Source: Desulforamulus hydrothermalis Lam5 = DSM 18033 (lineage in GTDB: Bacteria; Bacillota; Desulfotomaculia; Desulfotomaculales; Desulfotomaculaceae). From it: a stretch of DNA of 64,000 nt. The translations under genes and the position numbers were made by a program. Location of the stretch: contig NZ_CAOS01000014.1 of assembly GCF_000315365.1 (NCBI RefSeq), forward strand, positions 1-64,000, in the 5' to 3' direction. The stretch's first letter is position 1. Each line of letters opens with the position of its first letter. This document shows positions 1-64,000 of the stretch, piece by piece. The notes under the pieces are model-generated. The model did no database searches. It was not told the DNA's origin and saw nothing but the letters and a program-made list of their open reading frames with translations.

Positions 1-398
1 CCTATTCTATTATACTCACTCAATGGAGAAGGACTGGAGGAGGGAGGGGGAGGAGGAGGGGAGAGCCAAAGTTTTTATTAAAATGAGGGAAAAAACAAAC
101 AAGCCCGGGGTCTATTGGCTTTTATGGGGGAAAAACTTTGGGGGTTTTTCACACCCAAACGGGCTCTTTCTTTTTTTTTGAATGCCCCCCATTTGGAAGA
201 GGGGACCAAGTTCATGGCCAAAGCCCCCCCCCTTTTCCCTTCTTTTTTTCCAACTTTTTTTTTTAGATTCAGAGGAAAACGGGGAAATTCCAAAAACGGG
301 AATAGGGGGGGGTCCGCACCAAAATTCGGCCCCTTTGCCCTCCCGAAAAACGCTTGGGGGAGTTTGGTTTTTCTTCCCCACCCCGCCATGAGGGACGG
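1..398. other. Low-quality or garbled sequence at the window edge
   Basis: This stretch is dominated by runs of a single base (long T, A, C and G tracts) and has no credible codon structure. Open frames across it exist on both strands but match nothing. Just downstream, fragments of an IstB protein become readable only with many indels, as if base calling improves along the sequence. I see no promoter, repeat or RNA here that I would trust. It is most simply a poor-quality contig end lying over an IS21-type element. Confidence 0.6.
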
Positions 399-916
399 GT
401 TGATTCGGGAGGCGGCCACGAATGACTTTTGTACCCCGACACGGGAAATTTTTTTTTCTTAAGGCTTCCCGGGAGTAGGAAAAAGTCATTTCGCGGGGGG
501 CGTTTGGCTGTGGAAGCCATCTTGCAAACGAATATCCGTTTACTTTGTCAGTCTCTCGAAAATCATCGAAGATCTGCGAAAGGCTTACACGGAAAACAGG
601 CCGGATAAACGCCTACGCATCTATATTCGACCAAAGCTCCTGATTATTGACGAAAATTGGTTACTTACCGTTTGACAGTTTGGCAGCTAACCTCTTTTTC
701 CAGGTAGTAAGTGCAAGATACGAGAGAGGGAGTATTCTGTTGACCAGCAACAAGAGTTTCGGTGAATGGGGGGAACTGATGGGCGATCCGATACTTGCTA
801 CGGCTATCCTGGATCGGCTCTTACACCATTCCCACATCGTCAATATTAGGGGGAATAGTTACCGACTTCGTGAGAAGATGAGGACTGGAGCCTACGGCTC
901 CCCCTCTACCACCTAA
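399..916 (+). pseudogene. istB: IS21-family transposition helper ATPase IstB, 3' part, frameshifted
   Basis: IstB is the AAA+ ATPase that partners the IstA transposase of IS21 elements. From about 399 the translation reads, with several small indels, LIRE-ATxDF, then a P-loop PGVGKSHFA at 469-495. It continues as VYFVSLSKIIEDLRKAYTEN and LLIIDE (Walker B) at 538-654. The frame then slips by +1 because of one extra A in the AAAA run at 653-656. It continues in a second frame as GYLPFDSLAANLFFQVVSAR, SFGEWGELMGDP and HSHIVNIRGNSYRLREK to a stop at 914-916. The upstream defects look like base-call noise; the +1 slip could be noise or a real mutation. istA is not visible. Confidence 0.85.
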
Positions 917-930
917 CCAACAAAAAATCG

Positions 931-987
931 CCGGGTGGGTCAATTCTAAACCGGCGATGGTGGGTCAAAATAAAGTCGGCGTTGACA
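931..987 (+). mobile_element. Right end of an IS21-family element with tandem terminal repeats
   Basis: Just downstream of istB are two similar 21-bp units with a 25-bp period, at 936-956 and 961-981. Both follow the pattern TGGGTCAA-n-TAAA-n-CGGCG. The sequence ends in GTTGACA near 981-987. Multiple internal repeats next to a terminal CA are typical of IS21-family ends, where they bind the transposase. The coding sequence that follows appears cut at this boundary. The exact tip (985-989) is uncertain because the left end and target duplication are not in the window. Confidence 0.75.
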
Positions 988-1385
988 CATTGATTAAGCC
1001 AGGCAAGCTACTGGTTACATTTAAACCCGGAGAGATAACTGGTTGCTATAATCCAGGAGAGGAAGAAATAAAAGCAATTGCTGCTGCCTTGGGGAGCGTA
1101 ACTGATAGAGTATTTGATATGTACATGGAGTTTTCTAAAATGGCCGATAAAGGGATATTGGTCAGGGAAGAACAAGTTTATGGCAGGAGAAATGCAATCA
1201 TTTCCTTTTACTACCCCTTAGAATTACCCGTATCAAAGGTAAGGCAAGTAATTATTAACCAATTATTACGAGAATATTTAAGCTCACCAAATTACCCACA
1301 CCCGGGCATCTATGTGGTGCAAAACAAAAGAAAAGATCTTAGTTTAATTTATAATCATCAGGGTAAAGCACTCTGCAGAGCCTAA
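957..1385 (+). pseudogene. 3' remnant of an unrecognised gene truncated by the IS21 end
   Basis: An open frame of 142 codons runs to a stop at 1383-1385, but its first ten or so codons are IS-end sequence, so native coding begins at about 988. The remaining ~130 residues (DTLIKPGKLLVTFKPGE ... NHQGKALCRA) are mixed alpha/beta in composition. They contain no membrane segment, cysteine cluster or motif I recognise. It precedes the P5C dehydrogenase gene by 44 bp in the same direction, so it may have been part of the same transcription unit. I cannot assign a function. Confidence 0.6.
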
Positions 1386-1429
1386 TTAGCACAAAATCTA
1401 AAATTTATTTCTCGAATGAGGTGACACCA

Positions 1430-2977
1430 ATGCTAAATGATTTTACAAACGAGCCGTTATTAAATTTTAATAACCGGTTTGTAATTGACAAGTTTAGGTC
1501 AACCTTAAACCAGGTAGGGGCAAAATTAGGGCAATATTATCCTCTTATTATTCACGGTGAAGAAATCTATACCGTAGAAAAAATTACATCTATAGACCCG
1601 TCCTGTAATAGCCAGGTTGTTGGCTATGTTGGCAAAGCTTCAGCGGAGCTGGCTGAACTAGCCCTCAGCAGTGCAGAACAGACTTTTCGTATGTGGTCAA
1701 AGGTTGAACCCCAGGAGCGAGCGGATTACTTATTTAAGGCTGCAGCCATAATGAGGGAAAAAAAATATGAACTTTCCAGCTGGTTAGTTTATGAAGCGGG
1801 CAAAAACTGGGCAGAGGCCGATGCCGATACGGCCGAAGCCATTGACTTTTTAGAGTTTTACGGACGGGAGATGTACCGCCTGGCAGGCCCCCAACCACTT
1901 GTAAAAACACCAGGGGAACATAATGAATTGATATATATCCCCCTTGGCGTAGGTGTGGTTATTCCACCTTGGAATTTCCCCTTGGCAATTATGGCCGGGA
2001 TGACTGCTGCAGCGATTGTTGCAGGCAACACGGTAGTATTAAAACCTGCCAGCAATACTCCTGTGATAGCCGCAATCTTTATGAATATTCTTAGGGAAGC
2101 AGGGCTTCCGGACGGAGTGGTAAACTATTTGCCAGGCAGTGGCGGGGCCATAGGTGATTACCTTGTAACCAGTCCCAGAACCAGATTTATTAACTTTACC
2201 GGTTCCAAGGAAGTAGGCTTAAGAATTAATGAACTGGCTGCCAAAACAGTAAAAGGTCAGCACCATATCAAGCGTGTATCAGCCGAAATGGGTGGTAAGG
2301 ATGCTATTGTTGTCGACAGTACTGCTGATTTAGAGGCAGCTGCCACTGCAATTACCGTTTCTGCCTTTGGTTATCAGGGCCAGAAATGTTCTGCCTGCTC
2401 CCGGGCTATAATTGTTCAAGATGTATATGACCAAGTGGTTCAGTCTGTGGTTGAAAAAACCAGTAAGTTTACCATAGGCGCAGCCATTGACAATCACCCT
2501 GTTGGCCCGGTGATTGATAAAAGTTCCCTTAACAGAATTAAGTCCTATATAGCCATAGGTAAAAAAGAAGGAAAACTATTGCTGGGTGGAAATACATTAG
2601 AAAGCTTGGGAGGTTATTATCTACAGCCAACTATCTTCGGAGATGTTTCACCCGATGCAGTAATAGCCCAGGAAGAAATTTTCGGACCGGTGCTGGCCTT
2701 TATTAAGGCAAAAGATTATAACCATGCGCTGGAGATAGCTAATAACACCGAGTACGGGCTGACGGGGGCGGTCTTTGCACGGGACCACCGTAAGCTGGAA
2801 ATGGCCAGAAGTAAATATCATGTAGGCAATCTGTATTTCAACCGCAAATGTACCGGTGCTCTGGTTGGAGTACATCCTTTTGGGGGGTTTAACATGTCCG
2901 GAACAAATTCTAAGGCAGGAGGAAGAGATTATCTTCTGATTTTTTTACAGTCCAAGGTTATTTCAGAAAAATATTAA
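1430..2977 (+). CDS. rocA: 1-pyrroline-5-carboxylate dehydrogenase (L-glutamate gamma-semialdehyde dehydrogenase)
   Basis: This NAD-dependent aldehyde dehydrogenase oxidises glutamate-gamma-semialdehyde/P5C to glutamate, the last step of proline and arginine catabolism. The 515 residues match the usual length of the RocA group. The NAD-binding IPPWNFP segment lies near residue 180, the general-base glutamate in SAEMGGKD near 285, and the nucleophile is Cys320 in GQKCSACSR. The C-terminal AGGRDYLLIFLQ block is typical of P5CDH rather than other ALDHs. I chose ATG 1430 because GAGGTG at 1418-1423 sits 6 bp upstream; the in-frame GTG at 1421 lies inside that ribosome binding site. No proline dehydrogenase is present nearby. 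Confidence 0.9.
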   Translation: MLNDFTNEPLLNFNNRFVIDKFRSTLNQVGAKLGQYYPLIIHGEEIYTVEKITSIDPSCNSQVVGYVGKASAELAELALSSAEQTFRMWSKVEPQERADYLFKAAAIMREKKYELSSWLVYEAGKNWAEADADTAEAIDFLEFYGREMYRLAGPQPLVKTPGEHNELIYIPLGVGVVIPPWNFPLAIMAGMTAAAIVAGNTVVLKPASNTPVIAAIFMNILREAGLPDGVVNYLPGSGGAIGDYLVTSPRTRFINFTGSKEVGLRINELAAKTVKGQHHIKRVSAEMGGKDAIVVDSTADLEAAATAITVSAFGYQGQKCSACSRAIIVQDVYDQVVQSVVEKTSKFTIGAAIDNHPVGPVIDKSSLNRIKSYIAIGKKEGKLLLGGNTLESLGGYYLQPTIFGDVSPDAVIAQEEIFGPVLAFIKAKDYNHALEIANNTEYGLTGAVFARDHRKLEMARSKYHVGNLYFNRKCTGALVGVHPFGGFNMSGTNSKAGGRDYLLIFLQSKVISEKY

Positions 2978-3114
2978 ACTGAAATCCTTAAAATAAAACA
3001 ACAATAATTACCATTAAATAACTTTCTCAACTGTATAGGTACGGGTAAACTTAGCAAACCACAATGATACTGAGTGACTGAGATAAGTTATTTAATGTAT
3101 ATTCGCGCCTGTAT

Positions 3115-3140
3115 CCCCGCTTTAGCCGGGGGCTTTTTTT
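3115..3140 (+). terminator. Intrinsic terminator downstream of the P5CDH gene
   Basis: A short CCCCG / CGGGG stem (3115-3119 with 3127-3131), seven-base loop, is followed by GC and a run of seven T (3134-3140). It lies about 140 bp past the rocA stop and before the purine promoter. The short stem makes it a moderate-strength call. The rest of 2978-3340 is AT-rich with nothing else I can support. Confidence 0.55.
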
Positions 3141-3340
3141 ATAAAATATATTCTTTGTTACAAGGTGCCTTAACCATTGACAGTTGTCCGGTGAAACGGA
3201 TAATTCATGCTACGCTGCTCAGGTTAATCCGGTTGATTAACTTTATGCATGATGCTTGATTTGATCCGGCATTATATTCAAACAGTTGCCGGAAAAAGTT
3301 AAACGAAAATAAAAACCATGTAAAAATTTGTTTTGGTTCG

Positions 3341-3369
3341 TTGACAAATGCACACAGCCTTGCTAGTAT
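3341..3369 (+). promoter_or_regulatory. Sigma-A promoter of the purine regulon
   Basis: A perfect -35 hexamer TTGACA (3341-3346) is separated by exactly 17 bp from TAGTAT (3364-3369, 5 of 6 matches to TATAAT). Transcription would start near 3376, about 12 bp before the guanine aptamer. The permease and purE through purD appear to form one long same-strand unit behind it. Confidence 0.85.
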
Positions 3370-3387
3370 GAGATTGTACAAGTTAAT

Positions 3388-3458
3388 CATTCCGTATATG
3401 CTTGGGAATTGGCTCAAGTGTTTCTACCGGGCAACCGTAAATTGCCTGACTACGGGAG
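3388..3458 (+). ncRNA. Guanine-type purine riboswitch aptamer
   Basis: The fold matches the xpt-class purine aptamer. P1 is TTCCG/CGGGA (3390-3394 with 3453-3457). P2 is CTTGGG/CTCAAG. The J2/3 segment is GTTTCTACC. P3 is GGGCAA/TTGCCT with loop CCGTAAA. J3/1 is GACTA. The specificity base is C3450 (GAC-TA, equivalent to C74 of xpt), which pairs with guanine or hypoxanthine; adenine switches carry U there. Guanine binding to such aptamers normally lowers expression of purine genes. It ends one or two bases before the second aptamer. Confidence 0.9.
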
Positions 3459-3560
3459 GGAAAGTGTACCTAGGGTTCCACAACCCCCAGGGGTGGTTGG
3501 TTTGGTCCGAGCGGTACAGGCGTTTTTGCGCTACACCGATAGGGATAAAAGCCCAGGCGG
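3459..3560 (+). ncRNA. ykkC-family aptamer, probable PRPP riboswitch, in tandem with the guanine aptamer
   Basis: The hallmarks of the ykkC family are present in order: CTAGGGTTCC (3470-3479), TGGTCCGAG (3503-3511), ACACC (3534-3538) and GGGATAAAAGCCCAG (3542-3556). The family splits into guanidine-I, ppGpp, PRPP and nucleoside-diphosphate classes. PRPP is favoured because the RNA sits directly behind a guanine aptamer and ahead of de novo purine genes, a known arrangement that acts as an IMPLY-type logic gate. The 3' conserved strand (GCCCAG, 3551-3556) is also the 5' arm of the terminator. Ligand binding would therefore favour readthrough. The subclass is inferred from context, not read from a diagnostic base. 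Confidence 0.82.
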
Positions 3561-3608
3561 TAGGTTTCACTCTGCTTAGAATGAAACCTATCGTTCTGGG
3601 CTTTTTTG
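3551..3608 (+). terminator. Riboswitch-controlled terminator ahead of the permease and purine operon
   Basis: GCCCAG (3551-3556) pairs with CTGGGC (3596-3601), followed by six T. Inside it, TAGGTTTCA (3561-3569) pairs with TGAAACCTA (3582-3590), giving a long two-part hairpin. The outer 5' strand belongs to the conserved core of the PRPP aptamer, so aptamer and terminator are mutually exclusive. The permease start codon is about 118 bases further on. Confidence 0.88.
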
Positions 3609-3725
3609 TTTTACGGTTATCGCAACAACCTGAACTGCATGATAAATTTTCTTAGGGTCATAATACCTGGAAAATGACTAACCAGACATCCCGCCACTTT
3701 ATTTTGCTAAGGAGGAAGACATCAA

Positions 3726-5099
3726 GTGCTGGAACAGTTTTTCAAACTCAAAGAACACAACACCACTGTGCGGACAGAAATTATTGCCGGTCTGACCACC
3801 TTTATGACCATGGCTTATATTCTGTTCCTCAACCCCAACATCCTGGCCGGCACCGGCATGGACAAGAACGCCGTATTTTTTGCCACAGCTATGGCGGCCG
3901 GTGTGGTAACCATTGCCATGGGTTTGTTTGTTAATTTTCCCATCGCCCTGGCGCCCGGTATGGGCCTTAATGCCTTTTTTGCCGCGGTGGCTGCCCAGCA
4001 TGTGGGTATGCCCTGGCAGGTAGCCCTTGGTGCGGTATTTATTTCCGGTATTATCTTTGTTATTTTAACAGTTACCAAGGTGCGCCAAATTCTGGTTGTG
4101 GCGGTGCCCAATTCCCTCAAACGGGCCATTACGGTGGGTATCGGCTTATTTATCACCATCATTGGCTTAAAATTATCTGAACTTACCGTTGTTAAGGCGG
4201 GCCCGGTAATTCCCCCCACCCTGCAAGCCCTGCAAGACGGCGGGGTAGCAACCCTCAAGTTTTTTGAGTGGAACATCTTCCTGGGTTCCTTTCATAATCC
4301 GGCTACCTTATTAACTCTGATCGGCCTGGCTGTGACATCCGTATTGATGGCCAACCGGGTTAAAGGCTCCTTGCTGATCGGTATCCTGGTTTCCACCCTG
4401 ATTGGCATTCCCCTGGGCGTTACGGTTATCCCGGAAAACTTTAGCCCCTTTGCGCTGCCGGATTTCAGCAACCTTAACGTGGGCAAACTGGATATTATGG
4501 GCGCCCTGCATATGGGTATCTGGACGGTGGTATTCACCTTTACCTTTGTGGAATTGTTTGATACCTTCGGCACCCTGGTGGGCACTGCCGATAAAGCGGG
4601 CCTGCTGGATAAAAACGGCCAGTCGCCCAGAATCGGTCGGGCTATGCTGGTGGATGCCCTGGGGGTTTCCTTCGGTGCGTTGATGGGTACCAGTACGGTG
4701 ACCGCCTATGTAGAAAGTGCCGCCGGCATCGGCGAGGGCGGCCGTACCGGTTTAACGGCTGTTACCACCGGTGTTTTGTTCCTGCTGGCCCTGGCCCTGG
4801 CCCCGCTGGCCGGCTTAATCCCCAGTGCCGCCACCGCGCCTGCCTTGATTATTGTAGGGGTACTGATGGTTTCAGCGGTGCGGGAGATTGATTTCGACGA
4901 CTTTACCGAAGGGTTCCCGGCCTTTATGACCTTTACCTTGATGCCCTTTACTTACAGCATTGCCAACGGCATTGCCGCAGGTATTATTTTCTACACTGCC
5001 CTAAAGGTTCTGTCCGGCCGGGCCAAAGAAGTGCACTGGTTAATGTACATCCTGTTTGTCCTGGTAATCACCCGTTATATTTTCCTGGGTGGGGAATAA
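3726..5099 (+). CDS. pbuG: Purine-base permease, NCS2 family AzgA/PbuG group
   Basis: This is a membrane importer for hypoxanthine/guanine (possibly adenine), feeding salvage. The 457 residues carry the conserved opening TEIIAGLTTFMTMAYI and the LNPNILA segment. They also hold the APGMGLNAFFA loop, a central TVVFTFTFVELFDTFGTLVG and the GTSTVTAYVESAAGI substrate-site motif. There are about a dozen hydrophobic helices. The start is GTG 3726 behind AAGGAGGAAG. It is the first gene after the tandem riboswitch, so uptake and synthesis would be controlled together by guanine and PRPP. The AzgA-type subgroup is clear; the exact base preference is not. Confidence 0.88.
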   Translation: MLEQFFKLKEHNTTVRTEIIAGLTTFMTMAYILFLNPNILAGTGMDKNAVFFATAMAAGVVTIAMGLFVNFPIALAPGMGLNAFFAAVAAQHVGMPWQVALGAVFISGIIFVILTVTKVRQILVVAVPNSLKRAITVGIGLFITIIGLKLSELTVVKAGPVIPPTLQALQDGGVATLKFFEWNIFLGSFHNPATLLTLIGLAVTSVLMANRVKGSLLIGILVSTLIGIPLGVTVIPENFSPFALPDFSNLNVGKLDIMGALHMGIWTVVFTFTFVELFDTFGTLVGTADKAGLLDKNGQSPRIGRAMLVDALGVSFGALMGTSTVTAYVESAAGIGEGGRTGLTAVTTGVLFLLALALAPLAGLIPSAATAPALIIVGVLMVSAVREIDFDDFTEGFPAFMTFTLMPFTYSIANGIAAGIIFYTALKVLSGRAKEVHWLMYILFVLVITRYIFLGGE

Positions 5100-5136
5100 A
5101 CGTAAAAATATTTAATTATTTTAAGGAGGTTATGCC

Positions 5137-5652
5137 ATGTCAGCCCTGGTAGGTATTGTGCTGGGCAGCGATTCCGACCTGCCCTTGATGAAGGATGCCG
5201 TGCAAACCCTGGAGAAGTTCGGTATACCCTACGAGTTGAATATTTCCTCCGCCCACCGGGCCCCGGATAAAACCGCTGCCTACGCTAAATCGGCTGCTTC
5301 CCGGGGGCTGAAGGTTATTATCGCTGCCGCCGGGCTGGCGGCTCACCTGCCGGGGGTGCTGGCAGCCCACACGGTGTTGCCGGTGATCGGGGTGCCGGTT
5401 AAGTCAGGTGCCCTCAACGGGGTGGATGCCCTGTATGCCATCGCCCAGATGCCCCCGGGCGTTCCGGTGGCTTCGGTGGCGGTTAACGGCGCCAAAAATG
5501 CCGCCATCTTGGCAGCCCAGATGATTGCCTTAACGGATGCGTCCCTGCAGCAGCAGCTGTACCGGTTTAAAGAACATTTGGCTGCGGAAGTGGAGGAAAA
5601 GGACGCCAGGCTAAAGGAATTTGGCGTGGACGGATATTTGAACGCTAAATAG
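5137..5652 (+). CDS. purE: 5-(carboxyamino)imidazole ribonucleotide mutase / AIR carboxylase PurE
   Basis: The enzyme forms CAIR in de novo purine synthesis. The 171 residues begin with the GSDSDLPLM phosphate-binding motif (residues ~10-18), then SAHRAPDK (~38-45) and AAAGLAAHLPG (~66-76). The GVPVKSGALNGVDAL and NGAKNAAILAAQ blocks follow. SAHR places it with class I-like enzymes rather than the SAHK class II. A strong AAGGAGG precedes ATG 5137. No purK is next to it or elsewhere in the window, although purEK is the usual Bacillus arrangement. Confidence 0.93.
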   Translation: MSALVGIVLGSDSDLPLMKDAVQTLEKFGIPYELNISSAHRAPDKTAAYAKSAASRGLKVIIAAAGLAAHLPGVLAAHTVLPVIGVPVKSGALNGVDALYAIAQMPPGVPVASVAVNGAKNAAILAAQMIALTDASLQQQLYRFKEHLAAEVEEKDARLKEFGVDGYLNAK

Positions 5653-5683
5653 TGTCAGTTAGGAAACGGAGGCCGCAGAACAG

Positions 5684-6976
5684 ATGATTGAACGCTACAC
5701 TTTACCGGAAATGAAGCATATTTGGTCTGACCAAAACAAGTTTCAAAAGTGGCTGGAGGTGGAGATTGCTGCCTGCGAAGCCATGGCTCAGCTGGGGCAG
5801 ATTCCGGCAGCCGCTCTGGAAAACATTAAACAGCGGGCCGCTTTTACGGTGGAGCGTATATTAGAAATTGAAGAAGTGACCCGCCATGATGTGATTGCCT
5901 TTTTGACCTGCGTAGCTGAAAACGTCGGAGAGGATGCCAAGTATATCCACATGGGCCTGACTTCTTCGGATGTGGTGGATACCGCCCAGTGTGTACGCAT
6001 GAAGGAAGCCGGGGAACTGCTGCTGAAACGCTTGCAGCGGCTGCGCCAGGTACTGCTGGACAGGGCCGGGGAACACCGGCACACCTTGATGATCGGCCGC
6101 ACCCACGGCATCCATGCGGAGCCGATGACCTTCGGCCTTAAAATGCTGCTCTGGGTGGCAGAAACCGAACGCAATATCGAGCGGCTGCAGCAGGCTGTTA
6201 AAACTGTCAGTGTGGGGGCCATCTCAGGGGCGGTGGGCACCTATGCCAATATAGACCCCCGGGTGGAAGCGTACGTATGCCGGAAGCTGGGACTTCAGCC
6301 GGCCAGGGTATCTACCCAGATCATCCAGCGGGACCGTCATGCTGAGTATTTATGCACCCTGGCGGTCATTGCGGCTTCTCTGGACAAGTTTGCCACCGAA
6401 ATCCGCAATTTGCAGCGCACCGATATTTTAGAAGTAGAAGAATACTTTAACCAGGGGCAAAAGGGATCTTCCGCCATGCCCCACAAACGCAACCCCATCA
6501 CGGCGGAAAACGTGTCCGGTTTGTCCCGGGTGGTAAAGGCCAATGCCATGGCTGCCCTGGATAATGTTACCCTCTGGCACGAACGGGATATCTCCCACTC
6601 TTCGGCGGAACGGGTAATCATTCCGGACAGCACCACCGCCCTGGATTTTATGCTGTACAGGTTTACCGGCATTATGGAAAAACTGCTGGTTTACCCGGAA
6701 AACATGAAGCGCAACTTAGAGAAAACCCTGGGCCTGGTATTTTCCCAGCGGGTGCTGCTGGCCCTGGTAGATAAAGGACTGAGCCGGGAAAGGGCCTATG
6801 AACTGGTGCAGCGCAATGCCATGCAGGCCTGGCGCACCGGCACCAAATTTTTGGAGCTTTTGCAGGCGGATGCAGACATTAAGGCCCGTTTAACCGACGC
6901 AGAACTGGCAGGCTTGTTTGATTACGGCTACCACCTGAGGCATATTGACGAAATTTACAAGCGCTTTGGCTTATAA
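5684..6976 (+). CDS. purB: Adenylosuccinate lyase
   Basis: It cleaves SAICAR to AICAR and adenylosuccinate to AMP, releasing fumarate. The 430 residues are the usual length for the Bacillus/Thermotoga-type enzyme. The fumarase/aspartase superfamily signature SSAMPHKRNP lies near residues 262-271, with its serine on the flexible catalytic loop. The active-site GRTHGIHAEP lies near 137-146, and TSSDVVDTA near 88-96. It starts at ATG 5684, 31 bp after purE, behind AACGGAGG. Confidence 0.95.
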   Translation: MIERYTLPEMKHIWSDQNKFQKWLEVEIAACEAMAQLGQIPAAALENIKQRAAFTVERILEIEEVTRHDVIAFLTCVAENVGEDAKYIHMGLTSSDVVDTAQCVRMKEAGELLLKRLQRLRQVLLDRAGEHRHTLMIGRTHGIHAEPMTFGLKMLLWVAETERNIERLQQAVKTVSVGAISGAVGTYANIDPRVEAYVCRKLGLQPARVSTQIIQRDRHAEYLCTLAVIAASLDKFATEIRNLQRTDILEVEEYFNQGQKGSSAMPHKRNPITAENVSGLSRVVKANAMAALDNVTLWHERDISHSSAERVIIPDSTTALDFMLYRFTGIMEKLLVYPENMKRNLEKTLGLVFSQRVLLALVDKGLSRERAYELVQRNAMQAWRTGTKFLELLQADADIKARLTDAELAGLFDYGYHLRHIDEIYKRFGL

Positions 6977-7005
6977 AGATTATTAAATGAAGGGGGAGGG
7001 TTCTT

Positions 7006-7713
7006 ATGCAAAAATTAGCGATGATTTACGAAGGCAAAGCCAAAAAGGTTTACCGTACCGACAACCCTGATTATTACTGGGTGGAGTACAAGGACGACGC
7101 CACTGCCTTTAACGGGCAAAAAAAAGGCACCATTGACAATAAAGGGGTAGTGAACAACAAAGTATCTGCGGTGTTTTTTCAATTGCTGGAAAAAGAAGGC
7201 ATTCCCACTCACTTTGTGGAACTGGTCAGCGACCGTGAAATGATTGTCAAAGCCCTGCAAATTATCAAGGTGGAAGTGGTGGTGCGCAATATCGTGGCGG
7301 GTTCCCTGGCCAAGCGCATCGGTTTGCCCGAAGGTACACTTCTGCCCCGGACGGTGCTGGAATATTATTATAAGGATGATGCACTGGGCGACCCCTTAAT
7401 CAACGCTTCGCACATCGCTGCATTGGAACTGGCCACCCCCGAGCAAATGGCTTATATTAAGGAAACCGCCCTGCGGGTTAACGAGATTATGCGGCAGTAT
7501 TTAGCCCCGGTCAACATTGACCTGATAGATTATAAATTGGAGTTTGGCCTGCACAAGGGCCAGGTGCTGCTGGGCGATGAAATATCGCCGGACACCTGCC
7601 GTTTCTGGGATAAAACCACCGGCGAAAAACTGGATAAAGACCGCTTCCGCCGGGATTTGGGCAACGTGGCCGGAGCTTACCGGGAAGTGCTGAGGAGATT
7701 GACCGGGGAGTAA
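7006..7713 (+). CDS. purC: Phosphoribosylaminoimidazole-succinocarboxamide (SAICAR) synthase
   Basis: It ligates aspartate to CAIR with ATP. At 235 residues it is the compact bacterial form. Visible motifs are YEGKAKKVY near the N-terminus (ATP loop), DDATAFNG, then [16 protein letters not shown], and the C-terminal [14 protein letters not shown], which supplies metal/substrate acidic residues. ATG 7006 is preceded by AAGGGGGAGGG. Confidence 0.95.
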
Positions 7714-7753
7714 ATCACTAAATTCTGAAGGCTATGCAAAGGGAGGGTTTAAC

Positions 7754-8002
7754 GTGTGGCAAGCAAAGATTTACGTAACCCTTAGGAAAAGTGTGTTGGA
7801 TCCGCAGGGCAGCGTGGTGCGCAAGTCCCTGTTTGCTCTGGGCTACCACAACGTGTCCGAAGTGCGCATCGGGCGCTATATGGTGGTTGATTTGGAGGCA
7901 GCCGACCGGGCTGCCGCCGAGAAACAAGTGCGGGACATGTGCGATAAACTGCTGGTGAACCCGGTAATTGAAGATTATACATTTGAACTGGTGGAGGTGT
8001 AA
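7754..8002 (+). CDS. purS: Phosphoribosylformylglycinamidine synthase subunit PurS
   Basis: This 82-residue small subunit bridges PurL and the glutaminase PurQ in the three-part FGAM synthase of Gram-positive bacteria and archaea. It shows the expected KIYVTLRKSVLDPQG start, the GRYMVVDLE strand and the CDKLLVNPVIEDY ending. The start is GTG 7754 behind GGGAGGG. It lies just ahead of purQ, with a 3-bp gap. Confidence 0.93.
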   Translation: MWQAKIYVTLRKSVLDPQGSVVRKSLFALGYHNVSEVRIGRYMVVDLEAADRAAAEKQVRDMCDKLLVNPVIEDYTFELVEV

Positions 8003-8005
8003 AGG

Positions 8006-8707
8006 GTGAAATTTGGAGTGGTGGTTTTCCCCGGCTCCAACTGTGACGCCGATTGCCTGCACGCCATTCAAACCGTAACCGGGCAGCCGGCCGAGTACAT
8101 TTGGCACAAAACGGGCAGTGTGGACGGCTTTGACTGTATTGTGCTGCCCGGGGGATTTTCTTACGGAGATTACTTAAGATGCGGTGCCATAGCCAGGTTT
8201 TCGCCGGTGATGCGGCCAATCGTTGAGTTTGCCCGCCGGGGTGGACTGGTGATAGGCATTTGCAACGGTTTTCAGATTCTTACCGAGGCCGGCCTGCTGC
8301 CCGGCGCTTTGCACCGCAATAAAAATTTACAGTTTCTGTGCCACGATACTTTTCTGCGCCTTGAAAACAATACCACCCCCTTTACTTGCCGGGCAGCCAA
8401 AGGACAGGTTATGAAAATCCCCATTGCCCACGGTGAAGGAAATTACTATGCCGATCAGGAAACCCTCCAACAGTTAGAAGCAAACAATCAAGTAATTTTC
8501 CGCTACTGCAACCCGCAAGGCGAAGTAACCCCGGCTGCCAACCCCAACGGTTCGCTTAACAATATTGCCGGCATTTGCAACCGGCAGGGCAATGTGCTGG
8601 GCATGATGCCTCACCCGGAACGCTGTGCCGAAGCAGTGCTGGGCAATACCGACGGACAACTTATCTTCCAATCACTTCTGGATTTCTGGCAGAGGAGGTG
8701 CGGCTAG
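8006..8707 (+). CDS. purQ: Phosphoribosylformylglycinamidine synthase glutaminase subunit PurQ
   Basis: A class I glutamine amidotransferase that delivers ammonia to PurL. The 233 residues show the [11 protein letters not shown] start, [15 protein letters not shown], the nucleophile cysteine in GICNGFQIL (about residue 88), and the catalytic His-Glu pair in [10 protein letters not shown] near 205. GTG 8006 follows the purS stop by 3 bp, with GGAGG overlapping the end of purS. The stop is adjacent to the purL start. Confidence 0.94.
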
Positions 8708-10933
8708 ATGACTACGGATCCCAGGGTATGGCGTGAGATGGGCCTCACCGACTCAGAATATGAAAAAATCCTGGACATCCTGGGCCGGGAACCTAATTAT
8801 GTAGAGCTGGGCATTTTTGCTGTCATGTGGTCGGAACACTGCAGTTACAAGACATCCCGTCCCGCTTTGAAAACGTTGCCCACCGAAGGACCGGCCATCC
8901 TGCAGGGACCGGGCGAAAATGCCGGTATTGTGGATATCGGCGACGGGCAGGCGGTGGTTTTTAAAATTGAAAGCCACAATCACCCTTCGGCTATCGAGCC
9001 CTACCAGGGTGCTGCCACCGGTGTGGGCGGTATTCTGCGCGATATTTTCACCATGGGAGCCAGACCGGTGGCGGTGCTGGACAGCCTGCGCTTTGGCCGG
9101 TTGGACAACCCCCGGGTGCGCTACCTGTTTGAAGGCGTGGTGGCCGGCATCAGCGGTTATGGCAACTGCATCGGCGTTCCCACAGTGGGCGGCGAAGTTT
9201 ACTTTGAGGACTGCTACAAAGACAACTGTCTGGTTAACGTAATGTGTGTGGGTTTGCTGGACCAGCGCCACATTAAAAAAGGGGTTGCCGCAGGCATCGG
9301 CAACCCGGTGCTGGTGGTGGGCGCCAAAACCGGGCGGGACGGCATCCACGGGGCCACCTTTGCTTCCGAGGAACTGTCTGAGGCGGCGGCCGACAAGCGT
9401 CCGGCCGTTCAGGTGGGCGATCCCTTTATGGAAAAACTTCTTTTGGAGGCCTGTCTGGAGGTTATTAAAACCGGCTATGTGGTGGGCATTCAGGATATGG
9501 GGGCGGCGGGCCTCACCAGTTCTTCCTGCGAGATGGCCAGCCGGGCCGGCACCGGCCTGGAAATGGATCTGGCCCTGGTTCCCCGCCGGGAAGCGGGCAT
9601 GACTCCTTATGAAATCATGCTTTCGGAATCCCAGGAACGGATGCTGCTGGTGGTACAAAAAGGAACGGAAGATAAAGTAAAAGAGATATTTGCCAAGTGG
9701 GATTTGGATGCGGTGGTGGTGGGCCGGGTTACCGGGGACGGCCTGCTGCGGATTAAAGAGGGCCCTCAGGTGGTGGCGGAGATTCCCGCCCGGGCTTTAA
9801 CTGAGCAGGCGCCGGTTTATTACCGCCCCACCCGGGAACCGGCTTACCTGAAGGAAGTGCAGAACTACCCGCTGGACAACCTAAACCTGCCCGCTGATTA
9901 TAACGAGTTGTTGTTGCAATTGCTGGCTTCCCCCAACATTGCCAGCAAGCAGTATGTTTATCAGCAGTACGACTATATGGTGGGCTTAAATACAGTGGTG
10001 CCTCCCGGTGCTGCTGCGGCAGTGCTGCGGGTCAAGGGTACCGACAAAGGAATTGCCATGACCACTGACTGCAACGGGCGCTACTGTTTCCTGGATCCCA
10101 AAACCGGTGCGGCCATTGCGGTGGCTGAGGCTGCCCGCAACCTGGTTTGTGCCGGTGCTAAACCGCTGGCTGTGACCAACTGCTTAAATTTTGGCAACCC
10201 GGAAAAACCGGAAGTTATGTGGACTTTTTGGCAGTGTATCGAAGGTATGGCCGAAGCCTGCCGGGTGCTGGAAACTCCGGTTACCGGCGGCAATGTCAGT
10301 TTTTATAATGAAAGCCAGGGCAGTGCGGTTTATCCCACACCCACCATCGGCATGGTGGGCCTGGTGGAAAACCTGGCGCATGTTTGCACCCAGGGCTTTA
10401 AGCAGGCGGGGGATGCTGTTTTTCTTATTGGCGAGACCCTGCCGGAACTGGGCGGCAGCGAATATTTAAAAGTACATTTTGGTTTAACCAAAGGCAAACC
10501 GCCTGCCCTGGATTTGCATCTGGAGAAAAAGGTGCAGCATTTTGTACTGGCCGAAATCAAGAGCGGGCTGATTAAATCCGCCCACGATTGTGCCGAAGGA
10601 GGACTGGCGGTGGCCCTGGCGGAATGCTGCATAGCCGGCGGACTGGGGGCAGACATTACCATGGTGCGCCGCTTCCGGGGCGATGCCCTGTTATTTGGCG
10701 AAACACAGTCCCGCATTATTATTAGTGTGGATCGGCAGCGCAGCGTTGAACTGGTGAAAAAACTGGTGGCTGCCGGCGTTCCTTACAGCCAGTTGGGTAC
10801 CGTGGGCGGCGAGTCACTGGTGATTAATGTGGTAAATCCCGGCTGCACCGGCTGCGGCGGTACCCTGGTGAACCTGCCGGTGACCCGGCTGGCAGAAACC
10901 TGGCGGGGGGCGATACCTTGTCTAATGAAGTAG
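8708..10933 (+). CDS. purL: Phosphoribosylformylglycinamidine synthase subunit PurL
   Basis: The synthetase subunit converts FGAR, ATP and glutamine-derived ammonia to FGAM. At 741 residues it is the small PurL type that requires PurS and PurQ. It contains [34 protein letters not shown] (phosphate/ATP site), [24 protein letters not shown], and in the second half [12 protein letters not shown] and [16 protein letters not shown]. The start ATG lies directly after purQ. Its last 16 bases overlap the start of purF. Confidence 0.95.
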
Positions 10934-12342
10934 CTAACTTGCTGTTGCCGGATAAACCGGTGGAAGAATGCGGTGTTTTCGGCATCTACGGTGCCGGCCT
11001 GGATGTGGCCAGGCTGACTTATTACGGCCTGCATGCGCTGCAGCACCGGGGCCAGGAAAGCGCCGGCATTGCCGTGGCAGACGGCCGCCAGATACAACTG
11101 CATAAGGGTATGGGACTGGTAACCGAGGTTTTTACCGGGCAGCAGCTGGAACAGTTCTGCGGCCCGGCTGCCATCGGCCATGTGCGCTATTCCACCACCG
11201 GGGCCAGCCAGCCCCTTAATGCCCAGCCCCTGGTATTTCGTTATGCTAAAGGTATGCTGGGTTTAGCCCACAACGGCAATATTACCAACATCACCGAATT
11301 GAGAGCACAGCTGGCTGCCACCGGTTCGGTTTTCCAGTCCTCCACCGACAGTGAAGTGGTGGTAAACCTGATTGCCCGTTATAACGCCAACAGTTTGGAA
11401 GAAGCCTTGATGAAATGTATGATTGATGTAAAAGGGGCTTATTCACTGCTAATACTAACCGAAAATGCCCTCTATGCCGCCCGGGATCCTCACGGTTTCC
11501 GTCCCCTGTGTCTGGGCCGGCTGGGGGATGCCTATGTGGTTGCTTCCGAGTCCTGCGCCCTGACCACGGTGGGCGCCGCCTTCCTGCGGGATATTGAACC
11601 GGGGGAAATTATTCGCATCGACCAGTCGGGCCTGACGGTCACCCGGGGCTTAACAGCCCAACAGCCGGCCCATTGTATTTTTGAATATATTTACTTTGCC
11701 AGGCCTGACAGCACTCTGGACGGCTTTAACGTTAACCTGGTGCGGCGGGAAATGGGGCGGCAGCTGGCCCGGGAATATCCGGTGGCGGCGGATATTGTGA
11801 TTGCGGTACCGGATTCCGGGACGGCGGCAGCCAGGGGTTATGCAGAGGAGTCCGGCATTCCCTTTGAAGAAGGTTTGATGAAAAACCGTTATGTGGGCCG
11901 CACCTTTATTCAGCCCACCCAGGCCATGCGGGAAATAGGCGTTAAGCTCAAATTAAATCCCATCCGGGAAGTGCTGCAGGATAAGCGCGTGGTGATGGTG
12001 GACGATTCTATCGTACGGGGCACTACCAGCCAAAAACTGGTAGCCATGCTGCGGCAGGCGGGGGCCCGGGAGGTACACCTGTGCATCAGCTCGCCGCCGG
12101 TGCGCCGCTCCTGCTATTACGGCATTGATACCTCGGACGAACAAGAGTTGATTGCAGCCAAGTTGCCGCTGGAAGAGATCCGCCGCAACATTGATGCCGA
12201 CGGCCTGCATTACCTTAGTTTAGAGGGCTTGCTGGATATTTTTGCGCCCCGGCAAAATCATTTCTGCACAGCCTGCTTTAACGGTCACTATCCGGTGGAG
12301 GTAGCCAAGCCTAAGGAAAGCGGCAAGTATAGTTTAGAATAA
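10918..12342 (+). CDS. purF: Amidophosphoribosyltransferase (glutamine PRPP amidotransferase)
   Basis: It catalyses the committing step of purine synthesis, PRPP to phosphoribosylamine. The 474 residues begin with a ~17-residue propeptide that is expected to be removed to expose Cys18 (ECGVFGIYG), the N-terminal glutaminase nucleophile. The PRPP-binding loop is [14 protein letters not shown] near residue 360. Cysteines in AHCIFEY, SCYYGID and HFCTACFNG fit the [4Fe-4S] type seen in Bacillus. The start is TTG 10918, inside the end of purL, after a G-rich GGCGGGGGG; no later start keeps Cys18 near the N-terminus. Confidence 0.93.
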
Positions 12343-12354
12343 GGGGGTTTTGTC

Positions 12355-13407
12355 ATGTCCCAGCCTCAATCACAACCCCTTACCTACGCCGGTGCGGGGG
12401 TAGACATCGAGGCCGGCAACCGGGCGGTGCATTTAATGAAACAGGCGGTGCGCAGTACCTTTCGCCCGGAGGTGCTGACAGATATTGGCGGCTTTGGCGG
12501 TTTGTTTGCTTTACCGGCCGGACGCTATCAGGAACCGGTGCTGGTAGCGGGTACTGATGGCGTGGGCACCAAGTTAAAGGTGGCCCAGTTAACGGGTGTT
12601 CACAACACCATCGGCATTGATGCGGTGGCCATGTGTGTTAACGATATTCTGGCCCAGGGAGCAGAACCGTTGTTTTTCCTGGATTATCTGGCGGTGGGCA
12701 AGTTGCTGCCCGAACGGGTGGCTGAGATTGTCAGCGGGGTGGCCGCAGGCTGTCGCCAAGCCGGCTGTGCCTTAATCGGCGGTGAAACCGCCGAGATGCC
12801 GGGCTTTTACAGCGAGGAGGAGTATGACATTGCCGGTTTTGCTGTAGGTGTGGCGGAGCGCAGCCGGATTATCGACGGTCAAACCATTGCAGCGGGCGAC
12901 AGCATCATTGGTTTGGCTTCCTCCGGCCTGCACAGCAACGGTTATTCCCTGGCCCGCCAGGCTCTGCTGGAAGTGGCAGGCTACCGGCCGGACACCTATG
13001 TGCCACAGCTGGGCCGCACAGTGGGTGAAGAACTGCTGACCCCCACCCGCATTTATGTGAAAACTGTTTTGCACCTGCTGAACAAGTTTGCTGTCAAGGG
13101 CCTGGCCCATATCACCGGCGGCGGCTTGACGGAAAACCTGCCCCGCATACTGCCCACGGGGGTAAAGGCGGTATTAAACCGCACAGCCTGGCCGGTACCG
13201 GCGGTGTTCAGCTTGATTCAACAGATTGGACAGGTGGCCGAGCCGGAAATGTTGCGCACCTTTAACATGGGGATCGGCATGGTGCTGGTGGTACCGGCTG
13301 CCGAGGCGCCGGCAGTATTACAGGAACTGCAACGGCTGGGCGAAACAGCTTACCTTATTGGCCGGGCAGCGGCTGGGGAACCGGCAGTGGAGTATGTATA
13401 TGAATAA
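12355..13407 (+). CDS. purM: Phosphoribosylformylglycinamidine cyclo-ligase (AIR synthase)
   Basis: It closes the imidazole ring, FGAM to AIR, with ATP. The 350 residues show [14 protein letters not shown] at the N-terminus, then [42 protein letters not shown] and [13 protein letters not shown], in the family order. ATG 12355 follows purF by 12 bp behind AAGGGGG. Confidence 0.95.
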
Positions 13408-13423
13408 TCTGGAGAGTAAAAAC

Positions 13424-14056
13424 ATGGAAAAACTAAGAGTGGGTGTCCTGGCCTCGGGACGTGGTTCTAACTTACAAGCCATTATCGACGGCTGCCGCCA
13501 AGGCCTGGTGCCGGCCCGGGTGGTGGTGGTGCTGAGCGATAAGGCCGGCGCCTATGCCCTGGACAGGGCGCGAGCCGCAGGCATTCCGGCCTTCCATGTC
13601 AACCCGCAGGATTTTGCCAACAAACACGATTATGAAAGGGAGCTGGTGAAAATACTGCAGTCCTACGGGGTACAACTGGTATGCCTGGCCGGCTACCTGC
13701 GGCTGGTGGGGGAGCCCCTGCTGCAGGCTTTTCCCAACCGGATGATGAACATTCATCCTGCTTTATTGCCTGCTTTTCCGGGCCTGCACGGGCAGCGGGA
13801 TGCTCTGGCCTACGGGGTAAAAATTGCCGGTTGCACGGTTCATTTTGTGGACGAGGGCATTGATACCGGGCCTATTATTTTACAGGCAGCCGTGCCGGTT
13901 TACGACGATGATACCGAGGATACCCTGGCGGCCAGGATTCTCCGGCAAGAACACCGGTTGTATCCCGAGGCGGTTAAGCTGTTTGCCCAGGGACGCTTGC
14001 GGGTGCAGGGGAGAAAAGTATTTATTGATCAGGAGCGTGATCATGTTGAAGATTAA
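13424..14056 (+). CDS. purN: Phosphoribosylglycinamide formyltransferase (GART)
   Basis: It transfers a formyl group from 10-formyl-THF to GAR. The 210 residues begin with [16 protein letters not shown] (phosphate loop). The catalytic Asn-His-Asp set is visible in [16 protein letters not shown] and [17 protein letters not shown] chose ATG 13424, with TGGAGAG about 8 bp upstream, over the in-frame ATG 13400, which overlaps the purM stop and lacks a ribosome binding site. Its last 14 bases overlap purH. Confidence 0.93.
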
Positions 14057-15587
14057 GCGCGCTTTAATCAGTGTATCGGACAAGACCGGTCTGGTGGACT
14101 TTGCCCGGGGGCTGGCTGCCCTGGGAATTGAGCTGGTCTCCACCGGGGGGACGGCGAAAACCCTGCAGGAGGCCGGCTTACCGGTGCTATATGTATCCCA
14201 GGTAACCGGTTTTCCGGAAATCCTGGACGGCCGGGTCAAAACCCTGCATCCCGGGGTGCACGGCGGCATTTTGGCCCAGCGCACCCAGGAACATTTAGAA
14301 CAGTTGAAAGAGCACAAGATTACCCCCATTGACCTGGTGGTGGTCAACCTTTATCCCTTCCGGGAAACCATTGCCAAGCCGGATGTTACCCTGGCGGATG
14401 CCATTGAAAATATAGATATCGGTGGGCCGGCCATGGTACGGGCGGCAGCCAAAAACCATGCCTATGTGGGGATTGTGGTTAATCCCGCCCGTTATGGCCA
14501 GGTGCTGGCGGCTCTGGAGCAAGAGGGTGATCTTTCCCCGACCCTGCGCCTGGATCTGGCCGGCGAGGCCTTTGCCCATACGGCCGCTTATGATACAGCC
14601 ATCGCCAATTACCTGCAGGGCCTGCAGGGCCAGGCGGGTTTCCCGCCGGTGTTCAGCCTGTCGCTGGTAAAATCCCAGGATTTGCGTTACGGCGAGAATC
14701 CCCACCAGCAGGCAGCCTTTTACCGTGACCCGGCCGTAACCGGCCCCTGCATTGCCAATGCGGAACAGCTGCACGGCAAGGAATTGTCCTATAACAACAT
14801 TCTGGATGCCAACAGTGCTTTGGAGTTGGTGCGGGAATTCCCTGAACCCTGTGCGGTGATTATTAAGCACAACAATCCCTGCGGGGCAGCCATAGCAGAA
14901 TCGCTGGCGGCCGCTTACCAAAAAGCGCTGGCAGCCGACCCGGTTTCCGCCTTTGGCGGTATTGTTGCCTGCAACCGGCAGGTGGATGCCGCAACTGCCG
15001 AGCAAATGGCGCAGATTTTCCTGGAAGCGGTGGTGGCGCCTGATTTTACTGACGAAGCATTGGCCCTTTTAAAGCAAAAAGCAAACCTGCGGCTGCTTAA
15101 GACGGGACCGTTAAGCGGGCAAACCACAGATCTGCTGGAAGTAAGAAAGGTTAACGGCGGGCTGCTGGTGCAGCAGGCCGACCGGGCAGCGGCCGCGCCG
15201 GACCGGCTGCAGGTGGCGACTGAACGCCGGCCGGCGGATCATGAAATAAAAGACCTGTTGTTTGCCATGACGGTGGTGAAACATGTCAAGTCTAACGCCA
15301 TCGTACTGGCAAAAGACGGCCGGATTATCGGTGTGGGGGCCGGGCAAATGAACCGGGTGGGCGCAGCCCGCATTGCCCTGGCCCAGGCAGGTTCCCAGGC
15401 TAAAGGTGCTGTGCTGGCCAGTGATGCCTTCTTCCCCTTCCGGGATACGGTGGACGAGGCGGCCAGGGCAGGTATTGCCGCGATCATTCAGCCGGGTGGC
15501 TCCATCCGGGATGATGAGTCTGTGGCGGCCTGCAACCAGCACGGCATAGCCATGGTATTTACCGGTTTGCGGCATTTCAAGCATTAA
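14043..15587 (+). CDS. purH: Bifunctional AICAR formyltransferase / IMP cyclohydrolase
   Basis: It carries out the last two steps to IMP. In 514 residues, the N-terminal cyclohydrolase domain (MGS fold) shows [19 protein letters not shown] and [11 protein letters not shown], with [15 protein letters not shown] near residues 64-78. The formyltransferase domain has [27 protein letters not shown] and [11 protein letters not shown]. The start is ATG 14043 inside the 3' end of purN, behind a GGAGCG. A longer open frame extends upstream but only as out-of-frame purN sequence. Confidence 0.95.
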
Positions 15588-15622
15588 TGTTCAGATAACT
15601 TTCATTGGGTGGAGTGGGATAC

Positions 15623-16888
15623 ATGAAAATACTGGTGGTTGGCAGCGGCGGACGGGAACATGCTCTGGTTTGGAAATTGCGGCAAAGCCCCCGGGTGAAG
15701 GAAATTTTTTGCGCACCGGGCAATGCCGGCATGGCAAACCTGGCTGTGTGTGTAAACATTGCCGCGGCAGACATAAACGGCCTGCTGGACTTTGCCAAAC
15801 AAGAACAAATTGACTTGACGGTGGTGGGGCCGGAAATACCCCTGACCAACGGTATCGTAGATTTATTTGAAAAAGAAGGCTTAAAAATATTCGGTCCCTC
15901 CCGGGCGGCCGCCGAAATTGAAGGGAGCAAGGCCATGGCCAAGGATTTAATGGCCAAGTATCATATCCCCACCGCCCGTTACGCTACTTTTGACAATGCG
16001 GCGGAGGCCCGGGCCTATGTGCAAAAATACGGGGCGCCCTGCGTTATTAAAGCCGACGGGCTGGCCGCGGGCAAGGGTGTTATCGTGGCGGAGGACCTGG
16101 AAACAGCGCTGGCGGCAGTGGATATGATCATGGCCGAGCGGGCTTTCGGGCGAGCCGGTGATAAGGTGGTTATTGAGGAATATTTACAGGGTGAAGAGGT
16201 CAGCGTACTGGCCTTTGTGGACGGTGAAACGGTTGTGCCCATGGTGGCGGCCCAGGATCACAAACGGGCGGGCGACCAGGATACCGGTCCCAATACCGGC
16301 GGTATGGGAGCATATGCCCCGGCGCCGGTATATACGCCGGAACTGGCGGATAAAGTGTTAAAGGATATACTTTATCCCACCGTACGGGCTATGGCCGCCG
16401 AGGGCAGGCATTACCGGGGGGTTTTGTATGCCGGCCTGATGGTAACCCCGGAGGGGCCGAAGGTGTTGGAATTCAATGCCCGGTTTGGCGACCCCGAAAC
16501 CCAGCCGGTGCTGGCTTTACTGAAAACAGACCTGGTGGATATTATTGAAGCCGTATTGGAAGGACGCCTGGCCCGGCAGCCCATTGTCTGGCAAGAGGGA
16601 GCGGCCGTTTGTGTGGTGATGGCCGCCGGCGGCTATCCCGGCAAATACGAAACCGGCCAGGCGATCAAAGGCCTGGAGCGGGTGCCGGACGGTGTACAAG
16701 TATTCCATGCCGGCACCGCCCGGCGGGACGGTAAAATTGTTACCAACGGCGGCCGGGTGCTGGGGGTAACCGCCCTGGGGCGGGATATCCCGGAGGCCAT
16801 CCGCCGGGCTTACCAGGGCGTAGCGGCCATTGAATTTGCCGGCGCCCATTACCGTACGGATATCGGGCAAAAGGCAGTTAACAGGTAA
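15623..16888 (+). CDS. purD: Phosphoribosylamine-glycine ligase (GAR synthetase)
   Basis: This ATP-grasp enzyme joins phosphoribosylamine and glycine. The 421 residues begin MKILVVGSGGREHALVWKL. They contain VVGPEIPLTNGIVD, the ATP-grasp loops VIKADGLAAGKGVIVA and GPNTGGMGAYAPAP, and the metal-binding EFNARFGDPETQ. ATG 15623 has GGTGGAG 9 bp upstream; the TTG at 15605 is less likely. It is the last purine gene, and repeat copy A begins 50 bp beyond. Confidence 0.95.
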   Translation: MKILVVGSGGREHALVWKLRQSPRVKEIFCAPGNAGMANLAVCVNIAAADINGLLDFAKQEQIDLTVVGPEIPLTNGIVDLFEKEGLKIFGPSRAAAEIEGSKAMAKDLMAKYHIPTARYATFDNAAEARAYVQKYGAPCVIKADGLAAGKGVIVAEDLETALAAVDMIMAERAFGRAGDKVVIEEYLQGEEVSVLAFVDGETVVPMVAAQDHKRAGDQDTGPNTGGMGAYAPAPVYTPELADKVLKDILYPTVRAMAAEGRHYRGVLYAGLMVTPEGPKVLEFNARFGDPETQPVLALLKTDLVDIIEAVLEGRLARQPIVWQEGAAVCVVMAAGGYPGKYETGQAIKGLERVPDGVQVFHAGTARRDGKIVTNGGRVLGVTALGRDIPEAIRRAYQGVAAIEFAGAHYRTDIGQKAVNR

Positions 16889-16938
16889 TCGTTGAGGCCG
16901 CAGGCAGCGGATCTTTCCTAAAATCCAGTCTTAAGTTG

Positions 16939-16956
16939 AGAGGGCATGAAGCCCTC
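16939..16956 (+). repeat. Left copy of terminator-hairpin direct repeat flanking element A
   Basis: An 18-bp sequence (AGAGGGC-ATGAA-GCCCTC pattern) forms a GAGGGC/GCCCTC hairpin. It is repeated exactly at 17223-17240, where a T-rich tract follows. Here no T tract follows, because element A begins at the next base. This fits a duplicated target site. Confidence 0.8.
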
Positions 16957-17222
16957 GCGACCTTTAGACAAAGGTTGCAAAACAAAGTGAGGTGGTTTTA
17001 TGATCCCCTGTCGGCGACTTGTCGAAGCACCGGTAACAGCACTTGATGAGCGAAAGGAGCCATTGGGGTGGCGCCCACAGGACGTGGGCGCCAGCCGAAC
17101 CGGGCCAGGATGGCCCGTTTGAGGCGACCCCAATGGCGACCGGAGCGAATCATAGTGCTGTCGGTGCGTAGACCGGAGCCAAAGGGGATCATAAACCACC
17201 GATAATGTTTGGCAACACTCTG
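16957..17222 (+). repeat. Terminator-associated palindromic element, copy A (long form)
   Basis: A 266-bp element lies between exact 18-bp direct repeats. The outer core stem is GGTGGTTTTATGATCCCC (16991-17008) with GGGGATCATAAACCACC (17184-17200). Inside, ACCG..ACAGCACT (17029-17043) pairs with AGTGCTGTCGGT (17154-17165) and CCATTGGGGT (17060-17069) with ACCCCAATGG (17127-17136). Two closed hairpins are TGGCGCCCAC/GTGGGCGCCA (loop AGGAC, 17069-17093) and CGGGCC/GGCCCG (loop AGGAT, 17101-17117). The 3' tip GGCAACACTCTG resembles the CGACACTCTG tip of the other copies. No protein is encoded. It fills most of the gap between purD and yerC. Confidence 0.85.
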
Positions 17223-17250
17223 AGAGGGCATGAAGCCCTCTCTTTTTCTT
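17223..17250 (+). terminator. Intrinsic terminator at the right side of element A (second hairpin copy)
   Basis: The GAGGGC-ATGAA-GCCCTC hairpin at 17223-17240 is followed by TCTTTTTCTTTC. It is the best candidate for the 3' end of the purine transcript, 335 bp after the purD stop. It is also the right-hand target duplication of element A. Confidence 0.75.
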
Positions 17251-17280
17251 TCTGCGCAGCAATAAATAATAAAGGATTTA

Positions 17281-17292
17281 ACGTTTTAACGT
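17281..17292. promoter_or_regulatory. Short palindrome upstream of yerC
   Basis: ACGTT-TT-AACGT is a perfect inverted repeat in the 115-bp AT-rich gap between the element A terminator and yerC. It overlaps a TTTAACG/TTTTAACG direct repeat. It might be an operator for this gene pair; nothing beyond the symmetry supports that. Confidence 0.3.
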
Positions 17293-17365
17293 CGAAAAGT
17301 GATATTAGAAAAATGATGCAGGCTTTTCCTGGTCATAATAGTAGCTATACGGGAGGGAGATTTGC

Positions 17366-17680
17366 TTGGCATACACCGGAAAGTTGCGGGATAAACTTAA
17401 TGACCGCCTGTTTGAAGCAATTCTTACCTTGCAGGACATTGATGAGTGCTACCGCTTTTTTGAAGATATTTGTACGGTTTCAGAGTTGCGCTCCCTGGCC
17501 CAAAGGTTAGAAGTGGCAAAAATGCTGGAGGCCAACCGTACCTACGGCGAAATTGCCGGCAAAACGGGTGCCAGCACGGCCACCATCAGCCGTGTTAAAC
17601 GCTGTTTAAATTACGGTGCCGACGGCTACAAGCTGGTGCTGTCACGGCTGCCGGATCCCGGTCCGTTAAAGGAAGAATAA
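17366..17680 (+). CDS. yerC: YerC/YecD family TrpR-like DNA-binding regulator
   Basis: A 104-residue TrpR-superfamily protein. The helix-turn-helix is visible in NRTYGEIAGKTGASTATISR (residues ~52-71), preceded by the VSELRSLAQRLEVAKML helix typical of the family. It starts at TTG 17366 behind GGGAGGGAG. In Firmicutes such proteins are encoded next to, and predicted to regulate, histidine genes. Here it lies 29 bp ahead of hisZ, and AATTTAAC sites stand at the hisG promoter. The regulatory role is inferred from that context. Confidence 0.82.
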   Translation: MAYTGKLRDKLNDRLFEAILTLQDIDECYRFFEDICTVSELRSLAQRLEVAKMLEANRTYGEIAGKTGASTATISRVKRCLNYGADGYKLVLSRLPDPGPLKEE

Positions 17681-17709
17681 GGCTAAACATTCAATTACGA
17701 GGTGAAACA

Positions 17710-18921
17710 ATGACATCCAGTAGATTCGGACGATTAGCTCCGGGGGTAAGAGATATGTTGCCGGCGGAAGCTCACCGGCTGCGCAACTTAAAGGAAGCAT
17801 TTTGCGATTTGGTGACTGGCTGGGGTTACCGGGAGGTGGTTACCCCCTCCTTTGAATATATTGAGAACCTTGCTTCGGAGGAAATACAGGAGGATAAATT
17901 TTTTAAATTTCTCGACCGGCAGGGACACCTGATGGCGTTGCGGCCGGATATGACCAGACCCATTGCCCGCCTGGTGGCTACCCGCATGAAAGGTATTGCG
18001 CCGCCCTTACGGTTGTTTTATCTGGCCAATGTATTTAACTACGAGCAACCCCAGGTGGGCAGGCAGCGGGAATTCTGCCAGGCCGGCGTGGAGCTGTTGG
18101 GAGCTTCTTCGCCCGAGGCAGATGCCGAAGTGGTGGCACTGGTAACTGAGTACCTCAGGCAAAGCGGCCTGGGCGATTTCCAAATCAGCATCGGCCATGT
18201 GGGTATCTTTCACGGGTTGGTAAAACAGTTGGGACTGCCTAAAGAAGTGGCGCAAGAGCTTAAAGATGCCCTGGGCAATAAAGATTTTGTCAAAGTCGAA
18301 AAATTTCTGGCCTCCCATGCGGCCACCCCGGAAGAAGCCAGACGGGCGCTGGATCTTATTGAACTGCGGGGCGGGCCGGCGGTGCTGGATAAGGCAGCCG
18401 AACTGGCCCAGGAGGGGCCGGCGGCCGATGCCGTCGAGAACCTGCGGCAACTGTACCAGGGCCTCACCTGTTACGGCCTGGCCGGCCATATCACCCTTGA
18501 TTTAGGGCTGCTGCGGGGGTTAGACTATTACACCGGTCTGGTTTTCGAAGGCTATACCGTGGCCATGGGATTTCCCATCTGCGGCGGCGGCAGGTATAAC
18601 CAGCTGCTGGCTCACTTCGGCTATCCTATGCCGGCGACCGGTTTTGCCGTCAACTTGGAACGGGTGCTGGTGGCGCTGGAAAGGCTGCAGGGGCCGCCGG
18701 CAGAACCGGTCACCGATGTGCTGGTGGCCTGGGAAAACGGCAGTATGGCCCAGGCCCTGCAAACGGCCCAGGCACTAAGAAAGCAGGGGCTCAAGGTAGC
18801 CACCGCTTTATTTGAATATGCTCCCGCCCGGGCCAGAGCGGAAGCCAGAAGCCTGGGGGCCGGCCGGGTGATCTACTGCTTTGCGGACGGGACCAGCCAG
18901 GAATTGGCCTCAACCCCTTAA
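17710..18921 (+). CDS. hisZ: ATP phosphoribosyltransferase regulatory subunit HisZ
   Basis: A catalytically inactive histidyl-tRNA-synthetase paralogue that complexes with short HisG and gives it activity and histidine feedback. The 403 residues show the class II synthetase core (PGVRDMLPAEAHRL; ALRPDMTRPIARLVATRM; RQREFCQAGVELLG; LRGLDYYTGLVFE; ICGGGRYNQLL). They lack a normal HisRS anticodon-binding domain. ATG 17710 follows a GAGGTG. The gene is followed by a terminator, so hisZ with yerC is a unit separate from hisG onward. Confidence 0.92.
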   Translation: MTSSRFGRLAPGVRDMLPAEAHRLRNLKEAFCDLVTGWGYREVVTPSFEYIENLASEEIQEDKFFKFLDRQGHLMALRPDMTRPIARLVATRMKGIAPPLRLFYLANVFNYEQPQVGRQREFCQAGVELLGASSPEADAEVVALVTEYLRQSGLGDFQISIGHVGIFHGLVKQLGLPKEVAQELKDALGNKDFVKVEKFLASHAATPEEARRALDLIELRGGPAVLDKAAELAQEGPAADAVENLRQLYQGLTCYGLAGHITLDLGLLRGLDYYTGLVFEGYTVAMGFPICGGGRYNQLLAHFGYPMPATGFAVNLERVLVALERLQGPPAEPVTDVLVAWENGSMAQALQTAQALRKQGLKVATALFEYAPARARAEARSLGAGRVIYCFADGTSQELASTP

Positions 18922-18942
18922 ATATGTTTTTGACTACCATGT

Positions 18943-18963
18943 GCCGGTACGCCGGCCTTTTTT
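18943..18963 (+). terminator. Intrinsic terminator after hisZ
   Basis: A GCCGG-TACG-CCGGC hairpin (18943-18956) is followed by CTTTTTTG. It separates yerC-hisZ from the promoter of hisG. Confidence 0.75.
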
Positions 18964-19027
18964 GTTAAATTAGTACTTGACACCACCTTGCTATCAATTT
19001 AACATAATATTATATTAGTAATTTAAC
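18964..19027 (+). promoter_or_regulatory. hisG promoter with three AATTTAAC-type candidate operator sites
   Basis: TTGACA (18977-18982), 17 bp, TAACAT (19000-19005) form a sigma-A-type promoter. GTTAAATTA (18964-18972) is an exact inverted repeat of TAATTTAAC (19019-19027). A third site, CAATTTAAC (18995-19003), overlaps the -10 element and lies 24 bp from the last one. Such sites bracketing a promoter suggest repression. YerC, encoded 1.4 kb upstream, is the natural candidate, but the link is inferred. Confidence 0.65.
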
Positions 19028-19050
19028 AAGTTAAAGAGGTGGTTTATTTG

Positions 19051-19716
19051 GTGGCGGCCAGGGAGCTGTTAACCATTGCTCTGCCCAAAGGGACTCTCTA
19101 TCAAGAGTCCGTAAAATTATTGGGATTAGCAGGGTTAAACACAGAGGGGATTAAAGAGCCCGGGCGGCAGCTGCTGCTGTACTCGGCAGAGGATGTCGTC
19201 CGCTTTATTATTTGCCGGCCCACCGACATTCCCACCTATGTGGAATACGGTGCGGCGGATCTTGGCTTGGTGGGTAAAGATACCATTGTGGAGCAGCATA
19301 AGGACGTTTATGAGCTGTTAGACTTGCAGTTTGGCGGCTGCCGGTTTGTAGTGGCAGTGCCGGAGGGCAAAGAAACAAACCTTGCTTTTTGGAACCAGAC
19401 CCGTGTGGCCACCAAATTCCCCCGCATTGCGGAAGAATTTTTCCGTCGGCAGGGTATGCAAATGGAAATTATCAAGCTGCACGGCAATATTGAGCTGGCG
19501 CCCATTGTAGGATTGGCTGAAATGATTGTCGATCTGGTTTCTACCGGCCGTACCCTGCGGGAAAATAAGTTGGTACCCATTGCAGATGTGTTGAGCTCGA
19601 CCACCCGGTTAATTGCCAACCGGGTCAGCCATCGGCTGAAAAACGAAAGGATCAACCCTTTGGTGGAAAGATTGCGTCAGGTGGTAGAGGAGGCTTATAC
19701 CCATGGCAGTCATTAA
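19051..19716 (+). CDS. hisG: ATP phosphoribosyltransferase, short form
   Basis: It catalyses the first step of histidine synthesis, ATP + PRPP. About 221 residues, lacking the C-terminal regulatory domain of the long form, so it needs HisZ. Motifs are [43 protein letters not shown] and the PRPP loop [26 protein letters not shown] at 19033-19042 fits GTG 19051 (or TTG 19048). The in-frame GTG 19039 lies inside that ribosome binding site and is unlikely. Its 3' end overlaps hisD by 14 bp. Confidence 0.93.
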
Positions 19717-21001
19717 AATTATCAATGCCCAGGACCGGCAGGCCATTGAGGCTTTATTTGCCGGCCGCACAGCCCACCAGGCAGCGCTGGCGCAGCGTGT
19801 GGCCGCCATTGTGGAGGAAGTGCGTCAAGGGGGCGACGAGGCGTTATGCCGGTTCACCAAACAGTTTGACCAGGCTGATATAAGCCCGGCTCAATTAAAA
19901 GTTAGCCGGGAAGAAATTGAGCAGGCCTACCGGCAGGTTGACCGGCAGGTGCTTGCTTCGCTGCAACTGGCCAAAGAGCGGATAGCCGCCTATCACCGGC
20001 AACAGCTGTCCCGCTCCTGGTTTCAGCCTGACCGGGACGGTGCTGTGCTGGGTCAGTTGATTTTACCACTGGAGCGGGTGGGCATTTATGTTCCGGGCGG
20101 CACTGCCTCTTACCCATCTTCGGTTCTGATGAATGCCGTGCCGGCCAAAGTGGCGGGGGTGCCCCAGGTGGTGATGGTAACCCCGCCGGCGGCTGATGGC
20201 CGGGTAAATCCTTATACCCTGGTGGCCGCCGCAGAAGCCGGGGTAGACGAAATCTATAAAGCAGGCGGCGCCCAGGCCATTGCTGCCCTGGCTTACGGCA
20301 CCTCAACCATCGCCCGGGTGGATAAAATTACGGGGCCGGGCAATATTTATGTAACACTGGCTAAACGGATGGTGTACGGCCAGGTGGATATTGACATGCT
20401 GGCGGGGCCCAGTGAAATCCTGGTGGTCGCGGATGGTTCCGCCAATCCGGCCTATGCCGCGGCGGACCTGCTGTCCCAGGCAGAACACGACACTCTGGCA
20501 GCCGCTGTCTTAATTACTCACGACCGGGCGCTGGCCCAGGCCGTCAGCCAGGAACTGGCTCACCAGGTCAGCCGGTTGCCCCGGCAGGAGATAGCCCGGC
20601 AGTCGCTGGCCAACCACAGCGCCATCATCCTAACCGGCAGCCTGGACGAGTCTTTGGCGCTGGCCAATGATTTTGCTCCCGAGCACCTGGAACTGCTGGT
20701 GGAGGAACCCTTTCAACAGCTGGGTCGGATCCGCCATGCCGGGGCGGTTTTCCTGGGCCACTATTCCCCCGAGCCGGTAGGGGATTATCTGGCGGGCCCC
20801 AATCATGTGCTGCCCACCGGCGGTACGGCGCGCTTTTATTCCCCCTTAAATGTAGACACCTTCCTGAAGAAGTGCAGCGTAATTGCCTTTTCCAAAGAAA
20901 GTTTAAACAAGCTGGGGCCGCATATTGTCAGGCTGGCAGAAACGGAGGGGCTGGCCGCCCACGCTAACGCTGTCAGGATACGTCTTAAGGATAATGTGTA
21001 G
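19703..21001 (+). CDS. hisD: Histidinol dehydrogenase
   Basis: It oxidises histidinol to histidine in two NAD-dependent steps. The 432 residues show [20 protein letters not shown] (~115-134), [16 protein letters not shown] and [28 protein letters not shown] and [12 protein letters not shown] (zinc/catalytic histidine) follow, then [14 protein letters not shown] 19703 overlaps the end of hisG and has AGAGGAGG upstream. Confidence 0.95.
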
Positions 21002-21050
21002 TTTTTAGGTCGGCGGGTGTGACAGATAGATAATGAAGGAAGTGATCGGG

Positions 21051-22142
21051 TTGCGTGAAGCCTTTAATCTTGCTAACCTGGTGCGGGACGGGCTGGACAA
21101 GTTAATTCCCTATGACGCCCATGTCTTTCCGGATGTCATTAAGCTGGATGCCAATGAAAACCCTTACCCCTTTCCGGACGAAGTGTCCCGCCAAATCGGG
21201 CAACTGGCAGCCGGTGATTTGTTAAGCCGTTATCCGGACGGGGAAGCGGTTGAACTGCGCCGGGATATTGCGGCCTATGCCGGGGTAACGCCGGAACAGG
21301 TAATGGTGGGCAACGGTTCTGACGAATTAATATTAAATATTTTGTTAACTTTCGGCACCGGCGGAAGGGTGCTGATTACTAATCCAACCTTTTCCATGTA
21401 TAAAATTCACTCCCTGGTGGCCGGGGCCAAACCCATACCGGTGCCCCGCCGCGGCGATTTTTCTGTGGATTTGCCCGCCCTGGTGTGTTATGCCAGACAG
21501 CGGGACAGCCGGGTTATTTTTCTTTGCTCGCCCAATAACCCCACCGGCAATGCTTCTTCCCTGGAGGAAATTGAAAGCTTGCTGCAGCAGGTCAACTGCC
21601 TGGTGGTGGCAGATCAGGCCTATTTGGAATTTGGCGGGGCCGATTGTGCGCCTTTGTTAAACCGCTACCCGAATTTGATTATCCTGCGAACTTTTTCTAA
21701 GGCCTTTGCCCTGGCGGGGCTGCGGGTTGGTTACCTGCTGGCTCATGCGGATGTTTTAAGACAAATTAAAAAAGTCAAACAGCCCTTTAATTTAAATGCT
21801 TTTTCCCAGGCGGCGGCCCGGCTGGTATTGCAGCATACGGCACTGTTTCAGGAGCAAATTCAGGCTATTTTACAAGAGCGGCAGATACTCTGGCAGGGGC
21901 TGCAAAATATCGAGGGGGTTACAGCCTATCCCTCGGCAGCCAACTTTATATTATTTCGCACCAATTTTGAAAGCAAAACCATTCATCAAGGATTACTGCA
22001 GCAAGGTATTTTAATCCGCAAGCTGGGAGGGCCGGAACTGCCCGGTTTTCTGCGGGTAACTGTAGGCCGGCCGAAGGAAAATGAACTGTTTTTACAGGCA
22101 CTGGCGAAAGTGCTGCAGGCAGCGGGGAGGGATAGTCGATGA
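21051..22142 (+). CDS. hisC: Histidinol-phosphate aminotransferase
   Basis: A PLP-dependent aminotransferase acting on imidazole-acetol phosphate. The sequence includes IKLDANENPYPFP, GNGSDELILNILL, the FLCSPNNPTGN motif and VVADQAYLEFGG. The PLP lysine is in LRTFSKAFALAGLRVGYL. I prefer TTG 21051, because AAGGAAGTGA (21036-21045) is a near-perfect ribosome binding site 5 bp upstream. ATG 21033, six codons earlier, has no comparable site. It overlaps hisB by 4 bp (ATGA). Confidence 0.92.
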   Translation: MREAFNLANLVRDGLDKLIPYDAHVFPDVIKLDANENPYPFPDEVSRQIGQLAAGDLLSRYPDGEAVELRRDIAAYAGVTPEQVMVGNGSDELILNILLTFGTGGRVLITNPTFSMYKIHSLVAGAKPIPVPRRGDFSVDLPALVCYARQRDSRVIFLCSPNNPTGNASSLEEIESLLQQVNCLVVADQAYLEFGGADCAPLLNRYPNLIILRTFSKAFALAGLRVGYLLAHADVLRQIKKVKQPFNLNAFSQAAARLVLQHTALFQEQIQAILQERQILWQGLQNIEGVTAYPSAANFILFRTNFESKTIHQGLLQQGILIRKLGGPELPGFLRVTVGRPKENELFLQALAKVLQAAGRDSR

Positions 22143-22729
22143 CCCAGCGGCAGGGCCGGGTGGCACGCCGCACCGGCGAAACCGATATCGAAGTGTTTGT
22201 TTCACTGGACGGTACAGGAGATTACCGGCTGCAAACCGGTGTTGGCTTTTTGGAACATATGCTTAGTTTGCTGGCCAAACACGGTGCCCTGGACCTGACT
22301 GTCCGGGCAACCGGTGATACTCATATTGACGATCACCATACGGTGGAAGACATCGGCATTACCTTGGGCATGGCCGTCCGGCAGGCACTGGGCGATAAAC
22401 AAGGTATCAACCGCTACGGCCATGCCCTGGTACCCATGGATGAAGCACTGGTGCTGGCAGTAACGGATATCAGCGGCCGGGGCCATTTGGCTATCGACCT
22501 GCCGCTGCCGGCAGCCCGGGTGGGCAATTTTGATACGGAACTGGTGGAAGAATTTATGCGGGCCTTTGCTCTCAACAGCGGTATCACCCTGCATATAAGA
22601 TTGCTCAGCGGACGCAATACCCACCACATCATTGAAGCGGCTTTTAAAGCGCTGGGGCGGGCTTTGCGCCAGGCAGCGGCCAGGGATGGACGGCTGACTG
22701 ATATACCTTCCACCAAGGGGGTGCTGTAA
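22139..22729 (+). CDS. hisB: Imidazoleglycerol-phosphate dehydratase
   Basis: A monofunctional dehydratase of 196 residues with no fused phosphatase. Two pairs of metal-binding motifs are visible: GFLEHMLSLLAKH with DDHHTVEDIGI (residues ~37-72), and later DISGRGHLAID with NTHHIIEAAFKALGRAL. ATG 22139 overlaps the hisC stop. hisH follows after 2 bp. Confidence 0.95.
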   Translation: MTQRQGRVARRTGETDIEVFVSLDGTGDYRLQTGVGFLEHMLSLLAKHGALDLTVRATGDTHIDDHHTVEDIGITLGMAVRQALGDKQGINRYGHALVPMDEALVLAVTDISGRGHLAIDLPLPAARVGNFDTELVEEFMRAFALNSGITLHIRLLSGRNTHHIIEAAFKALGRALRQAAARDGRLTDIPSTKGVL

Positions 22730-22731
22730 AA

Positions 22732-23339
<608 letters not shown>

Positions 23340-23343
<4 letters not shown>

Positions 23344-24080
23344 TTTTGTTTCCTGCCATAGATATAAAAGAAGGCCGTTGTGTTAGATTAATTGAAGGCC
23401 GCATGGAGAGTGCCACCGTTTATTCCCATGATCCTGCCGGCATTGCCCGCACCTGGCAGGAACAGGGGGCTGAATTTATTCATGTGGTGGATCTGGACGG
23501 TGCTTTTGCCGGGCAACCGCGCAACCGGCAGGCTATTGCTGATATTGTCCGGGCTGTTCAGGTGCCGGTACAGGTGGGCGGCGGCATCCGGGATGTAGAG
23601 ACCATTGACGAGCTGCTTACCCTGGGAGTTAACCGGGTCATCCTGGGCAGTGCGGCCGTGTTGCAGCCGGCCCTGGTGGCAGAGGCCTGCCGCCGGTACG
23701 GGCAGCGGGTACTGGTGGGGATTGATGCCCGGGACGGTCTGGTTGCTATCCAAGGGTGGGGCAAAACGGTGCAAAAAACAGCCCTGGAACTGGCCTTAGA
23801 AGTTAAAGAACTGGGCATAGAGCGTATAGTGTTTACCGACATCCGGCGGGACGGCAGGCTGAGCGGCCCCAACCTGGCTGCCACCGGCCGGTTGGCCAAA
23901 GACAGCGGCCTGCAGGTAATTGCCTCCGGCGGCGTGTCTTCCCTGGCTGATATCAGAGCATTGAAAGACCTGGAGGCTGACGGGGTGGAAGGTGCTGTTC
24001 TGGGTAAAGCCCTTTATACCGGGGCGGTTAAATTGCCGGAAGCACTGGCTATAGCCCGGGGGGAGAGAGGCCTATGTTAA
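23340..24080 (+). CDS. hisA: ProFAR isomerase
   Basis: Phosphoribosylformimino-5-aminoimidazole carboxamide ribotide isomerase, a (beta/alpha)8 barrel of 246 residues. It begins [16 protein letters not shown] with the catalytic Asp in AIDI. It carries the two phosphate-binding halves [11 protein letters not shown] and [13 protein letters not shown], plus [15 protein letters not shown] with the second catalytic Asp. Its start overlaps the hisH stop (ATGA). Confidence 0.95.
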
Positions 24081-24832
24081 TGAAAAGAATTATCCCCTGT
24101 TTGGATGTAACTGACGGCAGGGTGGTTAAGGGAACGAATTTTGTTAACCTGCGGGACGCCGGTGACCCGGTGGAACTGGCTGCTCTTTACGATCGGGAAG
24201 GGGCCGATGAGCTGGTTTTTTTGGATATTACTGCTTCTGCCGACGGCCGGGCCACTATGCTGGAGGTGGTGCGGCGAACCGCCGAGGAAGTATTTATTCC
24301 CTTTACGGTGGGGGGCGGTATCCGCACGGTGGAGGACATGCGGTTGATGTTGCAGGCGGGCGCCGATAAGATTGCAGTTAATACGGCAGCCATCAAAAAT
24401 CCCCGGGTTATTGCCGAGGGGGCCCATAAATTCGGCAGCCAGTGCATAGTGGTGGCTATTGACGCCAGGCAGGTGGCACCGGATCGCTGGGAGGTTTACA
24501 TCAACGGCGGCCGTACCCCCACCGGTCTGGATGCGGTGGCCTGGGCGGTTAAAGCAGAGGAGCTGGGTGCCGGTGAAATACTGCTCACCAGCATGGACCG
24601 GGATGGCACCAAGGAAGGCTTTGATCTGGCCTTAACCCGTACCGTGGCCCGGCAGGTAAAAATTCCGGTCATTGCTTCCGGCGGCGTCGGTACCCTGGCA
24701 CACATCGCCCAGGGTTTTACCGAAGGCTTGGCGGATGCTGCTCTGGCCGCTTCTGTCTTCCACTTTGGCACCTATACCATCCGGCAAACCAAAGAATACC
24801 TTAAACAACTGGGTATCCCCGTTCGCTTGTAA
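24080..24832 (+). CDS. hisF: Imidazole glycerol phosphate synthase cyclase subunit
   Basis: A barrel enzyme of 250 residues that forms IGP and AICAR with ammonia from HisH. Motifs are [18 protein letters not shown] with the catalytic Asp in [29 protein letters not shown] with the second Asp, and [14 protein letters not shown] chose ATG 24080 (overlapping the hisA TAA), 9 bp after GGGAGAGAGG, rather than ATG 24074, which is too close to it. Confidence 0.94.
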
Positions 24833-24884
24833 AGGCGGCGATGCAGAAATTACTCGGATGAAAGAAAAGCTGGTGATATAAATT

Positions 24885-25571
24885 ATGAAGTTTATTATAG
24901 ATACCCTCAAGTTTAACGAAGCGGGGTTAATACCCGCCATTGTACAAGAGGCAGCCGGTAAAGAGGTATTGATGCTGGCCTGGATGAACCGGGAGGCAGT
25001 GGAAAAAACCCTGGTTACCGGGGAGGTGTGGTTTTATAGCCGCAGCCGGCAAAGGTTGTGGAAAAAGGGAGAAACCTCCGGGCATGTGCAAAAATTGAAG
25101 GGCTTTTATTATGACTGCGATGCCGATACCCTGCTGCTGCTGGTGGAGCAGGCAGGCGGTGCGGCCTGCCACGAGGGCTACAGTTCCTGTTTTCATAATA
25201 AAGTTAAGCCTGATGGTATGGTGGTTGTGGAAGGCGACAAGCTATTTGATCCGGCCCTGGTTTATGGCAACCGGCCCCCGCAGGCGCCCGCGGGGTCATC
25301 CGTACTGGATGAGTTATACCGGTTAATTTTAAGCCGTAAAGCCGAGCGGCCGGCTGATTCCTACACCACTTATTTGTTTGAAAAAGGGATTGATAAGATT
25401 TGTAAAAAAGTCGGTGAAGAATGTGCCGAGGTAATTATTGGCGCCAAAAACAGCCGTGCTGAACTAACTTATGAAACGGCTGACTTGCTTTACCACCTGC
25501 TGGTTTTGCTGGCCCACCAGGGCGTGGAGCCGGCGGCTGTTTATCAGGAACTGGCCGGCAGAAAAAAATAG
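24885..25571 (+). CDS. hisI: Bifunctional phosphoribosyl-AMP cyclohydrolase / phosphoribosyl-ATP pyrophosphatase
   Basis: HisIE fusion of 228 residues. The HisI part (to ~115) has VLMLAWMNREAV, WFYSRSRQRLWKKGETSG, the metal site YDCDADTLLLLV, and ACHEGYSSCF. The HisE part (from ~138) has LDELYRLILSRKAE, IDKICKKVGEECAEVIIGAK and ELTYETADLLYHLLVLL, with the acidic residues of MazG-like pyrophosphatases. It closes the operon; a strong terminator follows. Confidence 0.94.
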   Translation: MKFIIDTLKFNEAGLIPAIVQEAAGKEVLMLAWMNREAVEKTLVTGEVWFYSRSRQRLWKKGETSGHVQKLKGFYYDCDADTLLLLVEQAGGAACHEGYSSCFHNKVKPDGMVVVEGDKLFDPALVYGNRPPQAPAGSSVLDELYRLILSRKAERPADSYTTYLFEKGIDKICKKVGEECAEVIIGAKNSRAELTYETADLLYHLLVLLAHQGVEPAAVYQELAGRKK

Positions 25572-25578
25572 GGGTTGG

Positions 25579-25608
25579 GCAGGGGCAATCATGTGCCCCT
25601 GCTTTTTT
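25579..25608 (+). terminator. Terminator of the his operon
   Basis: A perfect 9-bp stem GCAGGGGCA/TGCCCCTGC with six-base loop is followed by TTTTTT, 8 bp after the hisIE stop. Confidence 0.92.
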
Positions 25609-25652
25609 GTTGCTGTTTTTTGGTAACTGCCGGTAGCAAACCCCGGTTGTGT

Positions 25653-25733
25653 TATAATAATAACTAACAGGAAGGACAAGTTTTTTCTGCGTACCGAGGA
25701 GAATGTTCATCCGGTTGAAGAACATTCTCTTTT
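25653..25733 (+). ncRNA. Possible short transcript: -10 element followed by a terminator
   Basis: TATAAT at 25653-25658 is followed within 75 bp by a 10-bp hairpin GAGAATGTTC/GAACATTCTC (25699-25729) and TTTT. No gene lies between, and a second promoter for pcrA follows. Either a small RNA or an attenuated leader of pcrA would fit. There is no good -35 at 17 bp, so the promoter is uncertain. No known RNA family is recognised. Confidence 0.35.
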
Positions 25734-25791
25734 GCTTAGTGTTTGGCTGGGACGGGTCAGCAATAAAATTATGCTAATTAACACCGGCCAT

Positions 25792-25801
25792 GTGATATAA
25801 T
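25792..25801 (+). promoter_or_regulatory. Extended -10 promoter of pcrA
   Basis: TGTGATATAAT contains TATAAT at 25796-25801, with an upstream TG typical of extended -10 promoters. It lies 41 bp ahead of the pcrA start; there is no convincing -35. Confidence 0.5.
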
Positions 25802-25842
25802 GTAGTGTGTTTTTTGATAACCACTAGCAAACGGAGGAATTT

Positions 25843-28005
25843 ATGGACATAGCAGCGAATCTGAATCCTGCCCAGGCAGCGGCGGTGCAGCATACAGAAG
25901 GCCCCCTGCTGGTGCTGGCCGGGGCCGGCTCAGGTAAGACAAGGGTACTTACCCACCGGATTGCCTATATTTTAAGCCAGGGGGTGCCGCCTTACAACAT
26001 TTTGGCAATCACCTTTACCAATAAAGCAGCGGCCGAAATGAGAACCCGGGTGGAAACCTTAGTGCCGCAGGCAGCCAGGGATTTGTGGGTAACTACCTTT
26101 CACAGCGCTTGCCTGCGTATTCTCAGAAGGGAAATTCAAGCCCTGGGCTACGGTGCCAACTTTTCCATTTACGACGATGCTGACCAGCAGACACTAATCA
26201 AAGAGTGCCTTAAGGAACTGCAAATTGATGAAAAGCGTTTTCAGCCCCGAAGTCTGCTGGGGGTTATTTCAGGGGCTAAAAACCGGTTGTTGACGCCGGA
26301 ACAGTATGATCGTCAGGCCTACGACTTTTTTGAACAAGTGGCCGGGCGGGTCTACCGCTTGTATCAGGAAAAGCTGTATAAAAACAATGCAGTGGATTTT
26401 GACGATTTGCTGATGCTAACGGTGCGGCTGTTTAAGGAACATCCGCATGTGCTGGGCTATTACCAGACTAAATTTAAATATATTTTGGTGGACGAGTACC
26501 AGGATACCAACCATGCCCAGTATGTGCTGGTAACCCTGCTGGCGGCGCAACACCGCAATATCTGTGTGGTGGGAGATCCCAACCAATCTATCTACAAGTG
26601 GCGGGGGGCGGATATCAACAATATTTTGAGCTTTGAGCGGGATTATCCGGAGGCCCGGGTGGTTAAACTGGAACAAAATTACCGCTCCACAGGCAACATT
26701 TTGGAAGCTGCCAACGCTGTCATTAAAAATAACAGCGAGGCGAAAGAACTGAAACTCTGGACCGCTAAAGGAAAAGGTGACCTTATTCATGTTTTCCGGG
26801 CGGAGAACGAGCGGCTGGAGGCCTATTTTATTGCGGACCGCATTAAAGATTTGCATTTCAGCGGTCGCCGCAATTACCGGGAGATGGCCGTGCTTTATCG
26901 CACCAATGCCCAATCCCGGGTTTTTGAAGAAGTTTTCCTGCGCCAGGGTATTCCCTATACTGTTTTTGGGGGAGCCAGGTTCTATGACCGGAAGGAAATT
27001 AAGGACTTACTGGCTTATTTAAGGTTGCTGGTAAACCCGGCCGACAGCCAGAGCCTGCTGCGCATTATTAACGTTCCCAAGCGCGGCATCGGGGCTGCTT
27101 CCCTGGAGAAAATCACCGCCTACGCCCTGGCACAAGGGTTGAGCCTGCTGCAGGCGCTGACCGCGGTGGAGGAAATTCCGGGTGTGCCGGCGAAAGCACG
27201 CAGCCAATGCCGGCTGCTGGCTGACCTGTTGGATAATCTGGCCAAACAAGCCACCTTCCTTTCAGTGACAGAAATAACCGAAGAAGTCCTTAACAGTACC
27301 GGCTACCGGGCCGAATTGACTGCTGAGGATACAGTAGAAGCCAGGACGCGGCTGGAAAACTTGCAGGAATTTCTCACAGTGACGAAGGAATTTGATCAGC
27401 AGCAAGGGGAAGCGGCCGGTCTGGTGGATTTTCTTGCCAATATTTCACTGGTTACCGACCTGGACAGGCATGATCCGGAAGCAGACCAGGTGGTGCTGAT
27501 GACCCTGCACAGTGCCAAAGGTTTAGAATTCCCGGTGGTTTTTTTAACCGGTATGGAAGAAGGGGTTTTTCCCCACAGCCGGGCTTTGGTTGACCAGTCC
27601 GAGATGGAAGAAGAGCGCCGGCTGGCTTATGTGGGCATTACCAGGGCGGAAGAACAGCTTTACTTAACCCACTGCTGGGAAAGAACACTTTTTGGGCGAA
27701 CCAATATGAATCCCCGCTCCCGGTTCCTGGAGGAGATTCCCGGTGAGCTGACGGATGCCGCCAAACCTTTACCCGGCAAGCAAGACTCTGTAACCGGTTG
27801 GGGCAGTCAAGCTGCCGGGGCAACCAAAACTGCGGCACAAGCCGGCACCTTTTTGCTGGGAGACCGGGTGCGTCATCGTAAATGGGGCGAAGGCGTGATT
27901 GTAAAAGTGTCCGGCGAAGGCGGGGATGCCGAACTGACCGTGGCTTTCCCGGAGCAGGGTTTAAAAACCTTAATCGCTCAATATGCGCCATTAGAAAAGG
28001 TTTAA
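25843..28005 (+). CDS. pcrA: ATP-dependent DNA helicase PcrA (UvrD/Rep family)
   Basis: A superfamily 1A 3'-5' helicase used in repair, rolling-circle replication and removing obstacles from forks. The 720 residues show Walker A GAGSGKTR (~27-34), motif Ia AITFTNKAAAEMR, Walker B LVDEYQDTN, motif III VVGDPNQSIYKWRGAD and motif IV LEQNYRST. Motif V (VVLMTLHSAKGLEFPVVF) and motif VI (EERRLAYVGITRAEEQLYL) follow. The last ~50 residues form the Tudor-like RNAP-binding region seen in PcrA (GDRVRHRKWGEGVIVKV). ATG 25843 follows ACGGAGGA. Confidence 0.96.
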   Translation: MDIAANLNPAQAAAVQHTEGPLLVLAGAGSGKTRVLTHRIAYILSQGVPPYNILAITFTNKAAAEMRTRVETLVPQAARDLWVTTFHSACLRILRREIQALGYGANFSIYDDADQQTLIKECLKELQIDEKRFQPRSLLGVISGAKNRLLTPEQYDRQAYDFFEQVAGRVYRLYQEKLYKNNAVDFDDLLMLTVRLFKEHPHVLGYYQTKFKYILVDEYQDTNHAQYVLVTLLAAQHRNICVVGDPNQSIYKWRGADINNILSFERDYPEARVVKLEQNYRSTGNILEAANAVIKNNSEAKELKLWTAKGKGDLIHVFRAENERLEAYFIADRIKDLHFSGRRNYREMAVLYRTNAQSRVFEEVFLRQGIPYTVFGGARFYDRKEIKDLLAYLRLLVNPADSQSLLRIINVPKRGIGAASLEKITAYALAQGLSLLQALTAVEEIPGVPAKARSQCRLLADLLDNLAKQATFLSVTEITEEVLNSTGYRAELTAEDTVEARTRLENLQEFLTVTKEFDQQQGEAAGLVDFLANISLVTDLDRHDPEADQVVLMTLHSAKGLEFPVVFLTGMEEGVFPHSRALVDQSEMEEERRLAYVGITRAEEQLYLTHCWERTLFGRTNMNPRSRFLEEIPGELTDAAKPLPGKQDSVTGWGSQAAGATKTAAQAGTFLLGDRVRHRKWGEGVIVKVSGEGGDAELTVAFPEQGLKTLIAQYAPLEKV

Positions 28006-28034
28006 ACGGGCAACACTAAAGGCGGAGGAAAATA

Positions 28035-28913
28035 ATGGACCGCTTAATGGCAGTGGTGGTATTAACCGCCGTGATACACTTGATTAATACCTTGATTTAC
28101 GCTGTGCGTCCCGCCGGGGTAATAACCGGGCGGCTGGCCACCGCCTATTCACTTTTTAATGTAATATTTTTGATTGCACAAACCGCCAATATGTTGCAGG
28201 CGCCGTTACTTTCATCAATTATTGAGCACGCTATCCAGCGCGGCACGGAGGCGGCAGGCAGCGGAGCGGCGTTGCTGCAATCGGTGGCCTACCGTCAGGA
28301 ACTGGCGCATCTGAATGTGCAGGTGCGGACGGTAATTTTAGGGGCGACTTTGGGTACCCTGGTGGGAGGCTTATTTATCCCCACTTTTATTACCTTCTTT
28401 ACCAAGGGTATATATTTGTTTGATCAGGTGCGGTCGGTACCCAAAATGATCGGGTTGCTGCTGTTTTCGCCGGTCAAAGCGGCCAGCCAGGTCAGGCAGG
28501 CTGTGCGCATACCCAACCGGCAGTTTTTTCTGCAGGCCCTTCGACAAAAAATTAACATTCCCAAAAAATTTCTGGTGCTTAATGTGCTGGTTACCGGCAT
28601 ATATACCACAGCGGTGCTGTCAGCCATTTATGCCGGTGCCTTATATCCCGAATTTCGTTCTACGGCAGCTTTTTTATCCGGCATCATTAACGGTATTGCC
28701 ACCGTTTTATTTGCCACGGTGGTGGATCCTACGGCTGCCGGCATTACTGACCAGGCTCTGCGGGGAGAAAGGCCGGAGCAGGATATTAAGCAAATGTGCT
28801 TTTACCTGGCTCTTACCCGCTTGCTGGGCACGATACTGGCGCAGCTGTTTTTTGTACCAGCCGCCTTAATTATTAAATATGCAGCGCAATTGATTGCCCG
28901 GGGCGGCTTTTAA
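28035..28913 (+). CDS. amj: Amj-type lipid II flippase (DUF2837)
   Basis: A polytopic membrane protein of 292 residues. The N-terminus (VIHLINTLIYAVRPAGV, SLFNVIFLIAQTANMLQAPL) resembles Bacillus subtilis Amj/YdaH, which can move lipid II across the membrane in place of MurJ. Six to eight hydrophobic segments are spread over the length. ATG 28035 follows GGCGGAGG, 29 bp after pcrA. The assignment rests on recalled similarity of the first two helices and the overall size, so the family is fairly sure and the flippase role is by transfer. Confidence 0.72.
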   Translation: MDRLMAVVVLTAVIHLINTLIYAVRPAGVITGRLATAYSLFNVIFLIAQTANMLQAPLLSSIIEHAIQRGTEAAGSGAALLQSVAYRQELAHLNVQVRTVILGATLGTLVGGLFIPTFITFFTKGIYLFDQVRSVPKMIGLLLFSPVKAASQVRQAVRIPNRQFFLQALRQKINIPKKFLVLNVLVTGIYTTAVLSAIYAGALYPEFRSTAAFLSGIINGIATVLFATVVDPTAAGITDQALRGERPEQDIKQMCFYLALTRLLGTILAQLFFVPAALIIKYAAQLIARGGF

Positions 28914-30977
<2,064 letters not shown>

Positions 30978-30985
30978 TCATTGAC

Positions 30986-31110
30986 AACCGGGCCAGGAGG
31001 GCCCGTTTGAGGCGGCCCCAATGGCGATCGTAGCGAATCATAGCGCTGTCGGTGCGTAGACCGGAGCCAAAGGGGATCATAAACCACCGGCAATGTTTGT
31101 CGACACTCTG
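30986..31110 (+). repeat. Terminator-associated palindromic element, copy B (5'-truncated)
   Basis: Starting 9 bp after the ligA stop, the sequence matches the right half of element A almost base for base: CGGGCC-AGGAG-GGCCCG hairpin, CCCCAATGGCGA, GAATCATAGCGCTGTCGGTG, GTAGACCGGAGCC, AAGGGGATCATAAACCACC. It ends in TTTGTCGACACTCTG, the best copy of the 3' inverted-repeat tip. The left half is missing, so the big stem cannot form here. A terminator hairpin abuts the tip directly. Confidence 0.85.
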
Positions 31111-31111
31111 G

Positions 31112-31140
31112 AGGCACCGCTAAGGTGCCTTTGTCCTTTT
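31112..31140 (+). terminator. Intrinsic terminator of ligA, abutting element B
   Basis: AGGCACC-GCTAA-GGTGCCT (31112-31130) is followed by TTGTCCTTTTT. It begins within two bases of the element's CTCTG tip, as at copies A and E. Confidence 0.75.
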
Positions 31141-31248
31141 TAATTACACTCCCTTTTACCTCAAGATTTGCCAGGCTAAAGACGATATCACTAATTAATG
31201 AAGGAATTTCCGGGCAACTAAAGAAGTAACAGTCTGAGGGGTGATGAA

Positions 31249-32418
31249 GTGAGATTTTGTTTCTTGTTAGCAGTCTTTTACTTAATGATGTCAGCCTGGC
31301 CGGCGGAAGCCGGTTATACCGTATACCCCTATGGCCGGTTTGTCTGGCAGCAACAAAAAGCTGGCAAATTGTCGGCGGATGTGACAGTGACGGCTAACGG
31401 GTTGTTGTATGTTCCGGCGGGCAATAAAATTATTTGTTATGATTTGGGCAATGGGTCGAAACTTTGGGAACGCAAGCTGGAACTGAGCGGCAAAATAACC
31501 GAGCCCCTGCTGGTGGACAACGGGACGGTTTATGCGGTGGGTACCGACGGCATGCAGCAAATGAAGCCCAACGGCAGTCTTACCTGGCTTTACCGTATTT
31601 TGTCCAAACCTAAGGGAAGCAAAAGCAGCGGCGTGGTGACCGCCGGCCCCAACGGTTTGGTTTACCTGGGCGTGGCGGATGGCCTGTATGCCCTGGAACC
31701 CAAGAAAAACTTTAAGTGGCGTTTTTCAGACGAAAAAAATGTGGTGGCTGCCCTGGGGGACAGCGAGGCGGTTTATGTTTGCAGCGGGGATAAGAACACC
31801 GGCTACAGCTTGCGGGCCCTGGATGCCAGGGGAAACCGCCTGTGGCACCGGGGTTTGGGGGAGCTGAAGAACATCCACTTGTCCTTTGGGCCGGCGGGGA
31901 ATTTGTACGTTGTAACTAACCCGGCCCGCCTGGAGAGAAACACGGCGGCCAAAATAATGTGCCTGGATCGCCGCACCGGCAAGGAACAATGGACTTATTC
32001 GGTCAGGTCAGACGATTTAACAAAACCCGCCTTCGGGGCGGATAACACCCTGTACTTTACCGGTCAACATAAAGTATTTGCGCTCGCTGCCACAGACGGT
32101 ACTCTTAAATGGGACTTGCCGCTGATCAACCTGGTATCAGGGATTGCGGTTGATAACCTGAACGGGCGGTTGTATGCCGGCAGTTCGGATGGCCGGCTGT
32201 TTTGTATCAACACTGCCGGACGTTTAATCTGGGAAAAGGAAATTGACAAGACCACCGGCCAGACTTTACATAAAGATGGCGGCATAATGATAGATACCGG
32301 CAAAGATGAAAAGGATGCCATTAAAATGGCGCCCGTTATGCTGCCGGACGGAGCTGTCTTACTGGCCACCGACAAGGGTGTGCTGATAAAATTTATTGAC
32401 GTTAACAAGGAGCGGTAA
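31249..32418 (+). CDS. Exported PQQ-like beta-propeller protein
   Basis: The 389 residues begin with a signal peptide (MRFCFLLAVFYLMMSAWPAEA, cleavage near 22). They then consist of repeated propeller blades of the PQQ/WD type. Examples are GNKIICYDLGNGSKLWE, NGLVYLGVADGLYALEP, SLRALDARGNRLWHRG, IMCLDRRTGKEQWTY, HKVFALAATDGTLKWD and GRLFCINTAGRLIWEKE. There is no sign of dehydrogenase catalytic residues, so a scaffold or binding role outside the membrane is likely. GTG 31249 is used. It is 3 bp from the SLH-domain gene, so the two are probably co-expressed surface proteins. Confidence 0.78.
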   Translation: MRFCFLLAVFYLMMSAWPAEAGYTVYPYGRFVWQQQKAGKLSADVTVTANGLLYVPAGNKIICYDLGNGSKLWERKLELSGKITEPLLVDNGTVYAVGTDGMQQMKPNGSLTWLYRILSKPKGSKSSGVVTAGPNGLVYLGVADGLYALEPKKNFKWRFSDEKNVVAALGDSEAVYVCSGDKNTGYSLRALDARGNRLWHRGLGELKNIHLSFGPAGNLYVVTNPARLERNTAAKIMCLDRRTGKEQWTYSVRSDDLTKPAFGADNTLYFTGQHKVFALAATDGTLKWDLPLINLVSGIAVDNLNGRLYAGSSDGRLFCINTAGRLIWEKEIDKTTGQTLHKDGGIMIDTGKDEKDAIKMAPVMLPDGAVLLATDKGVLIKFIDVNKER

Positions 32419-32421
32419 TTT

Positions 32422-33786
32422 ATGGGTATTTTCCAACTGCTGCGGTATGCCGCCGGTCTGCTGATAATGCTGTTGCTGCCAGCAGCCGGTTGGGCGGCCA
32501 GCAACCAGGTAAGCACAGCCGATTTTACAGATATTAAAGGACACTGGGCCAGGCAGTCCATTGAAAAAGTCACAGCCCTTGGTTATGACCAGGGGTTTCC
32601 TGACCATACGTTTCGTCCCCAACAACCGCTCACTTTGCTGGAAGCCGTTCAGAAAGTTTTGCAGGCGGCCGGTTTTGGGGAACAAATAGCCAAATTAAAA
32701 CAAACTAAACAGGCAAGCGCCCTTTATGCGGTGCCCCAGGGACAAAACTACATAAATTTTGCGGTGCAACAGAATTTTCTGCCGGCTGACCTGCTGCAGC
32801 AGTTTCGCCACGATCGCCCCGTCAACCGGGGACAGCTGGCCGTTCTCCTGGCCAGTGCGCTATATTTGCCGCCCGTAGACGGCGGCGGGGTTGCCTTCAC
32901 CGACAGCCAGGCCATACCGCCGGCTTATCTGCCGGCGGTCCGGGCGGTGGTCAGCCAGGGCATTATGTCCGGTTTCCCGGATGGTACCTTTCGCCCCCAA
33001 CATCAGGTTTCCCGGGGAGAAATGGCTGCCTTGCTGGCCAAGCTTTACGACCAGGGGTGGCTGAAAACAGATGCCAAAAGAAAGGTTGAAGGCTGGGTAG
33101 CGGCGGTTGCCCCGGGGAAAAACGGCCTGGAAATACAAATTAATTCTCTCAAGGGGACGCAAAAAATAACGGCCGCAGCCGGCTGTCCGGCCTACTGGCA
33201 GGGGCATCCCGTACCCTTGCAACAGGTTGTCAATTACCGGGTAGCGGGTATTTTGGACAGCCAGAAAAAACTGGCCTATCTGGAGTTGCTGGAAAGAAGA
33301 AGCTTTTCACCGGTGCAGCGGGACACTTATGCCAGTTATTTACGTCATGCCGAAGGAGAACCGGTGGTAATAACAGTAAAGGATATGTTAAATGAAGAGG
33401 TGGACTATGCTGTGGCCTGGGATGCCGAGATTAGGGATGACAAAGCCAAAGGCAAAACCGGTAAAGACCTTCTGAAGAAGTTAAAGGCAGGCCAATTTAT
33501 TAAATTAGGATTGACCGCTGACAATAAAGTGCAATCTATAACCCTGCCGGAGGTTAAAAATATCACCGGCGAGGTGGATCGGATCAACCGGGCGTTATAT
33601 TTAAAGAAAAACAACCGCAGCAGTAAAAAATATGTGCCTGATCATTTTTGGGGTTGGGATTTTGGGCGGCTGGTTGATAAACAGGGCAACGAAATCGACT
33701 CCCTCCAATCAGGCGACAAAGTGAAGATATTTTATATTGGCGAGCCGTTTTATGAAAGGGTGTTGGAAATACAAAAACTAAATTAG
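32422..33786 (+). CDS. S-layer-homology (SLH) domain surface protein
   Basis: A 454-residue exported protein. The signal peptide covers about residues 1-25 (LLIMLLLPAAGWAA). SLH modules follow: FTDIKGHWARQSIEKVTALG with GFPDHTFRPQQPLTLLEAVQ, a degenerate middle one, and YLPAVRAVVSQGIMSGFPDG with TFRPQHQVSRGEMAALLAKL. SLH modules anchor proteins to pyruvylated cell-wall polymers. The remaining ~230 residues contain two beta-rich segments (GWVAAVAPGKNGLEIQI and ITGEVDRINRALYLKK) of unknown function. ATG 32422 follows AAGGAGCGG, next to the propeller gene. Confidence 0.85.
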   Translation: MGIFQLLRYAAGLLIMLLLPAAGWAASNQVSTADFTDIKGHWARQSIEKVTALGYDQGFPDHTFRPQQPLTLLEAVQKVLQAAGFGEQIAKLKQTKQASALYAVPQGQNYINFAVQQNFLPADLLQQFRHDRPVNRGQLAVLLASALYLPPVDGGGVAFTDSQAIPPAYLPAVRAVVSQGIMSGFPDGTFRPQHQVSRGEMAALLAKLYDQGWLKTDAKRKVEGWVAAVAPGKNGLEIQINSLKGTQKITAAAGCPAYWQGHPVPLQQVVNYRVAGILDSQKKLAYLELLERRSFSPVQRDTYASYLRHAEGEPVVITVKDMLNEEVDYAVAWDAEIRDDKAKGKTGKDLLKKLKAGQFIKLGLTADNKVQSITLPEVKNITGEVDRINRALYLKKNNRSSKKYVPDHFWGWDFGRLVDKQGNEIDSLQSGDKVKIFYIGEPFYERVLEIQKLN

Positions 33787-33811
33787 ACCGTAGTGTGGAG
33801 AAAGATTGAAA

Positions 33812-34022
33812 AAAAATAAAGCCACGGTGGTTTATAATCCCCTGCCGGCCGCTTGTCGCCATACCGTTAACAGCACTGGAAGCGAAATGAACCATTGGGC
33901 CGGCGTCCGCATCCTGCGGGCGCCGGCTGAACCGGACTAAGGCCGGCGTACCCAATGGCCGCAGCAGCCGGCAGCGTGCCGGCGGTGCGCAAAACGGAGC
34001 TAAAGGGATCATAAACCACCGT
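33812..34022 (+). repeat. Terminator-associated palindromic element, copy C (long form, diverged)
   Basis: The core stem is GGTGGTTTATAATCCCC with GGGATCATAAACCACC. Inside are ACCGTTAACAGCACTGGA, GCGAAATGAACCATTGGG and CCCAATGG, in the same order as copy A. The inner hairpin is a compensated variant (GCCGGCGTCCGC-ATCCT-GCGGGCGCCGGC pattern). The CAGAGTG tips and flanking hairpin repeats are absent. It lies between the SLH gene and the convergent ridA. Confidence 0.75.
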
Positions 34023-34044
34023 TAAATATTATAACCAGAACTTA

Positions 34045-34467
34045 TTAGCCGCAGCAGCCGCCTGAACCGTGCCCGTGGCCATGACCGGGTGCGGCGATAA
34101 CCTCAATCTCCACCCCCACATCCCGGGGCAGCCGGGCCACCTGCACCAGAGAACGGGCCGGAGCGGGGGAAGGAAAATACTCGGCGTAAACTTCGTTAAT
34201 TTTTTCAAAGTCATTCATGTCTTTCACAAAAACAGTGGTTTTAACAACTTGATCCATACCGGCACCGGCTGCGGCCAAAATGGCCTTGATATTTTCCAGG
34301 CTGCGCCTGGTTTGGGCCTGTATGTCGCCGGTGACGATGGTGCCGTTGACAGGATCGATAGGAATTTGGCCGGAGGTAAAGATGAAAGGTCCTGCCGCAA
34401 TAGCCTGCGAATAAGGACCAATAGCAGCCGGTGCTTGTTCAGTGGAGATGACTTTTTTGTGGTGCAT
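34045..34467 (-). CDS. ridA: RidA family enamine/imine deaminase with a His/Cys-rich tail
   Basis: It hydrolyses reactive 2-aminoacrylate-type imines. The 140 residues contain the family blocks [42 protein letters not shown] and [20 protein letters not shown], with the substrate-binding Arg. A normal RidA ends near residue 127. Here it is followed by [13 protein letters not shown], an added metal-binding-like tail. ATG is at 34467 with AGGAGG upstream on the minus strand. It is divergent from gatC. Confidence 0.9.
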
Positions 34468-34570
34468 GGATGGGCCTCCTTTTCTTAAATACAGTTTTTA
34501 TCGCATTTTAGCATGCCCCAAAACTGTGCATACCATGAGTTTGCCTTTACAATCTGCTCAATACCTTAAG

Positions 34571-34619
34571 TTGCGCTGTTTTAGCAAACTTTGGTATAAT
34601 GATGTCAGTTTTTAGCAAA
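34571..34619 (+). promoter_or_regulatory. gatC promoter with a 10-bp direct repeat across the -10 region
   Basis: TTGCGC (34571-34576), 18 bp, TATAAT (34595-34600) with an upstream TG form a good promoter. TTTTAGCAAA occurs at 34579-34588 and again at 34610-34619, 31 bp apart, bracketing the -10 element and start point. The repeat may be a regulator site or chance. Confidence 0.6.
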
Positions 34620-34634
34620 GGAAGGTGTACCTGA

Positions 34635-34916
34635 TTGATTAGCAAACAAGATGTGGAACATGTGGCCCTGCTGGCCCGGTTAGAACTGAATGAAGAAGAA
34701 AAAGAATTGTACACCCGACAGTTAAATAAAATTCTTGAGGCAGCCAAAGCACTGCAGGAGCTGGCTACAGACAACGTGCCTCCTACCGCTCATGTGCTGC
34801 CTTTGCAAAATGTGTTTCGGGAAGACCGGGTGGGCCCGCATATTGATCCGGAAAAGGCCCTGGCTAACGCTCCGGAGCGGGAAGACTGCTTCTTTAAAGT
34901 GCCCAAGATAGTATAG
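34635..34916 (+). CDS. gatC: Asp-tRNA(Asn)/Glu-tRNA(Gln) amidotransferase subunit C
   Basis: The small subunit of GatCAB, which amidates Glu-tRNA(Gln) and Asp-tRNA(Asn). The 93 residues show VEHVALLARLELNEEEKELY, LNKILEAAKALQEL and the LREDRV-like VFREDRVGP block. The start is TTG 34635 behind AAGGAAGGTG. gatA follows after 94 bp. Confidence 0.92.
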   Translation: MISKQDVEHVALLARLELNEEEKELYTRQLNKILEAAKALQELATDNVPPTAHVLPLQNVFREDRVGPHIDPEKALANAPEREDCFFKVPKIV

Positions 34917-35010
34917 GTTTTCTTGCTGCTGAGCGGGGGCCTGTTCAGCGGCTGCTGCCGGTACGAGGTTGGACCGGTGAATTTCGCAGAAGTCTTGAGG
35001 AGGGAAAGTT

Positions 35011-36483
35011 TTGGATTTATTGCAGCAAACAGCCCACCGGCTTCATGAAATGCTGGTTAAAAAAGAAGTGTCTGCTGTGGAAATAACAGCAGCGGCTTTT
35101 CAGCGCATTGAAGAGGTGGAAAACAAAGTTAAATCCTTTCTGACCATTACCCGGGAACAAGCAGAAGCACAAGCCCGGCAGGTGGATAAAAAAATTGCCA
35201 CAGGGCAGCCGGTGGGTCCCTTGGCCGGCATTCCGACGGCTGTTAAGGACAATATGTGTACAGAGGGTATTCGCACCACCTGTGCTTCCAAGATGCTTTA
35301 TAACTTTATACCGCCCTATACAGCTACGGCTGTGGCCAGGTTGGCGGCGGCGGATATGGTGCTGGTGGGCAAGACCAACATGGATGAATTTGCCATGGGT
35401 TCCTCCACCGAAAATTCCGGCTTTCATTTAACCTACAACCCCTGGGACAGGGAACGGGTGCCGGGCGGTTCCAGCGGCGGTTCGGCGGCTGCCGTAGCAG
35501 CCGGGGAAGCGCTGGTGGCCCTTGGTTCGGATACCGGGGGATCAATCCGGCAGCCCGCTTCCTTTTGCGGCGTTATCGGCATGAAGCCTACTTACGGGGC
35601 GGTTTCCCGTTACGGCCTGGTGGCCTACGCGTCCTCCCTGGATCAAATCGGTCCTTTTACCAGAGACGTAACGGATATGGCCCACCTGCTCAACGTTATT
35701 TGCGGCCACGACCCCCTCGACAGCACTTCGGCCAACCTGCAACACCCGGATTTTACCAAGTTTTTAATCAACGACATTAAAGGCATGAAGATTGGTGTAC
35801 CCCGGGAATACATGGCGGACGGGATTCATCCCCAGGTTAAAGAGCGCCTGCGGGAGGTAATTAAAAAACTGACCGAGCTGGGGGCCTATGTGGAAGAAAC
35901 CAGCCTGCCCCATACCGATTATGCCATGCCGGCCTACTACTTGATTGCCACTGCCGAAGCCAGTTCCAACCTGGCCAGGTACGACGGGGTTCGCTACGGG
36001 TTGCGGGTGCCGGATGCCCGGGATGTGGTGGACATGTTCATGCGCAGCCGCAGCCAGGGGTTTGGTGAGGAGGTAAAACGCCGCATAATGCTGGGCACCT
36101 ATTCCCTGTCGGCCGGCTATTATGATGCCTATTACTTGAAGGCCCTGAAGGTGCGCACCCTGATCAAGCAAGACTTTGACCGGGCTTTTGCCAAGTACGA
36201 TGTTTTATTAAGCCCCACTTCGCCGTCCCCGGCCTTTAAAATTGGGGAAATGGTGCATGATCCGATTCAAATGTACTTGCAGGATGTCTGCACCATTCCG
36301 GTCAACCTGGCCGGCATACCGGCCATCTCCGTTCCCTGCGGGCTGGTTAACCGTTTGCCGGTGGGTGTGCAGCTGATGGGTAAAGCCTTTGACGAAGGCA
36401 CACTGCTGCGGGTGGCCTATACCCTGGAACAAAACACTGATTTTACCAGGCTGCAGCCGAACATGGAGGGGAGTAAGTCATGA
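35011..36483 (+). CDS. gatA: Asp-tRNA(Asn)/Glu-tRNA(Gln) amidotransferase subunit A
   Basis: The amidase subunit that releases ammonia from glutamine. The 490 residues carry the Ser-cisSer-Lys triad: Lys in IPTAVKDNM (~76), Ser in [15 protein letters not shown], and Ser in [16 protein letters not shown] (~173-178). It starts at TTG 35011 behind GAGGAGGG. It overlaps gatB by 4 bp. Confidence 0.96.
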
Positions 36484-37925
36484 CACAAGCCTATGAAGCG
36501 GTTATAGGAATCGAGGTTCACGTTGAATTAAAGACCAACACCAAGATTTTTTGCCATTCCACCACAGAGTTCGGCGGCGACCCCAATCATCATACCTGCC
36601 CGGTTTGTCTTGGCTTACCCGGCACCCTGCCGGTGTTAAACAAAAAGGTGGTGGAATATGCAGTCAGGGCCGGCCTGGCACTGAACTGCCAAATTGCCAA
36701 TTTTTCCAAGTTTGACCGTAAGAATTACTATTATCCGGATCTGCCTAAAAACTACCAGATATCCCAGTACGACCTGCCTATTGCCCAGCACGGTTATTTA
36801 GACATTGAAGTGGACGGTCAAACCAAGCGCATCGGCATTACCCGCCTGCATATGGAGGAGGATGCCGGCAAGCTGGTGCACCAGGGCAGTATTGTCAGCA
36901 CGCCCTATTCGCTGGTGGATTATAACCGCACCGGCGTACCTTTGATCGAAATTGTTTCCGAACCGGATATGCGTTCGCCGGAGGAAGCCAGGGCCTATGT
37001 AGAAAAACTAAGGGCCGTTATCCAGTATACCGGTGTTTCTGACTGCCGCATGGAAGAGGGCAGCCTGCGTTGCGACGTTAACGTGTCGGTGCGGCCGCCG
37101 GGCCGGCAGGAGTTTGGCACCAAGACAGAAATTAAAAACCTGAACTCCTTCCGGGCCCTGCAAAAGGCAGTGGCTTTTGAGATTGAAAGACAAATCGGGG
37201 TGCTGGAGTCCGGCGGCAGGATTATTCAGGAAACCCGCACCTGGGATGAAGCCAGGGGGATTACGGTTTCCCTGCGCAGCAAAGAAGAGGCACACGACTA
37301 CCGCTATTTTCCCGACCCGGATTTAGTGCCCCTGGTCCTGGACAGCCAATGGATAGAATTTATCAGGGAATCACTGCCGGAACTGCCTGACCAGCGGCGG
37401 GCCAGGTATATCCGGGAATATGGTTTGCCGGCTTATGACGCTTCAATTTTAACCCTTACCAAAGAGATGTCGGATTATTTTGAAGAAGTGCTGCAGCATT
37501 ATAATATGCCTAAGGCGGTAAGCAACTGGATGATGGGCGAAATGGCCCGGTTGTTAAATGCTAACGGGCTGGAGATCACCCAGTGCAAAATAACACCCGG
37601 CCGGCTGGCCGCCCTGCTTAAACTGATTGATCAGGGCACCATCAGCGGCAAGATAGCCAAAACAGTGTTTGAAGAAATGTTTGCCAACGGCAAAGATCCT
37701 GAAACGATTGTGCAGGAGAAGGGACTGGTGCAGATTTCCGATGCAGGGGCGCTGGCCGCGGTGGTGGAGGAAGTTATGGCAGCCAACCCGAAGTCGGTAC
37801 AGGATTACCTGGGTGGCAAAACCCAGGCCATCGGTTTTTTAGTGGGCCAGGTAATGAAAGCTACCCGGGGTAAAGCGAACCCCGATCTGGTAAATAAACT
37901 GCTGAGGGAAAGATTGCAAAAGTAA
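36480..37925 (+). CDS. gatB: Asp-tRNA(Asn)/Glu-tRNA(Gln) amidotransferase subunit B
   Basis: The tRNA-binding kinase/amidotransferase subunit. The 481 residues include [20 protein letters not shown], a [15 protein letters not shown] block with zinc-type cysteines, [18 protein letters not shown], and [10 protein letters not shown]. The C-terminal YqeY-like tRNA-binding domain ends [19 protein letters not shown] 36480 overlaps the gatA stop. Repeat D follows. Confidence 0.96.
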
Positions 37926-37944
37926 CTGACGCAAAAAACGTGAC

Positions 37945-37967
37945 GGCCCGGGCATAAGCCCGGGCCT
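37945..37967 (+). terminator. Hairpin after gatB at the left side of element D
   Basis: A perfect 9-bp stem GGCCCGGGC/GCCCGGGCC with loop ATAA lies 19 bp after the gatB stop. It has no T run, because element D begins (CAGAGT) one base after it. A related CCCGGG-AAC-CCCGGG hairpin with a T-rich tail lies at the other side. The pair look like diverged copies of one terminator. Confidence 0.65.
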
Positions 37968-38087
37968 CAGAGTATCGACAAAGGCTGCAAAACTATGTCA
38001 AGGCGGTTTAATGATCCCCTGCCGGCGGCTGGGTAGACCGGAGCCAAAGGGGATCATAAACCACCGGCAATGTTTGTCTACCGTTTG
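37968..38087 (+). repeat. Terminator-associated palindromic element, copy D (short form)
   Basis: A 120-bp copy with 5' tip CAGAGTATCGACAAAGG, then GCTGCAAAAC, the 5' arm GGCGGTTTAATGATCCCC, a small CCGG hairpin region with GGGTAGACCGGAGCC, and the 3' arm GGGGATCATAAACCACC. It ends CAATGTTTGTCTACCG. It lacks the branched middle of copies A and C. The right tip is mutated compared with B and E. Confidence 0.85.
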
Positions 38088-38088
38088 C

Positions 38089-38115
38089 CCCGGGAACCCC
38101 GGGCCTTTATTTTTG
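38089..38115 (+). terminator. Terminator on the right side of element D
   Basis: CCCGGG-AAC-CCCGGG (38089-38103) is followed by CCTTTATTTTTG. It probably ends the gatCAB transcript. Confidence 0.65.
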
Positions 38116-38358
38116 ACGACTAATGTACACTTTTTTGCACATATCTTAAAAGTGTCCAAATATACATGTACAATAATTTAACCAAAATGAACATGTTAAA
38201 AAACAAAGTAATGGTGAGATAAATTAAAGAAACGCAATATAATTTAAGAATACTGCACTAACTAATGTATACAGTATAAATACTCTCAGTGCATATGCTG
38301 GACAGGACTATTATGGTAACATAACAAATAAAGTAATTGTTTTGCTGGAGGTGGCATA
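38116..38358 (+). promoter_or_regulatory. AT-rich leader and candidate promoter region of the NifV-like gene
   Basis: About 240 bp without coding. TATAAT at 38238-38243 is a possible -10 but lacks a good -35. TGTACA occurs twice (near 38126 and 38166). ACTAATGTATACAGT (38261-38275) is close to a palindrome, and GCATATGC lies near 38292. These could be regulator sites for the downstream four-gene cluster. No riboswitch or T-box signature was found. Confidence 0.35.
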
Positions 38359-39492
38359 ATGGAAAAAAGAAAAATTTGGATTGTTGATACAACCCTGCGG
38401 GACGGTGAGCAAACCGCCGGTGTTGTTTTTGCCAACAGGGAAAAGGTTCGTATCGCCAGATATTTGGATGAGCTGGGTGTTGATCAAATCGAAGCGGGGA
38501 TCCCGGTGATGGGCGGCGATGAGCAGGAAGCCATCAAGCAAATCTGCAAGCTGGGGCTCAGGGCCAGCATCATGGGCTGGAACCGCCCGGTGATTAAAGA
38601 TATTGAAGCATCCCTGGCCTGCGGCGTAGACGCTGTAGCCATTTCTATTTCAACCTCAGACATTCATATTAAACATAAGTTAAAGACCAGCCGTGAGTGG
38701 GTTTTGGAGCACATGGTGCGGGCGACGGAATTTGCTAAAAAAGAAGGCATGTATGTGTCAGTAAACGCCGAAGATGCTTCCCGCAGCGATATGAATTTTC
38801 TCATTGAATTTGCCCGGGCTGCCAAACAGGCGGGAGCCGATCGTCTCCGCTACTGCGATACGGTAGGTATTTTAGAACCATTTACCACCTACGAAAACAT
38901 TAAAAAGCTAAAAGAAGCGGTTGACATCGAGATAGAAATGCATACCCACAATGACTTTGGCATGGCTACGGCCAATTCTTTTGCCGGCGTCAAGGCCGGG
39001 GCCAACTGGGTAGGCGTAACCATTACCGGACTGGGCGAGCGGGCCGGCAATTCGCCGCTGGAAGAAGTGGTCATGGCCCTTAAACACCTGTATGATATAG
39101 ATTTAAACTTTAAAACTGAATTATTCCGGGAAGTGGCTGAGTATGTGGCCAGGGCGGCCGGCCGGGAGCTGCACTGCAGTAAAGCCATTGTCGGTTCCAA
39201 TATGTTTGCTCACGAGTCAGGTATTCATGCGGACGGTGCCCTGAAAAACCCGAAAACCTACGAAGCCTTCCAACCCGAAGAGGTGGGTTTGGAGCGCCAG
39301 ATCGTCATAGGCAAACATTCGGGTACCGCTTCTTTGAGAATGAAGTTTGCGGAGTACGGTATTGACCTGTCTAAAGAAGAAGCGGAAGAATTACTGCCGA
39401 AAATTCGTTCTGCTGCGGTGGCTTTAAAACGCTCCCTGTTCGATAAAGAGCTGGTATACATCTACGAAGACTATTTCGGAAAGAGGGATTAA
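38359..39492 (+). CDS. NifV-like homocitrate synthase / Re-citrate synthase candidate (DRE-TIM family)
   Basis: A 377-residue condensing enzyme of the isopropylmalate/homocitrate synthase superfamily. It shows VDTTLRDGEQTAGVVF (catalytic RDG), HTHNDFGMATANS (metal His residues), GLGERAGNSPLEEVVMAL and HESGIHADGALKNP. The short length without a LeuA regulatory domain and the GEQTAGV pattern are NifV-like. Acceptor options are 2-oxoglutarate (homocitrate) or oxaloacetate (Re-citrate). The downstream dehydrogenase carries isocitrate-type residues, which argues for citrate. No nif genes are in the window. GGAGGTGG precedes ATG 38359. Confidence 0.7.
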   Translation: MEKRKIWIVDTTLRDGEQTAGVVFANREKVRIARYLDELGVDQIEAGIPVMGGDEQEAIKQICKLGLRASIMGWNRPVIKDIEASLACGVDAVAISISTSDIHIKHKLKTSREWVLEHMVRATEFAKKEGMYVSVNAEDASRSDMNFLIEFARAAKQAGADRLRYCDTVGILEPFTTYENIKKLKEAVDIEIEMHTHNDFGMATANSFAGVKAGANWVGVTITGLGERAGNSPLEEVVMALKHLYDIDLNFKTELFREVAEYVARAAGRELHCSKAIVGSNMFAHESGIHADGALKNPKTYEAFQPEEVGLERQIVIGKHSGTASLRMKFAEYGIDLSKEEAEELLPKIRSAAVALKRSLFDKELVYIYEDYFGKRD

Positions 39493-39493
39493 G

Positions 39494-40750
39494 TTGGGCA
39501 AGACAATTATCGAAAAAATTCTTTCCTCCCACAGCGGCCAGAACTGCCGGGCCAACGACATTGTGGTGGCCCGGGTTGATCTGGTGATGGGGCAGGACGG
39601 CACCTCTCCCTTGGCCATCCGGGCTTTTGAAAACATGAACGGCAAAGAATTGTTTGATCCGGACAGGGTTGCTCTGGTGATTGACCACAGTGCCCCCAGC
39701 CCTTTGGAGGGAGTTTCCGCCCTGCATAAACTGATGCGGCAGTTTGCCCGAGAAAAGGGCTGCCGCCTGTATGACATCGGGGACGGGGTTTGCCACCAGC
39801 TAATTCCGGAAAGCGGGCAGGTGGGTCCCGGCAGTCTGGTTATCGGCGCAGACAGCCATACCTGTACTTACGGTGCCCTTAATGCCTTTTCTACCGGCGT
39901 GGGTTCCACAGATTTGGCCGGGGCTTTGATTTCCGGCCAGATGTGGTTTAAAGTACCGGAAACCGTAAAATTTGTCTGTCAGGGTACCCTGCCGCCGGGG
40001 GTATATGCCAAGGATTTAATTCTTTATCTAATTGGCCAGGTTACCGCCGACGGCTGTACCTATATGGCAGCCGAGTATACCGGCGAGGCCATTGCCGCCC
40101 TCTCCATGGAAGGACGTTTTACAGTGGCCAACATGGCCATTGAAATGGGAGCCAAAGCCGGCCTGATGGAGGCCGACGATAAAACCCTGGCCTGGTTGAA
40201 AAACTACACAGAGCAAGAGTATACCCCGGTAACGGCCGATCCGGATGCTGTGTACCATAAAGTGTTGCAATTTGATGTAGCGGCATTGGAACCCCAGGTG
40301 GCCAAACCACACCGGGTTGATAATGTGGCGCCCATCGGGGAGGTGCAAGGCACCCCGATACAGCAGGCGGTGATCGGCACCTGCACCAACGGACGCCTGG
40401 AAGATTTACGCATTGCTGCCGCCATTCTGGAAGGGCGCAGGATTCACCCGGATGTCAGGCTGATTGTGGCGCCGGCTTCCCGTAAGGTTTATCTGGATGC
40501 CATGGCGGAGGGACTGATTCAAAAGCTGGTGGCAGCGGGTGCGGCAGTGGTGACCCCCGGCTGCGGTCCCTGTGTGGGCACCCATAACGGCGTGCCGTCG
40601 GACGGCGAAAATGTCATATCCACCGCCAACCGCAACTTTAAAGGCCGCATGGGCAACAGCAAGGCAGACATTTACCTGGCCTCACCGGCAACCGTGGCGG
40701 CGTCCGCTTTGACCGGCGTGATCAGCGATCCCCGGGAGTTTATCAAATAA
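39494..40750 (+). CDS. Aconitase/homoaconitase/isopropylmalate dehydratase family, large subunit
   Basis: The 418 residues fit the two-subunit LeuC2/HacA-type [4Fe-4S] hydro-lyase. Cluster cysteines are seen in IGADSHTCTYGALN (~118), IGTCTNGRLEDLR (~296) and TPGCGPCVGTHNG (~356-359). VIDHSAPSP holds the active-site histidine. It starts at TTG 39494, one base after the upstream stop, so translation is coupled. The substrate is not fixed by sequence; the neighbours suggest citrate/isocitrate, with homocitrate or isopropylmalate as alternatives. Confidence 0.85.
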   Translation: MGKTIIEKILSSHSGQNCRANDIVVARVDLVMGQDGTSPLAIRAFENMNGKELFDPDRVALVIDHSAPSPLEGVSALHKLMRQFAREKGCRLYDIGDGVCHQLIPESGQVGPGSLVIGADSHTCTYGALNAFSTGVGSTDLAGALISGQMWFKVPETVKFVCQGTLPPGVYAKDLILYLIGQVTADGCTYMAAEYTGEAIAALSMEGRFTVANMAIEMGAKAGLMEADDKTLAWLKNYTEQEYTPVTADPDAVYHKVLQFDVAALEPQVAKPHRVDNVAPIGEVQGTPIQQAVIGTCTNGRLEDLRIAAAILEGRRIHPDVRLIVAPASRKVYLDAMAEGLIQKLVAAGAAVVTPGCGPCVGTHNGVPSDGENVISTANRNFKGRMGNSKADIYLASPATVAASALTGVISDPREFIK

Positions 40751-40785
40751 ATTCAGGTAAAACTTTTTATAAAGCAGGTGAAGCC

Positions 40786-41286
40786 ATGAAATTTAGCGGA
40801 AAAGCCCACAAATTCGGCAATGATGTTAATACCGATTACATCATCTCAGGCAAGTATAAATTTAAAACCCTGGATATGAACGAGCTGGCTAAACATGTGA
40901 TGGAAGATTTGGATCCGGATTTTTACAGCAAGGTGGCACCCGGCGATTTTATTGTGGCCGGCAGTAATTTTGGCTGTGGCTCTTCCCGGGAACAGGCCCC
41001 GCTGGCCATCAAACACGCTCATATCAGTGCGGTACTGGCCAAGTCCTTCGCCCGGATATTTTACCGCAATGCCATTAATACCGGTCTGCCGGTGCTGGAG
41101 TGCGACACCGATCTCATTGAGGCAGGCGATATCCTGGATGTGGATCTGGCCGGCGGCTATATCATTAACCGCACCAAAGATATTCGCCTGGCTGTTAAAC
41201 CGTTGCCCCAGGTGATGATTAAGATTTTAAACGACGGGGGGCTGGCGCCGCACTTTCGTAAATACGGCGGTTTTAATTTTGACTAG
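40786..41286 (+). CDS. Aconitase/homoaconitase/isopropylmalate dehydratase family, small subunit
   Basis: The 166-residue swivel subunit partners the preceding protein. It carries KFGNDVNTDYIISGKY, GSNFGCGSSREQAPLAIK (residues ~58-75, phosphate/carboxylate loop) and SFARIFYRNAINTGLPVLE. The YIISGKY segment in the specificity loop resembles archaeal LeuD/HacB-like proteins. ATG 40786 follows AGCAGGTGA. Confidence 0.86.
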   Translation: MKFSGKAHKFGNDVNTDYIISGKYKFKTLDMNELAKHVMEDLDPDFYSKVAPGDFIVAGSNFGCGSSREQAPLAIKHAHISAVLAKSFARIFYRNAINTGLPVLECDTDLIEAGDILDVDLAGGYIINRTKDIRLAVKPLPQVMIKILNDGGLAPHFRKYGGFNFD

Positions 41287-41298
41287 GAGTGGTCAAGG

Positions 41299-42306
41299 GT
41301 GTATAAAGTAACACTGATCCCCGGCGATGGCATCGGCCCTGAGATAACCGCCGCCGCCAGGCAGGTGATTGAAGCCACCGGTGTAAATATCCGGTGGGAG
41401 GTTGTGGAAGCCGGAGCGGCAGCCCTTGATCGTTACGGCAAACCTTTGCCGGATCATGTGCTGGACGCCATTCGCCGCAATAAAGTGGCCCTGAAGGGCC
41501 CGGTCACCACACCGGTGGGGCAGGGGTTCCGCAGCGTTAACGTAACCCTGCGGCAGGAATTGGATTTGTTCGCTAACCTGCGCCCGGCCAGGAATATTCC
41601 CAATGTTCCCAGCCGTTACCAGGGCGTTGACCTGCTGGTGGTGCGGGAAAATACCGAGGACCTGTATGCCGGTGTAGAGCACCGGGTAGGCAAGGATGCG
41701 GCAGAAAGCATCAAGATAATTACCCGGGAAGCATCCCGGCGGATTGCCCGGTTTGCTTTTGAAACGGCCCGCCGGCAGGGCAGAAAAAAAGTTACCGCAG
41801 TCCACAAGGCCAATATAATGAAGCTGAGCGACGGGCTTTTTTTAGAAAGTGTCCGCTCGGTGGCAGAAACCTACCCGGATATTGCTTATGAAGAAATGAT
41901 TGTGGACGCCATGTGCATGAAACTGGTGCAGGAACCGGAAAATTACGATGTGCTGGTACTGCCCAACCTGTACGGAGATATTGTTTCGGATTTATGCGCC
42001 GGTTTGGTGGGCGGCTTGGGTGTGGCCCCGGGCGCCAACATCGGCCTTGACTGTGCGGTGTTTGAAGCGGTGCATGGCAGCGCGCCGCAAATAGCGGGAC
42101 AAAACATCGCCAATCCCCTGGCCGTTATCCTGTCCGGCGTGATGATGCTGCGCCATCTGGGCGAACAGCAATGTGCCGCCTTAATTGAGGAGGCTGTCCG
42201 GGAAGTGCTGGCGGAAGGCCGGCATTTAACGGCCGATTTAGGCGGGTCCGCCACCACCGGCCAGATGGCGGAAGCAATCAGCCGGCGCATATACGACAAA
42301 AGATAA
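41299..42306 (+). CDS. icd: Isocitrate dehydrogenase (NAD-type) of the IDH/IPMDH family
   Basis: A beta-decarboxylating dehydrogenase of 335 residues: [87 protein letters not shown] and [16 protein letters not shown]. The decisive residues are Ser79, Asn81 and Arg85, with the same S-x-N-x3-R spacing as Ser113/Asn115/Arg119 of E. coli isocitrate dehydrogenase. Isopropylmalate and homoisocitrate enzymes do not have this pattern. The product would then be 2-oxoglutarate. GTG 41299 follows AGGAGTGG. NAD use is inferred from the compact family. Confidence 0.82.
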
Positions 42307-42326
42307 AGCCACCCACCGGTGGCTTT
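42305..42326 (+). repeat. Left copy of the terminator-hairpin direct repeat flanking element E
   Basis: A 22-bp hairpin, AAAGCCACC-CACC-GGTGGCTTT, starts at the stop codon of the dehydrogenase gene. It is repeated exactly at 42442-42463. Element E occupies the space between, with no extra base on either side. Confidence 0.88.
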
Positions 42327-42441
42327 CAGACTGTAGACAAAGGTTGTAAAACAAAGTGAGGTGGTTTTATGATCCCCTGTCGGTGCGTAGACCGGAGCCA
42401 AAGGGGATCATAAAGCACCGCTAAGGTTTGTCGACACTCTG
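42327..42441 (+). repeat. Terminator-associated palindromic element, copy E (short form, intact ends)
   Basis: A 115-bp element with the clearest boundaries. The 5' tip CAGACTGTAGACAAA (42327-42341) and 3' tip TTTGTCGACACTCTG (42427-42441) are inverted repeats with two mismatches. The core stem is GGTGGTTTTATGATCCCC with GGGGATCATAAAGCACC. Between them, CGGT-GCGTAG-ACCG forms a small hairpin. Compared with copy A it lacks exactly the sequence between two CTGTCGG repeats. It is flanked by exact 22-bp hairpin repeats. Confidence 0.9.
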
Positions 42442-42466
42442 AAAGCCACCCACCGGTGGCTTTTTA
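42442..42466 (+). terminator. Terminator (right hairpin copy) between icd and the convergent TRIC gene
   Basis: AAAGCCACC-CACC-GGTGGCTTT is followed by TT. The hairpin also starts with AAA, so it can act on both strands, which suits its position between convergent genes. Confidence 0.8.
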
Positions 42467-43084
42467 TGTTTCCGGCCCGGAGTAAGGTGCTTTAATGAAA
42501 TTCCATCGATAACGAATGGCCAGCAACCGCAGAGTAAAAATAAACCCGGTGGTTAAAAGCAACAACATGTCGGCAGCCATATTTTGCCGCCATAAAAACA
42601 GATACAAGATGCCTCCCGCCACACATGTCACGGCATAAAAATCCCGTGTCAGCACCGAAGGGATTTGGCCTGACAGCACATCGCGGATAATGCCTCCCAT
42701 TACCGCCGTGATAACCCCCAGCATAACCGCGCCGGGTCCGCTGATACCGGCCGTCAGGGCTTTCGACAGGCCGATGCAGACAAAGGTGCCCAAACCCAGG
42801 GCATCCACAATTAAAATGATCGAGTTAATTTTAAACAAAGTTTTATAAAATAAAAAAGTGCAAACTGCGCCGGCCAGAGATACATAGAGATAAACCGGCT
42901 GGGTAAGGATAAAAACCGGCGTGCTGCCTAACAAAATATCCCTGGTGGTGCCGCCGCCGATGGCAGTAACCAGGGCCAGTACCACGACACCAAATAAATC
43001 CATTTCCTTCTTGACAGCGGTCAGTGCCCCTGAGAGGGCAAAGGCAAAGGTGCCCAACAAGTCAAGCAAATAAAGAACGCTCAT
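42464..43084 (-). CDS. TRIC/UPF0126 family membrane protein (YadS-like)
   Basis: A 206-residue membrane protein with two homologous halves of three helices plus a seventh. The family glycine motifs are seen in AIGGGTTRDILLG and VMGGIIRDVLSGQIPSVL. Bacterial members form trimeric cation channels; the physiological ion is unsure. I chose the ATG at 43084, with AAAGGTGG upstream on the minus strand, over an in-frame start 13 codons earlier that lacks a ribosome binding site. It is convergent with the icd gene. Confidence 0.85.
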   Translation of the reverse strand: MSVLYLLDLLGTFAFALSGALTAVKKEMDLFGVVVLALVTAIGGGTTRDILLGSTPVFILTQPVYLYVSLAGAVCTFLFYKTLFKINSIILIVDALGLGTFVCIGLSKALTAGISGPGAVMLGVITAVMGGIIRDVLSGQIPSVLTRDFYAVTCVAGGILYLFLWRQNMAADMLLLLTTGFIFTLRLLAIRYRWNFIKAPYSGPET

Positions 43085-43283
43085 GCTTCTACCACCTTTT
43101 GCTGGTTTTATAGCATACACCATTCTACCAGCAAAAATTTATTTTTCAATCATCAAATGCCTGTTAAAAATTAACGCAAAAATGGCTGTAGCTGTGCAAA
43201 CCCATAATATTTACCTCCTATAATTAGCCCGGTGCTTTCAGATAATAATGATGAACCCCAATGCAAAAAAAGGAGGTGTATGC

Positions 43284-43673
43284 ATGGCTAACCGAACCAA
43301 TTTTGGTGAACCGACCATGGGTGCCTATCGTTTAAAAGAGATGCATGATGCCCAATATCCCGGCGGTGTGGTGGTGGATCCCACTCCCATAACGGCCGGG
43401 CAGGATGTGGTAGTTTTCTATAACGGGCTGTTAGCCCAAAGCGGGGCGCAGGAAGTTTACCTGCACTGCGGCTTTGGCCGGGATGATCGCTGGCATGCCA
43501 TTCAGGACATGAGAATGGCCCGAACCGGCTACGGCTTTGTTAAATCAGTAACCATGCCGGACACGCATACTCAGTTTAATTTCTGTTTTCATGACAATGC
43601 CATGAACTGGGATAATAACTCCGGTAAAGATTGGAGCTTCCAGGTGCATAACGGGACTATGAACGGTCATTAA
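43284..43673 (+). CDS. Stand-alone starch/alpha-glucan-binding domain (CBM25/53-like)
   Basis: The 129 residues form one beta-sandwich domain. VVFYNGLLAQSGAQEVYLHC, GFGRDDRWHAIQDMRM, VTMPDTHTQFNFCFHD and NWDNNSGKDWSFQV follow the pattern of CBM25/53, where the WD/NN..W residues contact alpha-glucan. There is no signal peptide and no catalytic domain, so it should be cytoplasmic. ATG 43284 sits behind AAAAGGAGGTG. It is followed by a terminator and then a GT4 glucosyltransferase. An adaptor or polymer-surface protein for intracellular glucan is plausible. Confidence 0.72.
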   Translation: MANRTNFGEPTMGAYRLKEMHDAQYPGGVVVDPTPITAGQDVVVFYNGLLAQSGAQEVYLHCGFGRDDRWHAIQDMRMARTGYGFVKSVTMPDTHTQFNFCFHDNAMNWDNNSGKDWSFQVHNGTMNGH

Positions 43674-43681
43674 ATGTTTGG

Positions 43682-43708
43682 CCTGCCGATCAAACGGCAG
43701 GTTTTTTT
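43682..43708 (+). terminator. Terminator after the CBM protein gene
   Basis: CCTGCCG-ATCAAA-CGGCAGG (43682-43701) is followed by TTTTTTT, 8 bp past the stop codon. Confidence 0.88.
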
Positions 43709-43806
43709 ATTTGCCCGGCAGGGGGCCGGGACATAATCATAAAAAGCGGCAAAATGGTAAATACTAACTGAGTGCAGACAATAAACAAGAGGGGTGGATA
43801 AAAAAA

Positions 43807-44997
43807 TTGCAGGTCATGGTATTTTCCTGGGAGTATCCACCGCTTAATGTGGGCGGATTGGCACAGCATGTTTATGATCTTACCGTTACCATGGCCAAAC
43901 AGGGCGATGCCGTTCATGTTATTACCCGCGGCCAGCCAGGCATGCCGGAATACGAAGAAGTTAAAGGCGTCCATGTCTACCGGGTGCAACCCTTCCGGGT
44001 TTCCTCCACCGATTTTGTTACCTGGGTCATGCAGTTAAACATGGCCATGCTTGAGCGAGCTTTACCGCTAACCGGAAAACTGAATGCGGTGGAGATTATT
44101 CATGCCCATGACTGGCTGGTGGCCTATGCGGCCAGGGTATGCAAGCATGCTTATAAAATTCCCCTGATTGCTACCATCCACGCCACTGAGTGGGGGCGGC
44201 ATAACGGCTTGCATAACGATGTACAGCGACATATCAGCGATATTGAGTGGTGGCTTACCTATGAATCCTGGCGGGTGATCTGCTGCAGTTATTATATGCA
44301 GGAACAGCTGAAACACATCTTCCAGCTGCCGGATGATAAATTGAGGATCATACCCAACGGTGTTAACCCGGCAAACTTTCGGTGGGATGAGCCGCCCGGT
44401 CCAAGGGTGAAAAGAGAACACTATGCTTCCCCCGAGGAAAAAATAGTTTATTATGTGGGCAGGTTGGTACCGGAAAAAGGTGTGCAGGTATTGCTGGAGG
44501 CCATTCCCAAAGTGCTGCAGTACTGTCCCCGGACCAAATTTATCATAGCCGGTACGGGGTCCTTTGAAGGAGAACTTAAATATCGAGCTGCCTGCCTGGG
44601 ATTGAACAACCGGGTTTATTTCACCGGTTATGTGGATGATATTACCCGCAACTGTTTATATCATTATGCCGATGTAGCTGTCATACCCAGTTTATATGAA
44701 CCCTTTGGCATTGTGGTCCTGGAAGCCATGGCTGCCCGTACCCCGGTGGTGGTATCAGACACCGGTGGGTTAAGTGAAATAATTGAACACGGCGTTAACG
44801 GCCTTAAGGCCTATACCGGTAATGCCAACTCCCTGGCTGACTGCATCCTGCACTGCCTGCTGGATCCGGCGGCCGCCGGGCAATTGCAGGAACGGGCTTA
44901 CCGTGATGTGATTGAAAAATATAACTGGGATACCATTGCCCGGCAAACCAAAAAAGTTTATCGGGAAGTTATTGAAGCAAACCGGCAGGCCTGGTAA
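43807..44997 (+). CDS. GT4-family glycosyltransferase, glycogen-synthase-like
   Basis: The 396 residues have a GT-B fold. The N-terminal half begins VMVFSWEYPPLNVGGLAQHV, the glycine-rich acceptor/donor loop seen in glycogen-synthase-like GT4 proteins, and has HAHDWLVAYAARV. The C-terminal half has LRIIPNGVNPANF, YYVGRLVPEKGVQVLLEA and the E-x7-E motif in EPFGIVVLEAMAARTPVVVSD. TTG 43807 follows AGAGGGGTGG. Together with the CBM, GH57 and DUF4912 genes it points to alpha-1,4-glucan synthesis. Donor nucleotide and acceptor are not readable. Confidence 0.83.
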   Translation: MQVMVFSWEYPPLNVGGLAQHVYDLTVTMAKQGDAVHVITRGQPGMPEYEEVKGVHVYRVQPFRVSSTDFVTWVMQLNMAMLERALPLTGKLNAVEIIHAHDWLVAYAARVCKHAYKIPLIATIHATEWGRHNGLHNDVQRHISDIEWWLTYESWRVICCSYYMQEQLKHIFQLPDDKLRIIPNGVNPANFRWDEPPGPRVKREHYASPEEKIVYYVGRLVPEKGVQVLLEAIPKVLQYCPRTKFIIAGTGSFEGELKYRAACLGLNNRVYFTGYVDDITRNCLYHYADVAVIPSLYEPFGIVVLEAMAARTPVVVSDTGGLSEIIEHGVNGLKAYTGNANSLADCILHCLLDPAAAGQLQERAYRDVIEKYNWDTIARQTKKVYREVIEANRQAW

Positions 44998-45118
44998 AAC
45001 CTTTTTGGCCGGGTGGTACGATTATCTGCACACATAGGCAATTAAAGAAGTATTTAAGACCCGCGGTAAAATTAGCAACACCCTAAAACTGGTCATATCA
45101 CACAAGGAGTGATGTTGT

Positions 45119-47572
45119 TTGAAAGCCATTATCATGGCCGGCGGCGAAGGAACCCGGCTGCGTCCGTTAACCTGCGGCCGCCCCAAACCAATGATGCCGG
45201 TGGTTAATCGGCCCATGATGGAGCATATTGTTGCCTTGTTAAAAAAGCATGGGATTCAGGAGATTGGTGTCACACTGCAATACCTGCCGGAGGCTATCCG
45301 GGGTTACTTTGGCCATGGCGGAGATTTTGGCGTGCATATGCGTTACTACGTGGAAGAAGTCCCTCTGGGTACGGCCGGCAGTGTAAAAAATGCCCAAGAA
45401 TTTTTGGATGAAACCTTTGTGGTAATCAGCGGGGACGCTTTAACCGATCTGGATTTAACCCAAGCCCTGGAGTTTCACCGGCAAAAGGGTGCGATTGCTA
45501 CCCTGGTTTTAACGCCGGTGGCCATACCCCTGGAATATGGGGTGGTAATTACTGACCGGGACGGCAGGATTACGCAATTTTTAGAAAAGCCCGGCTGGGG
45601 CGAAGTGTTCAGCGATACTGTCAATACCGGCATTTACATACTGGAGCCGGAGGTCTTGAATTTTTTCGCAGCTGGTCAAAAGTTTGATTTCAGCAAAGAT
45701 TTATTCCCCCTTCTCTTAAAAAACAAGCAACCGTTATTTGGCGTGTCACTCACCGGCTACTGGTGCGATATCGGCAATTTGCAGCAGTATGTGCAGGCCC
45801 ATCACGATTGCTTAACCGGCAAGGTTGCCGTATCTATACCCGGCACACAAGTTGCCCCGGGTATCTGGGTGGGACAGAACAGCGATATCCACCCTGCCGC
45901 CACCCTCAACGGGCCGCTGTTAATCGGCGACAACTGCCGGGTGGGCGCCGGCGCAGTAATTGACGCCTATACAGCGTTGGGCAGCGGCTGTATTGTACAG
46001 GAACAGGCTACCGTAAAACGCAGCGTTTTATGGGACAATATCTTTCTGGGAGCCAGGTCAGCGGTTCGCGGAGCGGTCATTGGCAGCCAGGTAAAAATAA
46101 ATGCCAATGCTTCTGTGTATGAAGGCTCGGTGGTGGGCAGCCGGTCAGTAATTAAGGAAAGGGCGCTGGTCAAGCCCGATGTCAAACTGTGGCCGGGCAA
46201 AGTGGTGGAAAGCGGTGCTACGGTGGCCGGCAGCCTGGTCTGGGGAACCGGCCAACCCAGTCATTTGTTTGGCGTGGCCGGGGTTAGCGGCCTGGCCAAT
46301 ATTGATATTACGCCGGAGTTTGCCGGCCGCTTGGGAGCCGCCTTGGGCAGCACACTGGCTGTCGGCCGGCGGGTTGGGGTTTCCGGTGACGGCCGGGCAG
46401 CCAGCCACATGATTAAACAAGCCCTGCTGTGCGGCCTGCAGTCTGCCGGTATACAGGTAATTGATTTTGGCGCAGGTATTATGCCGATGCACCGGTATGC
46501 AGTAAAAAATTACGGCTGCCAGGGCGGTATTCATGTACAAATTAATGCACGGCAGCCTGATAAAATAAACTTGATTTTTACCGATGCAAAGGGCGGCAAC
46601 ATTTCCCGCAGTCAAGAGCGCAAGATTGAAAACACGCTGGCCCGGGAAGATTTCCGGCGGGTAGAAGCTAAAAACCTGCTGCCGGTTATGACGGTGCAGG
46701 ATACGGCAGATACCTATCTTAACAATTTGCTTAGCAACATTAACGAGGCAATTTTAAGGCAGGCCGGCTTTCATTTAGTATTGCAGTATGACCGCAGCCA
46801 CCTGGAACCTTATGTAACCAGAGCCCTGACTGCTTTAGGCATCACGTTCGATGTGTACGAAGCGGCAGCCGACAGCCGGCCTGACAGCAGCCGGTTGCAG
46901 CGGCAGTTGGCAGCCGCCGTAACCGGCAAGGGCGGCACAGCCGGGGCCATGCTTGAACCAGGCGGGGATCAACTGATTCTGGTGGACGGCGGGGGCAGGG
47001 TAATCAGTGAAGAAATGCTGACTGCGTTGATTTCTTTAATTATACTTAAAGAACAGGCCGGGCCGGTAATTGTGCCGGTAACAGCACCCGGTGCCATTGA
47101 TGAACTGGCCAGCCGTTATCAGGGCATGGTAGTGCGTACCAAAACCTCTCAACAGGATTTTCTTGACAAGCTTATCAACTATCATCTCCAGAGCGGCGGC
47201 GCGGTGTGGCATCATTTTATGAATTTTGATGCCTTGCTGGCCCTGCTCAAAATATTGGAGTTTTGCGCCCGGGAGAACGTCACCCTGGCCCAGCTGGTGG
47301 AAGAAATACCCGGCTTCTTTATAAATAAAAAAGAAGTGGCGGTACCCTGGGAAGCCAAAGGGAGAGTTATTCGACGGCTGATTGAAGAACCGGGCGGCCG
47401 GCTGGAATTACTGGACGGGGTAAAGGTTTATCACCCGCAGGGCTGGGCCCTGGTGTTACCGGACCCGGAGGAACCTGTTTGCCGCATCTTCAGCGAGGGT
47501 GCCACCATGGAAATCGCGGAGGAGTTGACTGCCTTTTACAGCGATAAAATAAGGCAAATTACCGCCAATTAA
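45119..47572 (+). CDS. Sugar-phosphate nucleotidyltransferase fused to a degenerate phosphohexomutase
   Basis: The 817 residues have three parts. Residues 1-~230 are a nucleotidyltransferase ([30 protein letters not shown]). Residues ~245-375 are left-handed beta-helix hexapeptide repeats. Residues ~385-817 are a phosphomannomutase-like region. The mutase active site looks lost: the TASHNP phosphoserine loop is replaced by NARQPDKIN after GGIHVQI, and the DGDxDR metal loop by [11 protein letters not shown]. The protein is therefore probably a nucleotidyltransferase with a regulatory or structural mutase domain. Such proteins are usually labelled mannose-1-phosphate guanylyltransferase; the true sugar is unknown. 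TTG 45119 follows AAGGAGTG. Confidence 0.82.
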
Positions 47573-47605
47573 ATGTCAGCGGTCAAGCCCGGACGCTTCA
47601 GCAAC

Positions 47606-47640
47606 CTGAGCTGCGGCAGGGTAATACCTCCGCAGCTCAG
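47606..47640 (+). other. Strong hairpin without T tract between two genes
   Basis: CTGAGCTGCGG (47606-47616) pairs perfectly with CCGCAGCTCAG (47630-47640) over 11 bp with a 13-base loop. No T run follows (GCCACAGG), so a simple intrinsic terminator is unlikely. It could be an mRNA-stability structure or protein-binding site. Confidence 0.5.
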
Positions 47641-47726
47641 GCCACAGGCAGTTTGCCTAAAACAAGGAATCAGTTAGTTAATGTCGAACTATGTACATCA
47701 AGTCACAACCCAAGGGGTGAGCAGCT

Positions 47727-48935
47727 TTGTCAAAGCTTTATCAAATGGATCCTTACCTGCTGCAATACAGGTCTGAAATTACAGGACACGTGGAGCAAAG
47801 CGGCAGGGTGGGGGTGCTGATTAAAGACAATATTTTTTATCCGGCAGGCGGTGGGCAGCCTGCCGACCGGGGAACGCTGGTCTGTGCCAGGCGTTCCTAC
47901 GAAGTGGTTGATGTGGAACAAACCCCTGCCGGCATTGTACACTGGTTGGCCGGGACTGATGCGCCTGCGGTGGGAGCCGGCATATTTATGAGGGTGGATG
48001 CAGAACGGCGGCTGGATCACATGCAGCAGCACCACGGGCAGCATATTATCTCGGCGGTATTTGAACAGCAATATGGTTGGGCAACCACCGGTTTCCATCT
48101 GGGAGAGCAGACCGGTACCATTGATTTGGCGGTAAGTGAACTGAGCGATCAGGTTTTGCAGCAAGTGGAAGCGGAAGCCAATCAAATTGTGATGGAAAAC
48201 CTGCCGGTACAGGTAAAAACTTACCGGCGGTCTGAGTTAAGCCCGGACCTGCTGCAAAAGGTGCCGCCCGGGGAACAAGAGGTGCGGCTGGTGATCATAC
48301 CCGGCTTGGACGAAAACCCCTGCTGCGGCACCCACCCCAGGTATACCGGCGAAACAGGGCCCATTAAATTGTTAAAAACCGAAAAAGTCAGAGGGCAGGT
48401 AAGGCTGCACTTCGTTTGCGGCGGCAGAACCGTCCACTGGATGTGGCAGACATATATTTGGCAGCGCCGGTTAGAACAAGCCATTGGCGCTGCCGGTCAA
48501 GAAGCTGTCAGCCGTCTGGCCAAGCGGGAGTCAGAGCTGAAAAAACTGCAAAAAGAACGAAAAGAGCTGTTGCAGTTTAAATATCACTGCCTGGCTGAAG
48601 CACAGGTACCGCAAGCCCTGCAGGTGAGCGGTGCGCTGGTGCTGCTGCAGCACTGGCCGGAGGCTGACATGGACATGCTGCGGGGGCTGGCCGCCGCCTG
48701 GTGCGGCAAACCGGGCCGGGTGGCCGTTTTGGCCGGCGGCCACGGGCCTTACGACCTCTTGCTGGCCAGGGGAGCCGGCGTGGCCTGGCCGGTCAACCGT
48801 TTAGCCGAGGTCTTGTGGCCCCTGTGTCAGGGCAAAGGAGGGGGCAACGCCGAGGTTGCCCAAGGAAAAGCGCAAATCCTGCCCCTGCCTGAAATGCAGC
48901 AAATAATTGCTGATTTTAACCGGCAATTCAGCTAA
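47727..48935 (+). CDS. AlaX-type alanyl-tRNA editing protein, long form
   Basis: A free-standing editing enzyme that removes wrongly attached Ser/Gly from tRNA(Ala). The 402 residues contain the AlaRS second additional domain: VLIKDNIFYPAGGGQPADRG, the zinc motif HHGQH (~97-101, in HMQQHHGQHIISAVFEQQYG), and the CCGTHPRYTGE cysteine/histidine site. A coiled segment (ESELKKLQKERKELLQFK) and a DHHA1-like C-terminus (~300-400) with RVAVLAGG follow. TTG 47727 follows AAGGGGTGAG. No catalytic alanyl-tRNA synthetase core is present. Confidence 0.87.
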   Translation: MSKLYQMDPYLLQYRSEITGHVEQSGRVGVLIKDNIFYPAGGGQPADRGTLVCARRSYEVVDVEQTPAGIVHWLAGTDAPAVGAGIFMRVDAERRLDHMQQHHGQHIISAVFEQQYGWATTGFHLGEQTGTIDLAVSELSDQVLQQVEAEANQIVMENLPVQVKTYRRSELSPDLLQKVPPGEQEVRLVIIPGLDENPCCGTHPRYTGETGPIKLLKTEKVRGQVRLHFVCGGRTVHWMWQTYIWQRRLEQAIGAAGQEAVSRLAKRESELKKLQKERKELLQFKYHCLAEAQVPQALQVSGALVLLQHWPEADMDMLRGLAAAWCGKPGRVAVLAGGHGPYDLLLARGAGVAWPVNRLAEVLWPLCQGKGGGNAEVAQGKAQILPLPEMQQIIADFNRQFS

Positions 48936-48956
48936 GGGGGATCAATACCCCCCTTT
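48934..48956. terminator. Bidirectional terminator between convergent genes
   Basis: AAGGGGG-ATCAATA-CCCCCCTTT (48934-48956) overlaps the stop of the AlaX gene and faces trmL from the other strand. It is G/C-rich with A and T edges, usable in both directions. Confidence 0.7.
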
Positions 48957-48963
48957 CCTGACA

Positions 48964-49422
48964 TTATTTCAGATTGGGAAAGTTGAGCTGGCGTAGGGCC
49001 TCATAAAGAGCAATGGCCACTGAGTTAGACAGGTTGAGGGAGCGAACCTCGTTCAGCATGGGAATTCTTAAACAGGCCTGCGGGTTTTCTTCTAACAGGT
49101 GCCTGGGCAGGCCGGCTGTTTCTTTGCCAAAAACCAGAAAATCATCCGGGGCAAACTGTACCTGGTGGTAGGGGCGGCCGCCTTTGGTGGTAAAATACCA
49201 GAAACGTCCGGCCGGATACTTTGCCCGCAGTTCCGCAAAACTTTTATGATAGTGCAAGTCCAACAGGTGCCAGTAATCCAACCCGGCCCTTTTCAGGTAG
49301 CGGTCATCGGTGGAGAAGCCCAGGGGTTCCACCAGGTGCAGGCCGGTACCGGTTACCGCACAGGTGCGTGCAATATTGCCGGTGTTGGCCGGTATTTCCG
49401 GTTCAACTAAAACGATATGCAT
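48964..49422 (-). CDS. trmL: tRNA (cytidine/uridine-34-2'-O)-methyltransferase TrmL
   Basis: A minimal SPOUT methyltransferase of 152 residues that methylates the wobble base of tRNA(Leu). The knot motifs are complete: VLVEPEIPANTGNIARTC (motif 1), LVFGKETAGLPRHLL (motif 2) and RSLNLSNSVAIALYEALRQ (motif 3, SAM-binding). I chose the ATG at 49422 (MHIVLVEP), with AAAGGGGGG upstream. The longer open frame extends into nth in another frame. It overlaps the 3' end of nth by 16 bp. Confidence 0.92.
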   Translation of the reverse strand: MHIVLVEPEIPANTGNIARTCAVTGTGLHLVEPLGFSTDDRYLKRAGLDYWHLLDLHYHKSFAELRAKYPAGRFWYFTTKGGRPYHQVQFAPDDFLVFGKETAGLPRHLLEENPQACLRIPMLNEVRSLNLSNSVAIALYEALRQLNFPNLK

Positions 49423-50090
49423 GAGGATTCCCCCCTTTGACTGTTCTCCGGGCAGAGGTCTGATAAAAAGCACCGGCAGCAGCGAGGTCGGCGGGCCAGG
49501 CAGACCTTTCTGCCGTGTTGAATTATTCTGTGATGGGTGGGCTGCCATAATGGGGGAGGTATGACGGCACATAACTCTTGTTCAGTCAATTCCGGCGTTT
49601 TGCCGGAAGCCAGGCCAAGGCGGCGGGCAACCCGATGGACGTGGGTGTCCACCGGCAGAGTGTGTTGACCAAAGGCAACCCCCAGCACCACATTGGCGGT
49701 CTTTCTACCCACGCCGGGCAGTTTTTCTAACTCGTCCCGGCGGGCCGGGACTTGGCCCTGGTATTGCTCCGCGATGATGCGGCTGGCAGCCACGATGGCT
49801 TTGCTTTTATTTCGATAAAGGCCGCAGCCTTTAATATAAGCAGCCAGTTCTTCCGGTGTTAACCGGGCAAATTCCTGTGGGGTAGCAAATTTTTTAAACA
49901 GTTGGCGGGTGATTTTATTAACCTGGGCATCTGTGGTCTGGGCTGACAGGATAACCGCCACCAGCAATTCAAAAGGTGTGGTGAACTGCAATTCGGTGGT
50001 GGCGCTGGGATAAGCTGCCGCCAGGCGCTGCAAAATTTGCTGCAGCCGGTCCGGCGAAGGACAGACCGGCTGCTCAGATTTGTTACGCAT
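49407..50090 (-). CDS. nth: Endonuclease III
   Basis: A DNA glycosylase/AP lyase for oxidised pyrimidines. The 227 residues contain ILSAQTTDAQVNKIT, the helix-hairpin-helix with catalytic Lys (LEKLPGVGRKTANVVLG) and the catalytic Asp in LPVDTHVHRVARRLG. The [4Fe-4S] cluster motif C-x6-C-x2-C-x5-C appears in CLARRPRCCRCFLSDLC. The best start is the ATG at 50090 (MRNKSEQ), which overlaps the upstream gene by 8 bp. It has no strong ribosome binding site, so coupling is likely. Confidence 0.94.
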   Translation of the reverse strand: MRNKSEQPVCPSPDRLQQILQRLAAAYPSATTELQFTTPFELLVAVILSAQTTDAQVNKITRQLFKKFATPQEFARLTPEELAAYIKGCGLYRNKSKAIVAASRIIAEQYQGQVPARRDELEKLPGVGRKTANVVLGVAFGQHTLPVDTHVHRVARRLGLASGKTPELTEQELCAVIPPPLWQPTHHRIIQHGRKVCLARRPRCCRCFLSDLCPENSQRGESSCISF

Positions 50091-50523
50091 GGCCCAACAG
50101 CCTTGCATGCTCCACTTTAATGCAGCGGTTTTGCACAAACTGCAATCCTGCCTGGGCCGCCAACTGAGCGGCATCATCATTAATAATGCCTAACTGGAGC
50201 CAGACCGCTGCCGGTTTTAGGGGGACGGCCTCCCGCACCACGTTGGGTGTTTCTTCGCTTTTGCGAAACACATTAACCAGATCCACCTGATCTGGGATCT
50301 CTGCCAACGATTTATAGGCTTTTTCGCCCAAAACTTCTTTAACCCGGGGATGCACGGGAATGATTCGGTAGCCCTGTGACTGCAGGTAGGATGCCACTTG
50401 AAAACTGTCCCGGTGGGGTTTGTCCGACAGTCCCACAATGGCAATAGTTTTGCACTTAGTTAACAGTTCTTTGATTTTTTCATCGTCAGGGTTGGGGAAA
50501 GCTGAAAAAAGATTGCACTGCAC
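50083..50523 (-). CDS. CoA-binding (YccU-like) Rossmann-fold protein
   Basis: The 146 residues show CKTIAIVGLSDKPHRDS near the N-terminus (nucleotide/CoA-binding loop), then VASYLQSQGYRIIPVHPR, VDLVNVFRKSEETPNVV and AAVWLQLGIINDDAAQLA. These match the family resembling the CoA-binding domain of succinyl-CoA synthetase. The biochemical role is unknown. It is the first gene of a minus-strand trio with nth and trmL, all overlapping. AGGAGG precedes its ATG. Confidence 0.85.
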   Translation of the reverse strand: MQCNLFSAFPNPDDEKIKELLTKCKTIAIVGLSDKPHRDSFQVASYLQSQGYRIIPVHPRVKEVLGEKAYKSLAEIPDQVDLVNVFRKSEETPNVVREAVPLKPAAVWLQLGIINDDAAQLAAQAGLQFVQNRCIKVEHARLLGHA

Positions 50524-50618
50524 AAGAAAACCTCCTTATAGATGGTTATTGACCCTGTTTTGGGGTCGTGCTAAATTTATAGCGTACTGCAAAAATATTT
50601 TTTAGGAAGGGAGTAAAA

Positions 50619-50909
50619 ATGATACCTGTGCTGCTTGCCGTGGCCCTGGGTATACTGGTGGGCCATTTTAATTTATTGGCGGTTCAGCCAAAAGCCCACG
50701 AACGCTTTACCACCGGCTGTTTACTTGTCATGCTGTTGGCTATGGGGGCTCAACTGGGCACCAATGAAAAGCTGCTGGCCAATTTAACCGGTCTTGGCTG
50801 GCAGGCCCTGGTGCTGGCCGCCGGTGCCATTATCGGCAGTGTGGCGCTGGTACGGCCGGTCGAAAACTACCTGGCCCGGTTAACCGACCGCCGGCCGGCC
50901 GGTCAGTAA
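50619..50909 (+). CDS. LysO-type exporter, N-terminal half as a separate small protein
   Basis: The 96 residues have three hydrophobic helices and match the first part of LysO/YbjE (DUF340) lysine exporters: LLAVALGILVGHF, LLVMLLAMGAQLGTNEKLLANL. In E. coli both halves are in one chain; here a second gene supplies the rest. ATG 50619 follows GGAAGGGAG. The stop is 49 bp before the second gene. Confidence 0.78.
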   Translation: MIPVLLAVALGILVGHFNLLAVQPKAHERFTTGCLLVMLLAMGAQLGTNEKLLANLTGLGWQALVLAAGAIIGSVALVRPVENYLARLTDRRPAGQ

Positions 50910-50958
50910 CCGGCCGATGCCGTTTCACTCAGATAACTCTAAACAGGCGGGTGATGAT

Positions 50959-51561
50959 ATGACCTGGCTGATACCCGGTTCCGTTATTCTAGGCTTGGCG
51001 CTGGGACACTGGCTGATGCCGGACCGGCTGGCCGAACACCTGGATGCTATCACCAGAACAGCCTTATATTTGCTGCTTTTTGGTATTGGCATTGATTTAG
51101 GGCGGCAAAAGGAAGTATGGCGCCAGCTCTGGCGTATGGGTTGCAAAATCCTGATGCTGCCGGCGCTCATTGCCATTGGCAGTCTGGCCGGTGCGGCGGT
51201 GGCCGGTTGGCTGCTGGGACTTCCTTTCCATGAAGCCACGGCCATTGGTGCCGGCTTTGGCTGGTACAGTTTATCGGGCGTCTTGTTGGCAGAAATTTAC
51301 AATGTGGAAACCGGAGCCTTAGCCTTTATGACTAACGTAGCCCGTGAACTGCTTACATTTATGGTTGTTCCTCTGGTAGCCCGTTATATCGGCCGGTTTT
51401 CCGCCGTAGCGCCCGGCGGTGCCACCGCTATGGATACCACTCTGCCGGTTGTTACCAGGTACGCCGGTACAGAGATGGCGGTCATTGCTTTTATTACCGG
51501 TTCTGTGTTAAGCACTCTGGTGCCTATTCTGGTACCTTTTTTAATTAAATTAAAAATTTAA
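50959..51561 (+). CDS. LysO-type exporter, C-terminal part
   Basis: The 200 residues have about six helices, and the DUF340 blocks ALYLLLFGIGIDLGRQKEVW, AIGAGFGWYSLSGVLLAEIYN and VARELLTFMVVPLVAR are clear. It should pair with the preceding protein to form a lysine (or similar cationic amino acid) exporter. I chose ATG 50959 (MTWLIPG), with GCGGGTGAT upstream, over an in-frame ATG 14 codons earlier. A split LysO is known in several Firmicutes. Confidence 0.82.
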   Translation: MTWLIPGSVILGLALGHWLMPDRLAEHLDAITRTALYLLLFGIGIDLGRQKEVWRQLWRMGCKILMLPALIAIGSLAGAAVAGWLLGLPFHEATAIGAGFGWYSLSGVLLAEIYNVETGALAFMTNVARELLTFMVVPLVARYIGRFSAVAPGGATAMDTTLPVVTRYAGTEMAVIAFITGSVLSTLVPILVPFLIKLKI

Positions 51562-51664
51562 GGGTTGCCCCGGTTTGCTGCGGCCGACCGGCAGACCCGA
51601 TTACATAGTGATGATAACACAAAAGCGGGCTTTTTTTCCACTGCCAGTTGATTTAACAATTTTC

Positions 51665-52336
51665 TTAACTGCTCCAATACACCAGCAGCAGCCTGGCGCT
51701 GTTAACCAGCCCGTGGGCAATGATACCGGGCCAGAGGGAGCCGGTGAGGTGATAGATTACCGCCAAACCGGCGCCTACCACGGCAATTTGTACAAACCAC
51801 AGGCCGCTGAGGTGGGCCAGTGAGAAAAAAACAGCGCTTACCAGGATACCGCTGACGGTGCCCCAGCGGCGGGCAAAGGCGGTATAGGCCATGCCCCGGT
51901 AATAGATTTCTTCGGTTGCCGGCACCAGCACGCCGCCAATCAGTAAGGGCCACAGCAGTTGGCCGGGGCTTTGCGCACCGGCCGCTGCTTTTACCAGCGG
52001 GTTGGTACTGAGATCAGCCGCCAGGAACTTGCCCATAACCCACTGGGTACCGCCGGCCAGGATCAATAAACCTGCACCGCCCAGCAGGCCGTAAAGGATT
52101 TGCCGCCCCGGCCGGGTAAATTTAAGACCCAAATGCCGCCAAGCTCCTTTTCGCCCCACCCATAACAGGGTCAGGCTTAACAGGATGAGCCGGTCCAGCA
52201 CCTCTGCCAAACGCTGTGATGCGCCGGGCCATAAATGAAGCAACACCCGGCCCAATAAAACAACAATAATCAGGCGCCAAATAAAAACCTGTACAACATC
52301 TGATATTCCCCACATTTTCTCCCTGCTGTCAGCCAC
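51665..52336 (-). CDS. CPBP-family intramembrane metalloprotease
   Basis: A 223-residue membrane protein of the CAAX-protease/bacteriocin-processing (Abi) family. The motifs are EEIYYRG (Glu-Glu-x3-Arg, ~155), SLAHLSG and IIAHGLVNSARLL, with six to eight helices. I chose the GTG at 52336 (MADSREK), with GCGAGGTAG upstream on the minus strand, over an upstream ATG with no ribosome binding site. The substrate is unknown. Confidence 0.83.
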   Translation of the reverse strand: MADSREKMWGISDVVQVFIWRLIIVVLLGRVLLHLWPGASQRLAEVLDRLILLSLTLLWVGRKGAWRHLGLKFTRPGRQILYGLLGGAGLLILAGGTQWVMGKFLAADLSTNPLVKAAAGAQSPGQLLWPLLIGGVLVPATEEIYYRGMAYTAFARRWGTVSGILVSAVFFSLAHLSGLWFVQIAVVGAGLAVIYHLTGSLWPGIIAHGLVNSARLLLVYWSS

Positions 52337-52554
52337 TTTTACTACCTCGCTTGATAATTTCCTAACTGTCCCGGTATTAGCTGTTACTGCTTTTCTGCAG
52401 GTTTTGTAAAACCGCATGCCGGCATTATAAAGGCAAAAATGCTGGGCAATACTAAGGAAAGTCATAACAACGCCTGTACTTTTCCTTATTTTTTACTTTT
52501 TATTAAAAAAAAAGCCGGTTACCAGATGAAATATTTTTCTAGGAGGGGGCAAAA

Positions 52555-53241
52555 ATGGATAATTTTTGGTACTGGTTGTTGGGAGCAGTCGCCCTGGCTG
52601 TGCTGGCAGCAATTTTATGGCCCAGGTTAGCCAAACCGGTTCGGCTGTCCCGTAAACCGGATATGCTGCAGCAGCAGCCGGCGGAGGAAATGGCAGCGGA
52701 AATTTCCCCGGCCATTCAGCCGGCAAAGGCCGACCGGTCAGAGTTCAAGCTACCCCGGCATTACGGCACTGACAGGCTGGTGGCTTTAAGCAAAGACCCT
52801 AACTGGCTTTATGCTTATTGGGAGATATCTGCCGATCAATATGAATCTTATGTGCGCCGGTATGGTGAGGCCGCCTGGTGTGCCGCCCGTCCGGTCTTGC
52901 GGGTATACGACATTACCGGCCTGCCGGAAGACAGCCCGTTAACCGCGCACGCCGCTCACTGCTGCCGGGAAATATTGATCGACCCCTATGCGGACAACTG
53001 GTTTATTGAAATTGGCCAGCCCAACCGCAGTTTTTTCCTGGAACTGGGCCGCCTGCTGACCGACGGCAGTTATCTCAAACTGCTTACATCCAACCGGGTC
53101 AGCATGCCGGGCAACTCCGTATCATCACTGATCGATGAAGAATGGATGTGGCTGGAAGGGATATATAAAACAGTGCAGCAGGTGCCTTGCGGCAGTGGAT
53201 CCGAAGGGCGGGCAGTCAAGCCTGACCTTACCTCGCAATAA
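52555..53241 (+). CDS. DUF4912-domain protein with an N-terminal membrane anchor
   Basis: The 228 residues begin with one membrane helix (FWYWLLGAVALAVLAAILW). A linker follows, and from ~65 a DUF4912 domain: LVALSKDPNWLYAYWEIS, LRVYDITGLPEDSP and WFIEIGQPNRSFFLELGRL. This domain is repeatedly found beside GH57 glucan-branching genes, as here (47 bp upstream of one). Its fold may bind sugar polymers or partner enzymes; the function is not established. GGAGGGGGC precedes ATG 52555. Confidence 0.78.
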   Translation: MDNFWYWLLGAVALAVLAAILWPRLAKPVRLSRKPDMLQQQPAEEMAAEISPAIQPAKADRSEFKLPRHYGTDRLVALSKDPNWLYAYWEISADQYESYVRRYGEAAWCAARPVLRVYDITGLPEDSPLTAHAAHCCREILIDPYADNWFIEIGQPNRSFFLELGRLLTDGSYLKLLTSNRVSMPGNSVSSLIDEEWMWLEGIYKTVQQVPCGSGSEGRAVKPDLTSQ

Positions 53242-53288
53242 ACCCCAGGCTGCTTGGTGCAAGTTAAACAGAAAGAGGGGATGCGCCT

Positions 53289-54905
53289 TTGGCTAAAGGA
53301 TACCTGGCCATTGTTTTACATGCACACTTGCCTTATGTAAGGCACCCGGAAAGTGAACAAGTATTGGAAGAAAAATGGTTTTACGAAGCGGTCACGGAAG
53401 CGTACATTCCTTTACTGGAAGTGTTTAATCGGCTGGCGGCAGACAACATACCTTACCGGCTTACCTTTTCCGTTTCGCCAACCCTTTTGTCCATGCTGAC
53501 CGACCCTTTAATGCAACGGCGCTATGTGCACCACCTGGCCAAACTTATTGAACTGGCCGGCAAAGAGGAGTCCCGTACCTATGGCAGTGTTTTTCATCCG
53601 GTGGCCTTAATGTATAAAGAAAAATTCCGGCGGGCCTACGATTTCTTTGTTAACCGCTACGGTGGCAATTTGGCCCGGGCATTTCAAGACCTGCAAAGGC
53701 AGGGCTGCCTGGAGATAATTACTTGTGCCGCCACCCATGGTTTCCTGCCCCTGATGATGGTAAATAAACAGGCAGTGAGGGCTCAGATCGAAACTGCGGT
53801 CAACTTGCACAGCAAGCACTTTGGCGCCGAACCGAAGGGCTTTTGGCTGCCGGAGTGCGGCTATGCCCAGGGGATGGAAGACATTCTGCAGGAATACGGC
53901 ATCAAATACTTTATTACGGACAACCACGGGGTTTTATTTGCCCAGCACCGGCCCCGGTTTGGGAATTTTGCCCCGATCTATTGCCCTAACGGGATAGCTG
54001 TCTTTGGCCGTGACGTAGAAAGTTCCAAGCAGGTTTGGAGCGCCGATGAGGGTTATCCCGGGGACCCGGATTACCGGGAATTTTATCGGGATATTGGTTA
54101 TGACCTGGAAGAAGCATACATCAAAGACTATATTCACCCGGCCGGCTTCAGGACTCATACCGGCCTTAAATATTACCGCATTACCGGCAAAGTTGATTTG
54201 GCAGACAAAAAACCTTACCGGCCGGACTGGGCTCAACACAAGGCGGCCATCCATGCGGGCAACTTTATGTTCAACCGGGAAAAACAGGTGGCCTATTTGG
54301 CTTCTCTGATGGAACGGCCGCCCATCATTGTGGCGCCCTATGATGCAGAACTGTTTGGGCACTGGTGGTTTGAAGGACCGATATGGTTAGACTTATTGAT
54401 TCGCCAAATATTTACCACCGGCAGTGACCTGCAACTGATTACCCTGGGTGACTACTTGCGTCTGCATCCCCGCAACCAGGTAACCAGACCTTGTCCTTCC
54501 ACCTGGGGAAATGCCGGCTACAATCAAGTTTGGTTGAACGAAAAAAATCACTGGATTTACAGGCACCTGCACATGGCAGCAGACCGTATGACAGAACTGG
54601 CGGATCTTTATCCCCGGGCAACCGGCCTCCTGCGCCGGGCTTTAAACCAGGCCGGCCGGGAACTGCTGCTGGCCCAGAGCAGTGACTGGGCTTTTATTAT
54701 TGCCACCGGTACCATGGTGCCGTATGCCATTGAGAGAACCAAACAGCATATAGCCAATTTTTTAAAACTGTATCATGCTGTTAAATCCGGTTGTCTTGAG
54801 GAAGACTTTATTTTTTACCTGGAATGGCAAAACAATATCTTCCCGAACATTGATTATCGCAGCTGGCGCACCCGGGCAGAGCCCTACCGGCAGGTTGTTT
54901 CTTAA
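53289..54905 (+). CDS. GH57 family 1,4-alpha-glucan branching enzyme (DUF1957)
   Basis: The 538 residues begin LAIVLHAHLPYVRHPE, with the catalytic-barrel histidines (HAHLPYVRH). The nucleophile glutamate is in GFWLPECGYAQGMED (~185). The acid/base aspartate is in IVAPYDAELFGHWWFEGPIW (~353). SDWAFIIATGTMVPYAIER is the typical C-terminal block. It introduces alpha-1,6 branches into alpha-glucan. TTG 53289 is used, with AGAGGGGATG upstream. DUF4912 precedes it and GT4/CBM genes lie 10 kb upstream. Confidence 0.88.
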   Translation: MAKGYLAIVLHAHLPYVRHPESEQVLEEKWFYEAVTEAYIPLLEVFNRLAADNIPYRLTFSVSPTLLSMLTDPLMQRRYVHHLAKLIELAGKEESRTYGSVFHPVALMYKEKFRRAYDFFVNRYGGNLARAFQDLQRQGCLEIITCAATHGFLPLMMVNKQAVRAQIETAVNLHSKHFGAEPKGFWLPECGYAQGMEDILQEYGIKYFITDNHGVLFAQHRPRFGNFAPIYCPNGIAVFGRDVESSKQVWSADEGYPGDPDYREFYRDIGYDLEEAYIKDYIHPAGFRTHTGLKYYRITGKVDLADKKPYRPDWAQHKAAIHAGNFMFNREKQVAYLASLMERPPIIVAPYDAELFGHWWFEGPIWLDLLIRQIFTTGSDLQLITLGDYLRLHPRNQVTRPCPSTWGNAGYNQVWLNEKNHWIYRHLHMAADRMTELADLYPRATGLLRRALNQAGRELLLAQSSDWAFIIATGTMVPYAIERTKQHIANFLKLYHAVKSGCLEEDFIFYLEWQNNIFPNIDYRSWRTRAEPYRQVVS

Positions 54906-55058
54906 CATGGGATCCGGTGCGTTTAGGGTAACAGGATTTTTTACCGCAGTCAGCGAATTACTACCCCAAGGGCATCCTGTGACAAAACACAAAATCAAGC
55001 AGTCAGACCGGCAGTGCCGGGTTGCCTGCGCATTGTCAACAATCGGTACCCTTAAGGG

Positions 55059-55787
55059 GTGGTTAAAGTTACTAAGGTGGATGTATTGGCTGTCGGCGCT
55101 CATCCCGATGACGTGGAGGTGGGGGCCGGCGGCTTGGTGGCAAAACTGTGTCAGGCCGGCCGCAGGGTAGCCGTGGTTGATCTGTCCGCCGGCGAACTGG
55201 CCAGCAACGGTACGGTGGCAGAGCGGCGGCAAGAGGCCGGGCGGGCCGGTGAGATTTTGGGGCTGGCCTGGCGCTGCTGTTTGGAGATACCTGATCGAGG
55301 CATCAGCTCAGATTTACCGTACCGCCGGCGATTGGCGGCAATAATCAGGCAGTGCCGGCCCCGGCTCATACTTTGCCCGTACTGGTCCGACCGGCACCCG
55401 GATCATGTCAGTGCCTGTCGGCTGGTGCAGGAAGCCTGGTTTGATGCCGGCTTAAAAAAGATGGCTGCCCGGCAGACGCCTTTCCGACCGAATCAGATAT
55501 GGTATTATTTTATCGCGGCAATTGCCGAACCCCGGTTTATTGTAGATGTTTCAGAGTGTTACCAAACTAAAAAAACGGCTATCCTGGCCCATCAAACTCA
55601 GTTCGGGAGGCACCCCGGCGCTGCAGCTACCTTTTTAAATGACGGCCCGGGCAGTTTATTGGCGACGGTAGAAAGCAGAGACCGCTATTTTGGCAGTTTG
55701 ATTGGCAGTATGTACGGCGAAGGGTTTACTACCCTAGAGCCCCTGGCGGTGGGTAATCCTTTAGCCTTGCTGGAGGTGCCCCGGTGA
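55059..55787 (+). CDS. bshB: PIG-L/LmbE deacetylase, bacillithiol biosynthesis BshB
   Basis: It deacetylates GlcNAc-malate in bacillithiol synthesis. The 242 residues show the zinc motif VGAHPDDVEVGAGG (~13-26) and the second motif WSDRHPDHVSACRLV (~109-123). Pairing with bshA, which it overlaps by 4 bp, supports BshB1 over other LmbE proteins. GTG 55059 is used with AAGGGG overlapping; GTG 55077 is an alternative. The 153 bp before it hold nothing I can support. Confidence 0.87.
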   Translation: MVKVTKVDVLAVGAHPDDVEVGAGGLVAKLCQAGRRVAVVDLSAGELASNGTVAERRQEAGRAGEILGLAWRCCLEIPDRGISSDLPYRRRLAAIIRQCRPRLILCPYWSDRHPDHVSACRLVQEAWFDAGLKKMAARQTPFRPNQIWYYFIAAIAEPRFIVDVSECYQTKKTAILAHQTQFGRHPGAAATFLNDGPGSLLATVESRDRYFGSLIGSMYGEGFTTLEPLAVGNPLALLEVPR

Positions 55788-56911
55788 GGATCGGAATTTT
55801 ATGCCACGCCACTTATGGAGGCAGCGGGGTGGTCGCCGCAGAGCTGGGCAAGCAGCTGGCCGGGCGAGGGCATCAGGTGCATTTTATCACCGTGGGCCGT
55901 CCTTTTCGCCTGGGCAATTACCTGCCCAACATTTATATTCATGAAGCGGCGGCCTTTAATTATCCGCTGTTTGAGGCACCGCCCTATTTTCTTACCCAGG
56001 TCAACAAAACCGTTGAGGTACTGCGCTGCTGCCAACTGGATGTTTTGCACGCCCATTACGCAGTGCCCCATTCCTTGGGCGCTCTCCTGGCCCGGCAGGT
56101 TGCCGGCCGGCCGGTGCCTGTTGTTACCACCCTGCATGGTACCGATACATCCTTGGTGGGGGCGCGCCGCGAATTTTATGACCTGACCCGTTACAGCCTG
56201 GAAGCCAGCGATATGGTAACAGCCGTTTCAGCTTTTTTAGCGGAGCAAAGCCGGCAGACCTTTAATTTTCAAAGGGAATTACCTGTCCTTTATAATTTTG
56301 TGGATACCCGGGTGTTCCGGCCTGAAGCAGCCGTGGAAAAGCAGCAGTTAACCGGTGGCCGGGACCTGTTGATTCATATCTCTAATTTCCGCCCCCTCAA
56401 ACGGGTGCTGGATGTTATCCGGGTCTTTCAGCTGGTGTGCAAGCAAAGGCCGGCCTGTTTGTTGATGATCGGAGACGGGCCGGAAATGCCGGCTGCCCAA
56501 GAGCTGGCGGCCTCATTGGGACTGCACCGGGATATTTTGTTTCTGGGACAGCAGGACACGGTGGCGCCTCTTTTGGCGGCAGCTGACGTTATGCTGTTGC
56601 CTTCCTGTTGTGAAAGCTTTGGCTTGGCGGCCCTGGAGGCTTTGGCCTGCGGCGTGCCGGTAGTGGCCAGCCGGGCCGGGGGCCTGCCGGAGGTGGTTGT
56701 CCACGGCCAGGTGGGTTTTCTTACCGCAGTGGGTGACCTGGCGGAAATGGCGCGGTTTACCTTGTTGCTGTTAGAAGATCGGGCCCTGCGGCAAAAAATG
56801 TCCGCCCATGCCAGGAGCCGTGCGGTGGAAAAGTTTAATGCGGCATATTGGGTGGCAAAATATGAACAACTTTATCAAACTGTGATAGACCAATACTGTG
56901 GGAGGGTTTAA
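55784..56911 (+). CDS. bshA: N-acetyl-alpha-D-glucosaminyl L-malate synthase BshA
   Basis: A GT4 glycosyltransferase that joins UDP-GlcNAc and malate, the first step of bacillithiol. The 375 residues begin IGILCHATYGGSGVVAAELG. BshA-specific blocks include VHFITVGRPFRL, HAHYAVPHSLGALLARQ and TTLHGTDTSLVG. HISNFRPLKRVLDVI and the E-x7-E region CESFGLAALEALACGVPVVASRAGGLPE complete it. It starts GTG 55784 inside bshB. BshC is not in the window. Confidence 0.92.
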   Translation: MRIGILCHATYGGSGVVAAELGKQLAGRGHQVHFITVGRPFRLGNYLPNIYIHEAAAFNYPLFEAPPYFLTQVNKTVEVLRCCQLDVLHAHYAVPHSLGALLARQVAGRPVPVVTTLHGTDTSLVGARREFYDLTRYSLEASDMVTAVSAFLAEQSRQTFNFQRELPVLYNFVDTRVFRPEAAVEKQQLTGGRDLLIHISNFRPLKRVLDVIRVFQLVCKQRPACLLMIGDGPEMPAAQELAASLGLHRDILFLGQQDTVAPLLAAADVMLLPSCCESFGLAALEALACGVPVVASRAGGLPEVVVHGQVGFLTAVGDLAEMARFTLLLLEDRALRQKMSAHARSRAVEKFNAAYWVAKYEQLYQTVIDQYCGRV

Positions 56912-56912
56912 T

Positions 56913-57224
56913 TTGCAAGTTATTACTTTTGGCAAACTACAGGCCCAGGATGGCCAAGGCGATGCTTTAATGGACATTATACGGCAGCACATGGACTATC
57001 TCAAACAGCAGCCAGGTCTGGTGCAGGGGTATGTGGCCAGGTGTAACGGCAACAGCAACAAATTCCTGGTTGTTTCTGTCTGGGCTAACGAGGAAGCCCA
57101 GCAGGCAGCCATGACCAGGCTGAGCACCGACCCGGAAGCTACCAAGGGATTTCTCCAAATGATGCAGTTGCTGAACGGGCAGCCGGATTTTGGTAATTAT
57201 ACGGTGGAGAGCATCGTAAAATAG
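56913..57224 (+). CDS. Small ABM-like (dimeric alpha-beta barrel) protein
   Basis: A 103-residue protein with the pattern of the antibiotic-biosynthesis-monooxygenase fold: ITFGKLQAQDGQGDALMDII, QQPGLVQGYVARC, KFLVVSVWANEEAQQAAMTR, TDPEATKGFLQMM. It starts at TTG 56913, one base after the bshA stop, behind GGGAGGG, so it is probably co-translated with bshA. The activity is unknown; the fold call rests on pattern only. Confidence 0.65.
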   Translation: MQVITFGKLQAQDGQGDALMDIIRQHMDYLKQQPGLVQGYVARCNGNSNKFLVVSVWANEEAQQAAMTRLSTDPEATKGFLQMMQLLNGQPDFGNYTVESIVK

Positions 57225-57258
57225 AATAAGTTTCGGAAAACAGGTAAGGGGTGATGCC

Positions 57259-58053
57259 ATGTTTGACTTGCGGCAGGCGGCAGCCGGTACCGTTGTGGTG
57301 GCAGCTGCGGCGGTGGTTGATGTGCTGGAGCAACCGGAGGCGGGCATTCCCCTGGTAACCCAGTTGCTCATGGGCTGGCCGGCTCAAGTTTTGGGGCTGG
57401 AGGGAGACTGGTTTCATATTCAGGCCCAAGATGGTTCACCGGGATGGGCCAGAGTAGAAAACTTTTGTTTACCTTGCTGGCCCACAAACACTATGACGGT
57501 TCAGATCACCAGGGCTGCCGCCCCTTTATTTGCGGCATCCCGATCCTCAGCGGGCAGTTGCGGCACTTTGTTTTTGGGCAGCCGGCTGCCACTGCTGGAC
57601 GAAGATAAAGACTTTTTGCGGGTAGCTCTGCCCCAAGGAGACAGTGCACTGGTACGCCGGCAAGATGCCGCTGTTTTTTATGCTGACCAACCGGTTGACC
57701 AACAGCAAATTGTTTCGACCGCCGGGCTTTATTTGGGTGCTTCTTATCTCTGGGGCGGCATGACCGTACAAGGGATAGACTGTTCAGGTCTGACTTATAT
57801 GGCTTATTATGCCAACGGCATTCAATTGCCCAGGGATGCCCAGGATCAATATAAAGCGGGGGTACCGGTTACAGATTTAATCATGGGTGATCTGGTGTTT
57901 TTTTCCACCATTGTTCCCGGCCCCTCGCATGTTGGTCTTTATTTAGAAAACGGTTTATTTCTCAACGCCCGGACCAAAGAAGGGGTAACGGTTTCTTCCC
58001 TGTCTGACGGTTTTTTTGCCAGCCGTTACCTGGGGGCCAGGCGGTATTTGTAA
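57259..58053 (+). CDS. SH3b-NlpC/P60 cysteine peptidase, YkfC-like
   Basis: The 264 residues have two bacterial SH3-like segments (~10-75 and ~80-140; LLMGWPAQVLGLEGDWFHIQ, LGSRLPLLDEDKDFLRVALP) and a C-terminal NlpC/P60 domain. The catalytic Cys is in QGIDCSGLTYMAY (~175) and the His in PSHVGLYLENG (~225). The usual third residue (His in FIHA) appears as Asn in FLNAR. There is no signal peptide. Together these fit cytoplasmic gamma-D-Glu-diamino acid endopeptidases that recycle wall peptides. ATG 57259 follows AAGGGGTGA. Confidence 0.83.
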   Translation: MFDLRQAAAGTVVVAAAAVVDVLEQPEAGIPLVTQLLMGWPAQVLGLEGDWFHIQAQDGSPGWARVENFCLPCWPTNTMTVQITRAAAPLFAASRSSAGSCGTLFLGSRLPLLDEDKDFLRVALPQGDSALVRRQDAAVFYADQPVDQQQIVSTAGLYLGASYLWGGMTVQGIDCSGLTYMAYYANGIQLPRDAQDQYKAGVPVTDLIMGDLVFFSTIVPGPSHVGLYLENGLFLNARTKEGVTVSSLSDGFFASRYLGARRYL

Positions 58054-58099
58054 AATTAAGCCAGGTTGTCTGTTATTTTACCACGCCGGGCTGATGTTT

Positions 58100-58108
58100 T
58101 GGTATAAT
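58100..58108 (+). promoter_or_regulatory. Extended -10 promoter for the DUF2225 gene
   Basis: TGGTATAAT (TATAAT at 58103-58108 with TG one base upstream) lies 35 bp before the start codon. No convincing -35 is present. Confidence 0.5.
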
Positions 58109-58142
58109 AAGGTTGATAACTTCATTGGTAGGTGCATCAGAC

Positions 58143-58832
58143 ATGCAAGTTAGCGAAGAAATGATCTTTCATATTAAGGTAATCTGCCCCAACTGCGGCC
58201 AAGAATTTTTACACCCGGAAGTAAAAACCAAATATATTGCTGTGGAAAAACAAGACAGTGATTTCTGCGCTTACTACAGCAGCATTAATCCCATCTTTTA
58301 CGATGTAATGGTCTGTAAGCATTGCGGCTACGCTTTTACTAAAGAAACCAACCTGCCTTTAAAGGAACCGGAAAAAGCAGCCATCAACACTTTGCTGTCC
58401 GGCTGGCACACCGACGGTTCCCGGTACGGCGGTTTAAGGACACTGGAGCAGGCCGTTAAGGCCTACAATTTGGCTATCCTTTGCCAGGAATTGCGCAATG
58501 CTAAAGATTCTGTAAAAGGGTCCCTGTACCTCCGGTTGGGCTGGCTGTACCGTTACCAGGGTAAGCAAGCCGATGAAGCCAAGGCTTTGCAGCGAGCCCT
58601 GGAATTTTTAAAGCGGGCTTATGAAAGGGAGTCCTCCTCGGAAGTTAAAAAGGAACTGCGCATGATGTACTTAATCGGGGATTTATCTTACCGCAGCGGC
58701 GATTTAAAAGAAGCGGTAAAATGGTTTCAGGCAGTTACCCAGCACCCGGCAGCGGACAGTTACCCGGTTTTTGCCCGCATGTCCCGTGCCCGCTGGCAAG
58801 ACATCCGGGAGGAAATTAAACAACAGGGCTAG
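58143..58832 (+). CDS. DUF2225 zinc-ribbon/TPR-like protein
   Basis: The 229 residues begin with a two-part zinc ribbon (VICPNCGQEFLHPEV and VMVCKHCGYAFTKET). The rest is helical, with TPR-like repeats (SLYLRLGWLYRYQGKQADE, LIGDLSYRSGDLKEAVKWF). This is DUF2225, common in Firmicutes and of unknown function. I chose ATG 58143, with TAGGTG upstream, over TTG 58113, which lies only a few bases past the -10 element. Confidence 0.85.
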   Translation: MQVSEEMIFHIKVICPNCGQEFLHPEVKTKYIAVEKQDSDFCAYYSSINPIFYDVMVCKHCGYAFTKETNLPLKEPEKAAINTLLSGWHTDGSRYGGLRTLEQAVKAYNLAILCQELRNAKDSVKGSLYLRLGWLYRYQGKQADEAKALQRALEFLKRAYERESSSEVKKELRMMYLIGDLSYRSGDLKEAVKWFQAVTQHPAADSYPVFARMSRARWQDIREEIKQQG

Positions 58833-58866
58833 ACAACAAAGCAGTTGCTCAAGGCGGTGAGGGAAA

Positions 58867-61800
58867 CTGGCTACGCAATTTGTTCACCTGCACCTGCACA
58901 CCGAATACAGTTTGTTGGACGGGGCCGCCCGCATCAGCCAGGCTGCCAGGTTGGCCAGGGAATGCGGCATGAACGCCCTGGCCATCACTGACCACGGCTG
59001 CATGTACGGGGCAATTGATTTTTATAAAGCCTGCCATAAAGAAGGCATTAAACCAATCCTGGGGTGCGAAGTTTATGTGGCCCCCCGCCGGCGTACCGAC
59101 CGGGTGCCTAAGCTGGATGACCGGCTCTATCACCTGGTTTTGCTGGCGGAAAATCAAAAGGGATACAAAAACCTGCTGAAATTGGTTTCCCTTGGTTATA
59201 CCGAGGGGTTTTATTATAAGCCGAGAATAGATAAGGAATTATTGGCCCGCTACCAGGAAGGCTTAATTGCCCTGAGCGGCTGCCTGGCAGGAGAAGTGGC
59301 GGATAAAATTTTAAACGGGCAGCCGGATCAGGCCCGCCGGGCTGCCGGCGAATACCGGGAAATTTTCGGACCGGACCGCTTTTTCTTAGAACTGCAGGAT
59401 CACGGTTACCAGGAACAGCGCCTGGTCAACCGGGAGCTTTTGCAGATGGCCGGGCAGTTGGATATTCCCCTGGTGGCCACCAACGATGTGCATTATTTAA
59501 AACCGGAGCATGCAGAGATCCAGGATGTTTTGCTGTGTATTCAAACAGGTAAAAGTATTAACACACCCGGGCGGATGAAATTTGATTCCCGGGAATTGTA
59601 TTTAAAAACCCCCCATGAGATGAACCTGTTATTTGGGGAAGTGCCGGCAGCTCTGCAGAACACGGTTGCTATTGCCGACCGCTGTCAGGTGGAAATTGAG
59701 TTTGGCCGCCTGCACTTGCCTTATTTCACTGTTCCGGACGGCTTTACGCCGGCCGCCTACCTAAGACAGCAGTGTTTGGCCGGAGCGGTAAAACGGTACG
59801 GTCACTGTACCGGGGCAGTGCAGGAGAGGCTGGAATATGAGCTAAAAGTAATCGGCCAGATGGGTTATGACGAATATTTCCTCATTGTGTGGGATTTTAT
59901 CCGTTATGCCCGGCAGCAGGGCATTGCTGTAGGCCCGGGACGCGGCTCCGCTGCCGGCAGTATAGTGGCTTATGTATTGGAAATAACGAACATTGACCCG
60001 CTGCAGTACGGTTTGCTGTTTGAACGTTTCTTAAACCCGGAGCGCATTTCGATGCCCGATATAGATATTGATTTTGATTATGAGCGCCGGGGTGAAGTTA
60101 TTGAGTATATTGTGCAAAAATACGGAGCTGACCGGGTAGCCCAGATTATTACCTTTGGCACCATGGCGGCCCGGGCTGCCATCCGTGATGTGGGACGGGC
60201 CCTGGACATGCCCTATGGAGATGTGGACAAGGTAGCCAAACTGGTACCCATGGAACTGAATATGACCATCGCTAAAGCGTTGGCTGGGTCACCGGATTTG
60301 AAAGCAATTTATGAACAGAACCCGGAGGTAAAGCGGCTTATTGATACAGCCATGGAACTGGAGGGCATGCCCCGGCATGCTTCCACCCATGCGGCAGGCG
60401 TGGTGATTGCCAGGGAGCCCTTGGTGGAATATCTGCCCCTCAGCAAAACTTCCGACGGGTTGGTCACCACCCAGTTTCCTATGACCACCGTGGAGGAGCT
60501 GGGCCTGCTTAAAATGGATTTATTAGGGCTGCGCAACCTGACAGTAATCAGTGAAGCTGTCAATTTGATTAAGCAACTCCGGGGCAAGCAGCCGGACATC
60601 AACCGGCTGCCGCTGGATGACCGGGTCACCTATGACATGCTGGCCCGGGGCGAAGGGGTCGGTGTTTTTCAGTTGGAAAGCAGCGGCATGCGCAGCATTC
60701 TAAGGGAACTAAAACCCAATGCCTTTGAAGATATTGTGGCCCTGGTGGCTTTATACCGGCCCGGCCCCCTGGGCAGCGGCATGGTGGAGGATTTTATTCA
60801 GCGCAAGCACGGGCAAACCCGGGTAGATTACTTTCACCCGGATTTGGCACCCATCCTGCGGGAGACCTACGGGGTTATTCTATACCAGGAACAGGTTATG
60901 ATGATAGCCAGGGTGATGGCGGGTTACACCCTGGGTCAGGCAGATTCTCTGCGGAAGGCCATGGGCAAAAAAATTCCCCAAATGATGGCCATGCACCGGC
61001 AATGGTTTATTGACGGCACAACTACAGACGAGAAGGGCCGGCCGCTGGCCAATGCCATTCCGGGAGCGGTGGCCAGGGGCTATGACCGCCGGCTGGCGGA
61101 AAAAATGTTTGACCTTATGGAATACTTTGCCGGGTATGGTTTTAACAAGTCCCACTCGGCAGCCTATGCCCTGGTATCTTACCAGACGGCCTATTTAAAG
61201 GCCAACTACCCGGTGGAGTATATGACCGCCCTGTTAACCTCGGTGCGGGACAACACCGACAAAGTGGTGCTGTACATTGAGGAATGCCGCCGCATGGGCA
61301 TTCAAGTGCTGCCGCCTGATATTAACCACAGCGGCGAAAATTTTACAGCCCTGCAGGGGGCGATTCGGTTTGGCCTGGCAGCAGTGAAAAATGTAGGTTT
61401 AGGTGCGGTGCAATCCATTATACAGACCCGGCAAAAGGACGGTCCCTTTACCTCCTTTGCTGATTTTTGCAGCCGGGTTGACAGCCGGTTGGCTAACCGG
61501 CGCGTACTGGAAAGTTTGATCAAAGCCGGTGCCCTGGATGCCCTGGGGCATCGCTCACAGCTGTTAGCGGCGCTGGATGCCGGTATGGAATATGCCGCCC
61601 GCATCCAGCGGGATCGGCAGCAGGGCCAGGTTAATTTATTTGACTTAATGCCGGATGTGCCGGTTCAGGGGGCTGAACTGCAGCTGCCCGAGGTGCCCAA
61701 GTTAAGCCCCAAGCAGCAGCTGGAGTTTGAGAAAGAAGCCCTGGGCTTGTATCTGTCCGGCCATCCATTGTCAGAGTACAGTTGGCTGTTAGAGGCTTTG

Positions 61801-62496
61801 GATGTGCAGCGGGTGGCCCAGTTGCCTGAAATGCCGGACGGCAGCCCGCTGCTGCTGGCTGGCCTGACCGCAGCCGTAAAAAGAATTACTTCCCGTAAGG
61901 GTGAACCCATGGCTTTTATTAACCTGGAGGATTTGACCGGCAATTGCGAAGTGGTGGTATTTCCGGAAGTTTACCGCCGCTACGGCAAAGTTCTCGAGAG
62001 CAAACAACCCCTTTTACTGAAGGGCCGGGTCAGCAATAACGGGGAGGAAGTTAAAGGGCTGGCCGAAGAAATAATAGCCATCGAGCAATTGGAATGCCAG
62101 TTATGGCTGAAAATAAAGGAAACCGACACCGCCACCCGGCAACAGCTGGTGACGTTATTAACCGGTTATACGGGCAACACACCGGTTTTCCTGTATGATC
62201 CGGAGCAGCAAAGGGCCCATCCGTTGGAAAAGCGGCTGTGGGTCACCCCGCAAGCAGAACTCAAAGGGGCCCTGGTTAATCTGGTAGGGCAGGATAATGT
62301 GCGGCTGCGCTGCCAGCTGCCGGGCCGCCTGCCGGTAGCTGCCGCCAGGGATTACCGGCTGCGGGAAACTCCTGCCGGATCAATACAGGCACCCGGTGAA
62401 CCGGCCCCCCCGGTTACCCGGCCTGCCGGCTCACCCTCTGACAGTTCTTTTCAACCGGACTTTTATCCTGTACCGAACAGTTTGCTTGATTTGTAA
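58867..62496 (+). CDS. dnaE: DNA polymerase III alpha subunit DnaE, probable CTG start
   Basis: A replicative polymerase of ~1209 residues. The PHP domain opens FVHLHLHTEYSLLDGAARIS, essential and conserved. The polymerase active site has GPGRGSAAGSIVAYVLEI and the catalytic aspartates of PDIDIDFDYERR (~400/402). HhH and OB-fold regions (VFPEVYRRYGKVLE near 1040) follow. An in-frame TGA at 58858-58860 limits the start, and the first ATG/GTG/TTG (TTG 58912) would remove the PHP histidines. The only candidate between is CTG 58867, placed behind GGCGGTGAGG. The inferred start is therefore CTG. Confidence 0.9.
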   Translation: MATQFVHLHLHTEYSLLDGAARISQAARLARECGMNALAITDHGCMYGAIDFYKACHKEGIKPILGCEVYVAPRRRTDRVPKLDDRLYHLVLLAENQKGYKNLLKLVSLGYTEGFYYKPRIDKELLARYQEGLIALSGCLAGEVADKILNGQPDQARRAAGEYREIFGPDRFFLELQDHGYQEQRLVNRELLQMAGQLDIPLVATNDVHYLKPEHAEIQDVLLCIQTGKSINTPGRMKFDSRELYLKTPHEMNLLFGEVPAALQNTVAIADRCQVEIEFGRLHLPYFTVPDGFTPAAYLRQQCLAGAVKRYGHCTGAVQERLEYELKVIGQMGYDEYFLIVWDFIRYARQQGIAVGPGRGSAAGSIVAYVLEITNIDPLQYGLLFERFLNPERISMPDIDIDFDYERRGEVIEYIVQKYGADRVAQIITFGTMAARAAIRDVGRALDMPYGDVDKVAKLVPMELNMTIAKALAGSPDLKAIYEQNPEVKRLIDTAMELEGMPRHASTHAAGVVIAREPLVEYLPLSKTSDGLVTTQFPMTTVEELGLLKMDLLGLRNLTVISEAVNLIKQLRGKQPDINRLPLDDRVTYDMLARGEGVGVFQLESSGMRSILRELKPNAFEDIVALVALYRPGPLGSGMVEDFIQRKHGQTRVDYFHPDLAPILRETYGVILYQEQVMMIARVMAGYTLGQADSLRKAMGKKIPQMMAMHRQWFIDGTTTDEKGRPLANAIPGAVARGYDRRLAEKMFDLMEYFAGYGFNKSHSAAYALVSYQTAYLKANYPVEYMTALLTSVRDNTDKVVLYIEECRRMGIQVLPPDINHSGENFTALQGAIRFGLAAVKNVGLGAVQSIIQTRQKDGPFTSFADFCSRVDSRLANRRVLESLIKAGALDALGHRSQLLAALDAGMEYAARIQRDRQQGQVNLFDLMPDVPVQGAELQLPEVPKLSPKQQLEFEKEALGLYLSGHPLSEYSWLLEALDVQRVAQLPEMPDGSPLLLAGLTAAVKRITSRKGEPMAFINLEDLTGNCEVVVFPEVYRRYGKVLESKQPLLLKGRVSNNGEEVKGLAEEIIAIEQLECQLWLKIKETDTATRQQLVTLLTGYTGNTPVFLYDPEQQRAHPLEKRLWVTPQAELKGALVNLVGQDNVRLRCQLPGRLPVAAARDYRLRETPAGSIQAPGEPAPPVTRPAGSPSDSSFQPDFYPVPNSLLDL

Positions 62497-62499
62497 CCG

Positions 62500-62537
62500 C
62501 CAAAGACCGGACCCTTGAGGTCCGGTCTTTGGCCTGT
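62500..62537 (+). terminator. Terminator after dnaE
   Basis: A perfect 14-bp stem CCAAAGACCGGACC/GGTCCGGTCTTTGG (62500-62532, loop CTTGA) is followed by CCTGTTTG. The very stable stem compensates for the short T tract. Confidence 0.8.
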
Positions 62538-62554
62538 TTGCAGGGGCGGTTAAC

Positions 62555-62584
62555 TTGTGTCAATCCTTGTCCGGCTGGTATAAT
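62555..62584 (+). promoter_or_regulatory. Promoter for the TrkA-C membrane protein gene
   Basis: TTGTGT (62555-62560), 18 bp, then TATAAT (62579-62584), 29 bp before the start codon. Confidence 0.6.
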
Positions 62585-62613
62585 CATCTCACCAAGTCGA
62601 GGGAGGTTGAACC

Positions 62614-63282
62614 ATGAGCCTGGTTTTCCTGGTATGCTTTCTGCTGGTGCTGGTGATTATCGTAGAAATTTCTGCCATTGCCTTAAAGTTGACCGGCATG
62701 GAGCTGCATGTGGCGCGGTTTCAGGCCCTTTCAGCCCTGGTTACGGTAGGCTACACCACTTCGGATTCGGAAGAAGTGGTAAAACACCATGTGCGGCGGC
62801 GCATCATCATGGTGCTGATGGTGCTGGGTTACCTGGGAACCGCTACCATTGTCACCGCCCTGATTAATATTATGCGACACCCCCTGACGCTGCTGCAGGT
62901 GGGCACGGCCCTTGTCATTGTGTTGCTGGCCTTTAGTTTAGTATCCAGCCGCCGGTTGCGCGTGCACCTGGACCGGGGCATTGAAAGGCAGTTATCGCGC
63001 CACCGGTTGCTGCAAAAAAAATCGGTGGAAGAGGTTTTGAAGTTAGACCGGCATTACGGGGTGGCGGAGGTGAGATTGCAGGCCGGCAGTCATCTGGTGG
63101 GCCAAACCATTGCCGCCAGTAAAATCAGGGATCAGGATATTTTTATCCTGGCCATCGAACGGTCGGATGCCTTTATACATTCGCCCAGGGGCAGCCAGGT
63201 GCTGCAAGCAGGTGACAAGCTGATTGTCTATGGCAACATGCAGAACATTCACCTGTTGCTGTGTTCGGACTGTTACCGCTGA
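62614..63282 (+). CDS. Membrane protein with a C-terminal TrkA-C domain
   Basis: The 222 residues have three N-terminal helices (LVFLVCFLLVLVIIVEI; IIMVLMVLGYLGTATIVTAL; TALVIVLLAFSLV) and an extramembrane linker. From ~140 they carry a TrkA-C/RCK-C domain: VAEVRLQAGSHLVGQTIAAS, FILAIERSDAFIHSPRGSQV, LQAGDKLIVYGN. RCK-C domains bind ligands such as cyclic di-AMP in K+ transport systems. There is no transporter core, so it is probably a regulatory or sensing protein. GGGAGG precedes ATG 62614. Confidence 0.75.
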   Translation: MSLVFLVCFLLVLVIIVEISAIALKLTGMELHVARFQALSALVTVGYTTSDSEEVVKHHVRRRIIMVLMVLGYLGTATIVTALINIMRHPLTLLQVGTALVIVLLAFSLVSSRRLRVHLDRGIERQLSRHRLLQKKSVEEVLKLDRHYGVAEVRLQAGSHLVGQTIAASKIRDQDIFILAIERSDAFIHSPRGSQVLQAGDKLIVYGNMQNIHLLLCSDCYR

Positions 63283-63304
63283 CCCAGGCAATTATTGATC
63301 AAAC

Positions 63305-63333
63305 TTGTCAAAGATTATTAAATATGATATGAT
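63305..63333 (+). promoter_or_regulatory. Promoter of mtrB
   Basis: TTGTCA (63305-63310), exactly 17 bp, TATGAT (63328-63333), 40 bp ahead of the mtrB start codon. Confidence 0.78.
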
Positions 63334-63372
63334 TGGTCTGACAAAAAGAGGAAATTGGACGGGGTGAATCCG

Positions 63373-63609
63373 ATGACGGACAGATCTGATATAACGGGTG
63401 ATTATGTGGTGGTCAAGGCGCTGGAAAACGGCGTGACCATTATTGGCTTAACCAGGGGGGGCGTCACAAAATTTCACCACACAGAAAAACTTGACAAAGG
63501 TGAAATTATGATTGCCCAGTTCACCGAACATACCTCGGCTATCAAGATTCGGGGGCGGGCGGAGTTGTTAACCAAGCACGGCAAAATCCGCACAGAGGTT
63601 GATTCTTAG
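63373..63609 (+). CDS. mtrB: Tryptophan RNA-binding attenuation protein TRAP
   Basis: TRAP forms an 11-subunit ring that, with tryptophan bound, wraps (G/U)AG-repeat RNA and represses trp genes. The 78 residues match Bacillus MtrB closely: [52 protein letters not shown]. The tryptophan-binding Thr/His loops and the RNA-binding Lys (EKLDKGE) and Lys-x-Arg (KIRG) are retained. I chose ATG 63373, with GGGGTGA upstream, over an earlier in-frame start that overlaps that site. No trp gene or GAG-repeat leader was seen in the window. Confidence 0.92.
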
Positions 63610-63619
63610 ATAGCCGCCG

Positions 63620-63655
63620 TATCCAGAGACAGTTCTCTGGATATACTTATTTTTG
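63620..63655 (+). terminator. Terminator after mtrB
   Basis: TATCCAGAGA-CAGT-TCTCTGGATA, a perfect 10-bp stem (63620-63643), is followed by TACTTATTTTT. Confidence 0.85.
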
Positions 63656-63768
63656 TGGGGAAAAAGAGGAATACCTGCTCCAGGAATAGAAACATCTATA
63701 ACTACAAACCAACAAAATGGACTCATTTGCTTATAATTTATTATGTAATTCAAGGGGGCCAGTAACAA

Positions 63769-63960
63769 GTGTGGACGGTGGTATATATTGCGCCAAATAA
63801 AAAACAAGCCGAACGATTACAACAAATGCTACAGCAAGAGGGCTTGCTGGTAAAATTACGCAATATCGGACTGCCGAGCGGCAATGATAACGGAGCGGTA
63901 GAAATCCTGGTACCTGAATCTGAGGTTGACGAAGCATTGGAAATAATTAACACTGTATAA
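63769..63960 (+). CDS. Small DUF2007-like protein
   Basis: A 63-residue protein (WTVVYIAPNKKQAERLQQML, LLVKLRNIG, GAVEILVPESEVDEALEII) with the beta-alpha-beta pattern of DUF2007/putative signal-transducing proteins. The function is unknown. It starts at GTG 63769 behind AAGGGGG. A further gene seems to begin 28 bp downstream. Confidence 0.7.
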   Translation: MWTVVYIAPNKKQAERLQQMLQQEGLLVKLRNIGLPSGNDNGAVEILVPESEVDEALEIINTV

Positions 63961-63988
63961 TGGATGACAGCTAAGGGAGAGGTGAGTC

Positions 63989-64000
63989 TTGGTTTTAGAG
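63989..64000 (+). CDS. Start of a further gene, cut by the window end
   Basis: GGGAGAGGTG (63975-63984) is followed 4 bp later by TTG GTT TTA GAG, reading MVLE. Only four codons are visible, so no product can be named. The strong ribosome binding site is the reason for calling it. Confidence 0.45.

Follow-up and report, generated by a model that had tools for sequence, protein, structure and literature searches.

A predicted guanine–PRPP tandem riboswitch with a covarying shared strand ahead of a purine permease and pur operon in Desulforamulus hydrothermalis

The window analysed here, a stretch of 64 000 nt from Desulforamulus hydrothermalis Lam5 (contig NZ_CAOS01000014.1, positions 1 to 64 000), contains a purine operon whose promoter, leader elements, genes and final hairpin are all on the + strand. 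The first gene (3726–5099, GTG start) encodes an NCS2-type purine permease, which matches PF00860 with 140.5 bits and is a relative of the AZG adenine/guanine permeases of solved structure. It is followed by purE, purB, purC, purS, purQ, purL, purF, purM, purN, purH and purD (5137–16888), each assigned by an NCBIfam equivalog over its curated cut-off. All of the operon genes are on one strand and are separated by about 40 nt or less, or overlap. The original prediction had placed a permease plus eleven purine genes here, exactly as found; its suggestion that the unit is unusually large carries little weight, as relatives from the same order have the same permease–pur arrangement under the same tandem. 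A terminator-like hairpin (17222–17242) is the probable end of the operon. Between purD and this hairpin lies a TwoAYGGAY RNA (17020–17174; RF01731, 60.4 bits), which precedes a trpR-like gene and his genes.

A candidate promoter with ten of 12 matches (TTGACA at 3341–3346, a 17 nt spacer and TAGTAT at 3364–3369, with TG upstream of TAGTAT) would start the transcript at about position 3376. The promoter of the second tandem in the same genome is identical (TTGACA-17-TAGTAT). Further upstream in the window, at 3177–3204, there is another strong promoter-like site (TTGACA-16-GATAAT, 11/12). In the leader, which runs from the promoter at 3341–3369 to the permease at 3726, a purine aptamer is followed directly by an aptamer of the ykkC fold. 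Positions 3376–3610 fold 5.2 standard deviations better than dinucleotide-shuffled sequences (z = −5.2), and none of 200 shuffles was equally good. The P1 stems of the two aptamers are 7 nt apart (3457 to 3465); the description of the second aptamer as following ‘within two bases’ was loose. P0 of the ykkC-fold aptamer reaches back into P1 of the purine aptamer.

The first aptamer (3390–3457) matches RF00167 with 78.6 bits (E = 2.3 × 10⁻¹², cut-off 37; Rfam envelope 3372–3472), and its P1 is formed by 3390–3396 with 3451–3457. The specificity position of purine aptamers is C in those for guanine and U in those for adenine. Here it is C3450, the base after GA in GACUACG, as had been predicted, and we infer from it that this aptamer is of the guanine type. 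The aptamer core and the C at the specificity position are those of a singlet guanine riboswitch (RF00167). The guanine aptamer in the window differs in that it lacks a terminator of its own and that its P1 is in competition with P0 of the aptamer that follows.

The second aptamer (3460–3568) has its P1 at 3465–3470 with 3513–3518 and conserved GAAAG and AGGUUUC flanks. RF00442 matches 3459–3561 with 60.0 bits (E = 2.5 × 10⁻¹⁰), confirming the ykkC-class aptamer that was expected after the guanine aptamer. The model represents the guanidine subtype, which explains why this score falls just short of the 63-bit cut-off; related tandems exceed it. Automatic annotation would therefore miss this aptamer or label it guanidine-I.

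The ligand of the second aptamer was assigned using the residue numbering of the PRPP riboswitch, which was transferred via the contact residues and construct primers of the crystal-structure paper (Knappenberger 2018, PMC6031431). This gives the equivalences A5-G6 = A3463-G3464, G48-C49 = G3511-C3512, C75 = C3534, G96 = G3556 and A103-G104-G105 = A3562-G3563-G3564. The window carries the PRPP signature (ykkC subtype 2b): a pyrimidine at position 49 (C3512), G96 (G3556), C75 (C3534) and GAAAG/AGGUUUC flanks that form P0. The guanidine-I class shares the ykkC fold (RF00442) and has an A at the equivalent of PRPP C49 and no P0; the pyrimidine found here excludes this subtype, as judged from the aligned residues. 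The ppGpp class (subtype 2a), which also has the ykkC fold, lacks G96, and G3556 argues against it. PRPP is thus the predicted ligand of the second aptamer, as originally proposed.

One feature of the pocket departs from this pattern. There is no purine at position 101, which is deleted in the lineage of the window. In members of the family of the window (f1) and in most of those from family f7, position 101 is lost and the 5′ strand of P3 is longer by one base. The two changes always occur together (25 of 25; alignment A1 columns 213 and 232, window 3538–3541 and 3560–3561), and two members of a related family have neither. In the crystal structure position 101 contacts the α-phosphate, and single residues are known to shift the specificity of ykkC RNAs (PMC6031431), so that the linked swap could mean that the pocket has changed in this lineage and binds another ykkC-family ligand, ppGpp or a new nucleotide. 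We consider this very unlikely: G96 and C75 are retained (G96 being absent from the ppGpp class), PMC6031431 rates the conservation of position 101 as weak (>75% purine), and the gene contexts are purine synthesis, import and salvage, as for PRPP.

The leader contains a single terminator, an intrinsic hairpin at 3547–3605 (−36.6 kcal/mol) that is followed by TTTTTT (U tract 3602–3607). The 3′ strand of the PRPP aptamer doubles as its 5′ arm, in agreement with the prediction made for the last conserved strand of that aptamer. P0 consists of GAAA (3460–3463) paired with UUUC (3565–3568) and, beyond a G–A mismatch, of 3455–3458 paired with 3570–3573. The 5′ side of P0, GGAG-G-GAAA (3455–3463), is also the 3′ side of guanine P1 up to position 3457; the two pairings overlap and therefore 3455–3457 are common to both helices. 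The 3′ side of P0, UUUC-A-CUCU (3565–3573), starts within the 5′ arm of the terminator, with UUUCA belonging to both. Guanine P1, PRPP P0 and the terminator thus share strands in series.

Given this arrangement, we are confident that the leader is a guanine–PRPP tandem riboswitch which acts on one terminator through a chain of helices, each excluding the next. Guanine would stabilize P1, which would take up the 5′ strand of P0 and weaken the PRPP aptamer, leaving the 3′ strand of the latter free for the terminator (OFF). PRPP would stabilize P0 and P3, keeping the 3′ strand from the terminator and opening guanine P1, such that transcription would continue despite guanine (ON). Purine uptake and de novo synthesis would be expected to shut down only when high guanine coincides with low PRPP. 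The direction of switching and the IMPLY truth table are carried over by analogy from experiments on this class, in which guanine turned expression off, PRPP turned it on and PRPP overrode guanine; the IMPLY output was demonstrated for Bacillus megaterium only (Sherlock 2018, PMC5912903). Judged by free energy alone, the terminator is the strongly favoured fold, and the default ON state would consequently have to be kinetic.

Two further pairings were considered for the 5′ end of the leader and dropped. The minimum-energy fold has a long pairing between the 5′ end of the transcript and the P2 arm of the PRPP aptamer, which was rejected as it has many G–U pairs and, on inspection by eye, is not kept in the second tandem or in genome G004. 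A 5′ GUAC that could lengthen guanine P1 so that it covers the GUAC strand of PRPP P1 is missing in the second copy.

Sherlock 2018 (PMC5912903) left the structural interplay of the two aptamers open, Knappenberger 2018 (PMC6031431) proposed the exclusion of P0 and guanine P1 from one predicted structure, and according to a 2022 review (PMC9481103) the structural change behind the logic of the tandem was still not established. We used covariation across relatives to examine the shared strand. Tandems were gathered from named genome contigs and from searches at the genus, order and phylum levels, giving 73 parsed sequences, of which 60 were distinct; a class-level search merely repeated the result of the order-level search. 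A pattern scan of the contigs was not strict enough, and many of the 119 matches it gave are due to chance; the analysis kept only those that contain both aptamer cores. Two tandems from genome G002 were set aside, L129 because it lacks most of the guanine aptamer and L138 because one base is missing; these defects are likely to be assembly errors, the genome being 72% complete with frameshifted downstream genes. At L129 and L180 (G002:C18), the guanine aptamer ahead of the PRPP aptamer retains P1 and no longer has P2 and P3, which may be an error of this kind.

The duplex energy of each strand with its own partner was compared with that obtained after swapping partners between the 60 tandems, which contain 23 kinds of shared strand. 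P0 gave −7.4 kcal/mol with its own partners versus −5.8 kcal/mol with swapped partners, and guanine P1 gave −7.5 versus −5.6 kcal/mol; for neither helix did any of 20 000 permutations do as well. With one representative per lineage (n = 19), 30 of 50 000 permutations matched the result for P0 and 22 of 50 000 that for P1, and the outer part of P0, taken alone, was matched by five of 50 000. These permutation tests reduce the effect of common ancestry and do not fully remove it. In a MAFFT alignment of 28 rows (A1), column 77, which corresponds to window position 3457, shows five pair types with its guanine P1 partner (UA, UG, AU, CG and GU) and five with its P0 partner (AU, GU, UA, GC and UG). 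The P0 covariation score in A1 was 0.233, a value reached by none of 500 shuffles and well above those of slid partners (≤0.114). The clearest individual cases are Desulforadius, in which CGUG finds a CACG partner on both sides, and L207 and L208, in which an A–U pair is replaced by G–C inside the P0 core. The mean energies of P0 and P1 differ by 0.4 kcal/mol; they are nearly equal, which fits the expectation for competing helices.

The shared strand thus covaries with both of its partners, supporting from comparative data the exclusion of P0 and P1 proposed by Knappenberger 2018. What had been proposed from one example now has sequence evidence from about 60 relatives that two sensors compete for one RNA strand, and with covariation over about 19 lineages the exclusion is directly testable with compensatory mutants at 3455–3458.

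This result also bears on two other ways in which the leader might work. Each aptamer has a complete conserved core, and the two might work independently of one another, in which case the logic would be NOT-guanine AND PRPP in place of IMPLY. This is highly improbable in view of the single terminator, the 7 nt between the P1 stems and the covariation of the shared strand with both partners; the review PMC9481103 also attributes the IMPLY output to the use of one shared platform. Alternatively, the aptamers might exclude one another only sterically, a clash that was among the possibilities given by Sherlock 2018 (PMC5912903), with the shared-strand pairing incidental to the conservation of P0. 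We think this unlikely, because covariation is also seen for the outer part of P0, which extends into guanine P1, when it is taken alone. Competition between P0 and guanine P1 for the shared strand remains our preferred reading.

The leader is a member of the known guanine–PRPP tandem class (Sherlock 2018), in keeping with the original prediction, and not a new kind of element: a guanine aptamer stands directly 5′ of a PRPP aptamer at a distance of 7 nt, with one terminator and purine genes downstream. The B. megaterium codA tandem (PMC5912903) has the same aptamer order, a spacing of 5–7 nt from one P1 stem to the other, a single terminator that overlaps the PRPP aptamer, and purine genes. 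The window differs from it in that a permease and a complete pur operon follow, and in the lineage-specific one-base swap between P3 and position 101. The PRPP aptamer of Thermoanaerobacter mathranii, which is part of a tandem (PMC6031431; PDB entry 6CK5), shares the GAAAG/AGGUUUC flanks forming P0, G96, C75, pyrimidine 49 and the proposed P0/P1 exclusion, and differs from the window in possessing position 101.

Tandems of this type occur once to three times per genome in the genus (twice in the genome of the window) and are of three kinds. Kind A, ahead of the permease and pur genes, is found in all nine genomes, with one copy damaged. Kind B, ahead of a BMP-type nucleoside transporter, is found in six genomes; in the genome of the window the transporter is followed by permeases and xpt. 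Kind C, found in three genomes (L179, L188 and L193), precedes an adenine deaminase and then the molybdenum subunit of xanthine dehydrogenase, a gene context from which the gate would be predicted to control purine interconversion as well. The genus appears to reuse one RNA gate for purine synthesis, import and interconversion. The text of Sherlock 2018 (PMC5912903) makes no mention of permease, xpt or adenine deaminase.

The tandem class was described from Firmicutes (PMC5912903). In Ktedonobacterales (Chloroflexota), tandems L006, L060, L071 and L085 precede NCS2 or cytosine/purine permeases and a deaminase; at three Ktedonobacterales loci, which carry permease or deaminase genes, the ykkC core is preceded by a full guanine aptamer. 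Two divergent ykkC-like RNAs of 35–45 bits, L143 and L146 (G007:C1:1715933-1716038 and G001:C33:106583-106685; CCUAUUGG...AAAAGGCCCGAGGGGGAAGG), have neither the guanidine nor the PRPP signature.

The second tandem in the genome of the window, L219:190-900 (G000:C1:125189-125899), belongs to the BMP/ABC nucleoside transporter–xpt operon. Between its terminator and the transporter lies a cold-shock gene (csp) of 65 amino acids on the opposite strand. The same gene is present at all six B loci of the genus (L219 and its relatives L177, L182, L185, L187 and L192); four B loci of a related family have no intervening cold-shock gene. From this layout, read-through from the tandem would produce an RNA antisense to csp, comparable to what is described for noncontiguous operons and for antisense RNAs under riboswitch control in Listeria and Clostridium (PMC7154746). 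That the tandem is the controller of a small purine regulon at up to three loci, with a read-through RNA at the import locus that is antisense to csp, is a tentative suggestion which we hold to be possible and on balance doubtful; were it correct, the guanine/PRPP gate would also set the level of the cold-shock protein, in the opposite sense. In several B loci the switch hairpin adjoins the csp stop codon, and the hairpin could act as a terminator for both directions.
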